NCBI GenBank assembly: GCA_029820995.1
Contig: JALGUG010000010.1
Span: 1 to 64,000 of the forward strand
Direction of reading: 5' to 3'
Length of the DNA: 64,000 nt
DNA from: Candidatus Zipacnadia bacterium
GTDB lineage: Bacteria; Armatimonadota; Zipacnadia; JALGUG01
Shown here: piece by piece, positions 1 through 64,000 of the stretch
How the letters are laid out: every line of letters begins with the position of its first letter
Numbering within the stretch: the first letter of the stretch is position 1
The notes under the pieces: generated by a model
The model's database searches: none
The model's input: only the letters and a program-made list of their open reading frames with translations
What the model was told of the DNA's origin: nothing
Made by a program: the position numbers and the translations under genes

Positions 1-1
1 A

Positions 2-1345
2 CTCGCGGAGGAATATCCTGATTGTCAGCTCGAGGTGAACGAGAGCGTCGAGGCGCTGCTGAAGAAAAATGTCCGGCGGCTGATCCTGGAGGAGGACTTC
101 CGTGCGGATGGACGGGGGTTGACTGATGTCCGACCGCTCTCCTCAGAGGTCGGCTTTCTGCCGCGGGCCCACGGGAGCGGATTGTTCTCGCGGGGTGAGA
201 CGCAGGTGATGACGATCGCCACCCTGGGGGCGATCCGCGATCAGCAACTAGTGCGCACGCTACAAGAGCCGGAAGATTTTAAGCGCTTCATGCACCACTA
301 CAACTTCCCGCCGTACTGCACTGGCGAGGCGCGACCGCTGCGCGGCGCCGGCCGGCGGGAGATCGGACACGGCGCGCTGGCGGAGAAGGCGCTGGTGCGG
401 ATGATCCCCGACGAGGTGGAGTTCCCGTACACGATTCGTCTCGTGTCCGAGGTGATGGAGTCAAACGGCTCTACGTCCATGGCCAGCGTCTGCGGTAGCA
501 CACTGGCGCTGATGGACGCAGGGGTGCCCATTCGGGCGCCAGTGGCGGGCATATCCATCGGCCTGATCCAGGAGGGGGCCGATCGGTACAAACTACTGAC
601 CGATATTCAGGGGCTGGAGGACTTCAAGGGCGATATGGATTTCAAGGTCGCGGGTACGCGGACCGGCGTCACAGCGATCCAGCTCGACACGAAACTGCCG
701 GGCCTGCCGCTCGAGCTACTGGTGGCGGCTCTTGAACAGGCGAAGGTCGCGCGCAACGAGATTCTGGATGATATGCTGTCCGTGCTGCCGCGACCGCGTC
801 AGGCGCTGTCGCCTTATGCGCCCCGGATCTTCACTGTAACGGTGGACAAAGAGAAGATCGGGATGGTCATCGGCCCCGGCGGGAAGATGATTCGCAAGAT
901 TGAGGAAGAATGTGACGTGGACATAGACATCGAGGACGACGGCACCGTGTACATCATTGCGCACGACGCGGAGGGGGCGGATCATGCCAAGCAGCTAATC
1001 TCCGACCTGGTGCGCGATGTGGAAGTCGGCGAGGTATTCACCGGCAAGGTTGTGAAGACGATGCCGTTTGGCGCCTTCTGCGAGATCGCCCCGGGCAAGG
1101 AGGGCCTGATCCACATTTCGCAGCTCGCGTGGGACCACACGGAGCGCACCGAGGACGTGGTGAAGGTCGGCGACGAAGTTAAGGTCAAGGTAGTGGAGGT
1201 GGACCCCTCTGGGAAGGTCCGCCTGAGTCGCAAGGCTCTGCTGCCGCGTCCGGACGGCGGGCGGCGCGGTGAAGGCGAGGAGCGGGGAGAAGGCGGACGA
1301 GGGGCAGGCAGTCGGCCGTACTTCCGCAACAAGCGTCGGCACTAA
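2..1345 (+). CDS. pnp: Polyribonucleotide nucleotidyltransferase (PNPase), C-terminal part; gene continues upstream of the window
   Basis: RNase PH fold (DFRADGRGL, FSRGETQVM, MESNGSTSMASVCGSTLALMDAGVP), KH domain (GMVIGPGGKMIRKIEEE), S1 domain (GEVFTGKVVKTMPFGAFCEIAPGKEGLIHISQL). Frame is open to base 2. Confidence 0.97.
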   Translation, partial: LAEEYPDCQLEVNESVEALLKKNVRRLILEEDFRADGRGLTDVRPLSSEVGFLPRAHGSGLFSRGETQVMTIATLGAIRDQQLVRTLQEPEDFKRFMHHYNFPPYCTGEARPLRGAGRREIGHGALAEKALVRMIPDEVEFPYTIRLVSEVMESNGSTSMASVCGSTLALMDAGVPIRAPVAGISIGLIQEGADRYKLLTDIQGLEDFKGDMDFKVAGTRTGVTAIQLDTKLPGLPLELLVAALEQAKVARNEILDDMLSVLPRPRQALSPYAPRIFTVTVDKEKIGMVIGPGGKMIRKIEEECDVDIDIEDDGTVYIIAHDAEGADHAKQLISDLVRDVEVGEVFTGKVVKTMPFGAFCEIAPGKEGLIHISQLAWDHTERTEDVVKVGDEVKVKVVEVDPSGKVRLSRKALLPRPDGGRRGEGEERGEGGRGAGSRPYFRNKRRH

Positions 1346-1363
1346 ACGGCGACATTAGGCCGA

Positions 1364-2680
1364 ATGAAGGAGGTCGCGGCGTCGGGGACGAATCCCGACG
1401 CCGTGCTACGCTCAGGCATGAACCACCAGGACATTCCCCCCCATGTCACGGTGCTGGACAGTGGCGTTACGGTGATCTCTCAACGCATGGCGGGGCGGCG
1501 ACAGACGACGCTGGGCTTCTGGGTGCCGGCGGGGTCATGCCGGGAACGGCCCGAGGAGGCCGGCATCTCGCACTTGCTGGAGCACATGCACTTTAAAGGC
1601 ACCAAGCGCCGGACCGCCCGAGATATCAGCGTGCAGATGGAGGCCGTGGGGGCGGAGATCAACGGGTACACGGAGAGGGAGTTCACCTGCTACTATTGCT
1701 CGCTACTGGGCGACGACCTTCCGCTGGCCGTGGACGTGCTGACCGACATGGTGTGCGAGTCGCTGTTGGCGCCCGCGGACCTGGAGCTGGAACGCAACGT
1801 CGTACTGGAGGAGATCGCCAAGTACGAGGACTCGCCGGATGAGATCGTTCATGACCTCGTGCTGCGCGAACTATGGAACGGGCATCCCCTGGGCCAGAGG
1901 ATCCTGGGACAGGCCCAAGCCGTCCGGACGATTACGCGGGAACGTCTGCTGTCCTTTGTCCAACGCTTCTATAGTGCCTCACAAACGGTCGTCACGGCGG
2001 CAGGGGATGTAGATCATGAAGAACTGGTGCGCCTCTTGGCGGAGAGATACCAGACGAAGGGCGAGCCACAGGGCCTCCCGCCGACGGTCACGCCCGAGGT
2101 CCGTCCCGGGCGTAAAGTGTTGCCGGACGATACCGAGCAGGCCTATCTGTGTCTGGGCGCCAGCGGGGCAAGCCGCACCAGCAGTGACCGGTACCCTGAG
2201 ATGGTCTTGTGCTGCGCACTGGGCGGCGGGACCAGCAGCCGGCTATTCCAAACCATTCGCGAGCAGCGCGGACTGGCGTACAACGTGGGGGCCTATGCGC
2301 ATTCCTATGCCCAAACAGGCGCTCTGGTGATCTACGCGGGGAGCAACGCGCGCACCATGCCACAGGTCTTGGAGCTGAGCTTGCGCGAACTGAGAAGCAT
2401 CGCCCGCGACGGACTGGAGGAGGAGGAGCTGTCCCGGACGAAGCGGCAGCTAATTGCGGGATTGCGGCTCTCGATGGAGAATCCCGCCAACCAAGTGGAG
2501 CGCCTGGCCAGGTCATACCTGTATCACGGCAGGTTGCGCACCCCGGCAGAAATGGTGGCGAGCATCGAGAGCGTGACAGCCGCCCAGATCATCGAGATCG
2601 CGCGCCGGCGGTTCGATGACGAGCCGATGGCGCTGGCTGCCGTCGGCGATCTGGACGAGCGGTCCCTTGTGATCCCATAG
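1364..2680 (+). CDS. M16 family zinc metallopeptidase (processing-peptidase-like)
   Basis: HLLEHMHFKGT (HxxEH) and downstream Glu region; follows pnp as in many genomes. An ATG at 1418 is an alternative start. Confidence 0.93.
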   Translation: MKEVAASGTNPDAVLRSGMNHQDIPPHVTVLDSGVTVISQRMAGRRQTTLGFWVPAGSCRERPEEAGISHLLEHMHFKGTKRRTARDISVQMEAVGAEINGYTEREFTCYYCSLLGDDLPLAVDVLTDMVCESLLAPADLELERNVVLEEIAKYEDSPDEIVHDLVLRELWNGHPLGQRILGQAQAVRTITRERLLSFVQRFYSASQTVVTAAGDVDHEELVRLLAERYQTKGEPQGLPPTVTPEVRPGRKVLPDDTEQAYLCLGASGASRTSSDRYPEMVLCCALGGGTSSRLFQTIREQRGLAYNVGAYAHSYAQTGALVIYAGSNARTMPQVLELSLRELRSIARDGLEEEELSRTKRQLIAGLRLSMENPANQVERLARSYLYHGRLRTPAEMVASIESVTAAQIIEIARRRFDDEPMALAAVGDLDERSLVIP

Positions 2681-2706
2681 TTGAGTGCCGATCGTCCTGG
2701 GAGGGA

Positions 2707-3513
2707 GTGAACATGGGCATTTCCGTGACCGTTGCCGGTGCCGGCGGCTCCATGGGCCGCCAGGTAGTGAAAGCGGTGCAGGCGGCGGACGATCTGGACC
2801 TGGTCGGCGCTGTGGATCCGCAGGGCGTCGGCGAAGACAGTGGCCTGCTGGCTGGAGCGGAAGCGACCGGTGTCGAGATCCGGCCGCCGGAGGCCCTGGC
2901 TGCCGTGCTACGCGAGTCGGGCGCTGAAGTGCTGGTGGATTTCACCGCGCCCGCTGTAGTGATGGACAACGTGCGAACCGCGTTGGGGCTGGGGGTGTGC
3001 TGCGTGGTCGGCACCACGGGCTTTACGGAGGAAGCACTGGCTGAGTGCGCCCGGCTGTGCGCCGAGCACGGCTCCGCTGCGATCATTGCGCCCAACTTCA
3101 GCCTCGGGGCCAACATCATGATGCGCCTCGCGGCCGAAGCTGCTTGCTATATGGATTACGCGGAGATCATTGAGCTGCACCACGAACGGAAGAAGGATGC
3201 GCCCTCCGGCACGGCGATCAAGACCGCCGAGATGATGGCCGCCGCGCGCGGTCGAGACTTCGCACATGTGGAGACGGAGCTGCAGAGAGCTCCCGGAGCG
3301 CGGGGCGGACTGTGCTCGGGCATCCCGATTCACAGCGTGCGTCTTCAAGGTCTCGTCGCGCACCAGGAGGTGCTGTTCGGCGGACAAGGCGAGGTCCTGC
3401 GAATTCGCCACGACTCGATCAGCCGCGAGTCATTCATGCCCGGGGTGCTCTTGGCGATACGAAAAGTCAGGGGTCTTGAGGGACTGACGTACGGTCTCGA
3501 CCGCTTGCTGTAG
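2707..3513 (+). CDS. dapB: 4-hydroxy-tetrahydrodipicolinate reductase
   Basis: VAGAGGSMGRQ nucleotide-binding motif, VVGTTGF, APNFSLGANIMM, ELHHERKKDAPSGTA signature. Confidence 0.96.
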   Translation: MNMGISVTVAGAGGSMGRQVVKAVQAADDLDLVGAVDPQGVGEDSGLLAGAEATGVEIRPPEALAAVLRESGAEVLVDFTAPAVVMDNVRTALGLGVCCVVGTTGFTEEALAECARLCAEHGSAAIIAPNFSLGANIMMRLAAEAACYMDYAEIIELHHERKKDAPSGTAIKTAEMMAAARGRDFAHVETELQRAPGARGGLCSGIPIHSVRLQGLVAHQEVLFGGQGEVLRIRHDSISRESFMPGVLLAIRKVRGLEGLTYGLDRLL

Positions 3514-3598
3514 ATTACGCTGGTACCGACTCAGGGAAGGGGATAACGGCCTAGGAGCACGCCCGGTTTAGCTCCTGAACACTCGGAGAGGAAAACAG

Positions 3599-4705
3599 GT
3601 GACCGCCATGGCTCTTAGAACCGGTTTGGTCGGCGTCGGTCCGGTGGGCGATCAGATCTACTCAATCATCAGGGAGAACCAGTTCCCCGTCGAGGGCGAA
3701 GTGGTCGTCATGGCCACCTCGGAACGCGAGGAGACGCTAGCGGGCGAACAAGTGGCGGTGAAGCAGGTTTGTGAGGAGCTATTCCGAGGGCTGGATGTCG
3801 TTTTCTTTGCCGGCAAGGAAGGCGCCAAGGGCGCCAGTGTGCAGTGGGCCTCCACCGCCATCAAGCAGGGAGCGTACATTGTAGACAACGGGGGCGACTT
3901 CCGGATGCACCCGGGCATCCCCCTGGTCGTGCCCGAAGTCAACATGGACGAGGTAACGCCCGAGACCCGGCACGTGACCAGCCCCAACTGCTCCACCATC
4001 CAAATGGTGGTCGCGCTGGCGCCGCTGCATCGGGTCGCCCGGCTCAAGCGGATCGTGGTCTCAACCTACCAGGCGGTCAGCGGCTGGGGCGGCAAGGCGC
4101 GCCAGGTCCTGAAGAGCCAGGCCGCTGCCGCTCTGGCCGGCGAGGAAGTCCCCGAAGATCCCTCGGTGTTCCAACGGCCGATTGCCTTTGATTGCCTGCC
4201 GCACATTGACCGCTTCTTGCCTACGGGATACACCAAGGAAGAGATGAAAATGGTGCATGAGACGCGCAAGATCTTCGGCGACCACACGCTCCAGATCAGC
4301 GCCACCACGGTGCGGGTGCCCGTGGACGTGGGCCATGCGGAAGCGATCAACGCCGAGTTCAAGCAGCGGATCACGGCCGCGAAAGCGCTGGAGATCCTGC
4401 GCGATCCGGAGCAAGCGCCGGGCGTGTTTGTGCTCGACGGACCCTCGACCGATCCACAAGCCGTCGAGAAGAGAAACGATCCGCTCGAGCGTCAGTATCC
4501 GACGCCCAAGGACGTCGAGCGGGAGGAGTTCAAGAATCTCGTCCTGGTGGGACGAGTGCGGCAGGATGAGACCGTGGACAGTGGGCTGAACCTCTGGTGC
4601 GTGGCCGACAATCTGCGCAAGGGTGCGGCGCTGAATGTGGTCCAGATCGCCGAGCAGATGATCCAGCGCGGCATTCTGGACCCGGACCGGCACCGGGAGG
4701 TCTGA
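3599..4705 (+). CDS. asd: Aspartate-semialdehyde dehydrogenase
   Basis: SPNCSTIQMV catalytic Cys, RVPVDVGHAEAINAEF, FDCLPHID; adjacent to dapB. Confidence 0.9.
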   Translation: MTAMALRTGLVGVGPVGDQIYSIIRENQFPVEGEVVVMATSEREETLAGEQVAVKQVCEELFRGLDVVFFAGKEGAKGASVQWASTAIKQGAYIVDNGGDFRMHPGIPLVVPEVNMDEVTPETRHVTSPNCSTIQMVVALAPLHRVARLKRIVVSTYQAVSGWGGKARQVLKSQAAAALAGEEVPEDPSVFQRPIAFDCLPHIDRFLPTGYTKEEMKMVHETRKIFGDHTLQISATTVRVPVDVGHAEAINAEFKQRITAAKALEILRDPEQAPGVFVLDGPSTDPQAVEKRNDPLERQYPTPKDVEREEFKNLVLVGRVRQDETVDSGLNLWCVADNLRKGAALNVVQIAEQMIQRGILDPDRHREV

Positions 4706-4715
4706 GGGGGCGGGC

Positions 4716-6065
4716 ATGAGCAAGGTGGCGCTGGTCTCGCTGGGCTGCGCTAAGAACCTGGTTGACTCCGAGGTGATGTTGGGTCTCCTGGCAGAGGCTG
4801 GACACACGATCGTGGAAGAGGTGACAGAGGCGGAAACGATCATCGTGAACACCTGTGCGTTCATCGAGCCCGCCAAGGAGGAAGCAATCGAGGCTCTGCT
4901 GGAGCTATCGGACCTGAAGGCGCAGGGAACATGCCGCCGGCTGATTTGCGCGGGCTGTTTGGCCCAGCGGTACAGCACGGACCTGCGGCTGGAACTGCCC
5001 GAGGTGGACGCATTCGCCGGGACCGACGCAATCCAAGAGATCGTCGCGGTGGTGGAGGGTCGTGAGCTGGCCGGCTGCCGGGGGGCCGGGAGCTTTCTGT
5101 ACTCGAGTGCAACGCCGCGGCTCCGCGCCGCGCCGCAGTGGTCGGCGTATCTGAAGATTGCCGAGGGCTGTGACCACGAGTGCACCTTCTGCGCAATCCC
5201 CGCCATTCGAGGGCCGCAGCAGAGCCGGCCGCCCGCCGATATCCTCGCCGAGTACCGGGCGCTGGTGGCGGAGGGCGTATGCGAGGTCAACCTCATCGCC
5301 CAGGACACCTCAGCCTACGGCAGGGACCTCGGCAACGCGAGTCTGGAAGGGTTGCTGCGTCAGCTTGACACAGTGGAGTTCGACGGGTGGCTGCGCGTGC
5401 TATACATGCATCCGGCGCACATTACGCCGGGCCTCTTGGCCGCGCTGGCCGAAGTTTCAGCCGTCGTTCCATACGTGGACATCCCGCTGCAACATGCCGC
5501 GCCCTCGCTCCTGGAGGCGATGGGCCGACCGGGCAGCCCGGAGAGTCATCTTGATTTGCTCCAGCGGATCCGGGAGGCCCTTCCGGCAGTGGCGATTCGC
5601 ACTACGTTCCTGGTCGGCTTCCCCGGCGAGACGGAAGAGGACTTCGATCTGCTGTGTGACTTCGTCACCGAAGCGCGCTTCGATCGGCTGGCGTGCTTTG
5701 CTTTCTCGCGCGAGGAGGACACGCCGGCCCACGACCTGCCGGCTCAGGTGGCGGCCGAAGTGGCCCGGGAGCGGCTTGACCGGCTGATGGAGCTGCAGGA
5801 GCCGATCTCACTGGCGCGGAACACAGAGCTAGTTGGAGGGCGTCTGCGCGTCCTGCTCGAGGACTTCGACCCGCCGACCGGCGGGATGAAGGGACGAAGC
5901 TACCGCGATGCGCCGGAAGTAGACGGGGAGGTCATCGTCGGTGACTGCCGCGGCGACCCGGGCGACTTCGTCGAGGTGCTGATCACTGCCGGCGAGGTCC
6001 ACGATCTGAGGGGACAGGTCGTCCGGGGTCAAGCGCCCCGCAAGCTGCAGTCTGCAACACGATAA
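4716..6065 (+). CDS. rimO: Ribosomal protein S12 methylthiotransferase RimO
   Basis: SLGCAKNLVDSEVMLG N-terminus, radical SAM CTFCAIPAIRG, TRAM-like C-terminus. Confidence 0.95.
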   Translation: MSKVALVSLGCAKNLVDSEVMLGLLAEAGHTIVEEVTEAETIIVNTCAFIEPAKEEAIEALLELSDLKAQGTCRRLICAGCLAQRYSTDLRLELPEVDAFAGTDAIQEIVAVVEGRELAGCRGAGSFLYSSATPRLRAAPQWSAYLKIAEGCDHECTFCAIPAIRGPQQSRPPADILAEYRALVAEGVCEVNLIAQDTSAYGRDLGNASLEGLLRQLDTVEFDGWLRVLYMHPAHITPGLLAALAEVSAVVPYVDIPLQHAAPSLLEAMGRPGSPESHLDLLQRIREALPAVAIRTTFLVGFPGETEEDFDLLCDFVTEARFDRLACFAFSREEDTPAHDLPAQVAAEVARERLDRLMELQEPISLARNTELVGGRLRVLLEDFDPPTGGMKGRSYRDAPEVDGEVIVGDCRGDPGDFVEVLITAGEVHDLRGQVVRGQAPRKLQSATR

Positions 6066-6086
6066 ACCCAAGGAGAGCCTGGCCTA

Positions 6087-7571
6087 ATGGTTAGTGATAA
6101 GCCTCGGGTGCGGTTCCCACCCTCGCCGACCGGCTTTCTACACGTCGGCAATGCCCACACCTTTGTGTTCAATTGGCTGTTTGCTCGGCGACTGGGCGGA
6201 CAAGTGGTGCTGCGCATTGAGGATACGGACGAGCTGCGGTCCACGCCGGAAGCGCTCGACGCGATCTACGACGGTCTCAAGTGGCTGGGGCTGGACTGGG
6301 ACGAGGGCCCGGACATTGGCGGCCCCCACGGGCCGTACATCCAGTCGGAGCGATTGCAGATCTACAACAGGTACTGTGACCAGCTCCTCGCATCCGGACG
6401 GGCATACCCGTGCTACTGCACCAAAGAGGAGCTGGACCAGCGACGGGAGGAGTTGCGGGCCGCCGGAATGCCGCCGCGGCTGGTTTGCCCCTGCCGAGAA
6501 CTGAGCGACGACCAACGAGCGGCGAAGGAGGCCGAAGGGCGGCGCCCGGCTGTGAACTTCAAGATGGCCGAGACCGGCGTGACGGTTGTGGAAGACCTGA
6601 TCCGCGGACGGCTGGAGTTCGCCAACTCAGAAATGGGCGATGTGGTGATTCGCAAGTCGTCGGGGTACCCCACCTATCACTTCGCCGTGGTCGTAGATGA
6701 CCACCTAATGAAGATCACCCACGTGATCCGCGGCGAAGACCACATCTCGAATACGCCGCGGCACTTGCAGATCATGGATGCGCTGGGCTTTGAGCGGCCC
6801 CAACACGCCCATTTGCCCATGGTGCTGGGAGAGGACCGCACGAAGCTCTCCAAGCGGCACGGGGCGACGAACGTGGCCGATTATCGGGAGATGGGCTTTC
6901 TACCGGATGCCATGCTCAACTACTTGGCGCTGCTGGGCTGGTCACCAGGCGGTGAGGAGGAGATCTTCTCGCGGGCGGAATTGATCGAGCGCTTTGACCT
7001 CAGTCGAGTGGGCAAAGCAGGCTCGGTGTTCGAACGCGGCAAGTTGGAGTACGTCAACAGCGAGCACATCAAGCGAGCGCCGCGGGAAAGCCTGCTGGAG
7101 CAGATGGTCCCCATCTTTCAGGAGCAGGGCCTTCTGGAGCAGGAGCCCTCCGCGGAGCGGCTGGAGTGGCTCGGGCGGGTGATCGAGCTGATGCGGGAGC
7201 GGATGCGCACACTGCGCGAGTTGGGCGAGCGCAACCGATACTTCTTCACCGACGAGTTCGACTACGATGAGAAGGCACGTCGGAAGTGGCTGTCGCGACC
7301 GGAGGTCCCGGGTCGCTTGCGCGCATTGGCCGACCGAATCGAGACGCTGGAGCGCTACGACGCCGAGAGCCTCGAAGCTCTGGCGCGCGCCTTGGCTCAG
7401 GAGCTGGAAATCGGCACCGGCCAACTGTTCCACCCGTGCCGGGCGGCGGTGACGGGCTGCACTGTGGGGCCCAGCCTGTTTCACCTGATGGAACTGCTGG
7501 ATCAAGCCGATGTGGTGCGGCGCCTGAGGCGCGCCGCGGACTTCGCGGAGAGACTGTCCCAGCAATCGTGA
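6087..7571 (+). CDS. gltX: Glutamyl-tRNA synthetase
   Basis: VRFPPSPTGFLHVGNAHTFVFNWLFAR, LRIEDTD, KLSKRHGATN (KMSKS-like). Confidence 0.97.
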   Translation: MVSDKPRVRFPPSPTGFLHVGNAHTFVFNWLFARRLGGQVVLRIEDTDELRSTPEALDAIYDGLKWLGLDWDEGPDIGGPHGPYIQSERLQIYNRYCDQLLASGRAYPCYCTKEELDQRREELRAAGMPPRLVCPCRELSDDQRAAKEAEGRRPAVNFKMAETGVTVVEDLIRGRLEFANSEMGDVVIRKSSGYPTYHFAVVVDDHLMKITHVIRGEDHISNTPRHLQIMDALGFERPQHAHLPMVLGEDRTKLSKRHGATNVADYREMGFLPDAMLNYLALLGWSPGGEEEIFSRAELIERFDLSRVGKAGSVFERGKLEYVNSEHIKRAPRESLLEQMVPIFQEQGLLEQEPSAERLEWLGRVIELMRERMRTLRELGERNRYFFTDEFDYDEKARRKWLSRPEVPGRLRALADRIETLERYDAESLEALARALAQELEIGTGQLFHPCRAAVTGCTVGPSLFHLMELLDQADVVRRLRRAADFAERLSQQS

Positions 7572-7630
7572 CGCAGGCCAGCAAGTGTACGCTCAGCGCC
7601 TGCGCCCGGAGTTAGGAAGAGGGTCAACGC

Positions 7631-9607
7631 TTGGCTTCGGAGTTGAGCGAAAGCCGTACCCCTGCGACAACTGACCAAGGCGGCCCGAGCCGAGGAGTAA
7701 CCGGCCGGGCTGTCTTTATTGCCCTCCTGCTGATTCCCCCCAATGCCTATTGGATCACGCAGATGGCCGTCGTCCGCTACGAGGGCCATCCCACGACGGT
7801 GTCGCTGTTTTACAACACCGTCTTCATCCTGCTCGTGCTCATCGGGCTCAATGCGGTCCTGCATCGGTGGCTGCCGCGGATCGCGCTGCACCGTAACGAA
7901 CTGCTGGTCATCTACTTGATGCTGTGCTTGGCCTCCAGCTTGTGTTCGCACGACATGATCCAGGTGCAGGCACCGGAGATCAGCTATCCGTATCATTTCG
8001 CCACGCCCGAGAACAAGTGGGAGGACCTGTTTTTCAAGTACTTGCCCGAGCATCTGATCATCAGCGATCCGGCAATACTCGATCCGGCGTTCGACGGAGG
8101 CACGACGCTCTACACGGCGCAGCGACTGCTGGCCTGGGGACGCCCCGCGCTGTGGTGGACGGCTTTCCTGGCAGTGCTGTGTGGCATGATGCTGTGCCTG
8201 AACGCGCTGCTGCGGCGGCGGTGGATGGAGCGGGAGAAGCTGACGTATCCCATCACGCACCTGCCGCTGGAGATGACCGAGGCGCGCACTCCGCTGTGGC
8301 ACAGTCGCCTGCTCTGGATCGGCTTCGGCGTTGCGGGGGCAATTGATCTGCTGAACGGTCTACACGAACTGTATCCCGCGGTGCCGCTGATCAAGGTGCG
8401 GGTGGTTCATTTCGACGCTTATATGAACTCGCTGTTCGTGGGGGCACCGTGGGTGGCGCTGCGCGGGACGCGGATCTCCTTCTATCCCTTTGCCGTTGGC
8501 CTGGGGCTGCTGCTCCCCACGGACCTGCTCTTCTCTTGCTGGTTCTTCTATCTCTTCTGGCGCGCTCAACGGCTGGTCGCCTTCATGCTGGGATGGAATC
8601 AGATTCCGGGCTTTCCCTTTGTCGAGGAGCAGTCCAGCGCCGCGTACCTCGGACTATGCCTATTCGCGCTCTATACCGGGCGCCAACACTGGCGTGCGAT
8701 CTGGGACCACCTGTGGGGTGCCCGGCGCCTGGACGACCGGGGCGAACCCTTGCCCACCAGCGGCGCCGTCATCGGGCTGTTTGCAGGTGTTTTGTTCCTG
8801 TTTGCTTTCTCCGCCAAGGTTGGGCTGTCCCCCTGGGTCACGCCGCTGTTCTTTGGCCTGTACTTCATGCTGTCGCTGGCGGTAACGCGCATTCGGGCTG
8901 AGCTGGGACCGCCCGCGCACGACCTGCACCGTGGCGGCCCCGACTGGATCCTGGTGAACCTGTTCGGCACGCGCCCCTCGCCCCTGGGCCCGCGCAACCT
9001 CATGGGGCTGTCGGTGTACTTCTGGTTCAACCGCGCCTATCGGGGCCATCCGATGCCCCATCAGCTCGAGGGTTTCAAGATCGCCGAGGTTACGGGCGTG
9101 AGCATGAGTCGGCTCAGCGGCGCCTTTGTGCTGGTGAGCGTGGTGGGGGCCCTGGCAGCCTACTGGGCGCAAGTGCACTCGTACTACTCATACGGGATGT
9201 CGGCGAAGATGTCATTCGTGGCGCAGGTGTTCGGCCGCGAGCCGTACCAGCGGCTTCAGTCGTGGCTGACGGTGGCACACGGACCAGACTATTGGGCGCT
9301 GGGCGCGTACGCTGTGGGAATGGCCTTCACGCTGGTGCTGATGGCGCTGCGAATGCGGTTCGTCTGGTGGCCCTTCCATCCGGTGGGATATGCGATCTCC
9401 AGCAGTTGGTCCATGAACTGTCTCTGGGTGCCCCTGCTGATTGCGTGGATCGCCAAGGTTGTGGTGACTCGCTATAGCAGCTCGAACGTGTTCCGGTCCC
9501 TGATACCGCTGGCGCTGGGCCTAATCCTGGGCGAGTTTGTAATCGGCAGCCTGTGGTGCCTGCTGGGCATTGCCTTACAGATCAACACGTACAGCTTCTG
9601 GGTCTAG
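7631..9607 (+). CDS. Large polytopic membrane protein, DUF6785/DUF6784-like
   Basis: Many hydrophobic helices; family resemblance recalled, not searched. TTG start. Confidence 0.7.
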   Translation: MASELSESRTPATTDQGGPSRGVTGRAVFIALLLIPPNAYWITQMAVVRYEGHPTTVSLFYNTVFILLVLIGLNAVLHRWLPRIALHRNELLVIYLMLCLASSLCSHDMIQVQAPEISYPYHFATPENKWEDLFFKYLPEHLIISDPAILDPAFDGGTTLYTAQRLLAWGRPALWWTAFLAVLCGMMLCLNALLRRRWMEREKLTYPITHLPLEMTEARTPLWHSRLLWIGFGVAGAIDLLNGLHELYPAVPLIKVRVVHFDAYMNSLFVGAPWVALRGTRISFYPFAVGLGLLLPTDLLFSCWFFYLFWRAQRLVAFMLGWNQIPGFPFVEEQSSAAYLGLCLFALYTGRQHWRAIWDHLWGARRLDDRGEPLPTSGAVIGLFAGVLFLFAFSAKVGLSPWVTPLFFGLYFMLSLAVTRIRAELGPPAHDLHRGGPDWILVNLFGTRPSPLGPRNLMGLSVYFWFNRAYRGHPMPHQLEGFKIAEVTGVSMSRLSGAFVLVSVVGALAAYWAQVHSYYSYGMSAKMSFVAQVFGREPYQRLQSWLTVAHGPDYWALGAYAVGMAFTLVLMALRMRFVWWPFHPVGYAISSSWSMNCLWVPLLIAWIAKVVVTRYSSSNVFRSLIPLALGLILGEFVIGSLWCLLGIALQINTYSFWV

Positions 9608-9685
9608 AAGCAGTCTCAAAACTCCTGTGGCAGCGCATTCATGCGCCATGGTCGTTGACCGTTGAGGTTATCACACTACCTCTAG
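9604..9685. repeat. 82-bp palindromic element, copy 1
   Basis: CTAG-bounded TIR-like arms with inner hairpin GCGCAT-TC-ATGCGC; shares core with copies at 48735, 53213, 57977 and 60479. Confidence 0.8.
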
Positions 9686-9701
9686 CAGTCGAGGGACAAG
9701 A

Positions 9702-11402
9702 TCACGGGGCGTCGTCTGTTGAGTCCTTGAGCGCGCTGCCGCTGTCAGTGGTGTCTTGCTGCTCGACCTGCTCGGGCGCAGCCTTGGGCAGGCGGACGGT
9801 GAAGCGGGCGCCCTCACCGGGTCGGCTCTCCAATTCCAGTACCCCGCCGTGCTCCTCCTCCACGATGCGCTTGCACGAGAACAGGCCCATCCCCGTGCCG
9901 GATTCCTTGGTCGTGAAGAAGGGCTGAAACAGACGGGGCAACAGCTCGCGCGGGATCCCGGGCCCGGTATCGGCCACGGCGATCGAGACCTCGTCGGGCT
10001 CTTCGCCCACTTCCACGGTGAGCGTGCCCCCTGTGTTCTCCATCGCCTGGATGGCATTCAGCGTAAGATTGAGCAGGACGCGCTCCAACTCAGTTCGGTC
10101 GGCGACCACGGTGGGTGACGCCGGATGCGGCTCGAACACAACATCCACCTTCTTGTGGTGCGCCTCAGTTCGGATCAGAAACAGCGTCCCCTCGACCACG
10201 GCGTTGATGTCGGTCGGCTGCAAATCGAGCTCGTGGTCGGCGGAGAAGGACAGAAGCCGACGAGTGTACGCGACGAGTTTCGGCAATTGATTGTCCAACA
10301 GGCGGCGGACGTTGGGATCAATATCAACGTCGGCCGTGGCCAGCTCGACCAGCGAGAGCAGAGGTGTGACGATGTTCCCGACATCATGGGCGATGCTGGC
10401 CGAGAGGGTTCCGATGGCGGAGAGCTTCTCAGACACCAGGAGCTGCTCCTGAGCTTGCTGCAGCTCCTCGTAGGCCTTCCTCAGGTCGGTGTACAGCCGC
10501 GCGTTCTCAATCGCCACTGCCGCCTGGCTGGCCAGGCCCGTGAGCAAGCCCAGGTCGGCTTCCGCAAAGGCATTGGGAACGGCCTGAGTGTCCAGGTGAA
10601 TGACGGCCAGGACCTTTTGGTGCCGGATCAGGGGCACACAAATGGCGGAGCGAATGCGAAAGGCGGCTACGCTGGCGCGTTCACGAAACCGCTCATCCTG
10701 CATGGCGTCCGAGGTGACGATGGCAACGCGTTCCTGGATTGCCCGGTCCACCAGCGCCCGGCTGATCGTGATGTCGCCGCTAGGCGAGCCGTCGGCGTGG
10801 CGCACAACCTGGGGGCGCAGCTCGTTGGTCTCCTCGTCCACCAGCATCAGGAAGCCGCGCTGGGCCGGCGTGACCTCCATGATAATGTCCATTAGCCGTT
10901 CCAGCAGCGGCTCCAGTTCGAGCAGGCTGCTCACCGACTCCCCGAACTCGTGGAAGACGCGCAGGTAGCGCTGCAAAGCCTCGACGGTTTGTGGCTCCGC
11001 CTCGGGGCGCCCAGTTTCCACGCGAAAGGGCTGATCGGCCCGCGCGATGGCGGTGACCTCCTGCTGGTGCTCCGTGACGAAACGCACGCCCGCGGGCACT
11101 GCCGGCGCCGGCGTCTCCTCGGCCAACTTCAGGAACGTCCGCCCCACGCGGATGCGGTCGCCGGTCCGGATCTCCGTGGGCGCAAACACCCGGACGCCGC
11201 CGACAAACGTGCCGTTGCCGCTGCCCGCGTCGGAGAGCACGCAAAAGCCTTCCTCAATCTTCAACTCGGCGTGCCGCCGGGAAATACGAGGGTCCAACGG
11301 GAGGCAAACGTCGCAATCGGAGCGGCGTCCGATCGTCGCGATCGGTCCCTCCAGGGAGAACTCCAGCCCTTGCATGGGCCCGTTCAAAACCACCAACTTC
11401 AT
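9702..11402 (-). CDS. FHA-GAF sensor histidine kinase
   Basis: FHA (IGRRSDCDVCLPLDPRISRRHAEL...GSGNGTFVGG), GAF, HisKA (ASIAHDVGNIVTPL), HATPase (NLTLNAIQAM, DTGPGIP, GTGMGLFSCKRI). Start chosen at MKLVVLNG; ORF is open to 11546. Confidence 0.93.
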   Translation of the reverse strand: MKLVVLNGPMQGLEFSLEGPIATIGRRSDCDVCLPLDPRISRRHAELKIEEGFCVLSDAGSGNGTFVGGVRVFAPTEIRTGDRIRVGRTFLKLAEETPAPAVPAGVRFVTEHQQEVTAIARADQPFRVETGRPEAEPQTVEALQRYLRVFHEFGESVSSLLELEPLLERLMDIIMEVTPAQRGFLMLVDEETNELRPQVVRHADGSPSGDITISRALVDRAIQERVAIVTSDAMQDERFRERASVAAFRIRSAICVPLIRHQKVLAVIHLDTQAVPNAFAEADLGLLTGLASQAAVAIENARLYTDLRKAYEELQQAQEQLLVSEKLSAIGTLSASIAHDVGNIVTPLLSLVELATADVDIDPNVRRLLDNQLPKLVAYTRRLLSFSADHELDLQPTDINAVVEGTLFLIRTEAHHKKVDVVFEPHPASPTVVADRTELERVLLNLTLNAIQAMENTGGTLTVEVGEEPDEVSIAVADTGPGIPRELLPRLFQPFFTTKESGTGMGLFSCKRIVEEEHGGVLELESRPGEGARFTVRLPKAAPEQVEQQDTTDSGSALKDSTDDAP

Positions 11403-11565
11403 GACCGGCCTCACTGCTCTGTGCCACGACCCATAGTCCGAAGTACCTTCTGCGCCTGGGCGAGGTTCCCTTCCAAGAATCACACTTCCTGCCGGCGAGG
11501 GACCCGATGGTCCAGCAGGAAGCCCCCCTGGCGTCCCGGGAGGCAACAGTAGCTCAAAGCATTGC

Positions 11566-12324
11566 TCATACAGGCCCGCCCGGGCGCGTCACCACGACCA
11601 GCGTAACCCCCCACGGCAAGGGTAACCGGCAAGCCAGCCAATTCTCGAAGTCGTGCAAGAGCACTAGCAGTGTATTCAAAGGTCCCGGCGCGGGCGGAAT
11701 GTCCACCTGAGGAGGCTCCCGAGACGGGAAGAGCCTCTGTTGCAGCCGTTGCACCAGACGCACGACGGCAACTACCGGAAACAGGAGCCACAGTACGTGG
11801 GTCTGGTACTCCAGCGCCAAGCCCGCGGCGGCTAGCTTACTACGTAGCTCGCGAGCCGAGTACCGGCGTAGATGGTGCAGCGCCTCGTCGCGCCGCGTCC
11901 ACAGAAACTGGCAGGCTGGCACGGAGATGATAGCGCGTCCCTCCGGCTTGAGCACGCGCAGCATCTCTCGCAGCGCCGCGCTGTCATCTTCAACGTGCTC
12001 CAAAACATCGCTGGCCACGATAAGGTCCACGCTGGCGCGCCGGAAGGGAAGCCGCTCGCCCGTTGCTTGCACCAACAGACGCAATCCACGCTCGCGCGAT
12101 AGTGTGAGCGCAACGCTAGACGGGTCACAGCCGATGGCCCGCCCGCGTTCGCTCAGCGCCTCCAGGGTGGCTCCCGTGCCGCACCCGACATCCAAAATGA
12201 CGAGCGGCTCCGGCACAGCCAAGGGCACTCGCTGCGCCAGTGCAAGGATCAGCCGCCGGCGAGCGGCGAACCACCAGTAGCTGTCTTCGAGTTGGCGCAT
12301 CTGCCGCTGCTCAGCATCGAGCAC
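11566..12324 (-). CDS. Class I SAM-dependent methyltransferase
   Basis: VILDVGCGTGATLEAL, LIVASDVLEHVEDD motifs. Confidence 0.93.
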   Translation of the reverse strand: MLDAEQRQMRQLEDSYWWFAARRRLILALAQRVPLAVPEPLVILDVGCGTGATLEALSERGRAIGCDPSSVALTLSRERGLRLLVQATGERLPFRRASVDLIVASDVLEHVEDDSAALREMLRVLKPEGRAIISVPACQFLWTRRDEALHHLRRYSARELRSKLAAAGLALEYQTHVLWLLFPVVAVVRLVQRLQQRLFPSREPPQVDIPPAPGPLNTLLVLLHDFENWLACRLPLPWGVTLVVVTRPGGPV

Positions 12325-12358
12325 GTTCGGTCTCCCATGAGAAAACGCAGGAATCTGT

Positions 12359-12397
12359 AGAACAGGTGTTGCACTGTACGAAGGTTTGTGCTATGCT
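12359..12397 (+). promoter_or_regulatory. lexA promoter with overlapping LexA-box-like operator
   Basis: TTGCAC (12369-12374), 17 bp, TATGCT (12392-12397); AGAACAGGTGTTGC (12359-12372) matches the Gram-positive-type CGAACRNRYGTTYC box except at two positions. Confidence 0.7.
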
Positions 12398-12463
12398 GAC
12401 CGTCGAAAGCTCAACAAGAGCAGGGGCGAGTATGTCCCTTGCTAGTTGGAGAGGAGGCCACCA

Positions 12464-13084
12464 ATGAAGCGACAGGACCTGACGGCGCGCCGCAAGCAGG
12501 TACTGGCAGCGATTGACCGTCTCACCAAGGAGCAAGGGTATCCTCCCAGCGTGCGCGAGATTGGGGAGGCTCTGGGCCTCAAATCCACGTCTAGCGTTCA
12601 CTTCCATTTGAAGGCGCTGCAGGAGCGCGGGTATCTGACGCGGGACGGATCGCTGACTCGGGCTCTGCGTCTGCACAACAAAGTGGACGAAGTCATCAAG
12701 CGCTCAGAACCCGTGTACGTGCCGCTCGTGGGACGGGTGGCTGCAGGCGAGCCGGTGCTCGCGGCGGAGAACATCGAGGGCTCGGTGCCGCTCCCCGAAG
12801 AGTTCGTCGGTCCGAACTCGTTCTTGCTCGAGGTCAAGGGCGACAGCATGATCGAGGATGGCATTCTCGAAGGCGATTATGTGATTGTGACCCAAACCTC
12901 GACAGCCGAGAACGGCGATACGGTGGTCGCCTTGATGGGCGATGAAGCCACCGTAAAGCGCTTCTATCGTCATCCGGACCACGTGGAGTTGAGGCCGGCA
13001 AACTCGGCCATGGCGCCGATCTATGCCAAGGATGTCGAGATCATCGGCCGCGTCTGCGGTGTGCTGCGGTCGTATAAGCGCTAG
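12464..13084 (+). CDS. lexA: SOS repressor LexA
   Basis: wHTH YPPSVREIGEALGLKSTSSVHFHLKALQ; self-cleavage region (VAAGEPVLA), GDSMIEDGILEGDYVIV; SD GAGGAGG upstream. Confidence 0.97.
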   Translation: MKRQDLTARRKQVLAAIDRLTKEQGYPPSVREIGEALGLKSTSSVHFHLKALQERGYLTRDGSLTRALRLHNKVDEVIKRSEPVYVPLVGRVAAGEPVLAAENIEGSVPLPEEFVGPNSFLLEVKGDSMIEDGILEGDYVIVTQTSTAENGDTVVALMGDEATVKRFYRHPDHVELRPANSAMAPIYAKDVEIIGRVCGVLRSYKR

Positions 13085-13365
13085 GCCCGTCCGTGCCGGT
13101 GCCGTGCCATAGCGTTGCGCATCTCTGGCGGGAGCGAGCAGCATCATCGCCGGGTTCTCCGCCCGGCGAGGCGGATGCCCTTCTCGACGACCTCGAGAAC
13201 GAGGAAGACAGACCATATGGCGACGAGGTAGCCGAGGCAGCAAGAACGCCAGCAGAGCACGGCCGTACATTATGCCGACACATACCGCCATCAGCGAAAA
13301 GGCCACGAGGGCTTCCGGCATCACCGAGACCAAGCGTATCGCGGTGCTTCCAGGCCGTTCGGCGG

Positions 13366-13614
13366 TCAGTGTGTCTTGTCTTTAAGACTGGACAACTGCC
13401 AGTCGAGGATCGCCGCCCCGGGCAAGAGCACACAAAAGACCATCCAAGCAACAACAAGCTTATGATCGTGAGCGGCTACCCCAAGCAGTAGCGGCAACAG
13501 CAGCACCCAGCCGACAAAGAGGGCGCACAGTGCACAAACGCCGCGCCCGGAGCGGACCCGTTTTGTGTCGCTCCTTCGCCTGACATCAGGCTCACCCCGG
13601 CGGATCCTGTGCAA
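13366..13614 (-). CDS. Small putative membrane protein (about two TM segments)
   Basis: Hydrophobic stretches ALFVGWVLLLPLLLGVAA and LVVAWMVFCVLLPGAAIL; TTG start, weak SD. Confidence 0.35.
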   Translation of the reverse strand: MHRIRRGEPDVRRRSDTKRVRSGRGVCALCALFVGWVLLLPLLLGVAAHDHKLVVAWMVFCVLLPGAAILDWQLSSLKDKTH

Positions 13615-13639
13615 GGGATTTGCCGTGGCAGCCGGGGTC

Positions 13640-16294
13640 TCACTCGCCGCTGCGCTCGAAGCTGATCCGGGCGCGAGCGATCAAGAGACCATTGTTGAAG
13701 CTCCACAGGCCCATGCGGCCACCAGATAGTGGAGCCGGGTCCGTGTACTCCAAGATCTGCTTGCCGTCCACGACGAAGGTCAGGCGCGGGCCGAGCTTGC
13801 GGACGCTGACATGGAACCAGTGCCGGTGAAAGGCAGCATTCGAACTCGTCGGATTGATGAACTTCGCGGCGGTATTCTCGGCAACCACCTGATCGCCCCT
13901 GAGGATCTTGCTGCGCGTATTGTTGTCTCCTGCGAAGATGAAGCTGTAGCCGCGGCAGAGCTGCGTGCCGTCGCCGCACAAGATGCAGTTGATGTCGCTG
14001 GGGTGCGAGTACCCGGGCCGCCCAGGTAGGTCCATGGGCAGGGCGGCCCAGAAGTCCAGCGTCTGGTCGCCGAAGAAGTCCCGCTTCGTCCAAAGCAGCG
14101 GCGACTTGTGCTTCGTGCCGCCGAACCACGCCCACCCGGGCGAGCAAGCCCAGCGATCGGTCACTTGCCACAGGCCGAATCCGGGCTGCCAGGCTGTCGG
14201 TGCACGGGAAAAGGTATAGTCCAGGCTGTGGCTGCTGGTCAAGGACGCCTGATTGAGGTCCAGCGTCAGCCCCTCTTGCTGGAGGCCCACCCGTCCGCCG
14301 TGCAGCGGCTCGCACCCGGCAGCCGCCAGCAGCAAGGCGTTGTTCAGCTTGAGCTGGACGCATCCGGCAGCCTGCTCCAGACGCAGTACGCTGTCCGGAG
14401 CGGCAGTAGCGTGGGCCTGGGACAGGACCGTGTCGCCGCGTGTGAGCTTGGCTTCGACCACATCGGAACCGGCAGCAGTACGGAGGTCAACGTTCAGCGC
14501 ACGGGCTGCATCGGCCCCCGGCGCCAGGACGATCTTCACGCCTCCGGCAATGGGCTTGACGTTCGGGAGGCGCGTTAGCAGCCGCATGTCGTGGAAAAAC
14601 AGGTCACGATGCCACAGTAAGCCTCCGTCCCCCGTTTGCCAGGCCGAGGAGCCACGCGCCCAATCGCTCATCGTGTCCTCGCGCGTGAACTGCTCGGTGA
14701 TCGGCGGTTCCGACGGAGGCGGCGGCCAGAAGCGCGCGGCGACGTTGTCGAAGGTCACCACGCCCGAGCCCCTCGCCCACAGACCGGCGCGTCCCTGCCG
14801 GAAGGTCACGTCCACCGTCTCAACCAATCGTTGGCCGTTGGCATAACCCGCCAGGTGCCCGTCCGCTAGGGACAACTTGAGCCGTCGCACGCGCGCCGTC
14901 AAGGGCGCTCGAGCCAGCTCTACGAGATTGCCCTGCTGCATCCGAGCCAGTGTGCACAGACCGTGCGGCCCAGGTTGCTCGGGCGTCACTGCCAGCAGAT
15001 AGCCGTCGCCATTGGGCTGCACTGCCAGGCAGATCCCGCCGGAGTCCGATCCGCGCACCGAAATGTCGGCCCCGACGGCGTAGTTATTCCAGGAGGGCGC
15101 CCCCGTGAGCGCCAAGGCGGATCCGGACGCCGAGGCCTGGGCCAGCAGGCGCCCCTTCTTCTGATGCCACTTGCCTCGCACGGTCGTCCAGCGATCGTGG
15201 ATTGCGCGGCTGAAATCCTCGTCGAAAGCCAGCCACGGTGAGACGGAGGCGTCGTCGAAGTTCACCGCCGGCGCGCAATCGGCATACAGTGCGATGCGTC
15301 CCTGCGCAAAGGTCTCATCGCGGGCCCGTAGCACTGGGACGCCGTCCACCAGGCACTCGAGATGATCGCCGTCGGTGCGCACGCCGAGCTGATACCAGAC
15401 GTTCGCCCGGTAACCGCGCGGCTTTTCCGCGAGCACGTACCAGCGGCCCTGCACGGACTTGATCAACTGCAGCCGTCCTCGGGGCTCACCAGTAGCATCC
15501 TGCCCGGTACGCGTCCAGCGGAAAAGGTAGAAATTCGCCTGGTCCTGCAAGCAACAGCAGAGGCCCAAGGCCCCCTCCGCTTCTCCTCGCGCCGCGGCGC
15601 GGAAGTCGTACCGGTCCCAGAACCAATAGCCGGCAGCGCTCAGTGCTCGGCCCAGCGCGACGGCGCGCAGGCTAAACGGATTGGCCGCTTTGGTCGGTGT
15701 TGGATTGGGACCAGTCAGGCCCTGCTGTTCCCACTGGCCGCTCAGACGCTCCCAGGTGCCGGAAGCGCCGGTATCGCGCATGAAGTTGTCGCCGAACCTA
15801 ACCGGGGCCACCGGTTGCAGACGCACGTCCTCCAGCGACAGACCGCCTTCGGAGGCATAGCCGACTCTACCTTGGGAAGATGTTATGTCGTGCGCGCGGC
15901 ATACGACGGCTCCGTCGGCCAGCAGGGTGATCTCCCAGGAATGCCGCTGAAGGGTGAGCGCCACTGTCGGCCGGTTGCGGGGCAGCGTGCCTTCGGAGCC
16001 GATGGGCTCCTTCTTGCCGCGCTGACAACGAATGAACTGGGCCTTACTCTTGCGGAGACGAAGAGCGAGGAAGTGGGATTCGTCTCGGTAGTTGAACACC
16101 AGCCGGGCCTCGGCACCGCGCGGCCAGGAAGCCGGCGCGTGCAGGTCGCAGGTCACGTCGAACTCGCCCTCCCCCTCATCTTGCAGGAAGGTCAAGGGAG
16201 GCGGATCGGCTGCCCAGACGGCACCGGCCAGGCACAGGAAAACCGTCAGTGCGGCGGTTGTCGCTCCAGTCGTCCTTGGGCCATGATCACGCAT
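13640..16294 (-). CDS. Secreted multi-module protein with tandem concanavalin/LamG (DUF1080-like) modules
   Basis: Signal peptide (AALTVFLCLAGAVWAA); repeated F-x-DxFxR...W...G.W and G-R-x-G-L-x...FDxxx patterns. Confidence 0.75.
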   Translation of the reverse strand: MRDHGPRTTGATTAALTVFLCLAGAVWAADPPPLTFLQDEGEGEFDVTCDLHAPASWPRGAEARLVFNYRDESHFLALRLRKSKAQFIRCQRGKKEPIGSEGTLPRNRPTVALTLQRHSWEITLLADGAVVCRAHDITSSQGRVGYASEGGLSLEDVRLQPVAPVRFGDNFMRDTGASGTWERLSGQWEQQGLTGPNPTPTKAANPFSLRAVALGRALSAAGYWFWDRYDFRAAARGEAEGALGLCCCLQDQANFYLFRWTRTGQDATGEPRGRLQLIKSVQGRWYVLAEKPRGYRANVWYQLGVRTDGDHLECLVDGVPVLRARDETFAQGRIALYADCAPAVNFDDASVSPWLAFDEDFSRAIHDRWTTVRGKWHQKKGRLLAQASASGSALALTGAPSWNNYAVGADISVRGSDSGGICLAVQPNGDGYLLAVTPEQPGPHGLCTLARMQQGNLVELARAPLTARVRRLKLSLADGHLAGYANGQRLVETVDVTFRQGRAGLWARGSGVVTFDNVAARFWPPPPSEPPITEQFTREDTMSDWARGSSAWQTGDGGLLWHRDLFFHDMRLLTRLPNVKPIAGGVKIVLAPGADAARALNVDLRTAAGSDVVEAKLTRGDTVLSQAHATAAPDSVLRLEQAAGCVQLKLNNALLLAAAGCEPLHGGRVGLQQEGLTLDLNQASLTSSHSLDYTFSRAPTAWQPGFGLWQVTDRWACSPGWAWFGGTKHKSPLLWTKRDFFGDQTLDFWAALPMDLPGRPGYSHPSDINCILCGDGTQLCRGYSFIFAGDNNTRSKILRGDQVVAENTAAKFINPTSSNAAFHRHWFHVSVRKLGPRLTFVVDGKQILEYTDPAPLSGGRMGLWSFNNGLLIARARISFERSGE

Positions 16295-16326
16295 TGTCGC
16301 CCCCTCCCCTCCAGGCAATGTCCGCG

Positions 16327-17463
16327 TCACTGCTTCGTCAAGAAGCCCAGTTCGTCCAGCCACAACGTGCCCAAGCCCTCTACACCGACGCCGGCGTCGA
16401 AGGTGTCCACGACGAATACGACGACGCGAAGCTGCTCAAGATCAAGCTGGTCGTTCTCGTCCGTGGTTGACGGGTCACGAACGAACCCGCCCAGAGGGAT
16501 CTCCTCGGTGCGCCACTCGTTGCGCCCGTCCAGCGTGACCATGTGCCGGTACTTGCTCCCGTCGCGCTCCTCCAGCACCATGGCGGCCGCGCCCTGGTGC
16601 GTCGAGCGGAGGTGGCACGTGACGGCCGCCGTGTCCACCAGGTTGAGGTGACCAGCGCCGCAGACCACGCCCGCCCACCGATGCTGCCCCAGGCGATAGT
16701 CCAGTCGCAGTGCCTTACGCCCCGCCACCCCCGGCGCACCCGGACCGTGGGACACAGCCACTCCTCCTAAGGGTAGGCAGAAGTTCACTGGAGTCTCGAA
16801 GCCGTCCAGCCGGATGAGCCGCCCACCCAGCGACCGACTGGAGCGCCCAGGCACCGTCTCGGGGCTGAGCTCAATGGCATCGAGCCACATTTTCTGCGGG
16901 CCCGTCTTGTGGCCGAAGGCATTCCCGACCTCACCGGGCAAGTTCGAAAGATCGGCAATCGTAAGCTCAGTGATCTGTCCCGTGTCCAGCCCGCCGTTCT
17001 CGTCTTGGGTATCCTCGGTCAGCATCATTTCAGCCAGGTCAATCTCCACGCGCTGCCACTGGTCCGCCGGAGCAGCGATAAAGGCGTGGTAAGAAGAACC
17101 GTCCGGCTCCCTCACGGAGATGACGACAGGGGTCTGCTCTTGGGTCTTGAGAGCCAGGCGAAGCGACCGGCATGGGCGCGGAGCCAGGTTGCGCGCTCCG
17201 AAGAGGTTAAAGACACCGTCCCGCGGCGTGTACGTGATCTCCAGGGCGCATTTGCCCTGCGCGACGTTTGCGCGCTCGCGTGTGATCTCAAGCGTTGCCT
17301 CTTCATCGAGCGCATACCACAACGACGCGGTTGTAGGGTCCTCGAAGTCGAAGCTCGGCGGAACCAGGACCTGGGGTGTCGGCGGAGCCGTCTCCTCCTG
17401 CGCCCCCACGCTGCCCACACACCACAGACCGCAGAGAACCAGGCAACGCACTGAGCTCCTCAT
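16327..17463 (-). CDS. Secreted carbohydrate-binding-like beta-sandwich protein
   Basis: Signal peptide; two repeated halves with FDFEDPTTASLWY / RLDGFETPVNF and similar LWLDELGF / MWLDAIEL endings. Confidence 0.65.
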   Translation of the reverse strand: MRSSVRCLVLCGLWCVGSVGAQEETAPPTPQVLVPPSFDFEDPTTASLWYALDEEATLEITRERANVAQGKCALEITYTPRDGVFNLFGARNLAPRPCRSLRLALKTQEQTPVVISVREPDGSSYHAFIAAPADQWQRVEIDLAEMMLTEDTQDENGGLDTGQITELTIADLSNLPGEVGNAFGHKTGPQKMWLDAIELSPETVPGRSSRSLGGRLIRLDGFETPVNFCLPLGGVAVSHGPGAPGVAGRKALRLDYRLGQHRWAGVVCGAGHLNLVDTAAVTCHLRSTHQGAAAMVLEERDGSKYRHMVTLDGRNEWRTEEIPLGGFVRDPSTTDENDQLDLEQLRVVVFVVDTFDAGVGVEGLGTLWLDELGFLTKQ

Positions 17464-17620
17464 GGCTCACTCACCTCCGTCGGTGCCCGCCACCCCCTCT
17501 AACTTCGACGACCCGCAGGCAACCTCCTCCTGCTTGCTCTGACTACTGAGGTAGGTATCGCACTCCTGGCGGGGAAACTGCGCGAAACAATAGCTCTGCG
17601 ACAAGAGGATTCACACAACA

Positions 17621-19231
17621 ATGCTGCACAACGATTCCCGTGTGTGGCGCCTGCTAGTGGTGCCGGCTGCGCTGGCCCTTACTGTCACAATTGGCGCTGC
17701 GCAAGATGAGGACCGGGCTGGGGAGTTGCGCGCGAAGCTGGAAGCCGGCCGACCGGTGCGGATTGTGGCGCTGGGCGACTCACTCACAGACGGGATGGGT
17801 GTGCGGAGGCCGAATCTGAACGCCTTCCCGCAGATCTTCACAGCGGCCCTCGGCGAGCGCTATCAGAGTCCGATCGAGCTACTCACAGCCGGGGTGCCGG
17901 GCGACACGAGCCAGGGAGGCCTCTGGCGCCTGGCCGACGATGTACTGAACCGCCGGCCCGATCTGGTGACGGTGCAGTTCGGCGGCAACGATCAATCCAG
18001 TGGCCGAACCCCCGAACAGTACGCCGAGACGCTGGAGCAGATCGTGACCACGATCCGCGACCAAACCCGCGCCGCGATTATCCTGTGCACCCCTCCCATG
18101 GGCGACACTGCCGAGGAAGCCCGGTTCGTGACCGCTGCAAAGCAGCTTGGGCGGCGGTTGGGCCTTCCTGTGGCGGACCTCGATGGCGCGATCCGTCGAG
18201 GACCGCACGATTATCGGGGTCCCTTCCCCTACGGCAGCCATCCGGCCGACTTCACGCACGTTATCATGGCCCAAGAGCTCTATCGCGCCTTCGATGAACT
18301 GCTCGGAGCTTCGCCCAGGTTTCGCGTAGAGTTAGTGCGCGGTGGGCGCGTCATTGCCGCGGGGTCCGAGCTGCGAGTCCGGGTCAAGGTCGTGAGCCAA
18401 AGTGAGCAGACCGAAACAGGCCAGGTGACGGTCGCCTCGGGGCTGTTCCGCGAGACGAAGCACTTTGAGGTGTCCGCGGGCAGCACGGAGGGCCTTGAGT
18501 TTGCATTGCGAGCACCAGCCGCCCGCGAGGTGGGGCGCGCGCAGGAACACCGAGTTTGGGTCGTCGCAGTCGGCAAGGACTACTGCGCCTTCGATCTGGG
18601 CTGGGTTGTGTTCGCTCCCGTGGTGAGCCTCGACGCGGAAGGCGTGAGCCTGGACAGCCGCTGTCTGGTGTTGGGCAGTTCGAACTGGCGGGGCTCCGCT
18701 GACCTTTCGGCGAAGTTCCGGGTGCGCTCCCTGGAGGGCGGGCTTGCCTTCGAGATTGCAGTCACAGATGACGACCTGAGCGTCGGCCGGCTGTCCGATC
18801 CTGCCCAGGGCGACTGCGTGGAATTGTATCTGGACTTGCGCCCCCCGGTCGCCCAGGGCCGGCCAGTGTACAGTCCCGAGGTCCTAGCCCTGCAGGTTAT
18901 CCCCGCGGAGGATCGCGACCGTCATCCGCGGTGGCGGACCCTAGACGCGCCGCCCGACGGCCTCAAGGAAGTCCAGGTGTCGTCCCGACGAGCTATCAGC
19001 GGGTACACAATCGAGGTCTTCTTGCCGCGAAGCTTTGTGGCCAGGTACCGCGACGGCGACTGGTCCGGAATCGGCCTCGATGTGGGTGTGAACGATGCCG
19101 ACGGAGGGGGATGGCGCAAGTCGCAACTGATGTGGTCGGGCTGTGCCCAAAACTACCTGATGGCGGGTTGGTTCGGCGGTCTGCGCGCGCAACCCGAACC
19201 GCGCGAGGCGCTGCGCCTCGTGGTGCAATGA
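17621..19231 (+). CDS. Secreted SGNH/GDSL hydrolase with C-terminal CBM9-like domain
   Basis: IVALGDSLTDGMGV (GDSL), VTVQFGGNDQSS, SHPADFTH (DxxH); C-terminal EIAVTDDDLS...DCVELYLDLRP resembles a CBM9 fold. Confidence 0.85.
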   Translation: MLHNDSRVWRLLVVPAALALTVTIGAAQDEDRAGELRAKLEAGRPVRIVALGDSLTDGMGVRRPNLNAFPQIFTAALGERYQSPIELLTAGVPGDTSQGGLWRLADDVLNRRPDLVTVQFGGNDQSSGRTPEQYAETLEQIVTTIRDQTRAAIILCTPPMGDTAEEARFVTAAKQLGRRLGLPVADLDGAIRRGPHDYRGPFPYGSHPADFTHVIMAQELYRAFDELLGASPRFRVELVRGGRVIAAGSELRVRVKVVSQSEQTETGQVTVASGLFRETKHFEVSAGSTEGLEFALRAPAAREVGRAQEHRVWVVAVGKDYCAFDLGWVVFAPVVSLDAEGVSLDSRCLVLGSSNWRGSADLSAKFRVRSLEGGLAFEIAVTDDDLSVGRLSDPAQGDCVELYLDLRPPVAQGRPVYSPEVLALQVIPAEDRDRHPRWRTLDAPPDGLKEVQVSSRRAISGYTIEVFLPRSFVARYRDGDWSGIGLDVGVNDADGGGWRKSQLMWSGCAQNYLMAGWFGGLRAQPEPREALRLVVQ

Positions 19232-19232
19232 A

Positions 19233-21572
19233 GTGGCGACAAGCCCCGGAGCGGCAGTGAGCAGCCAAGACGCACCCGATAGGCCTGCGGACGGTCGGTG
19301 GGTGGGCTGGGGCGCAATCGGTGTGTACGGCGCAAGCTCGATGGCGGGCCAGGTCCTGCTGATGCGGGAGCTGGTCAATGTTTTGTACGGCAACGAGCTC
19401 TCGTTGGGAATCCTATTGGGCGTCTGGCTGCTGCTGACAGCCGTCGGAAGCGCCTTGGCCTCGCGTCCCCTGTTACGGGTGCGGAGGGCCCGTGCTGCGC
19501 TGGCGATCAGCCAAGTTTGTTTCGCACTGCTCCTGCCGGCTGCGATCTACGGCGTGCGTGGTGCGCGGGGGCTGCTGTTTCCGGATCTGTTGCCGGGGGA
19601 GCTGATCGGGCTGGGCGGCATCTTGGCCGGAGCCTTGGGATTTCTGGCGCCTATCTGTCTGCTGTCCGGCGTACAGTTCGCCCTGGCCTGTCGAGTGCTG
19701 GGCGGAACCCGTGGGGCGGCCGCCGCCGGGCTTGGCCAGACGTACGCTGCGGTAGCCGTCGGAGACATCGTGGCCGGCGGGCTGCTGAGCAGCGCCGTGG
19801 TGATGCAGCTTAACCCCTTCTGGATCGCCTTCGGCCTGGCCGTCCTGAATCTCATTTCGGCTACCGCACTGTTCTCGCCGGCGCCACGGGTCCTGCTCGC
19901 CGCCGCCGGAGCGGTTGGGCTGGTGGCCGCGGGAGTGCTGGGCGTGCCGCGGACACTGGATCGCGACTCGGCGCGGCGCCAGTGGCGAGGGTTTAACCTG
20001 GTCGTATACCGCAACTCCCTGTATGGCAGCATTGCCGTCACCCGGGACGGCGAGCTGTATAGCTACTTCCAGAGCGGCCATCTGGCCTTCTCTTCTCCCG
20101 ATGCGTACTCCGCTGAAATGAACGCTCAGATTCCTCTCCTCGCGCACCCGGACCCGCAGCGCATTCTGATGATTGGCGGAGGTGTGGGCGGAGGCCTGCA
20201 CGAGGCCCTGAAGTACCGCCCCAGGCAGCTAGATTATGTGGAGCTGGATCCCGTGCTGCTGGAGGTTGCCCAGGACTGCATCGCTCCCCGGGACCTGGCA
20301 GCGCTGCAGGCACCACAGGTGAGTATCTATCACGGCGACGGTCGCCTGTTCGTGAAGAAGGCCCAGCCGGAGAGCTACGACGTCGTCATGCTCAACGTGC
20401 CGGACCCCTTCACCGTTCAGCTCAACCGGTTCTACACTCTCGAGTTCTTTCGCGAGGTGCGGCGAATTCTGGCGCCGCGCGGCCTGTTGTCCTTGCGCTT
20501 GACCTCCAGCGGCTCGTACCTGGATACCCGTTCGGCGGAACTCGATGGCGTAGTATTCCAAGCTCTACGCCGGGTATTCCGCTTTGTGCTACCTCTGCCG
20601 GGCGAGTCCGTGTTCATGCTGGCCACGGACGAAGCTGCCTTCCTGGCGCGCAACCGTGAGCAGTTCGTCCGGCGTCTGGCCGAGCGCCACCTGCAAAACG
20701 AGTATGTGGACGAGTACTACCTGGGGACGACCGAGCGGCTGGACCCCCAGCGCATGCAAGAGCTGCTGGACACGCTTGCCGCAGCGCGACCGGACCGCAT
20801 CAACACCGATCTGCGGCCGGTTGCTTGCTTTTATCAGATGTCGCTATGGAACTTCATGCTGCGCGGCAAGGAGAATGGTCAACATCTGGCAGACTCGCTC
20901 CGGCGCGTGATGGATCTGGGTCCCTGGCCTTTGATCGTGACGTTAGTCGTGCTCGGCTCCGCGCTTTCGCTCTGGGCGCGACGCGGGTCCCGGTCATTGC
21001 GATTGCTGACGCTCTGGGCGCTGGCCGCTGCCGGTTTCGGCGGGCTGGTTCTCGAGGTCGGTTTGGTGTTCGCCTTCCAGGCACTATACGGTTACGTCTA
21101 TCAGAAGGTCGGGCTCATCGTCGCTGCCTTCATGGTGGGGACGATCGCCGGCAGTCTCGGTATGACACGGCGCCTGCGATCCGTTCAGCACGAAGAGGCG
21201 CTGCTGGCCCGAACCGGCGTGTTCGGCGTGGCTTGCGCGGTCCTGGCTGCCCTCTGCCTGCCGATGATGGCGCGGCTGACCGGGGCGGCCGGGGATTTGG
21301 CGGCACAGGCGCTGATCCCGATTCTGGTGTGCCTGGGCGGTGTCGTGGTCGGCATGCAGTTCCCGCTCGGCGGCAGCCTCCTCCTGCGGGGCGGCCGTCC
21401 GCCGGCGCGGGCCGGAGGCCAGGCGTACGCCGCCGACCTCCTGGGAGCCTCGGCGGGTGCTCTGGTGACCACCGTCCTGCTGCTGCCGGCAGTCGGCATT
21501 GTCGGCACCTGCCTGGCGGCGGCCGGAGTCTTCTGCACGGGCGCCCTGCCGCTCCTGGTGCTGAAGAAATAG
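19233..21572 (+). CDS. Membrane-embedded spermidine/spermine synthase-like protein
   Basis: N- and C-terminal TM helices flank a methyltransferase-like core: RILMIGGGVGGGLHEALKYRPRQLDYVELDP, YHGDGRLFV, YDVVMLNVPDP. Confidence 0.85.
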   Translation: MATSPGAAVSSQDAPDRPADGRWVGWGAIGVYGASSMAGQVLLMRELVNVLYGNELSLGILLGVWLLLTAVGSALASRPLLRVRRARAALAISQVCFALLLPAAIYGVRGARGLLFPDLLPGELIGLGGILAGALGFLAPICLLSGVQFALACRVLGGTRGAAAAGLGQTYAAVAVGDIVAGGLLSSAVVMQLNPFWIAFGLAVLNLISATALFSPAPRVLLAAAGAVGLVAAGVLGVPRTLDRDSARRQWRGFNLVVYRNSLYGSIAVTRDGELYSYFQSGHLAFSSPDAYSAEMNAQIPLLAHPDPQRILMIGGGVGGGLHEALKYRPRQLDYVELDPVLLEVAQDCIAPRDLAALQAPQVSIYHGDGRLFVKKAQPESYDVVMLNVPDPFTVQLNRFYTLEFFREVRRILAPRGLLSLRLTSSGSYLDTRSAELDGVVFQALRRVFRFVLPLPGESVFMLATDEAAFLARNREQFVRRLAERHLQNEYVDEYYLGTTERLDPQRMQELLDTLAAARPDRINTDLRPVACFYQMSLWNFMLRGKENGQHLADSLRRVMDLGPWPLIVTLVVLGSALSLWARRGSRSLRLLTLWALAAAGFGGLVLEVGLVFAFQALYGYVYQKVGLIVAAFMVGTIAGSLGMTRRLRSVQHEEALLARTGVFGVACAVLAALCLPMMARLTGAAGDLAAQALIPILVCLGGVVVGMQFPLGGSLLLRGGRPPARAGGQAYAADLLGASAGALVTTVLLLPAVGIVGTCLAAAGVFCTGALPLLVLKK

Positions 21573-21701
21573 CGCCAGGATTGTTACCTGTTCGTGTTCG
21601 GATGGCTGGAACAATTGGAGCAGGAAGGTGTAGAATCTTGGCGAATACGTAAAGGGACCTAGCATCGGCGGGCGAGGAACGCGACACAGCCGAGGGGTAC
21701 T

Positions 21702-22808
21702 ATGGAGCGTCGCGAGTTCCTGCAAACTGTTCTCCGGGCTTCTCTGGGTGTGGCAGCGGCCTGTGCGCTCGTGGATGAGGCGATCGCTTCCGGCGTCCTG
21801 CGCGAGGCCCGGTATTACGTCAAGTCGAATCCTCCGGCCGTCACCTGTCAGCTCTGTCCCCGTCGCTGCTACATCGAGCCGGGCAGGACGGGCCATTGCC
21901 GCGTGCGGGTCAATCGGGGCGGCAAACTGTACACCCTGGCGTACGGCAATCCCTGCGCCGTGCACGTGGACCCCATCGAGAAGACCCCGGTGTTTCACGT
22001 GTTGCCCGGAGCAAGTGCCCTGGCGCTCGCCTGTGCCGGATGTACCCTCCAGTGCAAGTACTGCCAAAACTGGCGGATTTCCCAGGCCAGCCCGACCGAG
22101 ACGAAGAACTATGACCTACCTCCTCAGGCGGTCATCGCGCGGGCCAAGAAAGACGGCTGCCGGGCAGTGGTCTTCAGCTATACCGAGCCGACGATGTTCT
22201 TCGAGTACATGGTGGACATCGCGAAGCTGGCTCGCAAGAATGGCTTGAAGGCCGTCGTGAAATCCTGCGGGTACATTAACCCCGAGCCCCTGGCGGAGCT
22301 ATCCCAGTATATAGACGCCGTGAACGTTGACATCAAGGGGTACTCGGAGAAGTACTACCGGGAGATCTGCGGGGCGAGCATGAAGCCTCCGCTGGAGGCG
22401 ATTAAGGGCTACAAGCAGCAGGGCGTGTGGGTCGAGGTTACGAACCTGATGATCGGAGGCCTGAACGACAGCACGGAGATGGTGCGGGGCATGGTCCGGT
22501 GGATTAAGTCCAACCTGGGTTCCGCGACGCCGCTGATCCTGAGCCGTTTCTTCCCTGCATACAAGTTGGGCTCGCTCCCGCCGCTGCCGATGTCCAAGTT
22601 GGAGCGAGCACGCGACCTGGCGATCAAGATGGGCCTACAGTATGTCTACATTGGCAATGTGCCCGGGCATGAGGGCGAGAGCGTGATCTGTCCGCAGTGC
22701 AGCCGCGTCGTCGTACGCCGGATCGGGCATTTCCTGATTGACTATGATCTGACGCACGGCAAGTGCAAGTACTGCGGGTACAAACTTCCGGGGATCTGGC
22801 AGGCGTGA
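21702..22808 (+). CDS. amrS: AmmeMemoRadiSam-system radical SAM enzyme (AmrS-like) with Tat-like N-terminus
   Basis: CAGCTLQCKYCQNW radical SAM motif; N-terminal ERREFLQTVLRASLGVAAACALV; C-terminal CPxC/CxxC zinc-binding-like motif. Confidence 0.88.
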   Translation: MERREFLQTVLRASLGVAAACALVDEAIASGVLREARYYVKSNPPAVTCQLCPRRCYIEPGRTGHCRVRVNRGGKLYTLAYGNPCAVHVDPIEKTPVFHVLPGASALALACAGCTLQCKYCQNWRISQASPTETKNYDLPPQAVIARAKKDGCRAVVFSYTEPTMFFEYMVDIAKLARKNGLKAVVKSCGYINPEPLAELSQYIDAVNVDIKGYSEKYYREICGASMKPPLEAIKGYKQQGVWVEVTNLMIGGLNDSTEMVRGMVRWIKSNLGSATPLILSRFFPAYKLGSLPPLPMSKLERARDLAIKMGLQYVYIGNVPGHEGESVICPQCSRVVVRRIGHFLIDYDLTHGKCKYCGYKLPGIWQA

Positions 22809-22809
22809 G

Positions 22810-25629
22810 ATGGCTCAAAGCAGACTGCTCCTAAGAGTCGTACTGTTGGCCGTGCTGACTGCCGGGCCGCTTTCTGGGGTCCTGGCGCAGCAGGGCGGCG
22901 ATATTGACGCGCTCATCGAGCAACTCAGCGACGATCAGCCTGCGAAGCGTGTCGCTGCCGCCAGGGCGCTCGGAGCGCGCAAGGACCTGAAAGCGCTCAA
23001 TCCCCTGTGTCTGACCCGCCGGGACCCCAATCGCAAGGTCCGTCTGGCGGCGGCAGAGGCACTGGGTCAGCTCGGCGACCCCCGCGCCTGCCCGTACCTG
23101 ATGGAGTTCTACTACTATCACGGCTCGCCGCCGTATCTGCGGAACACGATGCTCGCCATGCGCGTACTCGGCCAGATCGGGGGCGAGCGTGCAGCACGGG
23201 CGCTGATCCAGGATCTCCGCCGTGAGTGCCATGTGGTCCACGGCGTCGTGCTCGACGGTCTGGCGCGTCAGGCGGCGTCGGCTCTGACGCAGGCGGGAGA
23301 GGAGGCGACGCCCGCGCTGTTGGAGGGGCTGCAGGACAAGGACCCGACCGTGCGCGTCATCTGCGCCAGCGCCCTGGAGCGTCTGGCTCCTGAGGCGGCT
23401 GTGCCCGGGCTGATCGAAGCACTCCAGGACCCCAGTGCGGACGTCCGCATTGTGGCGGTGCGAGCCCTGGGCGATATTGCGGCGCCGGAGGCCGCAGCAC
23501 CGATTGTGGCGCGCGTGAGCGACGACACCTCAATGCACTTCCGACTGGCTGCCGCGAGTACTGTTCGCGCGCTCGGCGAGGCTGCTGTGAAGCCGCTGAC
23601 GGACGCGCTGCGTGCGGGTAATCCTCAGTCGCAGGTGTGGGCTGCCGAGACGCTGGGCGACCTGGGCCAGGCTGAGGCAGCCGGCGACTTGGTGGCGGCA
23701 CTCAGCGCCAAGCGCAGCGAACTACGGGCCGCGGCGGCGGAGGCGCTGGGAAAGCTGGACGTCAAGACGGCCGAACAGAAGCTGGCCGCGCTCACCGAGG
23801 ACCCGAGCGAGTGGGTGCGGACGCAAGCTTTCCGGGCGCTCGGCCAGATACAGGCGCAGGCCACGGACGTCGTCGCCAAAGGCCTGCAAGACCCGGACCG
23901 CTTGGTGCGCTGTGCCGCGGCGGAGGCTTTGGCGCAGGTAGCGGGACCCGCTGCCCCGCTGGTGCGGGCGCTAGAGGATACCGATGCGCGCGTGCAGCGC
24001 AGTGCGGCTCTGGCGCTGGGGAAGCTCAAAGCACCCGAGGCAGTGGAGCCGCTGGCGATACTGCTTCGCGGGCGCGACGAGACCGTCGTCGCGGCTGCGG
24101 CCGAAGCGCTGGGGCAGATTGCCACTCCACCGGCTGTTGAGGCACTGGCCGCGCACGTCCGCGACCGACAGGCTACGGCGCGACGACCGGCCGCTGAAGC
24201 CCTGGGCCGAACCGGTGATCTAGCCGCGGCCCGGAGTCTGATGGCGGAGGCCCTGCAGGGCGACGCCATTCACCTGCGCGAGCTGTTGCGCGTCTGTCTG
24301 GCGAGCATGGGGGCGCCGGCCATTCCACTCGCTCAGGAGCTCATCGCGAACAACGATGAACAGTTCCAGGAACTGGGGGCCGCGGCCCTGGCCGATATGG
24401 CCTGCCGCGAGGCCATGGCCGCACTCTTGGATAGTGTCGATCGGAAACTCCCCGACTCGGCGCGCGGCCAGATCATGCAAGGCCTCCAGCATCACGCTGC
24501 CGCCTTCGTGCCCGAGCTGCTGAACGGGCTGAAACACGAGCGGCCCGGACCTCGACAGGCCGCCGCCGCAGCCCTGCGACGCCTTCGAGCCGAGGACGTC
24601 CTGGACGCGTACGCGGAAGCGCTGAAGGACCCCGATGTTGCCTACCGCCGCCAAGTTGTCAACCTGTTGGCCCAGCGTCGGGAGCCGGAGGCGGTCCAGC
24701 CGCTGATCGCGGCGCTGGATGACGAAGACGTGGCCGTCAAAGTGCGGGCCATTCACGCCCTCGGTCAGCTCAAGGACAAGGCCGCGATCGAGCCGATTGC
24801 GAAGCTCTACCCGAACTCGACCGGCGATCTGCGCTGGGCCTGTTTATGCGGGCTGGGTGAGTTGGGCGATCCGCGCGTGGCACCCGAACTGCTGCAGATC
24901 ATGAAGGGCAACGCGAGCGACGAAGTGCGCGAAGACGCGGCCGGCCTCCTGGGCAAATGTGGCGATGCTAAGGTCGTGCCCGACCTGGTCGCTGCCGTAG
25001 AAGACCCGGCGCTACGAGCGGCGGCGCTGTACTCCCTCGGACAGATCGGCACGCCCGAGGCTTTGGCCGTCCTGTTTGACAAGCTCAAGAATGAACATGA
25101 TCCGCACTTCCAGGTAATGGTGGCTGCCCTGGGCGAGTCGCGCAGTTCCCAGGCCGCTGACTGGTTGGTCGCGTACTACTTGGAGGACAATGACCACCAC
25201 CGCAACGCCGGGACGGTGGAGTACGCGCTGGGGCGCCTGGGGGAGCACGCACTGGAGGCCACCGTACGGCTGCTGAACGATCGCGAGGCCGATCTGAGGC
25301 TGGCGGCGGCCAAGTCCATGGTGCAATGTGAGGGCTCGCGGGCGCTGGGCCGGCTGATGACGGCGACGCGGTTCGGCGATGACGCCTTGGACGAGTTCGC
25401 CCTGGACTGTCTGGCGCAGTGGGAAGCCCGTGAGCGGCTGAGGATGGTCACACAGATGGCCCTGGCGCACGATAGCGCCGCGGTCCGAGCCAAGGCCGCG
25501 CGCGTGGCCGTCCAGCTAGACCGCGACAGGGCCGAGCGAGCCTTTCGTGCGGCTAGCCAGAGCGAAGACCCCGGTCGCGCGGCAGCCGGCGCTGAAGCGC
25601 TGCAAGCCGCCGGTCTGGAGCAGGCGTGA
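22810..25629 (+). CDS. Secreted HEAT/PBS-lyase repeat protein
   Basis: Signal peptide and repeated V(R)xxAAxALGxLG...P.L motifs along its length. Confidence 0.93.
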   Translation: MAQSRLLLRVVLLAVLTAGPLSGVLAQQGGDIDALIEQLSDDQPAKRVAAARALGARKDLKALNPLCLTRRDPNRKVRLAAAEALGQLGDPRACPYLMEFYYYHGSPPYLRNTMLAMRVLGQIGGERAARALIQDLRRECHVVHGVVLDGLARQAASALTQAGEEATPALLEGLQDKDPTVRVICASALERLAPEAAVPGLIEALQDPSADVRIVAVRALGDIAAPEAAAPIVARVSDDTSMHFRLAAASTVRALGEAAVKPLTDALRAGNPQSQVWAAETLGDLGQAEAAGDLVAALSAKRSELRAAAAEALGKLDVKTAEQKLAALTEDPSEWVRTQAFRALGQIQAQATDVVAKGLQDPDRLVRCAAAEALAQVAGPAAPLVRALEDTDARVQRSAALALGKLKAPEAVEPLAILLRGRDETVVAAAAEALGQIATPPAVEALAAHVRDRQATARRPAAEALGRTGDLAAARSLMAEALQGDAIHLRELLRVCLASMGAPAIPLAQELIANNDEQFQELGAAALADMACREAMAALLDSVDRKLPDSARGQIMQGLQHHAAAFVPELLNGLKHERPGPRQAAAAALRRLRAEDVLDAYAEALKDPDVAYRRQVVNLLAQRREPEAVQPLIAALDDEDVAVKVRAIHALGQLKDKAAIEPIAKLYPNSTGDLRWACLCGLGELGDPRVAPELLQIMKGNASDEVREDAAGLLGKCGDAKVVPDLVAAVEDPALRAAALYSLGQIGTPEALAVLFDKLKNEHDPHFQVMVAALGESRSSQAADWLVAYYLEDNDHHRNAGTVEYALGRLGEHALEATVRLLNDREADLRLAAAKSMVQCEGSRALGRLMTATRFGDDALDEFALDCLAQWEARERLRMVTQMALAHDSAAVRAKAARVAVQLDRDRAERAFRAASQSEDPGRAAAGAEALQAAGLEQA

Positions 25630-25666
25630 GCGCAAAACGCTATGTTGCGAGAGGAGAGTGCCTGCG

Positions 25667-26737
25667 ATGAGGTCTGCCAGCGTATGTCTTCTCGTTGTGT
25701 GCTTGATGGTCGGTGTGGCGGGCCTGACCTGGGCCGAAGGGGATAATTGCCCGGTCGAGCTGCAAACGGACGAGGGCAAGCCGGACGCGGTACTGATGGA
25801 GCGGACGCTAGACGCGGGCGAGCATACTTACGCCGCCACCCTCAGCGACCGCGAGGCCTTGACCTCCATGCTAGCGCCCAATCCGCTGACCAAGGTTGTG
25901 GCCAACGTGTTCATCAGGGAACATGCACCCACGGATTGGGACTGGAGCTTGGCCAGCGCCACACTGATGGCCGGCGTCATGGCGGCATGGGAGGAGACCC
26001 GTGAGCAGAGGTACTTCGACTACGTGAAACACTGGGCCGATTACCACCTGGAGCGCGGGCTGAAGCTCGACAGCATCGCCGCCTGCGTGCCTGGGGGGCT
26101 GCTACTGGCGCTCTATGAGCAGACCCAAGACCTGGAGTATCTCGAAGGCGCCAATCAGGCCTGCGCGGCGGCCGTGGCCTTGTCCACCGAGGGTGCTGAG
26201 CCACCGGCCAATTCGGGGCCCGAGGCCTTTTGCTATGGGACCTATCGGGACCTGGTCGTGGCCGAGTTCTGCATCGCGCCGTTCCTGGCGCGCATGGGCC
26301 AGCTCAACCACGACCGCAAGTGCTTCGACCTGGCCGCCGAGAAGAGCGTGCGCTACATGGACTACTTGCGCTTCTACCGCCGGGATACCGGGCCGCTGAA
26401 GGAGCGAGTGCTCCGCGAGGAATTGTGCACCCACATGCTCAAGGAAGAGGGCAATCGGCTGTTTCCAAACCTGGACAAGCGCGGCGACGGCTGGCTGTAC
26501 CTGAGCATGGGTGAGACCTTTGGCTTCCTGCCCGAGAACCATCCGCTCCGAGGGCGTCTCATCACCTTCCTGGAGAACCAGGGCTTTCGCAGCCTGGATT
26601 TCTCGCCCATGGTGCTGGGGGCGGCGGCCGGATCGCTCAAGATCCAGTACACGCGCTCTCTGTACGTCTACGGCGCCGCCGAGCTCTTGGCCGTCCGGCC
26701 AGTGGAAAAGGCAGTGAGCGGGAAAGAGGGCTCCTGA
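25667..26737 (+). CDS. Secreted alpha-helical (six-hairpin glycosidase-like) protein
   Basis: Signal peptide after the ATG at 25667 (SD GAGAGGAG); helical repeats such as YFDYVKHWADYHLERG. Track start at 25547 lies inside the upstream gene. Confidence 0.6.
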   Translation: MRSASVCLLVVCLMVGVAGLTWAEGDNCPVELQTDEGKPDAVLMERTLDAGEHTYAATLSDREALTSMLAPNPLTKVVANVFIREHAPTDWDWSLASATLMAGVMAAWEETREQRYFDYVKHWADYHLERGLKLDSIAACVPGGLLLALYEQTQDLEYLEGANQACAAAVALSTEGAEPPANSGPEAFCYGTYRDLVVAEFCIAPFLARMGQLNHDRKCFDLAAEKSVRYMDYLRFYRRDTGPLKERVLREELCTHMLKEEGNRLFPNLDKRGDGWLYLSMGETFGFLPENHPLRGRLITFLENQGFRSLDFSPMVLGAAAGSLKIQYTRSLYVYGAAELLAVRPVEKAVSGKEGS

Positions 26738-26764
26738 CGGCTGCTCCAGGAGGAGACCAAGCTA

Positions 26765-27934
26765 ATGAAGGCACTTGCTGTTGCCTTGTTCCTGAGCATG
26801 GGTGTAACCGGGCTTCTGGCCCAGGCCCCGGCCGAGCCGGACCAGGGACTGCCCACGCTCGTGGTGTTCCCCTTTGCCAACTCTACCACGGTGGCCCAAG
26901 CCGGTGTGATGGCCGCGGACGTGTTCATCCGCGAGCTCTTCCAGACCGGACGCTTTCAGCTCATCACGCCGACCAAGACGCTGCCGATCCTGGTCCGGGA
27001 GAAGCTGGGATCGGTGGATGTGGATGAATGGGAGATCGGGACGCGTCTGGGCAACGAGCTGGGCGCGGACTACGCGTTGCTCGGCGCCGTGACTGCGCCG
27101 CCGGCGGTCGGCGGCGAGCAGGAGGAGCGCAAGCGGCCGGCCAGGCCCAACCGCATCGAGCTTTCGGCGCGACTGGTGAACATTCACCCCGGCGCCACGC
27201 TCTGGATGTGCTCCCGATCGGTCAGCCGGTTCGGTGGCCTCAATACGCAGGAGACGCTGCGGGGCTACGCGCGCGAGATGACGCGGCTGATGTTCGAGGA
27301 GCTGGACGCCAAGCTCCCGCCGTACGCGCCGGCCGAGTGCGTGGCCCTTGATCTCAGCGCCGTGTGTAACACCGGCTTTCGCGACGACCAGAAGGAGGAT
27401 CGGCAAGGCGGCTGGACGGATGACGGCCCCAACGACCTCCGGACCTTCCCCACGGGGCAGCAGACCTTCTGCGGCGTCAAGTTCAACATCCTTGACCCGG
27501 CGCAGAACGACTGGAAGTCCTGCCTCATTCTCAGGGGCAAGGATCGGCCTTATTTCCCGCCGGAGAGCGAGGCGATCCCCGTCGGCCAGGCGCTCAAGGC
27601 CGTGTACTTCTTGCACACGGCGGCCTGGTGTGCGCCGGATGGCACCGAAGTGCTGCGCTATGTGATCACCTTCGAAGACGAGACCACTGCGGAGGTCCCC
27701 GTGATCGCCGGCTCGGGAATCGGCGACTGGTGGAACGCGACGCCGCTGCCGAACGCGCGCCTGGCCTGGAAGGGAGACAGCCAGTACCACGACCCCGACG
27801 GCCTGCTGAAGTACGTGGGCGTGTATCTTTATCGGTGGAGCAGTCCGTCACCGGAAAAGGTCATCAAGACGATCAAAGCAATCTCCGCCGGCAGGGCGAC
27901 GCCCATCGTTATCGCCATTACGGGAGAGAAGTAA
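26765..27934 (+). CDS. Secreted protein: TolB/CsgG-like N-terminus fused to beta-sandwich C-terminus
   Basis: LPTLVVFPFANSTTVAQAGVMAADVFIRELFQTGRFQLIT and LGNELGADYALLGAV resemble TolB-like/CsgG domains; C-terminus beta-rich. Confidence 0.6.
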   Translation: MKALAVALFLSMGVTGLLAQAPAEPDQGLPTLVVFPFANSTTVAQAGVMAADVFIRELFQTGRFQLITPTKTLPILVREKLGSVDVDEWEIGTRLGNELGADYALLGAVTAPPAVGGEQEERKRPARPNRIELSARLVNIHPGATLWMCSRSVSRFGGLNTQETLRGYAREMTRLMFEELDAKLPPYAPAECVALDLSAVCNTGFRDDQKEDRQGGWTDDGPNDLRTFPTGQQTFCGVKFNILDPAQNDWKSCLILRGKDRPYFPPESEAIPVGQALKAVYFLHTAAWCAPDGTEVLRYVITFEDETTAEVPVIAGSGIGDWWNATPLPNARLAWKGDSQYHDPDGLLKYVGVYLYRWSSPSPEKVIKTIKAISAGRATPIVIAITGEK

Positions 27935-28107
27935 CCGACCTGTCGGCCGCGAGGCGTGTCCTGCAGACGCGCCCGAGATGCACATGGCCACGCCGGCGCC
28001 AGAGGAGCAAACGCCAGCGCGATGAAGGCGGGGTCGGAAGGGGTTAACCATGCCTTCCCGGGGTGCGGCGAGGCCCAGTCAGTGAGTACTCCTCCAGGGG
28101 GGCACTT

Positions 28108-29754
28108 ATGCCGGAAGAGCAAGCTGTTTGTCCACACTGCCAAGCCCCGTTGTCTGGCGGTGACACCACATGTTGGAACTGCGGCCAAGTTGTCGCGAGT
28201 TCTGTGTTTTGCCCCGAGTGCGGGACCAAGCTGGGGCCAACTGGCCGCTGCCTTCAATGCGGCTACTGCGCTGCCCCGCAGCCGTCTCCGGCTGTGGCGC
28301 CGACTGCGACCCCGGCGGCGACAGGCACGCCCACGGAGGCAACCCCGACTGCGTCATCTGCCGAGTTCTGTGAAGTCTGTGGCCACAAGCTGCAAGCCGA
28401 AGCGAAGGAGCTGTGTCCCTCATGTCAGTGCTTCTACGCTCGGGGAACGAACTTCTGTGAAGTCTGTGGCCAGAAGCTCACGCCCGTGGCCGCTTGTAGC
28501 GCCTGTGACGCCCGCGCCGCAACGACCACCGAGGACGGCGCGCCCGACGATGAGCTGACGTCGCTGGCGCGGCGGGCAATCTGGTGGGCGAGTGCCGGGG
28601 AGTTTGACCGTGCGTTGACCGACCTCGGGTCGGTGCTCGACCGTTCACCGCAAGATACCAACGCGCGGCGCTGGGCGGCCCACTGCTATCTTTCCCTGGG
28701 ACACATCGCAGACGCATGGCAGCAGTACGAGTATCTCTTGGCACTGGACCCGTCGGATCAGTGCGCCGCCGATGCCCTGGTACAGATTGACCCGTACCGG
28801 GCCGCCGTCGCGGCGGACCGCGCGGGGCGAGCTTTCGGCCGTGCCCTAAGCTGGCCGGAGGTCCAGGCGAGCCCTTGGGGCGATGTGCAACAACTCGAGC
28901 CCTGGCACTACGAGTGGCCCGCAGACCGGGAGATGCTCAACTACTGGGCTCAGAATCAAGCCATGACCGCTGCCGTCGCCGAAACACTCAGAGCCGTCGA
29001 GGCACCCCAAACGCAACGAGAACTTCTCCTGGGCTGCGTGCGCGTCGGACCGGACCAATTCCCGCAGATTCACGACGTGGCGAACCGCGCAGCCTGGATC
29101 CTTCAGATGCCGCTGCCGGAGGTTTACGTCAAGCCCGACCAGACATGGAACGCCATGGCTCTGGATGCCGGACGAACCTTCGTGATCCTCCATTCCGGCC
29201 TGGTGGACAACATGACGCCCGAGGAGTTACTGTTCATTCTCGGCCATGAGATGGCGCACATCAAGAGCCGGCACACGCTCTATACAGCGGTCGGTCGGGA
29301 ACTCGTCCATCGCCAATACAACCGAGCCCGCACCGTGAGCAGCATCGGGTCAGGCCTCATCGGCATCGCCACCGGAATTGCGGGAGCCGTCATGAAGGCG
29401 CAGGCCGATCGGTTGGCTGTAGAGTGGCTGACCTGGCGACCCAACAAGGAACTCACCTGCGACCGGGCGGGCCTGCTCGCCTGCGGTGACGTGGACGTGG
29501 CCGCCAGGGCAAGTGCCAAGCTCATGTTGGAGAGCACCACGCTCAGCGATCAGCTCAACATTGGCGCGCTGCTGCGTCAATACGACGACGCTCAGGCCCA
29601 AGAGCTCGTGGCAGCGGTGGACCCCAGTGAGGAGCTGGAGAACAGCCATCCCTATACGTGCTACCGCATCCGCATGCTTCAGGCCTGGTCCATGACTAGC
29701 CAATACAAGTCCCTTGCGGCTCTGATCTCGGCGCGCGTCTCCGGCTCGGCCTAG
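28108..29754 (+). CDS. Multi-zinc-ribbon, TPR-like, M48 family metallopeptidase
   Basis: CPHCQ..CWNCG, CPECG..CLQCGYC and two CEVCG(H/Q)KL ribbons; ILGHEMAHIKSRH (HExxH). Confidence 0.88.
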   Translation: MPEEQAVCPHCQAPLSGGDTTCWNCGQVVASSVFCPECGTKLGPTGRCLQCGYCAAPQPSPAVAPTATPAATGTPTEATPTASSAEFCEVCGHKLQAEAKELCPSCQCFYARGTNFCEVCGQKLTPVAACSACDARAATTTEDGAPDDELTSLARRAIWWASAGEFDRALTDLGSVLDRSPQDTNARRWAAHCYLSLGHIADAWQQYEYLLALDPSDQCAADALVQIDPYRAAVAADRAGRAFGRALSWPEVQASPWGDVQQLEPWHYEWPADREMLNYWAQNQAMTAAVAETLRAVEAPQTQRELLLGCVRVGPDQFPQIHDVANRAAWILQMPLPEVYVKPDQTWNAMALDAGRTFVILHSGLVDNMTPEELLFILGHEMAHIKSRHTLYTAVGRELVHRQYNRARTVSSIGSGLIGIATGIAGAVMKAQADRLAVEWLTWRPNKELTCDRAGLLACGDVDVAARASAKLMLESTTLSDQLNIGALLRQYDDAQAQELVAAVDPSEELENSHPYTCYRIRMLQAWSMTSQYKSLAALISARVSGSA

Positions 29755-29788
29755 AGCTGTGAGGGCTTTCCTCTCCTTGCGGCCTGCG

Positions 29789-32647
29789 CTACCTCACGAA
29801 CCCCGCCTCCACCCAATCCGCGTGGTCGCAGTTGATGCCGTCCTCCGCGTCGCTGACCACGAGCTTGAGCTCCCTCGCCTGGCCCAGCGGCACATTTATC
29901 GGCGTGGGCTCCTGATCCGCCCTCACCACCGGGCTCTCGAAGACCTTCTTCCCATCCAGATAGACCTCAAACACGATGCTAGCCGTCTTGTCGTGCCGCT
30001 TCTCGTCATCAATGCCGCCCCAGGCGACAAACCGCTTGTAGCTGCCGTCTAGCTCGTATACGATTTCGGAGTGCGCATGCGTGCCGATGCCGTGCTCGTA
30101 CTTGTGGCCCTTGATGCTGAGCGGCTTGCCCTCGACGCTACGGTCGAAATGCAGCTCGCCCCACTGTTGCGAGTGCTTCTTCGGCTTAAGCACCGTGATG
30201 AACACATCCGGTGGAGGTGGCGGCTCCGGCGGCGGCAGCGTTTTCGCTGTCACCGGAGCGCCGGCGGCGAATTCTCCCTCCCAGTCGTACGCTGCGACCT
30301 GGTACGAATACTCCGTGTCGGCCTTGAGCCCCCCGTCTTCGGCCCTCAGGTCCGTGGTGACACCTAGGCGCTTGCCGTCTCGGCGCACCACGTACCCCAG
30401 TGCGCCGGGGACCTCCTTCCAACTCAGCCCGATTCGGTCTTGCCGGGCCACCTCAGTTTCCAGAGCGATCGCCGGGGCGGGCGGCCGTGGTGGCGTCTGA
30501 CCCGGGCCCACGGTGAGGCTCCACGCGACCTCGCCGGAAGTCGGGCGCATGAAGCTCAGACTACCGGCATACCGGTCCTGCGTGATCCGGCAAGGCAAAT
30601 CCCCGGCCTGGCCGCCCGTGAGGCGCCAGCCGGGCGGCAAGCTGACCGTGACGGCATAAGGATCGCCGCCGACCACGCGCGAGCGGCCCGACAACCGGCG
30701 GCCGCCCCGGTCCCAGGCGCATTGCACCAGGTCCACCGCGCCCTGAGCGATATGCCGGCTGGTAGCGAGCAGTTGTGGCCGGTGGTTGTAGGGGCGAAGG
30801 ATATACGCCCGGCAAGAAGTCGGCGGGATCAGCAGGTTAAAGCCGTCTTCGAAGACGCCGACCACGCGCTTGTCCCAGAAGTCGTACGCGATGTGCGGCT
30901 GGTCGGGCGGCAGGCCCAGGTCCGTCCAGGTAACCGCCGCCCGGTACGGCCGTCGTTGCCAGTTGTAGAACGCAACGACATCAAACTGCCCGGCCGCGTT
31001 GGCGACCTTGAGGTCCCAGATCGGCGGTCGGTCGGTTCGGGGGAACAGGTCCAGTGGCTGGATGTCGGTCGCCGGGAATACGCGGCGGAGGACCTCGACG
31101 CGGTCCTCCGGGAGGTCGTACATCTTGTCGCTGGCCATCAGCAACTGGCCGGTCAAGCCCAGGAGCGTGGCCCACGCCCGCGCTTGAGGCAGCGTAAGCG
31201 GCGGCCGCACGTTTAGGACGTCCGGATCGGCATACCAGGCGATATTGTGGGTGAAGTACCACCGTTGGGTGGCTTGCAGTGCCGTGATGGCGCCCTTCCA
31301 GTGGGCGCCGACGTCTCCGCCCGTGCGGCTGCCGTTCATGATGCCGATGCCCGCGGTCGGGCAGCCCCAGCAGCCGAGCAGAAACCGGTGGGGCCCGATG
31401 GCCTCGCGAATCGCGCGCAGACCATCCCGGTAGGCCTCGACCGGATCGGCATTCTTCCGGCGGAAGAAGCCCCGGTTGTCCCGGTAGTGGTTGATTACCA
31501 GCGGCTGGCCGTCAATCTTGAAGTACTCGTAGCCCCAGTCCTCCCCCAGCCGGCGAAATAGCCACTGCAGGTACTCGCGCCCCTCGGGCGCCGTCGCATC
31601 CACCAGGTAGCGGCCCTCCCAGGTGCCATCCACGTAAGCCCCATCGGGCTTGAGCATGAATGCCCCGGGACGCCTCTTTACGAACTCCAGATCGCTCTGG
31701 CCGAAGGGCGTCAGCCAGATCCCGGCCTTCAGGCCGCGCTGCCTAATCTGGCTCGCCAGCCACTTCATGTCATGCGGGAACTTGTCCGCTGGCCAACGGT
31801 TCCAGTCGCGGTTGTCGCCGCTCCCGTGGCCCCGCCCCTGCCAGCCGTCGTCAATCTGGACATACTCGGCGCCGAACGGCTTCAGGTGCCGAGCAATCCA
31901 CTCGGCGTTCTTCACCGTCTCAGCCTCAGTGATCCCTTGATAATAGTAGTACCATGAGCACCACCCCGACGGCGGAAGCTTGAACACGCTCTTGTCGAGG
32001 GGCTTGAAGTAGGGGAGCTTCTGCGTCTCACGGTACCAGGCGGGATGGACCCTGAGCCGAAGGACCTCCTGCGCCTTGCCTGACGCCCGCCACGCGGCGG
32101 CACGCCAGCGCCAGGTCAGCGGCTCGGTACCCGGGGCCGTCAGACCTAAGTGGTCGCCAACGATCTCGACTGCCGTGTCGCTCGCGGGATGAAATACCGC
32201 GTTACACAGGCGGCTGACGGCCTTTCCCAGGCGCATCTGCACCACGCGCGGGCTGTTCTGGGCCGATAGTCGGCACGGAAAAGCGCCGGGCGGCGCGACG
32301 AGTGCGCCTGAGGGCCTCAAGCCCAAGTCCGGACCGGCTGTGCGCGCCGACACCAGCAGCCCCCGCTTGTCGTCCGACGCCGAGCACTTCAGCTCCAGTG
32401 CCCCCCAGCGGGCCACAGCGGCAGTGTCGTCCAGCTTGCGCAGCGAGGCGGACGCCCGCTTCTGCGCAGCCCACTCGTCCAGCGCCAGAATGGCCAAGGT
32501 GCCCCAGGGGTCGTACCGGCAGGCCAAATCGCCTGTTTCGCTGTCAAGGGTCAACTGCCACGGCCCGATGTCTTCTCTGACACGTTCCGCGGAGACCGCG
32601 GAGGTTCCGAGACACACGCAGAGCGCGATCAACCTAATATGTCGCAC
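29789..32647 (-). CDS. Secreted alpha-galactosidase-like (GH36/melibiase) with Fn3 and NPCBM domains
   Basis: GWCSWYYYYQGITEAE, EYVQIDDGWQ, AGIWLTPF, YEYFKIDGQPL; C-terminal NPCBM (GIGTHAHSEIVYELDG). GTG start with GGAGGT SD. Confidence 0.88.
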   Translation of the reverse strand: MRHIRLIALCVCLGTSAVSAERVREDIGPWQLTLDSETGDLACRYDPWGTLAILALDEWAAQKRASASLRKLDDTAAVARWGALELKCSASDDKRGLLVSARTAGPDLGLRPSGALVAPPGAFPCRLSAQNSPRVVQMRLGKAVSRLCNAVFHPASDTAVEIVGDHLGLTAPGTEPLTWRWRAAAWRASGKAQEVLRLRVHPAWYRETQKLPYFKPLDKSVFKLPPSGWCSWYYYYQGITEAETVKNAEWIARHLKPFGAEYVQIDDGWQGRGHGSGDNRDWNRWPADKFPHDMKWLASQIRQRGLKAGIWLTPFGQSDLEFVKRRPGAFMLKPDGAYVDGTWEGRYLVDATAPEGREYLQWLFRRLGEDWGYEYFKIDGQPLVINHYRDNRGFFRRKNADPVEAYRDGLRAIREAIGPHRFLLGCWGCPTAGIGIMNGSRTGGDVGAHWKGAITALQATQRWYFTHNIAWYADPDVLNVRPPLTLPQARAWATLLGLTGQLLMASDKMYDLPEDRVEVLRRVFPATDIQPLDLFPRTDRPPIWDLKVANAAGQFDVVAFYNWQRRPYRAAVTWTDLGLPPDQPHIAYDFWDKRVVGVFEDGFNLLIPPTSCRAYILRPYNHRPQLLATSRHIAQGAVDLVQCAWDRGGRRLSGRSRVVGGDPYAVTVSLPPGWRLTGGQAGDLPCRITQDRYAGSLSFMRPTSGEVAWSLTVGPGQTPPRPPAPAIALETEVARQDRIGLSWKEVPGALGYVVRRDGKRLGVTTDLRAEDGGLKADTEYSYQVAAYDWEGEFAAGAPVTAKTLPPPEPPPPPDVFITVLKPKKHSQQWGELHFDRSVEGKPLSIKGHKYEHGIGTHAHSEIVYELDGSYKRFVAWGGIDDEKRHDKTASIVFEVYLDGKKVFESPVVRADQEPTPINVPLGQARELKLVVSDAEDGINCDHADWVEAGFVR

Positions 32648-32935
32648 AATCAGTACCTCCCCGATGACCGTCGGCCCACTCACCCAGTGCCGTCGAGCAG
32701 GTTGCGTGATCGTTCCACGCCGAGATCGCCATTCCTTTGCACTGCACGTCTGGGCAGTCGCACGGTCTTTCGTGGGCGGCCTGTCACACCACACCGCAGG
32801 CGGCTGACGCCAAGGGCCGCGGAGGTGGCTGCCAGTGGGTCCGGCAAGTACGTTGCAATGGGTACATCGGATGGTCAAGTATTTGCCCGGAAACTGCTCG
32901 GGCAGCAGACGACCGGTAATCGGGAGGCGAGCGAG

Positions 32936-33616
32936 ATGGGAATCCTGCAACGGGTAAACCGGATTGTCAAGTCAAATATCCACGACTTAGTGGATCGGGC
33001 GGAGAACCCTGAAAAGATGCTCAAGCAGCTCATCCGCGAGATGCAGGGCGCTGTCAAGGAGACACAGACTCAGACCGCCCACGCCATTGCGACGCTGAAG
33101 AAGCTGGAAAAGAAGGCCAGCGAGAACAGCGCTCAAGCAAAGCTGTGGGAGGATCGGGCGGTGATGGCGCTGGAGAAGGAGGACGAGGACCTGGCGCGGC
33201 AGGCGCTGCGCCGCAAGAGGCTGCACGCGGATCAGGAGGGCGAGTATGCCGCCCAGATCGAGAGCCAGAAGCGGTCGGTGGACACCCTGAAGACCACGTT
33301 GGCCGCGCTGCGGGCGAAACTGGATGAGGCCAAGGTCCAGAGCAAGCTCCTGATCTCGCGCGCCCAGCGGGCGAAGACGCAGCAGCGCGTGCAGCAAGTG
33401 GTTGATCGCGGCACCGATACCAGCGCCTTCGAGGAGTTCAATCGGATGGCCGAGAAGATCGAGGAGCGCGAGTTGGAAGTCGCCGCGGCGGCGGAACTGC
33501 AGGTAGATACGCTGGATGAGCGCTTCAAGCACGAAGAGCAGGAAATAGACGTGGATTTCGAGCTTCAGCAGCTTAAGGACCGTATGGCCCAAGAGGCTCA
33601 GAGCACTGAGGGGTGA
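32936..33616 (+). CDS. PspA/IM30 family protein (paralog 1)
   Basis: MGILQRVNRIVKSNIHDLVDRAENPEKMLKQLIREMQGAV, coiled-coil body. Confidence 0.93.
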   Translation: MGILQRVNRIVKSNIHDLVDRAENPEKMLKQLIREMQGAVKETQTQTAHAIATLKKLEKKASENSAQAKLWEDRAVMALEKEDEDLARQALRRKRLHADQEGEYAAQIESQKRSVDTLKTTLAALRAKLDEAKVQSKLLISRAQRAKTQQRVQQVVDRGTDTSAFEEFNRMAEKIEERELEVAAAAELQVDTLDERFKHEEQEIDVDFELQQLKDRMAQEAQSTEG

Positions 33617-33621
33617 GGCCC

Positions 33622-34320
33622 GTGGGTCTCCTGGAGCGAATCAAAAACCTCGTGGCGGCCAACCTCAATGAGCTGCTTGACCGCGCCGAAGACCCTGAAC
33701 TGGCGCTGACGCAACTCATTCGGGACATGGAAGATGACCTGGGCGAGGCCCGGCTGGAGGTAGCGGCGACAGCCCGAGAGGAGCGCCGCCTTTACGAGGA
33801 CCTGGCCGACCACCGCCGCCAGGCCGAACGGATGGAGGGCAAGGCGGTCCTGGCTGTCAAGCAGCAGGAGGACGACCTGGCGCGGGAGGCGCTGCGGCGG
33901 CGCCGGATGCACCTCCGACTAGCCGATAGCGTCGCTGAGCAATGGGAGACGCAGCGCGCAAGTGTGGACCGCCTCCGCCAACATCTCCAGGACCTCGAGC
34001 TGAAGATCGAGGAGGCGCGGCGCCGAAAGGACTTGCTGATCGCCCGCAAGCGACTGGCCCGGGCCAAGAAGGGCTTTGAAGTCACCCTGGCCGAAGCAGG
34101 TGAGCTCGAGACAGCCGATGCCTTTGAGCGCGCTGCAGATCAGGTGGATGATTTGGAGGCTGCCGCCGACGCGCTGGCTGAACTTCACGAGGACGATACC
34201 GGCACGCGGCTGGAGCACTTGAGGCGCGAGAAGCTGGAGCAAGAAGTCGAAGCAGACCTCCAGCAGATCAAGAAGCGCTTGCGCCAGAAGCCCAAGCCCG
34301 ATCACAAGCCTCCCGGCTAG
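33622..34320 (+). CDS. PspA/IM30 family protein (paralog 2)
   Basis: MGLLERIKNLVAANLNELLDRAEDPELALTQLIRDMEDDL; paralogous to the upstream gene. Confidence 0.93.
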   Translation: MGLLERIKNLVAANLNELLDRAEDPELALTQLIRDMEDDLGEARLEVAATAREERRLYEDLADHRRQAERMEGKAVLAVKQQEDDLAREALRRRRMHLRLADSVAEQWETQRASVDRLRQHLQDLELKIEEARRRKDLLIARKRLARAKKGFEVTLAEAGELETADAFERAADQVDDLEAAADALAELHEDDTGTRLEHLRREKLEQEVEADLQQIKKRLRQKPKPDHKPPG

Positions 34321-34474
34321 CTCTGGGGCCCTTGGACTCGGCGGAACCTTGTAAACCGACAGGCGCTGGGCCCGGCTCTCTTTGCGGCCGGTCCAGCGGT
34401 CAAAGCAGGAACGCGCCGGAGAATGCCGAAAGAGCGCCTAGGGGTTGGCGCTGGGCAGGAGGTGCCCAACCAAA

Positions 34475-35284
34475 ATGGGTATCAGCCTAACGAGTGCGAT
34501 GTACTTATTCTGCCTGGTCTTTGGACTGGGCCTGGCCTTTGTCAGCGGGTTCCTCGGTGAGATCCTCGGCCATGGCGGCGGCGACGGTGACATCTCCGTG
34601 GATCACGACATCTCACTGGATCACGACATCTCGCTGGACCACGACGTCGGCGCTGGCGTGGACCATGACGTCGGGGGCGGAGACGTGCATCTTTCTCCCG
34701 TCAGTCCGCCCATCCTGTCTACCATGCTCGTCGTGTTCGGTGGCACCGGGCTGATCTGTGAGAACATGTTCCACTTGCCGGCGTTTCTCAGTGTTCCAGT
34801 CTCGGTGGGGTCCGCTTTGGCCGGTTCGATCATCGTGTTCTTTCTCGTTGCCAAAGTGCTCAGCGCCGTCACCAGCACCAGCCATGTTGCGCTACGCAAT
34901 GCCGTGGGCTCCGAGGCGCAGGTCGTCACGCCGATCCCAGCGGACGGCGTCGGTGAAGTTAGCTATGTGACGCCGTCGGGTCGGCGGACCAGTCCCGCGC
35001 GCTCGGAAGAGAACGTGATGATCCCGAAACATTCCATCGTGCGGATCTCGAAGTTCGTCGGCGGAACTGCCGTCGTCCGCGAGCAGATAGACGAACGTCT
35101 CCGCTCGCTGAGTGAGGCGACGTTGCCCGTATCTGAGCGGACTGAACCCGACGAGACGGAACCAGCCGAGGACACCTCGACCGAGGCGGCGGCAGAAGCT
35201 ACCGAACACAAAGCGGAGCCCGAGGCGGCGGGCCCCGCGGATGAGCCGCAGGAGGGAGCGCAGGAGAGTTCGAAGGAGAGTTAA
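34475..35284 (+). CDS. NfeD/YuaF-like membrane protein with His-Asp repeat loop
   Basis: TM helices, C-terminal OB-fold-like VGSEAQVVTPIPADGVGEVSYVTPSGRRTSPARSEE; directly upstream of flotillin. SD AGGAGGT. Confidence 0.8.
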   Translation: MGISLTSAMYLFCLVFGLGLAFVSGFLGEILGHGGGDGDISVDHDISLDHDISLDHDVGAGVDHDVGGGDVHLSPVSPPILSTMLVVFGGTGLICENMFHLPAFLSVPVSVGSALAGSIIVFFLVAKVLSAVTSTSHVALRNAVGSEAQVVTPIPADGVGEVSYVTPSGRRTSPARSEENVMIPKHSIVRISKFVGGTAVVREQIDERLRSLSEATLPVSERTEPDETEPAEDTSTEAAAEATEHKAEPEAAGPADEPQEGAQESSKES

Positions 35285-35360
35285 TCCGGTCCGGGAATGT
35301 TCCCGGAGGGCCTAATGGCGGGCCGCGGACAGCCCGCGAATCTTGCAGGGGGTGCCTGAG

Positions 35361-36863
35361 ATGCCGACACAGTTTGAGACCAGTTGGGTGGTCATCGCCG
35401 CAGTTGTGGGCGTGTTCATGTTGGTCTGCTTCATGGCCTGGGCGGCGAGTCGATACAAGAAGGTCGGGCCCAATGAGGCCTTGATCGTCTTCGGCGGCGG
35501 CCGGATGAACATCGTCGTCGGCGGCGGCAGAATCGTTTGGCCCTTCGTCAACGAGGTGCAGCGGCTTCCGTTGGAGATCATGACGCTGGAAGTGACGACA
35601 CCCGAGGTATACACGGCCCAGGGAGTGCCGGTAATCGTGGACGGCGTGGCCCAGGTGAAGATTGATGAATCGGAGGAGAGCATTCGGACCGCCGCCGGGC
35701 AGTTTCTGGGCCGGCCGGTCCAGGAGGTCCGGAATGTGGCGTTGCAGACCATGGAAGGCCACCTGCGTGCAATCCTGGGCACGATGACCGTGGAATCAAT
35801 CTACAAGGAGCGAGACGAGTTCGCCAAGCGCGTGCAGGAGCAAGCCGCTCCGGACATGGCCAACATGGGCATGCGTATCGTGTCCTTTACCATCCGCGAT
35901 ATCCGCGACAATCAGGGCTATCTGGACGCCCTGGGCAAGCCGCGAACCGCACAGGTCAAGCGCGACGCGACCATCGGTGAGGCCGAAGCGCAGCGGGATG
36001 CCATGGCCCGTTCGGCGCAGGCCAACCAGGAAGGGCAAACCGCGCGGTTCGTGGCCGAAACCAAGATCCGGGAGGCTGAGCGGGACTACGAGACCCAGGC
36101 GGCGCAATACAAGGCCGCGATCGCCACGCAGCAAGCCCAGGCGGATCTGGCCTACGACATGCAAAAATACACCACCGAGCAGCAGGTGAAGAAGCAGCAA
36201 GTGCAGGTCGAGGTCGTTGAGAAGGAGATGCAGACCGAGGTCCAGGTGCGGGAGATCAAGCGCAAGGAACGTGAGCTCGAAGCCCAAGTCCAAAAGCCGG
36301 CTGATGCCGAGCGCTACCGCATCGAAACCCTGGCCAGTGCGGAACGGCAGAGGACAATCGCAGAGGCCGAAGGTCAGGCCAAGGCGGCGGAGAGCATCGG
36401 CGTCGGCAAGGCCGCAGCCGCCCGAGCCGAAGGTCTGGCGCAAGCCGACGTTATTCGCGCGCAGGGACTGGCCGAGGCCGAAGTCACCAAGCAGAAGGGC
36501 TTCGCGGAGGCCGAAGCCATGATGAAGAAGGCCGAAGCCTGGCAGAACTACAACCAGGCGGCCATCACCGAGAAGGTCGTCGAGGTCCTGCCGGCCGTGG
36601 CGGCAGCCATTGCCCAGCCGCTGGCCAAGACCGAGCGGATCGTCATGGTCAACACTGGTGGCGGCGACAGCGGGATCGGCGCCAGCAAGATTACGAACGA
36701 CATCACAAAGGTCATCGCCGAGCTGCCGCCGATCGTGGAGGCGCTCTCCGGAGTGGACTTCCACGACCTGCTGAGCAGGCTCCCACAGATCGGCGAGAAA
36801 GTTGGCCAGCCTCCCGCCGAATCCGAGGCGCCCCAGGCGCCGCAGCCGCCTCCACAATCCTGA
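35361..36863 (+). CDS. Flotillin/SPFH domain protein
   Basis: PNEALIVFGGGRMNIVVGGGRIVWPFVNEVQRLPLEIMTLEV SPFH domain, long EA-rich coiled coil. Confidence 0.95.
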   Translation: MPTQFETSWVVIAAVVGVFMLVCFMAWAASRYKKVGPNEALIVFGGGRMNIVVGGGRIVWPFVNEVQRLPLEIMTLEVTTPEVYTAQGVPVIVDGVAQVKIDESEESIRTAAGQFLGRPVQEVRNVALQTMEGHLRAILGTMTVESIYKERDEFAKRVQEQAAPDMANMGMRIVSFTIRDIRDNQGYLDALGKPRTAQVKRDATIGEAEAQRDAMARSAQANQEGQTARFVAETKIREAERDYETQAAQYKAAIATQQAQADLAYDMQKYTTEQQVKKQQVQVEVVEKEMQTEVQVREIKRKERELEAQVQKPADAERYRIETLASAERQRTIAEAEGQAKAAESIGVGKAAAARAEGLAQADVIRAQGLAEAEVTKQKGFAEAEAMMKKAEAWQNYNQAAITEKVVEVLPAVAAAIAQPLAKTERIVMVNTGGGDSGIGASKITNDITKVIAELPPIVEALSGVDFHDLLSRLPQIGEKVGQPPAESEAPQAPQPPPQS

Positions 36864-36882
36864 CCGACCACATCGCCAAGAC

Positions 36883-36915
36883 CACGCAGCCGAGGCCCCA
36901 CGCCTCGGCTGCGTG
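36883..36915. terminator. Perfect 14-bp stem-loop downstream of flotillin
   Basis: CACGCAGCCGAGGC-CCCAC-GCCTCGGCTGCGTG; no U-tract, so terminator function is inferred. Confidence 0.5.
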
Positions 36916-36916
36916 C

Positions 36917-38246
36917 CGTACGTCCAGTCGTGGGCCTCGAGGCTGTCCAGCAATAGCCGGCGTTCGTACTGTTCCACGCTCGTTTCGAAATTGCCGCCCT
37001 CCTGTTCGGGCGGCTGCTCAAGCGCCGCACGCCGCAGTTCCAGCGGCAAGTGTCGCGCCTCCAAGGTGTCGCCCTCCGCGCGGCAGACGGCGCCCTCGAT
37101 CACGTTCTTCAGCTCGCGGGCATTCCCGGGCCAATCGTGCCGCTCCAGCAGTTCGATCGCCTCGGCTGACAGCTCCTTCGGCTCGATGCCGGCGATCTCC
37201 TCGGCGAAACGCTCGATAAAGTGCCGGGCCAAGGGCACAATGTCATCGCGGCGCTCGCGCAAGGGCGGGATCTCGATAATCCAGCCGCTCAGCCGATCGT
37301 ACAGGTCATCTCGGAACCGCCCCTGCTCGATCGCCGCCCGCAGGTCCGTATTGGTCGCCGCGACGATGCGGACATCCACCTCCAGCGTGTCGGTGCCCTG
37401 GACGCGCTCAAAGCGCTGGTACTCGATCACACGCAGGATCTTGGCCTGGAAGTCCAGGGACATGTTGCCGATCTCGTCCAGGAACAGCGTCCCACCGTCG
37501 GCGATCTCGAACCGCCCGTGCTTGAAAGGTGCCCCGTCAAAGGCGTTCTCCTCTTGCCCAAACAGCTCACATTCCAGCAGCCCCTCGGCCAGAGCCGCGC
37601 AGTTGATCGTCACAAAGGGCCCATCACGGCGGGCGCCGTCTTGGTGAATGGCCGCGGCCACGAGCTCCTTCCCGGTGCCGCGCTCGCCGACAATCAGCAC
37701 CGGCCGGGGCAGTGAGGCCACCTGCCGAACGGTTTCCATCACCTGCGCCATGGCTCGGCTGGCCCAGACGACCTCGTAGCCGTGGAGAAGCTGCTGGCGC
37801 ATGAAGTCGCGCTCGCGCTGCAGCGCCGACGCACGAGCCTCGATCCGTCGGCGTTCAGTGAGCACGCGCAGGAGCCGCGCCGCCTTTTCCATGCTGATGT
37901 CGAGCTGCTCCTCCATATAGGCATCCTTCTCGATGAAGTCCTCGGCTCCAAGCTTGATCGCCTGCACGACGGAGCTGGTAGTGCCCTTGCCGCTGAGCAT
38001 CACGACCGGCAGATCTGGCGCCAGGACCTTCAGCCGCTGCAGCGCCTCCAGGCCATCCACACGGCCCTCTCCGAAGTCGAGGTCGAGAATAACCAGCGCG
38101 TATTCATCCGGGCGAGCCGTCACGAGGTCCAGAGCTGCTTCGGCATAGGCGGCTGTCTCGACCTGATGGCCGCGGCGCTTCAACAGGTCCTCCAGCAGGT
38201 CCCGAACCTCCGGTTGGTCGTCTACGACGAGAATCGGTGCCTCCAT
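36917..38246 (-). CDS. NtrC-like response regulator (REC + AAA+); 3' end uncertain
   Basis: REC ILVVDDQPEVRDLLEDLL...LVILDLDFGEG; AAA+ VGERGTGKELVA, GGTLFLDEIGNM, FRDDLYDRL. The open frame continues antisense through flotillin to 35796, judged spurious. Confidence 0.8.
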
Positions 38247-38281
38247 GTTGTCACTCACGGCTCTCCGAGCCGCCAATCGCT

Positions 38282-40195
38282 TCAAAACTCCTCCAGTTCG
38301 GCCTGGATCAGCTTCCCCGGGTCCTCGGACAGAATGGGCCGCAATCTCAGCCGGGCCCGACTACGGGCCACATCGAGGTTTAGCGGGAGCTCAACTGTCG
38401 CACGGGTGCCGCCGCCGGGCGCGCCCTCCAACCGAATGGAGCCCCGGTGCTCATGTGCCACCTGCTCCGCAATGGCCAGTCCGTACCCCGAGCCGCCCGG
38501 TTTCGTCGTATACCCTGGCCAGCCGAGAATCTGGGCCTGTTCGGGCGGGAAGCCGACGCCCGTGTCGGCTACGATCAGCCGTACGCCCCAGACATTGGGG
38601 CCCCCGCTCGTGGTCGCGTGGTCCTCTATGGTCTCGGCTGTCAGCGTAAGCCGCCCGCCGTCGCACATCGCCTCCAGGGCGTTGTTGACGAGATTCTGGA
38701 TCATGTTCCGGAGTCGGCCCGGATCGCCGCGGATTTCGGGCAGCCCGGGGGCAATCCGCAGCTCGACCTCCAGACCCTCCGCTCGCTGGCCTCGCGCCTG
38801 GCCGGCCGCCGTCTCGAGCAGCTCCGCACAGTTGACCACCTGGAAGTCTAATTCCTCGTGATGCAACGCGCTCAAGAAATCCTGCATGCCGGAGAAGATG
38901 CGCTCCTCCAGAGCCAGGAGTTCGTCCAGGCGCTGCGCCGCTTCCGGTTCGTGTTCTGCCAGGTCGCGGCGGAGCCCGCGCATCCGGGTGGCATGGACCG
39001 CGAGCGAGTTCTTGAGCTGGTGGATCTGGTGATAGCTGGCTCGGTGAGCCTCGGCACGGGCGACGTCCACGAAGGCGAGCACCAGTCGAAAGGCCACAGT
39101 GCTGGCCGTTTCGGGAAGCCGGTCCAGCAGGCGTCTCAGCAGGTCCTCCAGGAACTCGTGGGGTGCGTCATAGCACAGGCGGGCCAAGTTCTGGTACGCG
39201 TTGCCGTAGTCGGGGTCGGCCACCAGGGCGCGCAGAAACTGCTGCGCCGCCTCCTCCGGACGTCCGCGACGGCGACTGATGATCCCAAGGTTGTTGTGCG
39301 CGGGCGCGAAGTTCGGCTGCAACCTGAGGCAACGCTGATACTCCTCAACCGCACGGTCATAGGTCTCCGGCCGGTCGTCATACAGACAACCGAGGGCGAA
39401 GTGCACCAGGTGCGCCTCGGGCAGCAGCCGGTCCACGTGCGGCTGCTCGGCCAGTTCCTCCAGCACTTCCAGCGCCCGATCACGGCAGGAGGGATCCCGG
39501 TATTTCGCCTTGGCGTAGAGAATGCCCAGTCGTAGCCGAGCCGGGAGATGATCCGGGTTGATTTCGATAGCCTTCCGGAAGGCCTCTTCCGCCGCGGCAT
39601 CGGGCGTGCGGACGTCCTGGGCATGAACCAACCCCAGGTTGTAGTACGCGTCAGCATTACCAGGCTCCAACTCCGCGGCGCGCGCCAGCGCTTCCTCCGC
39701 CTCCGCCCAGCGCTCGCACGCGCTGTAGGCAATCCCCAGGTCGTACAGCGCATGCGCGCGCTGCGGATCGCGCCGCAGCACTTCCTCGAAGTCCGCGAGG
39801 GCCGCTTCCGCATCGCCCGCCTCGAAGGAAGTGTGCCCTCGATAGTGACGGGCGTCGAGGTGGTCAGGGTCCAGCTCCAAGGCTGTGGAAAAGCTGTGGA
39901 GAGCCGCCGCAAATTGCCGGGAATCCTTGTGGATCAGCCCCAAAGTGAAGTGGAAATCTGCATTCCGAGGAGCCAGTTCCAGAGCCTCCCGGACCTCTAC
40001 AGCGGCGCGCTCGAAGGAGCCCTGCTTATACAAAGCGACCCCCAGGTTGTGCCGCGCGCGCGCGTACTTCCCGTCCGCCCGTAGCGCCTCGCCGTACTCC
40101 GCAATGGCCTCATCGAGATGCCCGGCAGCGAGCAGGTCATCGCCACGGTCGCAGTGGTGCCGAGCAACTAGCTGGTCCTGCCGCGCATCGCTCAC
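38282..40195 (-). CDS. Soluble TPR-sensor histidine kinase
   Basis: Serial TPRs, DHp-like HQIHQLKNSLAVH, HATPase (NLVNNALEAMCDGG, DTGVGFP, GSGYGLAIAEQV). GTG start with SD. Confidence 0.9.
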   Translation of the reverse strand: MSDARQDQLVARHHCDRGDDLLAAGHLDEAIAEYGEALRADGKYARARHNLGVALYKQGSFERAAVEVREALELAPRNADFHFTLGLIHKDSRQFAAALHSFSTALELDPDHLDARHYRGHTSFEAGDAEAALADFEEVLRRDPQRAHALYDLGIAYSACERWAEAEEALARAAELEPGNADAYYNLGLVHAQDVRTPDAAAEEAFRKAIEINPDHLPARLRLGILYAKAKYRDPSCRDRALEVLEELAEQPHVDRLLPEAHLVHFALGCLYDDRPETYDRAVEEYQRCLRLQPNFAPAHNNLGIISRRRGRPEEAAQQFLRALVADPDYGNAYQNLARLCYDAPHEFLEDLLRRLLDRLPETASTVAFRLVLAFVDVARAEAHRASYHQIHQLKNSLAVHATRMRGLRRDLAEHEPEAAQRLDELLALEERIFSGMQDFLSALHHEELDFQVVNCAELLETAAGQARGQRAEGLEVELRIAPGLPEIRGDPGRLRNMIQNLVNNALEAMCDGGRLTLTAETIEDHATTSGGPNVWGVRLIVADTGVGFPPEQAQILGWPGYTTKPGGSGYGLAIAEQVAHEHRGSIRLEGAPGGGTRATVELPLNLDVARSRARLRLRPILSEDPGKLIQAELEEF

Positions 40196-40396
40196 GGTGC
40201 ACTCTCCTGAGGGGATTGTAGCCCAACAGCCGGAATCATTCAACAGTGCGGCGAGCGCTGTCCGGTCCTAAGGCAGGAGGACCACAGCTTTGGCGGAACC
40301 TTGTCGCTAAGTCTCAGCCGTCGCCGGTCATGCCGCCGAAAGCCTGGGACACCGGCGCTCCTCTCCTGCTCCGCTTCAACTCAAAGGGTGGTGACG

Positions 40397-41485
40397 ATGG
40401 GAAATACCGCCAAAGATATTGGTCTGGGGGTGGTCGGCATCGGGCTGGGCGCCGCCTTGCTCGACATTAATCACGTCGCTGATTCCCGTCTGCAGGTGCG
40501 GGCTGTCTACGACCCTCACCCGGATCGTCCCCACCAGCGTTATCAAGTCGGCAAGAGGCTCAGTTCGCTAGCCGAGGAGTTCGGCGTTGCTCATATCGCG
40601 GACACGTACGAGGCCCTGCTCTCGCGCCCCGACCTGGATTGCGTGGCCATCTTCTCGCCTTGCCCTTATCACTGCCGGCAAGTGCGGGCGGCCCTTCAGG
40701 CCGGAAAGAACGTCATCGTCACCAAACCGCTCGCGGTGTCATTGGAGGAGGCTCGCGAGTTGGTTGAACTGGTGGACCGCACTGGCCTGAAGCTTCTGGT
40801 CGCCCAGAGCATGCGCTGGAACAGCCGGTTCCGCGCGATCTATGACCTGTTTGCCAGTGGCAGGCTGGGCGAGATCAGGTTGGCGGAAAGCTACTACGTT
40901 CATGACATGCGCCCCGTCTTCGACCGGTCCCCCTGGCGCTATCAGTTGCCCCAGGACTTCATGTATGGGGGTGTGTGTCATCCCGTGGACCTGCTGCGCT
41001 GGTTTCTCGGCGAGGCGGACGAGGTATTCGCCTATGGTAGCCACGGGGGGCTGGACGCGCGCTATCCAGCAGACAAGCATGATAACTTCATCATCTCGAT
41101 CAAATATCGCAGCGGTGTCATCGCGCGGGTGCTGGGCGCCTTTGACCTCGTGCATCCGCCATCGCTTTGGAGCAGGCCCTCTCTGGTTGGAATTGCTCTA
41201 TACGGAACGAAGGCTTCGGTGTTCAACGATCGGGTCGTGTATGATTCCTACGCCCAGAGCGCACCCCAAGAAGAAGCGATCGAGCCCAAGGGCGAAGCGC
41301 TCGACCACGCGGGGGAGATCATTGGCTTTCTGCGGCATTTCGAGGATTGCCTGGTGAACGATGACAAGCCCCTGGTGGACGTCCGGGATGGCGCCCAGGT
41401 CATCGCGATCTGTTCAGCCTGCTGGGAATCGATCCGGTCCGGCCAGCCCATCAGAGTTACGCGGGAGTTCGACCTCAGTCACTAG
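40397..41485 (+). CDS. Gfo/Idh/MocA family oxidoreductase
   Basis: VVGIGLGAALLDI Rossmann start, KNVIVTKPLAVSLEEA (EKP-like). Confidence 0.9.
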   Translation: MGNTAKDIGLGVVGIGLGAALLDINHVADSRLQVRAVYDPHPDRPHQRYQVGKRLSSLAEEFGVAHIADTYEALLSRPDLDCVAIFSPCPYHCRQVRAALQAGKNVIVTKPLAVSLEEARELVELVDRTGLKLLVAQSMRWNSRFRAIYDLFASGRLGEIRLAESYYVHDMRPVFDRSPWRYQLPQDFMYGGVCHPVDLLRWFLGEADEVFAYGSHGGLDARYPADKHDNFIISIKYRSGVIARVLGAFDLVHPPSLWSRPSLVGIALYGTKASVFNDRVVYDSYAQSAPQEEAIEPKGEALDHAGEIIGFLRHFEDCLVNDDKPLVDVRDGAQVIAICSACWESIRSGQPIRVTREFDLSH

Positions 41486-41627
41486 CGCCGACCAAGAGGC
41501 GGCTGTCGAACGCCGATGACGTTGCAGGCAAGGATTCTTCGTGTGGTCGAAAACGGGCCTCTGAGGCGCTCAAGGCCCGCAGCGTCGGTTTGGCCGCATT
41601 TCATGTACGCAGCCTTGGCCCCACGCC

Positions 41628-41656
41628 TTGTCACAGGCGGGCGTTTGGGGTACAAT
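41628..41656 (+). promoter_or_regulatory. Sigma70-type promoter for the murA-mreB unit
   Basis: TTGTCA (41628-41633), 17 bp, TACAAT (41651-41656). Confidence 0.65.
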
Positions 41657-41833
41657 GTTCATCACCGCTCTGTAAGCCAGGCAAGGAGGTGACAGCGGCC
41701 GTTTTGTCACCAGGCTTCGACGGCAGAAGAGCGCACAGTTAAGAACGCAGGACACTGACGTTGCGTCGCAGCAAGGATCAGAGTCAGGGCAGCACTTCGG
41801 CCTGGGCTCGACCGACCCTAGGACTGGGGGGAG

Positions 41834-43135
41834 TTGACATTGGAGACCATCCAAATCGTGGGTGGGACGCCGCTGAGAGGCGATGTGAGGGTCAGCGGCA
41901 CTAAGAATGGCTCCCTGGCGCTCTTGGCAGCCTCGTTGCTTGTCCCGGGCGAGAGCGTTATTGAGAACCTTCCCGACGTCAGCGACGTCGGGACAATGAT
42001 TCAGATTCTCAGATCGCTGGGAGCCAAGTGCGACATGGTGGGGCCGCGGACGCTGCGTGTGAACGCGGCTCGGTTGTCAACATGTGAGGCCCCCGAAGAC
42101 CTCGTACGCAAGATGCGGGCCTCCTTCCATGTGGCCGGCCCTCTCCTGGCGCGTCTGGGCGAGGCGCGCGTCCCGCGACCTGGGGGATGCGTGATTGGTT
42201 CACGCCCCATCAACTACCACCTACAGGGCTTTGGGGCCTTGGGCGCCGAGGTGTCGGAGGAGCACGGGCTTGTGGTAATGCGCGCCTCTCGACTGCGAGG
42301 AGGCCGCATGTTCTTGCATCCTCGTTTCCGGAGTGTCGGCGCCACGTTGAACATTATGATGGCTGCGACGCTGGCGGAGGGAACCACCGTCATCGAGAAT
42401 GCTTCGCGCGATCCCGATGTGGTTGACTGCGCCCGGTTTCTGGTCGCCTGCGGGGCGAAGATCAGCGGCATCGGTGGAGCCGCCATGAAGATCACCGGTG
42501 TTCCCAGACTGCACGGCGCTCGTTTTGCGGCCTCGCCGGATCGGATGGAGGCCGGCACTCTGCTCCTGGCCGGTGCGATTACCCAGGGGGACGTGACGGT
42601 TCGGGGCGTGCGCGTGGCCGACCTGCTGTTGACCCTGGATGCGCTGCGGAGCGCTGCCAGCAAGATCCAGACGGGGCGAGGATGGATCCGGATTCAGAGC
42701 GAGGGACGGCCGAAGCACTTTGACGTGATTACGGCGCCCTTCCCGGGGTTCCCGACCGACCTGCACCCGCTGACCGTCGTGCTGATGTCCCTGGCACAGG
42801 GACGCAGTGTGATGGAGGAGACGATCTTCGAGGCCCGATTCAACTATGTGGACGAGCTCTCGCGTATGGGCGCGCAGATCCAATTGAAGGGAAACACAGC
42901 TATCGTCACAGGCGTTCCGCGACTGTCGGGAGCGTCAGTGATAGCAGTGGACCTGCGGGCCGGTGCTGCTCTGGGCCTGGCAGGGCTGGCGGCGGAGGGC
43001 GAGACGACAGTTGGTGGCTGGGAGCACGTGCGGAGAGGGTACGAGGACCTGGACCTGAAGCTGCGGTCCCTGGGCGCACAGTTGACGGAGTCGGAGCGAC
43101 CGACAGCGCGGCTAAGAAATGTTCAGTCTGGTTGA
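41834..43135 (+). CDS. murA: UDP-N-acetylglucosamine 1-carboxyvinyltransferase
   Basis: GDVRVSGTKNGSLALLAASLL, GGCVIGSRPINYHLQGFGALGAEV. TTG start (41834 or 41840). Confidence 0.93.
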   Translation: MTLETIQIVGGTPLRGDVRVSGTKNGSLALLAASLLVPGESVIENLPDVSDVGTMIQILRSLGAKCDMVGPRTLRVNAARLSTCEAPEDLVRKMRASFHVAGPLLARLGEARVPRPGGCVIGSRPINYHLQGFGALGAEVSEEHGLVVMRASRLRGGRMFLHPRFRSVGATLNIMMAATLAEGTTVIENASRDPDVVDCARFLVACGAKISGIGGAAMKITGVPRLHGARFAASPDRMEAGTLLLAGAITQGDVTVRGVRVADLLLTLDALRSAASKIQTGRGWIRIQSEGRPKHFDVITAPFPGFPTDLHPLTVVLMSLAQGRSVMEETIFEARFNYVDELSRMGAQIQLKGNTAIVTGVPRLSGASVIAVDLRAGAALGLAGLAAEGETTVGGWEHVRRGYEDLDLKLRSLGAQLTESERPTARLRNVQSG

Positions 43136-44144
43136 GGACCTGGGGATTGACCTCGGCACTGCGAACATTGTGATCTACGCGCGGAACCGGGGAGTGATTC
43201 TGCGCGAACCCTCAGTCGTTGCCGTTGCGAAAGACAGTCGGCGTGTTCTGGCGGTCGGCGAGGAAGCTCGATTGATGCTCGGCCGAACGCCCGGAAGCAT
43301 CGTGGCCAGCCGGCCGCTGCGCGATGGTGTGATCGCTGATTACACCGTCACCCGCGAGATGCTGTCGCTCCTCATCAGCAAGATCTGCGGCCGCAAGGCT
43401 CGAATCTTCAAACCCATGGTCGTGGTCTGCATTCCCTCGGGAGCCACCGGCGTCGAAAAGCGCGCCGCACGCGATGCCGCGCGTGCCGCCGGCGCACGAG
43501 AAGCACACTTGATTGAGGAACCCATGGCGGCGGCCATCGGCGCCGGTCTCCCCATCGCCAGTGCCGGCGGGAATATGGTGGTGGATATCGGCGGCGGCAC
43601 AACGGACGTCGCGGTGATCTCGCTGGGCGGCATCGTTCTGAGCGATTCGGTTCGCTTGGGCGGAACCAGGCTGGACGACGCCATCGCCCGCTACATCCGC
43701 CGCGTCCACAATCTGGCTATTGGAGAGCGGACCGCCGAGGATGTCAAGTTTCGCATTGGATCGGCCTCGCCGCTGGAGACGGAACTGACAACGGAGGTTC
43801 GGGGCCTGGACCTGATCAGCGGCCTGCCGCGCACCATCACGGTGAGCTCGGCTGAGATCCGCGAAGCAATGGCGGACCCCATCAGTCAGATCGTCGGTCG
43901 AGTCAAGACGATCCTGGAGCATACGCCTCCGGAACTCGCAGCCGACATCATCGAGCGTGGAGTAACCCTCACCGGCGGCGGGGCCCTGATGCCGGGCATG
44001 GACCAGCTCCTGGAGCGCAGCACCGGCGTCCATGTTCAGGTGGCCGATGATCCCATGACGTCCGTGGCCATCGGGACGGGCCGAGCCTTGGAAGAGCTGC
44101 CCACGCTCCGGCGGCAGAAGCAGCCCGTGCTGATGGTGGACTGA
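43119..44144 (+). CDS. mreB: Rod shape-determining protein MreB/Mbl
   Basis: EDLGIDLGTANIVIYARNRGVILREPSVVA, EEPMAAAIGAGLP, MVVDIGGGTTDVAVISLGGIV; overlaps the murA 3' end by 17 nt. Confidence 0.95.
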   Translation: MFSLVEDLGIDLGTANIVIYARNRGVILREPSVVAVAKDSRRVLAVGEEARLMLGRTPGSIVASRPLRDGVIADYTVTREMLSLLISKICGRKARIFKPMVVVCIPSGATGVEKRAARDAARAAGAREAHLIEEPMAAAIGAGLPIASAGGNMVVDIGGGTTDVAVISLGGIVLSDSVRLGGTRLDDAIARYIRRVHNLAIGERTAEDVKFRIGSASPLETELTTEVRGLDLISGLPRTITVSSAEIREAMADPISQIVGRVKTILEHTPPELAADIIERGVTLTGGGALMPGMDQLLERSTGVHVQVADDPMTSVAIGTGRALEELPTLRRQKQPVLMVD

Positions 44145-44174
44145 AACTGCCCCGCATACCACACAGCAGCGGCG

Positions 44175-44211
44175 AACGGCGCCCGCCCCGGTAGGCGCCG
44201 TTTCCTTGTTT
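44175..44211 (+). terminator. Intrinsic terminator after mreB
   Basis: AACGGCGCC-CGCCCCGGTA-GGCGCCGTT (perfect 9-bp stem) followed by T-rich TTCCTTGTTT. Confidence 0.7.
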
Positions 44212-44220
44212 GCGGACACG

Positions 44221-45402
44221 CTACCCGCTGCCGTAGGTTCTCTGGAGTTCCCGAAGGGCGAAGGCTTGACGGAGACGGCGGACGGCAGCTTGTGCGGCTT
44301 CGTCGGGCGCTAGGCCGACCGCGTCGGCATCCTGGGGGTAAACTTTCAATAGACGACGATTGCGGGCGACCACAACGGGTATTCCGTGGTCCTCCTCCAC
44401 GCGCACTTCGTAACCTCTAAGCCCGGCGCGAAGAGCGGCATTGAGCTGATCGGCCGCGGCCTGCAGCCGCGCCAGGGGCGCAGCGCCCTCCGGCGATGAA
44501 GCCGCAGCAGTAAGCAGCGGCTGTCCCCAGAGCCAGAGCTGGGCCTGCAGTTCCCCGCCGTCAAAGCAGTCCAGGGCTTCAGCTCGTTCCCAGTAGGTCA
44601 CACTCAGCCGGTTGATGTCCACATCCAGGCGTTCGAGCTTCGCCCGGATGTTGCGCAAGCGCTCGTCCGGGTACGGATGCGTCTGAAAGATGCCCAATTC
44701 GGGCTTGGGCTGCAGCCGTGTCTCCCGCGACAGCTTCTCCATCAGCGTCAGCAATCCGACGGGATTGTACGGGCTCTCATTCACGATCAGCAAGCCGAGT
44801 TCGTCGGCCTCCGTCTCGTCTTCGATTGAGTAGCCGCTCAGAAGGCCCATGCGCACGTACTGCGCGCCATAGAAGACCGTTGCAGCATCACCGATTCTGG
44901 CGCCCAGCAGCACCGCGGCTGCCGCGGCCGCCAAGGTTCCCACGAAGGCCTTCTTGTTCTTTTTGGCCTGATCCAGAGCATGGTATAGCAACGTATGAGC
45001 CATCTCGTGGGCCAGCACGCCGGCTAGCTCGTCGTCGGACTCAACAGTCTCCAGCAAGCCCCGCGTGACGTAGATGTACCCGCCGGGAAGCGCCATTGCG
45101 TTGACCATTTCCGTGTCGAGCAGCTTCACGGTGAACTTCACCGGCGGGTGCCTGACCGGCTTGACGCTGAACCGCCGCTGGGATGGGCGCTGGTGCTCCG
45201 CCAATTTCGCGACAATGCTCTCGACGCGCTCCTGAGCCTTCTGATCGTGATAGAGCTTGAAGATGTGCTCCACCTTCTCCGCGGCTCGACGACCCACGCG
45301 AGCCTCCTGCTCCGGCGACCACGGCGGACGAGCCGCGGCCGGCACCAGCAAGCCGAAGAACTGAATCCACGCCACCAGCAAGAAGCATCGACGCCAAGAC
45401 AT
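44221..45402 (-). CDS. Secreted M48 family metallopeptidase
   Basis: Signal peptide, ALPGGYIYVTRGLL, LAHEMAHTLLYHA (HExxH). Confidence 0.92.
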   Translation of the reverse strand: MSWRRCFLLVAWIQFFGLLVPAAARPPWSPEQEARVGRRAAEKVEHIFKLYHDQKAQERVESIVAKLAEHQRPSQRRFSVKPVRHPPVKFTVKLLDTEMVNAMALPGGYIYVTRGLLETVESDDELAGVLAHEMAHTLLYHALDQAKKNKKAFVGTLAAAAAAVLLGARIGDAATVFYGAQYVRMGLLSGYSIEDETEADELGLLIVNESPYNPVGLLTLMEKLSRETRLQPKPELGIFQTHPYPDERLRNIRAKLERLDVDINRLSVTYWERAEALDCFDGGELQAQLWLWGQPLLTAAASSPEGAAPLARLQAAADQLNAALRAGLRGYEVRVEEDHGIPVVVARNRRLLKVYPQDADAVGLAPDEAAQAAVRRLRQAFALRELQRTYGSG

Positions 45403-45474
45403 GGCACGCTCCCCTTAAGCTTTAGACACCCCCCAGCGTCCCAGTGTTGCGCGGTTGTGTGACGCCTGACGTCG

Positions 45475-47520
45475 TCACCGCCGCGTGCGGCCCAGGATGC
45501 CTTTGGCCACGACGACAATGGCGATCCCAACCAGGACGAACAGCAAGATTGCGGCTCCAACCAAGTACGCCCAGGTCACCCGGCCTCGCCTCGCGTGCGC
45601 AACCAGGCCCTGAGCCCCCGGCCCGGTCGTCGCTGACTGCGGCGCACTCAGTCCTCTTCGGCTCAACGCCTTGATGATCCTGTCCTCCGTCTGCGCTCGG
45701 TCGCACAGGGCACGGAACTCCTCGCGGTTCAGCGGCTCGCCCTCGCCCTGAACCTCGATAAACCGCTCCGTGGGGACCCAGTAGTCTACGTCCCCGAACA
45801 TCGGCTGGACCTCGCCTTCTCCCCGTGCGAGGCGCACCTCAGGGCAGTCCACGAACCGCACGTGCAGTTTCGTCATCTTGACGCCAATCACCGCCCAAAA
45901 CACATCGGGCGAGCGCGCTACCGGAATCATCATGCGTACGTCTCGCCTCATGTCGTCGTCCTGAGCCCAGGCGCTCAGCCACTGCTCGGCGCGAGCCATC
46001 GAGCGCCGGGCGGCATCGCCCGCGCGCTCCTCGCTCCACTTAGACGGCAGCTCTTTCAGCGGGGCGCCCACATCGCGCAAGGCCAGACAGTACGCACCGT
46101 ACATCAGCTCCTGCAGATTGCTCAGCTCCTCACCCAGGGGCTGCGGGCGCTCCACGGCGCCCTCGTCGCGTGCGTGGAGCTGCGTCAGCGCCTCCGGCCC
46201 CAACTTGTTCCGCAGCACCCCACGGAGGAACTCATAGCCGTCCCCGATACGCAGGTACGTGCTCGCGATCGGCTCCACCGCAAGATAGGGGAAAACCGTC
46301 ACTTCCAGGAGCGGCGGTGCGGCCGCTTCGGTCAATTCTAGCTGCTTGACGTGCGTCTCGCGCACCTGCGCCATCATGGACTTGAAGGCCTCGGCCAGCA
46401 GTTCCTTGTACTTGTCCGACAACTCCAGCTTGCGGCCCTCGGGCATCTTATCCGGCTTCAGCAGGGGCTCGAGCGCGTACTGCTGGTATTCGTACCATCC
46501 CGAGTCCCGATCGGGCTTAAGGTCAATCTTCCCGGAGCGGATCGCGTCAATGAAGGCCTCCATGCTCGAGATGCCCATGGCGCCTGCCTCCCAGAGGAGG
46601 AACATCTCCTTGGACTCCGAGGGCGGCAGCAGCGCCAGGCCCAGTTGATGCTTGCTCCTGAGCTGCTCGGCGAACGCCGTCGCTGCCGCCTCATCGCCGA
46701 TGGCCTTCTCTAGCCCTCCTGCTGCGGCGATCTCGGCCACCATGTCCGAGACTTCCATGCTTCGCAGCGGGTTGGTCAGCCGCGCGTACAGGTCCAGCAG
46801 AAGCTGCCGCTCTTGCTCCAGCTCGGGCTCGCCATGGATCACGTCAGCGAGGACAGCCGCCGCGGCCGTTTCTTGCTCGTCGTCCAGATTCAGCCGCTTC
46901 TGCAGCGCCGTGTCTCGCCGGAAGATGTTTGCCAGCTCCGGGCTCCAGGTATAGAAGCCCACCGGCTTGCGGCCCACGTTGGGGTTAAGAGGCGGTCCGG
47001 GGAAGCTGAAGCCGGTGAGCTGACCGCCGACCGCCAGCGCGGAGGCCACATAACGCACAGCCTCGGCGCAAGCTCCCTGCGGATAGCCGCTCAGCTTGCC
47101 ATGGCGATCAATCAGCGCCTGCAGCACCCGTTGCAGCAGCTCCCGCTTGCCCAGTTTCAGCTTCGATCCGAAGGGCCTCTCGGCGGCAAGCTCCACCGCC
47201 GCGTACATTCCGTCGTCGAACTTCTTGCCCTTCGCGGCCACCAGAGACACCGACGGCAGGAACTCAAAGCCCTGCTGCTGGGCCGCCTGGTAGGCCTCCT
47301 CATAAGTCCTGAACAGCCGCCGCGCGTACTGCGCCTGCTCGGGCTCATCCACGAACTCGTCCACCACATCAATGGCGATTCGTGCCTTCGTATTGTCAAT
47401 GGTGATCTCTCGGCCCTCCACCGTTGCCGTCCGGACGAATGTCACCTTCTGCGCCTGTGCCGGCGTGGCCGTCCCCAGCCCAACAGCCAGGACAATTCCC
47501 GCAAGTGCTCTGGTTGCCAT
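45475..47520 (-). CDS. Secreted protein of unknown function with C-terminal TM
   Basis: Signal peptide (MATRALAGIVLAVGLGTATPAQA) after SD GAGGAGGT; C-terminal LVGAAILLFVLVGIAIVVVA followed by basic residues. Confidence 0.75.
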   Translation of the reverse strand: MATRALAGIVLAVGLGTATPAQAQKVTFVRTATVEGREITIDNTKARIAIDVVDEFVDEPEQAQYARRLFRTYEEAYQAAQQQGFEFLPSVSLVAAKGKKFDDGMYAAVELAAERPFGSKLKLGKRELLQRVLQALIDRHGKLSGYPQGACAEAVRYVASALAVGGQLTGFSFPGPPLNPNVGRKPVGFYTWSPELANIFRRDTALQKRLNLDDEQETAAAAVLADVIHGEPELEQERQLLLDLYARLTNPLRSMEVSDMVAEIAAAGGLEKAIGDEAAATAFAEQLRSKHQLGLALLPPSESKEMFLLWEAGAMGISSMEAFIDAIRSGKIDLKPDRDSGWYEYQQYALEPLLKPDKMPEGRKLELSDKYKELLAEAFKSMMAQVRETHVKQLELTEAAAPPLLEVTVFPYLAVEPIASTYLRIGDGYEFLRGVLRNKLGPEALTQLHARDEGAVERPQPLGEELSNLQELMYGAYCLALRDVGAPLKELPSKWSEERAGDAARRSMARAEQWLSAWAQDDDMRRDVRMMIPVARSPDVFWAVIGVKMTKLHVRFVDCPEVRLARGEGEVQPMFGDVDYWVPTERFIEVQGEGEPLNREEFRALCDRAQTEDRIIKALSRRGLSAPQSATTGPGAQGLVAHARRGRVTWAYLVGAAILLFVLVGIAIVVVAKGILGRTRR

Positions 47521-47697
47521 TCTGATTACCTCCTCGGCCTTTTCCACTGAGACGTTGCGGGCAAGCCGCGCGTTCCGCCTCGCTCGCGCGCAGGCCGACC
47601 TTCACCGACGACGTGGTTCTCGTGCGCCCGCAGGACCTCGCCCCCTTGAGCGCGAATTGGCCTCTGCAACCGACAGGCTTCCAAGAGGCCTTCAATC

Positions 47698-48738
47698 ATG
47701 AAAGAGCGGAATGACTTTGCGCGCCTCCGACACGCGATCCTGCGTCAGGGGAAGCTGGATCGGGCGCCGCTGATTGAGCTACACGTGGACCTGCCGGTAA
47801 AGGAGGCCTTTATCGGGCGCAAGATCCAGACGGCCGCGGATGAAGCCGAGTTCTGGGTGACCGCCGGTTACGATTACGCTCCCATCGCCACCGGGCTCCT
47901 GCAGGTCGGCGGCGTCATGTCGGGCGAGGCCACACAGACGTCCGAAGGCCGATACAGTCTGTACGAAGACCGCACGGAAATCAATTGGGCCGCGGAGGGG
48001 CAGGGCATTATCCAGACCGTGGAGGATGTGGCGGCCTTTCCATGGCCGGACGCCGAGACCCTGGACCTGTCACCAATCACCGAGCTAGCCGACGCGCTGC
48101 CGGCCGAGATGCCCGTCATCGTGATTATCGGCAAGCTGTTCACTCCGGCCTGGATGCTGCTCGGCTTCGAGGGATTTGCCGAAGCCTCGCTCTTCAATCG
48201 GCCCCTGCTCGATGCAATCTTTGAGCGGATTACGGCCTTCCAATTCCGCGTCTTCGAGCGCGCAATCGAGCTGCCGAAAGTGGCCGGGATCTGGCATTCG
48301 GACGACCTGGCCTTCGGCACCGGGCTCCTGGTCTCGCCGGAGGTGTACCGTCACTACGTATTCCCATGGTACCGGCGGATGGGCGAGATCTGCCGCGCGC
48401 GCGACCTGCTGTACATCTACCACTCGGACGGCAACCTACATGAAGTGTTTGACGACCTGATTGCCTGCGGCTTCCACGCGCTGCACCCCATTGAGCCGCA
48501 GGCCATGGATGCGCGGCAGGTCAAGGCACAGGTCGGCGATCATCTCTGCCTGCTGGGCAACATTGACGTGGACCTGCTCGCTCGCGGCACGCCCGATCAG
48601 GTGCGGAAGGCCGTGCGTGCCAATCTGCGCGACCTGACGGCCGACGGGGGATATTGCCCCGGCTCGGCGAACTCGGTAACACACTATTGCCGTCTGGACA
48701 ACTACCGGGCGCTGATTGAGACGGCCTTCGAGGGCTAG
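47698..48738 (+). CDS. Uroporphyrinogen decarboxylase-like (possible corrinoid/thiol methyltransferase) protein
   Basis: URO-D fold signatures: HSDGNLHEVFDDLIACGFHALHPIEPQ, LLGNIDVDLLARGTPDQVRKAV, YCPGSANSV. Confidence 0.85.
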   Translation: MKERNDFARLRHAILRQGKLDRAPLIELHVDLPVKEAFIGRKIQTAADEAEFWVTAGYDYAPIATGLLQVGGVMSGEATQTSEGRYSLYEDRTEINWAAEGQGIIQTVEDVAAFPWPDAETLDLSPITELADALPAEMPVIVIIGKLFTPAWMLLGFEGFAEASLFNRPLLDAIFERITAFQFRVFERAIELPKVAGIWHSDDLAFGTGLLVSPEVYRHYVFPWYRRMGEICRARDLLYIYHSDGNLHEVFDDLIACGFHALHPIEPQAMDARQVKAQVGDHLCLLGNIDVDLLARGTPDQVRKAVRANLRDLTADGGYCPGSANSVTHYCRLDNYRALIETAFEG

Positions 48739-48790
48739 AGGTGCTTGCATGACCCTTGTACGAGCCCCTTCAGGCGCGACCCTCGCCCTC
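48735..48790. repeat. 82-bp palindromic element, copy 2 (degenerate/partial)
   Basis: CTAGAGGTGCTTGCATGACCCTTGTACGAGCCCCTTCAGGCGCGA matches the left half of the other copies. Confidence 0.55.
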
Positions 48791-48840
48791 CGAACAGCCC
48801 AGCCGGTCATCCGTTGGCCGGAAGCGAACAGGAGCTGACA

Positions 48841-49551
48841 ATGCCTCGTTCCCGCCGTGATGAGGTCCCGCCACATGACTTCGTGCCCCACGATCGGACA
48901 CGTCAGGCCATTGCGGACCGCGTGCTGGAAAGCCACCGCAGCAAGCCCACCTTCTACGTATCGCTCGATGTGGACGCCTCAGCGGTGCTCGACGCGCGCC
49001 AGGCCTTGAAGGCCGCCGCCGGCGAGGGCCAGACGGTGCCCACGGTCAACGACTACTTGCTCAAAGCGGCAGCCCTTGCGCTCCGCGAGCACCGACGGTT
49101 CAATTCCTGGTACTCGGACCAGGGATTGCTCGTGTTCCATGACATCAACGTGGGCTTTGCAGTGGGCACCCCCGTAGGCGTGCTGCTGCCCACGGTGTTT
49201 GCAGCGGACCAGAAGTCTCTGGTCGAGATTGCGGCCGAGACGCGCGAGATGGCCCAACTGGCACGCAACAACAGGCTGCGCGCGAGCCTACAGCGCAACG
49301 CCGGTTTTACGGTCTCAAACCTCGGCGGCTATGGGATTGAACGGTTCACGGCGATCATCTCGCCGCCGCAGACAGCTATTCTGTCCGTGGGCGCCGCCCA
49401 ACCGCGCCCGGTGGTGTGCCAGGGGGAGATCGCGGTCCGCCCGATGATGGACCTGACGCTCACCGTGGACCACCGCGTACACGACGGCGACCAGGCCGCG
49501 CAGTTCCTCCTGACAATGCAACAGGTCCTCGCTGATCCGGACTGGCAGTAG
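48841..49551 (+). CDS. Stand-alone 2-oxoacid dehydrogenase acyltransferase (E2) catalytic domain
   Basis: TVNDYLLKAAALALREH, VGTPVGVLLPTV, LTVDHRVHDGDQAAQFL (HxxxDG). ATG with SD CAGGAG. Confidence 0.88.
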   Translation: MPRSRRDEVPPHDFVPHDRTRQAIADRVLESHRSKPTFYVSLDVDASAVLDARQALKAAAGEGQTVPTVNDYLLKAAALALREHRRFNSWYSDQGLLVFHDINVGFAVGTPVGVLLPTVFAADQKSLVEIAAETREMAQLARNNRLRASLQRNAGFTVSNLGGYGIERFTAIISPPQTAILSVGAAQPRPVVCQGEIAVRPMMDLTLTVDHRVHDGDQAAQFLLTMQQVLADPDWQ

Positions 49552-49573
49552 GACCGATCGCGTTGCCGCGGGG

Positions 49574-50827
49574 TCAGGAGCCGCACCACTCGATAATCGT
49601 CTGCACCAAGCCCTGGGCGGCCTGCACCATTTGCGCGATCTCAATCTTCTCCCCGTCGGCGTGGGCGTCCTTGATCAGCCCCGGGCCGAACACCACCGTG
49701 GGCATCCCCCCCACGCGGTTGTACAGGCGAGCGTCGCAACTCACGTTCCAGCCGTAGACTTCAGACGCAAGATCCACGCGCCGACAGGCCTGCAGCATCG
49801 TCGTCGGTAGCGGATGGTCGGCCGGAATGGCATAGGCGTCATTATGCAGTTTCGGGAACTCCAGGACGAAGTGTCCTTCCTGCTTGAGCCACTCGTTGTT
49901 CGTGCGCATCACGGCCTCGCGCAGCTCCTGCCTGATCTCCGACATGCGCTTGTTGGGCAGAAAGCCCACGCCCCCCTGTAGAGTGCATTCGCCGCAGACC
50001 ATGGACGGCCACTCGCCCCCCTCGATCATCCCCAGACAAAGCTGAACCGGGTGCTCGTAGCGGTCGAACAGCTCCTGTCCGTGGCTGGCAGCGATCAGCT
50101 CCTCCTCGTACACGAGCAGCCACTTGATGACTTCCATCATCTGTTCAATGGCGTTGACCGCCTCGTGCCGCCGGCCCATGTGCATCGGTGTGCCGAAGGT
50201 CTTGCAACGGAACCAGATTGCACCGCGGTTGCCCGGATGAATATCCAGCCCTGTGCCCTCCATCACAATGACCCCGTCGGCATAGCAGCCCTGTCGGATC
50301 AGGGCCAGCGCTCCGTTTCCGCCGACCTCTTCCTCGATGACGAACTGGAACTCGAGATCGCCCCGCACCTGGATCCCGAGGTCCCTCAGGACGGCCATCG
50401 TCGTGAGCAGTGTAGCAACCTGGCCCTTGCAGTCCGTGGCGCCGCGCCCGATGATGAGCCCCTCTTTGACTACGGGCGTGAAGGCCTCTTTCCAGGATTC
50501 GGCGGGCACGACATCATTGTGCGTCTGCAGAATCAGGCTGCGGCCGCTGCCGGTGCCCCGTTGCTGGACGACGATATTGTGTCGGCCCTCGTATGAGGGC
50601 TCGACATCGGCATGGGAGTACTCTTCATCCTTCCGGAGACTCTCCGGAATCTCCCGGTACTGGGGATCGTAGCCGAGCTTCTTCAGCTCTGCGAACAGGT
50701 ACGCCTGGGCCTCGGCCTCGTTGCCTTGCGTGCTGGGGAAGCGGATGAGGTCACAGGCCCACTGCACCATCTGATCGCGGAGCTGCTCGACACTCTCCTT
50801 GATCGCTTGCGGCGCGAATTCTGGCAT
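49574..50827 (-). CDS. M20 family peptidase (ArgE/DapE-like)
   Basis: ILQTHNDVVP, GRGATDCKGQVATLL, VIEEEVGGNGAL. Confidence 0.93.
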   Translation of the reverse strand: MPEFAPQAIKESVEQLRDQMVQWACDLIRFPSTQGNEAEAQAYLFAELKKLGYDPQYREIPESLRKDEEYSHADVEPSYEGRHNIVVQQRGTGSGRSLILQTHNDVVPAESWKEAFTPVVKEGLIIGRGATDCKGQVATLLTTMAVLRDLGIQVRGDLEFQFVIEEEVGGNGALALIRQGCYADGVIVMEGTGLDIHPGNRGAIWFRCKTFGTPMHMGRRHEAVNAIEQMMEVIKWLLVYEEELIAASHGQELFDRYEHPVQLCLGMIEGGEWPSMVCGECTLQGGVGFLPNKRMSEIRQELREAVMRTNNEWLKQEGHFVLEFPKLHNDAYAIPADHPLPTTMLQACRRVDLASEVYGWNVSCDARLYNRVGGMPTVVFGPGLIKDAHADGEKIEIAQMVQAAQGLVQTIIEWCGS

Positions 50828-50925
50828 GGCTTTCTTTCTCTTTGCTCGGAGGCGGAGCCGACCGGCAGGGAAGTACGGTCGCGCGGCTCCCGTGCGGTAC
50901 CGGCCTCCGGCCTTCTGGAATTAGG

Positions 50926-51057
50926 TCACTCGGGGGGCTTTCCCTGATCTGCGTCTACGCTCTGCGCATAGCCGCGGGCAACCCAGCCTACAATGAAGCC
51001 GATCACAAACAGCAGCGGAATGCCGATGAGGTGGTGAGCAGTCATCAAGGCTTCCAC
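50926..51057 (-). CDS. 43-aa single-TM microprotein (not in supplied ORF track)
   Basis: GTG start, SD GGAGGT just upstream: MEALMTAHHLIGIPLLFVIGFIVGWVARGYAQSVDADQGKPPE*. Sits just after thrB on the same strand. Confidence 0.65.
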   Translation of the reverse strand: MEALMTAHHLIGIPLLFVIGFIVGWVARGYAQSVDADQGKPPE

Positions 51058-51075
51058 GTAGTAACCTCCGTGCAT

Positions 51076-51990
51076 TCAATTCGTCGGGTCTGTCGCCCGA
51101 ACCTCGGCTCCCGTCAGGTCCGGCTTGAGAACGTAAGCCTCGGCACGAACTCCCTCCTGGGCGAGCGCGTGTGCCATTGCTTCGGCCGCGGCCGGGGCGG
51201 CATCACTGGCCAGAGCGACGATTGTCGGCCCCGCGCCGCTCAACGCTGCGCCCCAGGCCCCGGCCCGCAACGCCGCCTCGATGGCCCCTTGCATCCCCGG
51301 AACCAGGCGGGCGCGATAGGGCTGATGCAGGCGGTCTTCCATGGCGGCCCCCAAGTGCCGCAGGTCCCCTGACGCCAGTGCCGCCACAAACAGGGCGGAG
51401 CGCGACACATTGAACAAGGCGTCTTGTCGAGGAACCTCCGGCGGCAAGAGCGCCCGCGCCCGCTCGGTGCTGACGGTGTACTCCGGGACCGCCAGGGCGA
51501 CACGCAACTCCGGCGGCGGTTCGAGCCGAATGTACCGCCACGCCTCTTCGGCCCGGTAGGACACAGTGACGCCGCCGCGCAGCGCCGGCACGACGTTGTC
51601 GGGGTGCCCCTCGACCTCGACGGCGACCCGCAGCAGAACCTCTTCCGGCGGGTTCCAGCCGAGCAGAGCCGACGCGCCTACCAGCCCACCCACGATGGCT
51701 GCGGCGCTGCTGCCCAGGCCGCGCTCCAACGGGATGCGGTTCACCTGCCGGACGCCGAGAACGGGAGCTTCACGGCCCAGCTCTGCGGCCAGGCGTGCGA
51801 TAGCACGGCGCACCAAGTTCCGGTCGTCGCGCGGTAGCTCGTCCGCACCGAGGCCCTCGATTTCGATTGTCGGCCTCTCGGTCGTGCTCAGCTCAATCTC
51901 GTTGTACAGAGCCAGAGCCAGCCCGAGCACATCAAAGCCGGCGCCGAGATTCGCAGTGGTGGCGGGAACCTGGACGTGGACGCGAGCCAC
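51076..51990 (-). CDS. thrB: Homoserine kinase
   Basis: VPATTANLGAGFDVLGLAL, PLERGLGSSAAAIVGGLVGA, GAALSGAGPTIVAL (GHMP kinase). Confidence 0.95.
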   Translation of the reverse strand: MARVHVQVPATTANLGAGFDVLGLALALYNEIELSTTERPTIEIEGLGADELPRDDRNLVRRAIARLAAELGREAPVLGVRQVNRIPLERGLGSSAAAIVGGLVGASALLGWNPPEEVLLRVAVEVEGHPDNVVPALRGGVTVSYRAEEAWRYIRLEPPPELRVALAVPEYTVSTERARALLPPEVPRQDALFNVSRSALFVAALASGDLRHLGAAMEDRLHQPYRARLVPGMQGAIEAALRAGAWGAALSGAGPTIVALASDAAPAAAEAMAHALAQEGVRAEAYVLKPDLTGAEVRATDPTN

Positions 51991-51994
51991 GAGC

Positions 51995-53116
51995 CTAACC
52001 GCCCTTGTATTCGCGGCTCAGTCGGCCGCTTATTTGTGTGGGCAGAGCGTGCGGGGCAACACCGGCGAGCTGGGCAAGTTCTTCGGCAGCGATGATCGCG
52101 CCGTCGTCGCGGCCGAGCAGCAGGACTTCGTCGCCGGGATGCACGTCCGGCACATCCGTGACATCGAGGCAAATCGAATCCATGTTGACGCTGCCAACGA
52201 CCTTGACCCGGCGACCGCGGAGGGCGGCAACCCCGCGGTTGGACAGCCCCGGCTGATAGCCGTCCGCGTAGCCGAACGGCACCAGGGCGATGACGACGTC
52301 ACGGGGCGCGCGCCAGGTTTGTCCATACCCGACTGGGTGGCCCGCCGGAAGGCGCTTGACCAGTGCCACTTGTGCCTGCAGCGACATCGCTGTGAGGAGC
52401 GTAGGCCGGACCTCTTCCGGCACCCCGAGGTGTAGGCCGTAGAGGAAGGCCCCGCAACGGACGGCGTCCAGGCGGGTCTCCGGTAAGACCGCGGTCGCCG
52501 CGCTGCTGGCCAGATGCCGCAGCAGCCCGCTGGGTAAACGGTCTGTGACCTCGCAAAACACGCGAAGCTGCTCCGCGCTGACGTCGCGGTCCAGCGGACA
52601 GGACAACTGCGAGCAAACGCCGACCAGCTTGAGACCAGGCTGGTTCTCCAGCGCCGTCAGCAGGTCGAAGACTTCGCCGGGACGCACGCCCTGGCGGCCC
52701 ATTCCCGTGTCAATCTTCAGATGGATTCGCACGGCCCGCCGTACGCGCGAGGCCGCCTCCCCCAGCGCGCGCACCATGGTAGCATCACTGACCACCACTT
52801 CAATCTGCTGCCGGGCCAAGGCCCGCGTCGCTTCCTCCGGAGGGGAGGTCAGCAGAATGATCGGCGCCGTAATGCCGGCCGCCCGCAGCTCCAGTGCCTC
52901 GTCCACCAGGGCCACGGCCAAGTAGTGCGCCCCGCCGCGCAGCGCTGCTCGGGCGGCGGGAACGGCTCCGTGCCCATAGGCATCGGCCTTGATCACGGCG
53001 ATGAGCTCGGTCGCATCACCCACGAGCTCACATACGGTCCGGGTGTTAGCTCGGATCGCGCCCAGATCAATCTCCAGCCGAACCGGCCTCACGTGGGCCA
53101 CTCCTCTCCTCGCCAA
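51995..53116 (-). CDS. alr: Alanine racemase
   Basis: IAVIKADAYGHGAVPAARAAL (PLP Lys), HLKIDTGMGRQGV, VGYGQTW, NMDSICLDVTD. Confidence 0.95.
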   Translation of the reverse strand: MARRGVAHVRPVRLEIDLGAIRANTRTVCELVGDATELIAVIKADAYGHGAVPAARAALRGGAHYLAVALVDEALELRAAGITAPIILLTSPPEEATRALARQQIEVVVSDATMVRALGEAASRVRRAVRIHLKIDTGMGRQGVRPGEVFDLLTALENQPGLKLVGVCSQLSCPLDRDVSAEQLRVFCEVTDRLPSGLLRHLASSAATAVLPETRLDAVRCGAFLYGLHLGVPEEVRPTLLTAMSLQAQVALVKRLPAGHPVGYGQTWRAPRDVVIALVPFGYADGYQPGLSNRGVAALRGRRVKVVGSVNMDSICLDVTDVPDVHPGDEVLLLGRDDGAIIAAEELAQLAGVAPHALPTQISGRLSREYKGG

Positions 53117-53212
53117 TCCAGCAAAACAAGCGCCCCGGTCAACGCACCAGGGCGCGGCAGTATTCTGCAGCGCAGCCCGGCCTCTGCCAGGTGCGGCCCC
53201 ACCCTCGTGGCA

Positions 53213-53294
53213 CTAGGAGTGGTTTCAAAACCCTTGTAGCGGCGCGTTTACACGCGACTGTCGTGGCTCGTCGAGGTCTTGAAACCACTTCTAC
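53213..53294. repeat. 82-bp palindromic element, copy 3
   Basis: Arms AGGAGTGGTTTCAAAACC / GGTCTTGAAACCACTTCT (16 of 18 complementary); inner hairpin CGCGT-TTAC-ACGCG. Confidence 0.9.
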
Positions 53295-56200
53295 CCGGAT
53301 ATCCGGGAAGCCCGTTCCGCCATCTTCTCCAACACCCCATAGAACTCGCCCGCGTCAGGGAAGCGCTCTTCCGGCTTCTTGGCCAGAGCTCGGGCCAGCA
53401 TTTCGTCAACACCGGCAGGCGCCCGGGCCCTGAGATCGGCCAACGAGGGCGGCGGCTCGGCCACATGCGCCAGCATCACTGCTATGGGATCGTCAGCCAC
53501 GAAGGGTGGACGGCCGGCCAGGAGATAGTACACGATGCAACCGAGGCTGTAGACGTCGGTAGTCAAGCCGAAGGGTTCAGTGCGGCACTGCTCGGGAGAC
53601 AGAAATCCGGGGTCGCCGAGAGCTTGAACCGGAGAGGTGGCAAGCCGTTGGACGGCCCGTTCGGCCGCCAGGAGCGCGTCATGGTCGGCCAACCGACAGG
53701 TGCGGTCGAAGCCCACCAGCCGGATACTGCCGTCCCGAGCGAACATCACGCTGCGGGGAGACAGATTACGATGCACGATGCCCATTTCGTGCAGGCCATT
53801 GACGGCTTCCGCCAGTCCCGCCGCCACCCGCAACGCTTCAGCCGCGGGCAGGGCTCCCTCCAGCGCGATGCGCTGCTCCAGCGTCCGCTCCAGCAGTTCC
53901 ATGCTGTAGGCGGGCGTACGATCGCCCTCCCCGGGCCACGTCTGAAACTGTTTGACCACCGCGGGCGGGCGGCGCAGCGTACCGGAGAGACTGGCGAGCA
54001 GATTGGTCTCGTTGCGGAACAGCCGCTCCAGGTTCCGGCGGCCGGCTTGCGCTTCTTCGGGATGCACTCCGGGCGCAACCTGCGGCAAGTTCAGTTCTTT
54101 GATCGCGCGCACTTCGGAGAGCGCCCGGTCCACGCCTCGATAGATTCGGGCAAATCGGCCGGTCTTGACGAGCTCGACTTGATCGAAGTGCTCCCACCAC
54201 AGGCCGGGCTCTCCGCTCTCCGCCTCGGGAGGCTGCTCAACTGGTGTGCTCATCACGACGCGTGGGGAGGTGCGCGACAGGCCGGCGGCTTCGATGATTG
54301 CCTCCCGAAACTCCGCGGCCGAACTGTAACGCTGCGCGGGGTCCTTGGCGAGAGCCTTCAAGGCCACCGGATCGGCATCCGGATACAGGCTCTTACGCAC
54401 ATGGCTGGGAGGCTCCGGCTCACCGGTGACGTGCTGCATCATGGTGGCCAGGCGGCTGGCCCCTTCAAACGGCGGTCGGCCGGCGAGCAAGTGGTAGAGC
54501 AGGCAGCCGACCGCATAGATGTCGCTCTGGGGCGTCAGTGGCTCCTTCCGCACGCGCTCCGGCGGACTGTAATACTGGTCCCCGACCAGGGCGGCACGGC
54601 TCTCCCCGCTGGCCGCCTCAGCGATGGCGGCATAGCCGAAGCCGAACAGTAGGACGTGTTGATCTTCAGTCAGCAACACATTGCGCGGCGCCAGATCGCC
54701 GTGGAGAAACCCCGCCTCGTGAGCTGCCTGCAGGCCACGCAGCGTCTCCGCCACCAGCGAGCCGGCTTCCTGCAGCGACAGCGCCTCTCGCTCTCGCAGT
54801 AACTGCGCCACCGTACGTGCCGCGGGCACTAGGTGCGCGATGTAGAAGGTCTCATTCGATTCGCCATAGGCAGCGATGGGGGCGATAGTCTCATGCTTCA
54901 ACTCCGACAGCGCAGCAACGTGTTCCGCGAACAGCTTCGGAAAGCGCAGAGCGTCCGAGTACTCGGGTTTGAAGACTGCGACCAGAGCCCGCTGCCCGCT
55001 GGAGGCCTGGGCCTGATGGATCGTATAGGTCTCCGCCTCCGCCGTCGGCTCCAAGAGCCGGTAGTCGCCACACTGCAGTTCTCGGGGCTGATTGCTTAGA
55101 GCGGCCAGGCGCTCCTGGACATCAGCATACCCCGGCTCGCGGAGGGCAACTTCCTGGAGGATCCGCGTGGCCTCTGCCAGTCGTCCCTCTTGCTCGCACC
55201 CCACGCCGGCGACGTACAGAACGCTGGTCGCTTCGTCGCTGGGCGGCAGATCGCGCAGGTAGCGGTACGCCAGGTAGAACTGCTCTTCGGTGACCAGAGA
55301 CTGCCCCAGGAGAATAACTGTCTCCTCGTCGTCCGGCGCGGCCTCGGCGAGGGGCAGCAAGTACTGAACCGCCTTCTTGTTCAGACCGTGCTCATGGCAC
55401 AGCCGACCCAGGAAGCTCTGCAGCCGCGGGTTGTCCGGTTCCACTTGTAGGGCCGTCTCGAGTACGGGAACCGCCTCTTCGGGAGCCTGCTCACCGTGCT
55501 GCATATAGTACCGGGACAACAGCGAGGCCATTTGCTGGACTTGCTCGGCGTTCTCGCACTGCCGGAACCAGGCGTGGTAGGCTTCGAGCGCGGGCGGACT
55601 GGTCGCGTTGGCGGACAGATACCCCTCGGCCAAGCGAGCTAGCGCCGAGATATTCTGTCGGTCTGCTTGCCACAGCCTTTGGTACAGGTCAACTGCCCTC
55701 TCGCTGCCCGGCTGCACCCGCCAGAACGCATCAGCCACTCCGGCCAGCAGCTTCTGATTGTCGGGGGAGCGCTCCAGCGCTCGCTCATACAAGCGAAAAC
55801 TCTTCGGGTCTGTACGTCCCATCCGGAGAACCAAATGGGCCGCCAAGACGGGGAAGGGACGAGCGGCCAACTCGGCCAAGCTCGGCGCGAACAGTACCGC
55901 CAAAAGGACCAGTAAGAACAACAGGAGCTTGCCGTAGCCGTGGAGCGCGGCGCGTGACCAGGCAATCCACCGCGGAGGCGCCTCGCCGCCCAGCGCGTGC
56001 ACCAGCACGGTCGCGCTGCCAACCTGTGCGGGCGTCTCGGCTAGCTGCAGGGCCGCGGCCGCATGCTTCAGGCCCCGAGCCTGGTCGCCTGACTTGGCAT
56101 GGCAAAGCTGCGCCAGTGCGTACTGCGTCTCAAAGCGGTCGGGGGATTGCTCAAGGCTTCTACTCCAGTACTTCTCGGCCTCGTCGAGCTTCTCCGCCTT

Positions 56201-56698
56201 CGCGGCGATCAGCCCCAGTTCGTACCAGCACAGCGGTCCCTGCTTGTTGTGTGCTCGGAGAAAGTTCTGGAGCGCTGCTTTGGCCTGATCGGTCTTGCCC
56301 TGCTGCGCCCGGAGGCGTCCGTCCAGAGCAGCAAGCGCGTCACTGTCAGGCGCGTTCTTGCGCGCCGCCTTCACCAGCTCGCGGGCGATGTCGCTCCGGC
56401 CCTGCCGAAGCAGGCTCTGCCCCACTTCCGCCACGAGCTCGGCGTAGGCCTCCAAAGCGGCCTTCTGCCCCTCCGGGTCTGCCCCCGTCCGCTTCAGTTG
56501 CCGAACCGTCTCCAGGTGTTTCCCGGCAGCAGAAGCGATCAGATTGGAGCCCACGCCTGCGAGGCCGATTCTCGTCAGGCTGCGCCCCAGCCGAATCTCC
56601 ATCGCGGAGACATCAAAGTGCAGTTGCACGCCTACAGCGAGCGCCCACAGGAGCAGCAGGACCAGCGCGGCGAGGAGGACTATCTTGGGCTTGGCCAT
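53291..56698 (-). CDS. Membrane TPR protein with two Ser/Thr-kinase-like (probable pseudokinase) domains
   Basis: N-terminal TM, TPRs, second TM (LLLFLLVLLAVLFA), kinase-like domains with HGDLAPRNVLL...GFG and HRNLSPRSVMF...GFD. Confidence 0.88.
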   Translation of the reverse strand: MAKPKIVLLAALVLLLLWALAVGVQLHFDVSAMEIRLGRSLTRIGLAGVGSNLIASAAGKHLETVRQLKRTGADPEGQKAALEAYAELVAEVGQSLLRQGRSDIARELVKAARKNAPDSDALAALDGRLRAQQGKTDQAKAALQNFLRAHNKQGPLCWYELGLIAAKAEKLDEAEKYWSRSLEQSPDRFETQYALAQLCHAKSGDQARGLKHAAAALQLAETPAQVGSATVLVHALGGEAPPRWIAWSRAALHGYGKLLLFLLVLLAVLFAPSLAELAARPFPVLAAHLVLRMGRTDPKSFRLYERALERSPDNQKLLAGVADAFWRVQPGSERAVDLYQRLWQADRQNISALARLAEGYLSANATSPPALEAYHAWFRQCENAEQVQQMASLLSRYYMQHGEQAPEEAVPVLETALQVEPDNPRLQSFLGRLCHEHGLNKKAVQYLLPLAEAAPDDEETVILLGQSLVTEEQFYLAYRYLRDLPPSDEATSVLYVAGVGCEQEGRLAEATRILQEVALREPGYADVQERLAALSNQPRELQCGDYRLLEPTAEAETYTIHQAQASSGQRALVAVFKPEYSDALRFPKLFAEHVAALSELKHETIAPIAAYGESNETFYIAHLVPAARTVAQLLREREALSLQEAGSLVAETLRGLQAAHEAGFLHGDLAPRNVLLTEDQHVLLFGFGYAAIAEAASGESRAALVGDQYYSPPERVRKEPLTPQSDIYAVGCLLYHLLAGRPPFEGASRLATMMQHVTGEPEPPSHVRKSLYPDADPVALKALAKDPAQRYSSAAEFREAIIEAAGLSRTSPRVVMSTPVEQPPEAESGEPGLWWEHFDQVELVKTGRFARIYRGVDRALSEVRAIKELNLPQVAPGVHPEEAQAGRRNLERLFRNETNLLASLSGTLRRPPAVVKQFQTWPGEGDRTPAYSMELLERTLEQRIALEGALPAAEALRVAAGLAEAVNGLHEMGIVHRNLSPRSVMFARDGSIRLVGFDRTCRLADHDALLAAERAVQRLATSPVQALGDPGFLSPEQCRTEPFGLTTDVYSLGCIVYYLLAGRPPFVADDPIAVMLAHVAEPPPSLADLRARAPAGVDEMLARALAKKPEERFPDAGEFYGVLEKMAERASRISG

Positions 56699-56768
56699 GG
56701 GAGTGCACTTGCACGATGCGTCGCCGACGGACCACCCGTACCATGGGCCGTTCTTATCAGATGAGACC

Positions 56769-57218
56769 TCATTTCGGTGCCGCAGCCACTGTGAAGGTCA
56801 GCTTTGAGCCCCCAAACAGCGACCCCTGAGCCCCGATCAGGTCAATCTGGTACGTGCCTGGTGGGAGCGTGTCAGCTTCCGCTGGCCGCAGGGACACCTG
56901 AGCCGTACCATTCCCCGGCTTGAGAGTCTGTGTGATCGAATGGTCCGAGCTGTTGCCGCTCGGGTCAGTGTAAATGACCTCGCACCGCACCTCACAGTTT
57001 TCCGGCGCAGCGACGTACCGAAACCACAAGATTGCCTCCGTGTCAGTGGGCAGGAAGCTCGTCTTCGTCGGCCCGGGCTTGCCGGTGGCGTTTACGCTAC
57101 CCACGATCCGCTTCTCAAGCACCGCGAAGGATCGTTTCCTGCAACCGGCAGTGACACAGACCAGACCGAGCAGGATCACCGCCGCAAGCAGTGGTACTGC
57201 GCTTCTCAGCCTTCTCAT
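56769..57218 (-). CDS. Putative lipoprotein
   Basis: Lipobox-like LVCVTAGC after a hydrophobic segment; beta-rich mature part. Confidence 0.7.
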   Translation of the reverse strand: MRRLRSAVPLLAAVILLGLVCVTAGCRKRSFAVLEKRIVGSVNATGKPGPTKTSFLPTDTEAILWFRYVAAPENCEVRCEVIYTDPSGNSSDHSITQTLKPGNGTAQVSLRPAEADTLPPGTYQIDLIGAQGSLFGGSKLTFTVAAAPK

Positions 57219-57263
57219 GGGTAGGCACCCCGATCTCGCTGGGCCACGGCAAGAGCCGACCAG

Positions 57264-57292
57264 ATTATACCACAGACCCTCACGCCCAACAA
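57264..57292 (-). promoter_or_regulatory. Sigma70-type promoter for the lipoprotein gene
   Basis: Minus strand TTGTTG, 17 bp, TATAAT; about 46 nt from the ATG. Confidence 0.7.
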
Positions 57293-57333
57293 CGCGCCGC
57301 ATGGCCTATATTCACGGACGGTCCTAGCCGGTG

Positions 57334-57362
57334 TTGTGCCCAGGGCTCCAGCGTGCTAAACT
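57334..57362 (+). promoter_or_regulatory. Sigma70-type promoter for the 57417 gene
   Basis: TTGTGC, 17 bp, TAAACT. Confidence 0.5.
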
Positions 57363-57416
57363 ACACTTGTTCCCGTCCGCCTTGGCGACTCCTGAAGGGC
57401 CGTTGGAGGTTCGTTA

Positions 57417-57980
57417 ATGTCCTCTCGACCGTCTCGCAGCCGTGCTTTAGTCCTTTGCACCCTCTGCTGGTTGCTTTACCCGGTCACCGGCGGCACACAA
57501 CCGGGACCGCATCCCCCCACTACCCCTCTGAATGGCAGTTTCGAAAATCTAGACCCAACCACGGGTCTACCCGCACAGTGGACGCCCTGGACCAAACCCG
57601 TAACCTGCTCATACAGCCTGGCACGCGCCCACTCCGGCGTCGCCTGCGCGCAAGTCACGGACTTCAATCCTACGCAGAGCCAAGGCTTACGCTCGGCCCG
57701 AATGCCGATCAACAACGGCCGCCGGTATCGAGCTACAGCCTTCGTCTTCGTTGATGATCTCCAGGCCGGCGGGTTCGCACTGTACCTCGAGTTTTGGGCT
57801 GGAAGCCGACGCCTAACGAGCGTCAGCACGTACACCAGCCGGCGCGGTGCCTGGGTGCCCCTCAAGGTGGAAGCCGTCGCACCGCGTCGGGCCACGGAAG
57901 CAACAGTACTCATCTATGGCTCTTCAGCCACTGTGGGCCGAGCCTATTTCGATGACGTGCTACTGGCCGAACTCCCGTAG
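57417..57980 (+). CDS. Secreted carbohydrate-binding-like protein
   Basis: Hydrophobic N-terminus; LNGSFENLDPTTGLPAQWTPW and AYFDDVLLAEL typical of galactose-binding-like/CBM folds. Confidence 0.75.
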   Translation: MSSRPSRSRALVLCTLCWLLYPVTGGTQPGPHPPTTPLNGSFENLDPTTGLPAQWTPWTKPVTCSYSLARAHSGVACAQVTDFNPTQSQGLRSARMPINNGRRYRATAFVFVDDLQAGGFALYLEFWAGSRRLTSVSTYTSRRGAWVPLKVEAVAPRRATEATVLIYGSSATVGRAYFDDVLLAELP

Positions 57981-58059
57981 AAGTTGTTTCACAACCCCGA
58001 TGGGAGCGCCCTTAGGCGCGATTGTCCTTGGTCCCCGAGGTCATGAAGCCACCCCCAGG
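57977..58059. repeat. 82-bp palindromic element, copy 4
   Basis: GTAGAAGTTGTTTCACAACC...GAGGTCATGAAGCCACCCCCAG; inner hairpin GCGCC-CTTA-GGCGC. Confidence 0.8.
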
Positions 58060-58081
58060 CCTCAGCTCGCCCAGGGCGTCA

Positions 58082-60187
58082 TCAGCGAGAACGTCGGCGT
58101 CGGCCGGTGCGACCGTAGTCGTAATAGTAGTAGTAATAGTAGTAGTAGTCGCTGCCGGTCAGCCGGAGCTTGTTCAGAACACCGCCCAGAATAGCACCGC
58201 GCGCATTTTCGATCAGGCGCCGCATCTCGCGCCCCGCCTCGCGTGTCACCTTCCCCGCCTCTAAGACAAACACGACCGTGTCCACTTTCGCCGCCAGGAC
58301 ACAGGCATCGGTGAGCACGATGGCCGGCGGCGAGTCCAGCAGCACGATATCGAAGCTCTCGCCGAGATGGGTCAGGAGCTGCGCCATTCGCTCCGAGTCC
58401 AGCAGCTCGGCCGGATTAGGCGGTAGCGGCCCGCTGGCCAGAAGCTTAAGGCCCGGAATCCCCGTTTCTTGCAGGACGTCTGCATAGTCGAAGTCGCCCA
58501 CAAGGACGTTGGTCAGCCCGCGGGAGGCGTCGAGATCGAAGTACCGGTGCAGCTTGGGCCGCCGCAGGTCCGTATCAACCAAGAGCACGCTTTGGCCCGA
58601 CTGGGCCATGACCACGGCCAAGTTTGCCGTCGTGCAAGTCTTGCCCTCGGCAGCGCCCGCGCTGGTAATCAGCACGCTGGTGACCGGTGTGTCCACGGTG
58701 GCGAAGTTGATGTTCGACCGCAGAGTGCGGTACGCTTCCGCAGGCGGCGACTTGGGCGAGGCCAGTGTGACCAGCTCATCGCGGCCGCCCTCAATCAGGG
58801 GCACGATGCCCAGGAACGGAATCCCGAGGTCGCGGGTCACGTCCTCGGGCGTCCGCACCGTGTTGTCCATGATCTCCAGCAGGAAGGCCAGCCCTACTCC
58901 GAGCAAGACTCCGATGACCGCCGAAAAGATCAGCGTCCGCAAGAGTTGGGGGCCGACCCGGGTTGCAGTCGTCGCCCGATCCACCACGCTGGCCAGCCCC
59001 TTCTTCATGTGTTCGTCAATCAGGGCATCGCGCTGACTCGTCAGCAACGCCAGGAAGGTCTCCCGAGCCATCCTCGCCTGGTCTTGCAGCCGCCGGATCC
59101 GACGCTGCTTCTCGGGCAGGTCCCGATAATCTTCTCGATACGTGGCGATCACGTGGTTCAGCGCGGTGACACGCGCCCGCGCCTGCCGGACCGCCACCTG
59201 TGCTTGGAGGATCTGCGTCCGTAGTGCGGTGCTGAACGGGTTCCTTTGAGGTGCATCCACGGACACAACCGGTTCCTCAAAATCGTCAATGCGTTTCTGT
59301 AGCGCAGCCACACGCTCCTGCGCCGCCATCACGTCGGGGTGCTCATCGGTGTACTTGGAACGCAATTCGGCGAGCTCAACCTGCCGAGCCGCAAGTTCGC
59401 TGCGCAGCGCGGAAAGCACCGGGTTCATCGAATATGTGGATTCGGTCTCCTCAGTCGGCTCCGCCGCATACAGTCGCTCCAGCTCCGCCAATTGTGCCTC
59501 TGCTTCCTCCGCCGCCGCCTCGGCCGCCCGACGCTCGTTCTCATACTGGGCCAGCAGGTTCGGCGTGCCGCCCCCGTCTTCTCCGGGCAGCGTCAGCAGC
59601 CCGGTCTCTTCCTGGAATTGCGCAATGCGCAATTCAGCTTGTTCATACGCATGCTCTGCGCGCTTCAGCTCACTTTCGATGTACTCGCGGCCGGCACGGA
59701 TGCTCGCCCGCCGGGCCTCCTCGTCCAGTTGACAGAAGGCCTCTGCCCCTGCATTCGCGAAGGCAATCGCTTTCCGCCGCTCGGAGTGTGTGGCGTGAAT
59801 GCGGATTAGGTCCGGCTCGATCACCTGGGATTTGAGCGAGCCCAGGATCTCAGCCGCCGAAGCGTGAACTCGCTTGGCCTCACTCGGCTCCTTCTCGAGA
59901 AGCTGGGCGGCCCGCTGGGCCACCTCAGAGGTAGTCGCGAGCTTGGCCTGGGTCTCAAGGGAGATCATGTCCGGCACAGCAGGGCTCTCGCCGGACACCC
60001 AGAAGAAACCCGGCGGGTTGGTCTTTACGCGAATCAGACTACTGGCCGTATAGAGCTGCGGGGCTGACAGGCTATAGAGGCCGCCTGCGAGGACGGTGCC
60101 GATAAACACCAGCGCCGTTAGACCCAGGCGTTTAATTACGATACGCGCGTAGTCGCGTGCTTCAAAGCGCCTCGGGCTTGTCTCCAT
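58082..60187 (-). CDS. Wzz-type chain-length domain fused to BY-kinase (tyrosine autokinase)
   Basis: Wzz N-terminus with TM, long coiled coil, SAGAAEGKTCTTANLAVVMAQSG Walker A, VLLVDTDLRRPKLH, C-terminal (Y)9 cluster. Confidence 0.94.
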   Translation of the reverse strand: METSPRRFEARDYARIVIKRLGLTALVFIGTVLAGGLYSLSAPQLYTASSLIRVKTNPPGFFWVSGESPAVPDMISLETQAKLATTSEVAQRAAQLLEKEPSEAKRVHASAAEILGSLKSQVIEPDLIRIHATHSERRKAIAFANAGAEAFCQLDEEARRASIRAGREYIESELKRAEHAYEQAELRIAQFQEETGLLTLPGEDGGGTPNLLAQYENERRAAEAAAEEAEAQLAELERLYAAEPTEETESTYSMNPVLSALRSELAARQVELAELRSKYTDEHPDVMAAQERVAALQKRIDDFEEPVVSVDAPQRNPFSTALRTQILQAQVAVRQARARVTALNHVIATYREDYRDLPEKQRRIRRLQDQARMARETFLALLTSQRDALIDEHMKKGLASVVDRATTATRVGPQLLRTLIFSAVIGVLLGVGLAFLLEIMDNTVRTPEDVTRDLGIPFLGIVPLIEGGRDELVTLASPKSPPAEAYRTLRSNINFATVDTPVTSVLITSAGAAEGKTCTTANLAVVMAQSGQSVLLVDTDLRRPKLHRYFDLDASRGLTNVLVGDFDYADVLQETGIPGLKLLASGPLPPNPAELLDSERMAQLLTHLGESFDIVLLDSPPAIVLTDACVLAAKVDTVVFVLEAGKVTREAGREMRRLIENARGAILGGVLNKLRLTGSDYYYYYYYYYDYGRTGRRRRSR

Positions 60188-60327
60188 GGCTGTACCTTAT
60201 CGTTCCTCCGCCGCCCAACCTGTTCGACGCGCGGCACGCGACGGAGGCGTCAGCATGCAACGCGCTGACGAACGCTGCGATTGCTGTTGCGACGCCCGAT
60301 GCTTCCCAGTGCTGTTATCCCGAATGC

Positions 60328-60357
60328 AGTATAGCGGCTGGACCCGGAACCTGTCAA
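60328..60357 (-). promoter_or_regulatory. Sigma70-type promoter for the BY-kinase gene
   Basis: Minus strand TTGACA, 18 bp, TATACT, about 135 nt upstream of the ATG. Confidence 0.65.
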
Positions 60358-60478
60358 GACATCAACTGTCGCCCGGGGTCGAGGTGCAGACCCCGGGTGA
60401 CCCAGACGACTGCCCGCTAGCCCGCACCTGCTATCGCTGCTGGAGTGGCGCCAGATTATGATGCGAAGCTCCGCTGAA

Positions 60479-60559
60479 CTGGAGGCTGTTTCATAACGCC
60501 TGTACGAGCCCTTTCAGGGGGATTGTCGTTGATCGTTGAGGTTATGAAACCACCTCTAG
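60479..60559. repeat. 82-bp palindromic element, copy 5
   Basis: GAGGCTGTTTCATAACG...GAGGTTATGAAACCACCTCTAG; inner hairpin CCCT-TTC-AGGG. Confidence 0.9.
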
Positions 60560-61011
60560 AGCGCCGCCCCGCACTCCTCGTAGTTCGTGGCCGAGATCGC
60601 TCGCCACCGGCGTCCCTCCCGCGCGAAAACGACGTCCATCGCCACACCGCGTACCGCCCGCTCGCCCGCGGAGAAGTCCACTTCCAGGCTAACGTAGGCC
60701 CGATCGCCCTCGACCCTGATCTGCATTACTGTGACCGTGAGGTTGAACGGCTCGACGTTTCGGAAGCCGGCGATTGCCTTCCGGTACAGCTCATGCTTGT
60801 CGTTGCCGTACTCGTCGTGGTAGCTCTCCGACACATGCTGCAGGCACCCGCGGACGTTCTTGGCTTCGACGGCTTCCTCCGCCTCACGCAAGACCTCCCG
60901 AATGCGCTCTTCGTCCGTCAGCGATGGCTTGTGGGTCATAAGGTACGAGGCCGCGGCCAGCGCCGCCAGCACAAGACCAAGAGCAACGACACGCCAAGCC
61001 GATCGTCCCAC
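60556..61011 (-). CDS. Membrane-anchored NTF2-like domain protein
   Basis: N-terminal TM VVALGLVLAALAAASYL, then IREVLREAEEAVEAKNVRGCLQHVSESYHDEYG (NTF2/SnoaL-like). GTG start with GGGAGGTG SD; track start is far upstream. Confidence 0.7.
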   Translation of the reverse strand: MGRSAWRVVALGLVLAALAAASYLMTHKPSLTDEERIREVLREAEEAVEAKNVRGCLQHVSESYHDEYGNDKHELYRKAIAGFRNVEPFNLTVTVMQIRVEGDRAYVSLEVDFSAGERAVRGVAMDVVFAREGRRWRAISATNYEECGAAL

Positions 61012-61187
61012 CTCAAACACCTCCCTCCTATAGGACGCCTGACTGCGGTGAGATGTTTCGCCTCGCTGGCCGGCGCCAACGGTCGCACTGCAGGAGCAGC
61101 AGTCACCACTGCGCCGCCACAGATGAGTGCTGCACGCTGTCTTGGGCCAGGGCAGGAATAGCCCCAGTCTGGAGGGAACCGACGAAT

Positions 61188-62291
61188 GTGCATCAGGATC
61201 AGACACCCCGTCGGTGCGTAAGTAGGCCTCATCCGGAGCTTCGGCACACAGCCGCGCGGGTGGCCGAGGCCGCTGTCCGGCAGGGACAGCGCTGTCCCTT
61301 GTTGATGGTCCTGGGGCCCTCGGACGCCGGAAAGACCACGCTATCATGGTGCCTAGCACGAGCTCTCACCGAACGCCACAGACAAACGGCCTTCCTTGAC
61401 GCCGATCTCGGACAGAGCGATGTCGGACCGCCAACGACCGTCGGCTGGACCTGGTACGTCCCGGACCTGGAGCGAGAACGACCGGTTGAAGCCCGGGAGA
61501 TCTACTTCGTCGGAGCAACCTCTCCTGCAGACTGCATTCTGGGTACTGCCATCGGAACGGCTCGGATGACTCAAGCCGCTCGGGCAGCAGGGGCCGAGGC
61601 CATTGTTATCGACACCTGCGGCCTGGTTAGCGGCCCCGTCGCCCGGGAGCTGAAGCACGCCCTAATTGATCTGCTGCGCCCATCCTTCGTTGTCGCCATC
61701 CAGCGCAAGAGAGAATTGGAGCATATTCTCGCGCCCTGGGAGCGCTGCCGCAGCATCACCCTCGAGCGCTTGCCGAGCCCCGAACATCTGGCTTCCAAGC
61801 CGCGCGGTCTCCGTCGCCGCCGGCGACAGGAGGCCTTCGCTGCGTACTTCCGCGACACCACGACCATGACGCTGGATCTTCGGCACGTCGCTTTGCATGG
61901 GCTCCTCCCGGGCCTGGGCGAGCCCGTGGACGGGATCACGCGGTCGCTGGCGCAGAATTCGCTCGGCTCGAGGCTGATCCACGCCGAGCGCAGCGACGCA
62001 GGGGTCCTCCTCGTCACCGAGCGACCCGTATCGTCGGAACGCGTGCGGACGCTGCAGGAACAGCTCCCGGAGGAGGCGGTAATCGTACGGGCGCAGTCGG
62101 AACTGGAGGGGCTGCTGGTCGCTCTCGTTGACCCGGAAGGCCGGCACACCTGCTTGGGGCGTCTCTTGTCCGTCGGGGTGTCCGCGCACGAGCTTCGCCT
62201 GGCAGTGCCCATCGTTCCGACCGAGGTCTGCGGGGTGATCGCAGGCCGCACGTCCGTGGATGCCGAGGGGCGCGAGACCGACCAGAGCTGA
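61188..62291 (+). CDS. Clp1/Nol9-like P-loop polynucleotide kinase family protein
   Basis: VLGPSDAGKTTLSWCLARAL Walker A; AFLDADLGQSDVGPPTTVGW; VIDTCGLV. GTG start with GGAGGG SD. Confidence 0.8.
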   Translation: MHQDQTPRRCVSRPHPELRHTAARVAEAAVRQGQRCPLLMVLGPSDAGKTTLSWCLARALTERHRQTAFLDADLGQSDVGPPTTVGWTWYVPDLERERPVEAREIYFVGATSPADCILGTAIGTARMTQAARAAGAEAIVIDTCGLVSGPVARELKHALIDLLRPSFVVAIQRKRELEHILAPWERCRSITLERLPSPEHLASKPRGLRRRRRQEAFAAYFRDTTTMTLDLRHVALHGLLPGLGEPVDGITRSLAQNSLGSRLIHAERSDAGVLLVTERPVSSERVRTLQEQLPEEAVIVRAQSELEGLLVALVDPEGRHTCLGRLLSVGVSAHELRLAVPIVPTEVCGVIAGRTSVDAEGRETDQS

Positions 62292-62403
62292 TTCGCCTGC
62301 TGCAAAACCAGGCCCGGTCCCAGGTCCAAAAAAAGACCGTTGCGCGGACGGCGAGCTCCCCGAACGCCTCCAGGCAACGGTTGCTCTCCGTAGAGAGCTG
62401 TGC

Positions 62404-62566
62404 TAAGGGGGGACAGCACACTCAATTGATACCTCATTCATCGTAAATCCGTCTGTAGTATTTGTGACAACTTTGGTTGTTTTTTTCGCCATCCAGGGAA
62501 AGCTCCGCGTACTTTTTGCGTCATGGACGCTGAGACCAGCACGTTCCTGGCACCGACTGTCCCTAG
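62404..62566. repeat. Putative AT-rich insertion bounded by inverted GGGACAG/CTGTCCC motifs
   Basis: CTAAGGGGGGACAG at left, CTGTCCCTAGGG at right; interior is AT-rich relative to the window. Confidence 0.3.
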
Positions 62567-62641
62567 GGCAGGGCGACCGCCCATCCCAGGCGAAACTCGT
62601 CGTAAATGTGGCGCCGTCCTCCGCGAAATGGAGAATACCGC

Positions 62642-64000
62642 ATGAGATCACTTGCCCTGTCTGCCTGTTGCCTTGTAGCCGGCGCTTGGTGCTCGTTCGC
62701 TGCCGATACCTCCATCCGGGTCCTGAACCCGCCTGACGAGTTGGTCGAGGGACGGGCATTCAAGCTCGTCCTGAAGTTCGAGCTCCCGGACAAACTCGGC
62801 CGCGTCCGGTTGCACTGCGAGCTGAAGAACCCCAAACACATTGTGCTCAAATCGCAAGCAGTTGTGGTCCAGGGTGCCGGCACGCGCGAGTTCGAGTTCA
62901 CTGCGCCGCAGCGGAGCCAGGAAAAGGAGGTCCTCTTCGCCGCATGGTTCGGCGAAGATTGGCGGAAATCCATCGGGCCCATTGTGCATACCGATACGGT
63001 TTCGATCGTTACCCCGGAGGTACTGGCCATGCAGCAGGCTCGGCACAAAGATGCGGAGGCCTGGGCGCAGCAACATGGCAAAGCCCTGCGTGAGGGCAGC
63101 AATGTGGCTCTGCTGGCGGACGATCTCCCCGGAATGGATCAGCGACTGGTCGCCGCGGTGCACGATAAGCTGAAGTCAGTCGGGCTCAATGTCGTGCCGC
63201 TGGACGCTCGGGCTGCTGCTAATGAGTTCATCCTCGACCCCGAACGATTCCAGCTTCTGGTGCTGACCAACTCGGCTGTTTTTCCCGCCACGGGCGACCG
63301 AGCTATCCGGAAGTTCCTCCGAGGCGGCGGTGACATTATCGCTCTGGGCGCGCCTGCCTTCACGACGCCGGTGGCCCCCATCGGCGACGAGTGGCTGAGC
63401 GAAGAGCAAATCCGGGAGCGCCTGGCTCAGGTCAAGCCGGAGCATATCCTAATCGACTTCGAGCAGGGCGGCCTGGAGGGATGGCATCGTTCCACCAACA
63501 GGCCTGAATCGCCCAGCAAGCTCAGCATCGAGCAGCCGGGCGCGGCGGGCTCGGGGCGCTGCCTCCACGCCCATCTGCCGGATTTCACCGGCTGGGACAA
63601 CTGGAGCCCGCCGAAGCTCACTCGACCCTTCCCCGCGGACCACTCGCTGACCACCTTCTGGGCCAAGGGCGGACCGGATACCACGTCACTCGCCGTCGAG
63701 TGGCGCGAACAGGACGGGTCGCGCTGGATCGCGACGGTTCCGCTGAGCACCGAGTGGCGCCACTATGCCGTTGCGCCGTACGAGTTCCGGTATTGGCACG
63801 ATAGCCCCACGAAGAACCGAGGAGGAGCCGGAGACGAGTTCCGTCCCGAGCACGCCGCCAGCCTGAGCATCGGCCTGGCCACGACGCACACGCGCATCCG
63901 CACCGGCGAACACGACTTCTGGCTGGACCAGATTGGGACCGCGAGGAACCCCTTTGGCCCACTCCCTCGCCCCGCGGAGTTCGCGGTGCCGCCGGTCGAG
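62642..64000 (+). CDS. Secreted protein with GATase1-like and carbohydrate-binding-like regions; runs off the window end (not in supplied ORF track)
   Basis: Stop-free frame from ATG 62642 to 64000; signal peptide MRSLALSACCLVAGAWCSFAAD; Rossmann-like NVALLADDLPGMDQ...LLVLTNSAVFPATGDRAIRKFLRGGGDIIALG. Confidence 0.8.
   Translation, partial: MRSLALSACCLVAGAWCSFAADTSIRVLNPPDELVEGRAFKLVLKFELPDKLGRVRLHCELKNPKHIVLKSQAVVVQGAGTREFEFTAPQRSQEKEVLFAAWFGEDWRKSIGPIVHTDTVSIVTPEVLAMQQARHKDAEAWAQQHGKALREGSNVALLADDLPGMDQRLVAAVHDKLKSVGLNVVPLDARAAANEFILDPERFQLLVLTNSAVFPATGDRAIRKFLRGGGDIIALGAPAFTTPVAPIGDEWLSEEQIRERLAQVKPEHILIDFEQGGLEGWHRSTNRPESPSKLSIEQPGAAGSGRCLHAHLPDFTGWDNWSPPKLTRPFPADHSLTTFWAKGGPDTTSLAVEWREQDGSRWIATVPLSTEWRHYAVAPYEFRYWHDSPTKNRGGAGDEFRPEHAASLSIGLATTHTRIRTGEHDFWLDQIGTARNPFGPLPRPAEFAVPPVE

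Follow-up and report, generated by a model that had tools for sequence, protein, structure and literature searches.

A CTAG-bounded repeat in Candidatus Zipacnadia, very probably an IS5-family MITE with a captured GTAG-REP hairpin

The repeat and its copies in the window

We consider a 64-kb stretch of genomic DNA (64,000 nt, called the window throughout) from a bacterium of Candidatus Zipacnadia, a class proposed within Armatimonadota (PMC10290634). Among named proteins, the one closest to the host's GltX is from a Candidatus Zipacnadia MAG, with 59% identity. In the window, an 82-nt repeat with the consensus CTAGAAGCTGTTTCATAACCCCTGTAGGAGCGCCTTCAGGCGCGATTGTCGTTGGTCGTTGAGGTTATGAAACCACCTCTAG is present in four full copies and as one 5' half. 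The copies are given in Table 1 together with their inner hairpins and with the ORFs whose stop codons lie in their ends. The ORFs, here and below, come from a simple codon model, for which the window served as training set, and not from a full gene finder. A preliminary description of this DNA had reported palindromes in all five copies and had placed the boundaries of the first copy at 9604-9685; the palindromes are found where it had put them, and the boundaries are correct.

Table 1. Copies of the probable MITE in the window, with the hairpins that they contain and the stop codons at their ends
Feature	Position	Strand	Details	Stop codon at the copy end
Full 82-nt MITE copy	9604-9685	+	left terminal repeat ~9604-9623, right ~9664-9685; both ends read CTAG	left TAG is the stop of ORF 7631-9607 (+)
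Embedded GTAG-type REP	9627-9649	+	tag is GTGG in this copy; hairpin GCGCATTCATGCGC at 9633-9646	
5'-half copy	48735-48780	+	left terminal repeat and REP only; GCC..GGC retained in the hairpin	TAG is the stop of ORF 47698-48738 (+)
Full MITE copy	53213-53294	+	hairpin CGCGTTTACACGCG at 53243-53256	right end, decayed to CTAC, contains the TAG stop of ORF 53291-56698 (-)
Full MITE copy	57977-58058	+	hairpin GCGCCCTTAGGCGC at 58006-58019	left TAG terminates the weakly supported ORF 57702-57980 (+)
Full MITE copy, 81 nt	60479-60559	+	hairpin CCCTTTCAGGG at 60509-60519	right CTAG supplies the stop of a minus-strand ORF ending at 60556

Two other features of the window may be recorded here. The tetranucleotide CTAG occurs 53 times in the whole window, against ~209 occurrences expected from base composition. 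A near-identical 26-nt direct repeat (28366-28391 and 28453-28478, 87 nt apart) lies within the ORF 28294-29754 and resembles a repeated zinc-ribbon motif.

Abundance in the host genome

Using a covariance model built from 27 copies, we find at least 150 copies of ~82 nt in the host assembly (5.5 Mb in 481 contigs), all of them matches with E ≤ 3.1e-4. The terminal motif gives 83 matches in the same genome, 43 on one strand and 40 on the other, against 0 for the reversed control. This abundance is far beyond chance, and the unit that is repeated is the full 82 nt including both ends. The repeat is multi-copy, dispersed and non-coding and has no transposase of its own, as is characteristic of a MITE. 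An integron attC reading was dropped, since the copies are scattered, occur in either orientation and form no array. A scan for the exact pattern in a contig collection that possibly excludes this genome and very near ones gave no match elsewhere.

Terminal repeats shared with IS5-family transposons

Do the ends of the repeat belong to a known kind of mobile element? The nearest comparison genomes share only the class with the host, and relatives in this class carry elements that have the same ends but different interiors. Three of these are complete transposons that encode an IS5-family transposase (888 bp in G019, L096:633-1520; 906 bp in G030, L125:1051-1956; 871 bp in G039, L127:1482-2352), and in most cases the ends of these elements differ from the consensus pattern by 0-3 mismatches in 20 nt. 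The G019 transposase, with PF13340 and PF01609 (DDE), is split over two overlapping frames, and its joined halves match the NCBIfam model transpos_IS5_3 with an E of 8.5e-69. The repeat and the IS5-family transposons of the same class have their terminal inverted repeats in common, and we therefore assign the repeat to the MITEs of that family. The IS5 transposons bear the ends without the REP hairpin that is described below. Our preferred explanation, which we consider very probable, is that the element is a CTAG-bounded IS5-family MITE of ~82 bp, with terminal repeats of ~20 bp, that captured one GTAG-REP hairpin and then spread.

This element resembles known IS5-family MITEs in being short, in having no ORF, in sharing its termini with the IS5 transposons of related genomes, and in its high copy number, CTAG ends and intergenic location. 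It differs from them in having a REP hairpin at a constant position, and in residing in a host assembly that has no matching intact transposase, although an autonomous partner is usual rather than required. In that assembly there is no PF01609 match, and the only related sequence is a DUF4096 fragment (G000:C34) that lacks these termini. The absence of a transposase from an assembly of 481 contigs is no proof of absence; with neither a matching intact transposase nor a RAYT gene found, the MITE family looks orphaned in the host. Mobilisation of the IS630 type, with a CTAG/TA target, was considered and rejected, there being no PF13358 match.

MITEs with the same ends are also found in other lineages of the class. 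In G043, which belongs to another family, an 82-nt MITE contains GTAG-GGCGGGCTTCCAGCCCGCC, and this hairpin is also free-standing there; the MITE of G016, read by eye, contains a third GTAG-REP, which lies on the other strand. In G045 (L097, L103, L117, L120, L123), many contigs end in a longer MITE that shares these termini and has hairpins of the GGGGACAGTCCC type, a position that suggests near-identical copies and recent activity there. G043 has, in addition, tandem arrays of GTAG-REPs with several stem types (L350:155-324, L350:19602-19856, L349:15-77 and L361:14236-14323).

CTAG ends and gene stop codons at the sites of the copies

We turn to the sites that the copies occupy in the host. 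None of the 133 copies whose flanks are adequate falls within a called ORF, and in 74 of them an end TAG serves as the stop codon of an adjacent gene. Such stop-codon sites are commoner for the copies than for free noncoding CTAGs (20 of 73, p 1e-4). This excess, though real, is moderate; it may be caused by selection against other intergenic sites, and it counts against our preferred explanation. The flanking genes are convergent at 35 sites, tandem at 82 and divergent at 12. When all copies are counted, stops coincide with the left end 40 times and with the right end 41 times, so there is no orientation bias toward the adjacent gene. The element has CTAG at both ends, in register with the stop codons, an arrangement in which a duplication and a conserved palindromic end are not distinguishable. 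No empty site was seen in the comparison genomes.

The transposons take similar positions. That of G019 is placed precisely at the TAG stop that closes an L11 (rplK)-like ORF. A relative of the transposon in Deinococcus is bounded by CTAG and lies directly beside a gene stop; a second relative looks similar, and a third gave no clear ends. In the literature that we searched there is no direct precedent for IS5 MITEs at CTAG or at stop codons. For REPs, ends that serve as TAG stop codons have been reported earlier (PMC3733652).

The embedded REP

Within the terminal repeats, a GTAG tag stands beside a GC-rich hairpin, and this combination is repeated and intergenic. It shares these features with the GTAG-tagged REPs (PMC3733652), which likewise have hairpins with variable stems, lie mostly downstream of genes and often supply TAG stops. 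The tagged hairpin motif gives 161 matches in the host, against 1 in the reversed control, and it is also free-standing at host loci outside the MITE. Here, in contrast to the published REPs, the REP sits within IS5-type terminal repeats and has been multiplied as part of that unit, and the RAYT gene that usually accompanies such REPs was not found in the host. REPs inside longer palindromes are known from GTAG-15 of A. variabilis and CGTC-1 of H. neapolitanus (PMC3733652).

The hairpin could itself have been the mobile unit. In this reading, a RAYT (an IS200-like single-strand transposase) would have recognised the GTAG hairpin and spread it as a REP/BIME-type element, with the outer palindrome as a mere flank. 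The GTAG tag ahead of a GC-rich hairpin, the REP-like copies outside the MITE and the presence of PF01797 (RAYT-type) genes in 35 of the 46 class genomes would all agree with such an origin. We nevertheless regard it as extremely improbable, because the repeated unit is the whole 82 nt with both ends, the same ends bound IS5 transposons that have no REP, the host assembly has no match to PF01797, and the GTAG tag (~74-91% conserved per base) is less conserved than the hairpin core. That the host has free-standing GTAG-REPs despite having no PF01797 match is noted as an observation of its own.

In the alignment of 133 copies, conservation is 94% in the REP core (9632-9649 in the window example) and ~79-83% in the linkers and transposon ends; the higher conservation of the core is also seen in copies that were detected by their right end only. 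Uniform decay does not account for this difference, which is a point against our preferred explanation. Pairing is not its cause either, since conserved bases of the 3' arm lie opposite variable partners in the 5' arm (columns 69 versus 48). A possible cause is sequence constraint, or conversion from free REPs. The latter can be framed as a refinement of the preferred explanation, in which gene conversion, with free-standing REPs as donors, would have replaced part of the REP cores of the MITEs, and this would account for the turnover of the hairpins as well as for the conserved core (94% against ~80% elsewhere). Free-standing REPs with the same core do exist, and the G043 backbone of the same length and ends holds another REP. 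The refinement is unlikely, however: among the matches read, free-standing REPs are few relative to MITE copies, and the C-G apex that is common to 11 of the 12 copies with a 9-nt insertion is as would be found for inherited haplotypes.

Covariation of the hairpin

The preliminary description had stated that the sequence of the inner hairpin changes between copies while the pairing is kept, and had proposed a covariation check with more copies. We read 143 copies and aligned 133 (70-100 nt), and the covariation statistics were obtained on 132-133 of them. The statement is true of the copies in the window; over the larger set, covariation is limited to the apex pair and a weak signal at one more, and the remaining pairs decay one side at a time. 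Covariation is significant, as the check was to decide, but it is restricted to the apex pair.

At the apex (alignment columns 52-65), 111 copies have a Watson-Crick pair (CG 69, GC 35, AT 7), against 57 predicted by independence of the columns. The pair 50-67 covaries weakly (99 Watson-Crick against 89 expected), and the pairs 48-69, 49-68 and 51-66 do not depart from expectation; in these three, 53 changes are one-sided and none is a compensatory Watson-Crick change. For all 20 outer pairs, the pairing is close to the independent-column expectation, the outer stem having 1616 Watson-Crick cells versus 1605 +/- 13 in shuffles (p 0.2). Under a tree-based null with reassigned substitutions, columns 52-65 alone are significant (E below 0.01), on a tree that is weak, as it derives from 82 columns. 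The automatic RNAalifold consensus of 27 copies retains only three basal inner pairs. The covariation across the helix beyond the null that would mark a structured RNA is therefore limited to the apex and one weak pair, with none in the outer helix.

A column-permutation test finds, beyond the apex pair, only the linked columns 52-55 and 55-65 and the adjacent 73-74. Column 55 is an unpaired loop base, which is linked to the apex pair as C-TTCA-G versus G-TTTA-C. This linkage, together with the C-G apex of the 9-nt insertion variants, argues for a few founder haplotypes and against pairing kept copy by copy. The apex variation points to inheritance from two or three founder or parent haplotypes rather than to maintenance by RNA selection.

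A structured RNA or bidirectional 3'-end element (a terminator or mRNA stabiliser), kept by folding selection at gene ends, would explain the prevalence of convergent and tandem over divergent sites, the covariation of the apex pair beyond the tree-based null and the conserved REP core. We judge this very unlikely in view of the outer stem and the three of five inner pairs at expectation, the conserved 3'-arm bases opposite variable partners, the linkage of the apex pair to an unpaired base and the even distribution of stops over the two ends. Furthermore, the inner pairs are kept no better at stop codons (4.19 of 5) than in the other copies (4.17, p 0.82), no terminator-like site with a T-tract is present at 9300-9900, and an Rfam scan of the window gave no match. 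The preliminary description had offered both transposition recognition and selection on folded RNA (3'-end processing or termination) as reasons for the pairing. The former is borne out, the outer ends being terminal inverted repeats of the IS5 family, whereas selection on folded RNA is not supported: compensatory changes are missing from three of the five inner pairs, and over the 20 outer ones they do not exceed expectation.

Model and significance

Combining the ends, the sites and the hairpin classes, we propose how the MITE may have spread. An IS5-type transposase acting in trans would have inserted the copies at CTAG and duplicated the CTAG, and insertion at a C-TAG stop codon would leave the gene intact. 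The transposase may since have been lost, or may have been missed by the assembly. The hairpin classes would go back to two or three source copies that differed in their REP apex (C-TTCA-G, G-TTTA-C and A-TTCA-T), and the copies would afterwards have diverged by drift. The hairpin is then presumably present since REPs are hairpins, and not through per-copy selection to fold as RNA.

The same ends enclose different REP hairpins across lineages of the class, and the core is constrained while the ends decay, which suggests a role of the MITE as a carrier that exchanges or keeps GTAG-REPs, with the host now using the delivered REPs at gene 3' ends; we consider this role unlikely.

The analysis identifies autonomous IS5 partners of the MITE in relatives of the host. 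It also illustrates that apparent hairpin covariation among repeats can be inherited from a small number of haplotypes that founded a mobile element family, rather than stem from a selected RNA structure. For a poorly known bacterial class, the repeat provides a clear case of a MITE that brings REP hairpins to gene ends via CTAG stop codons.
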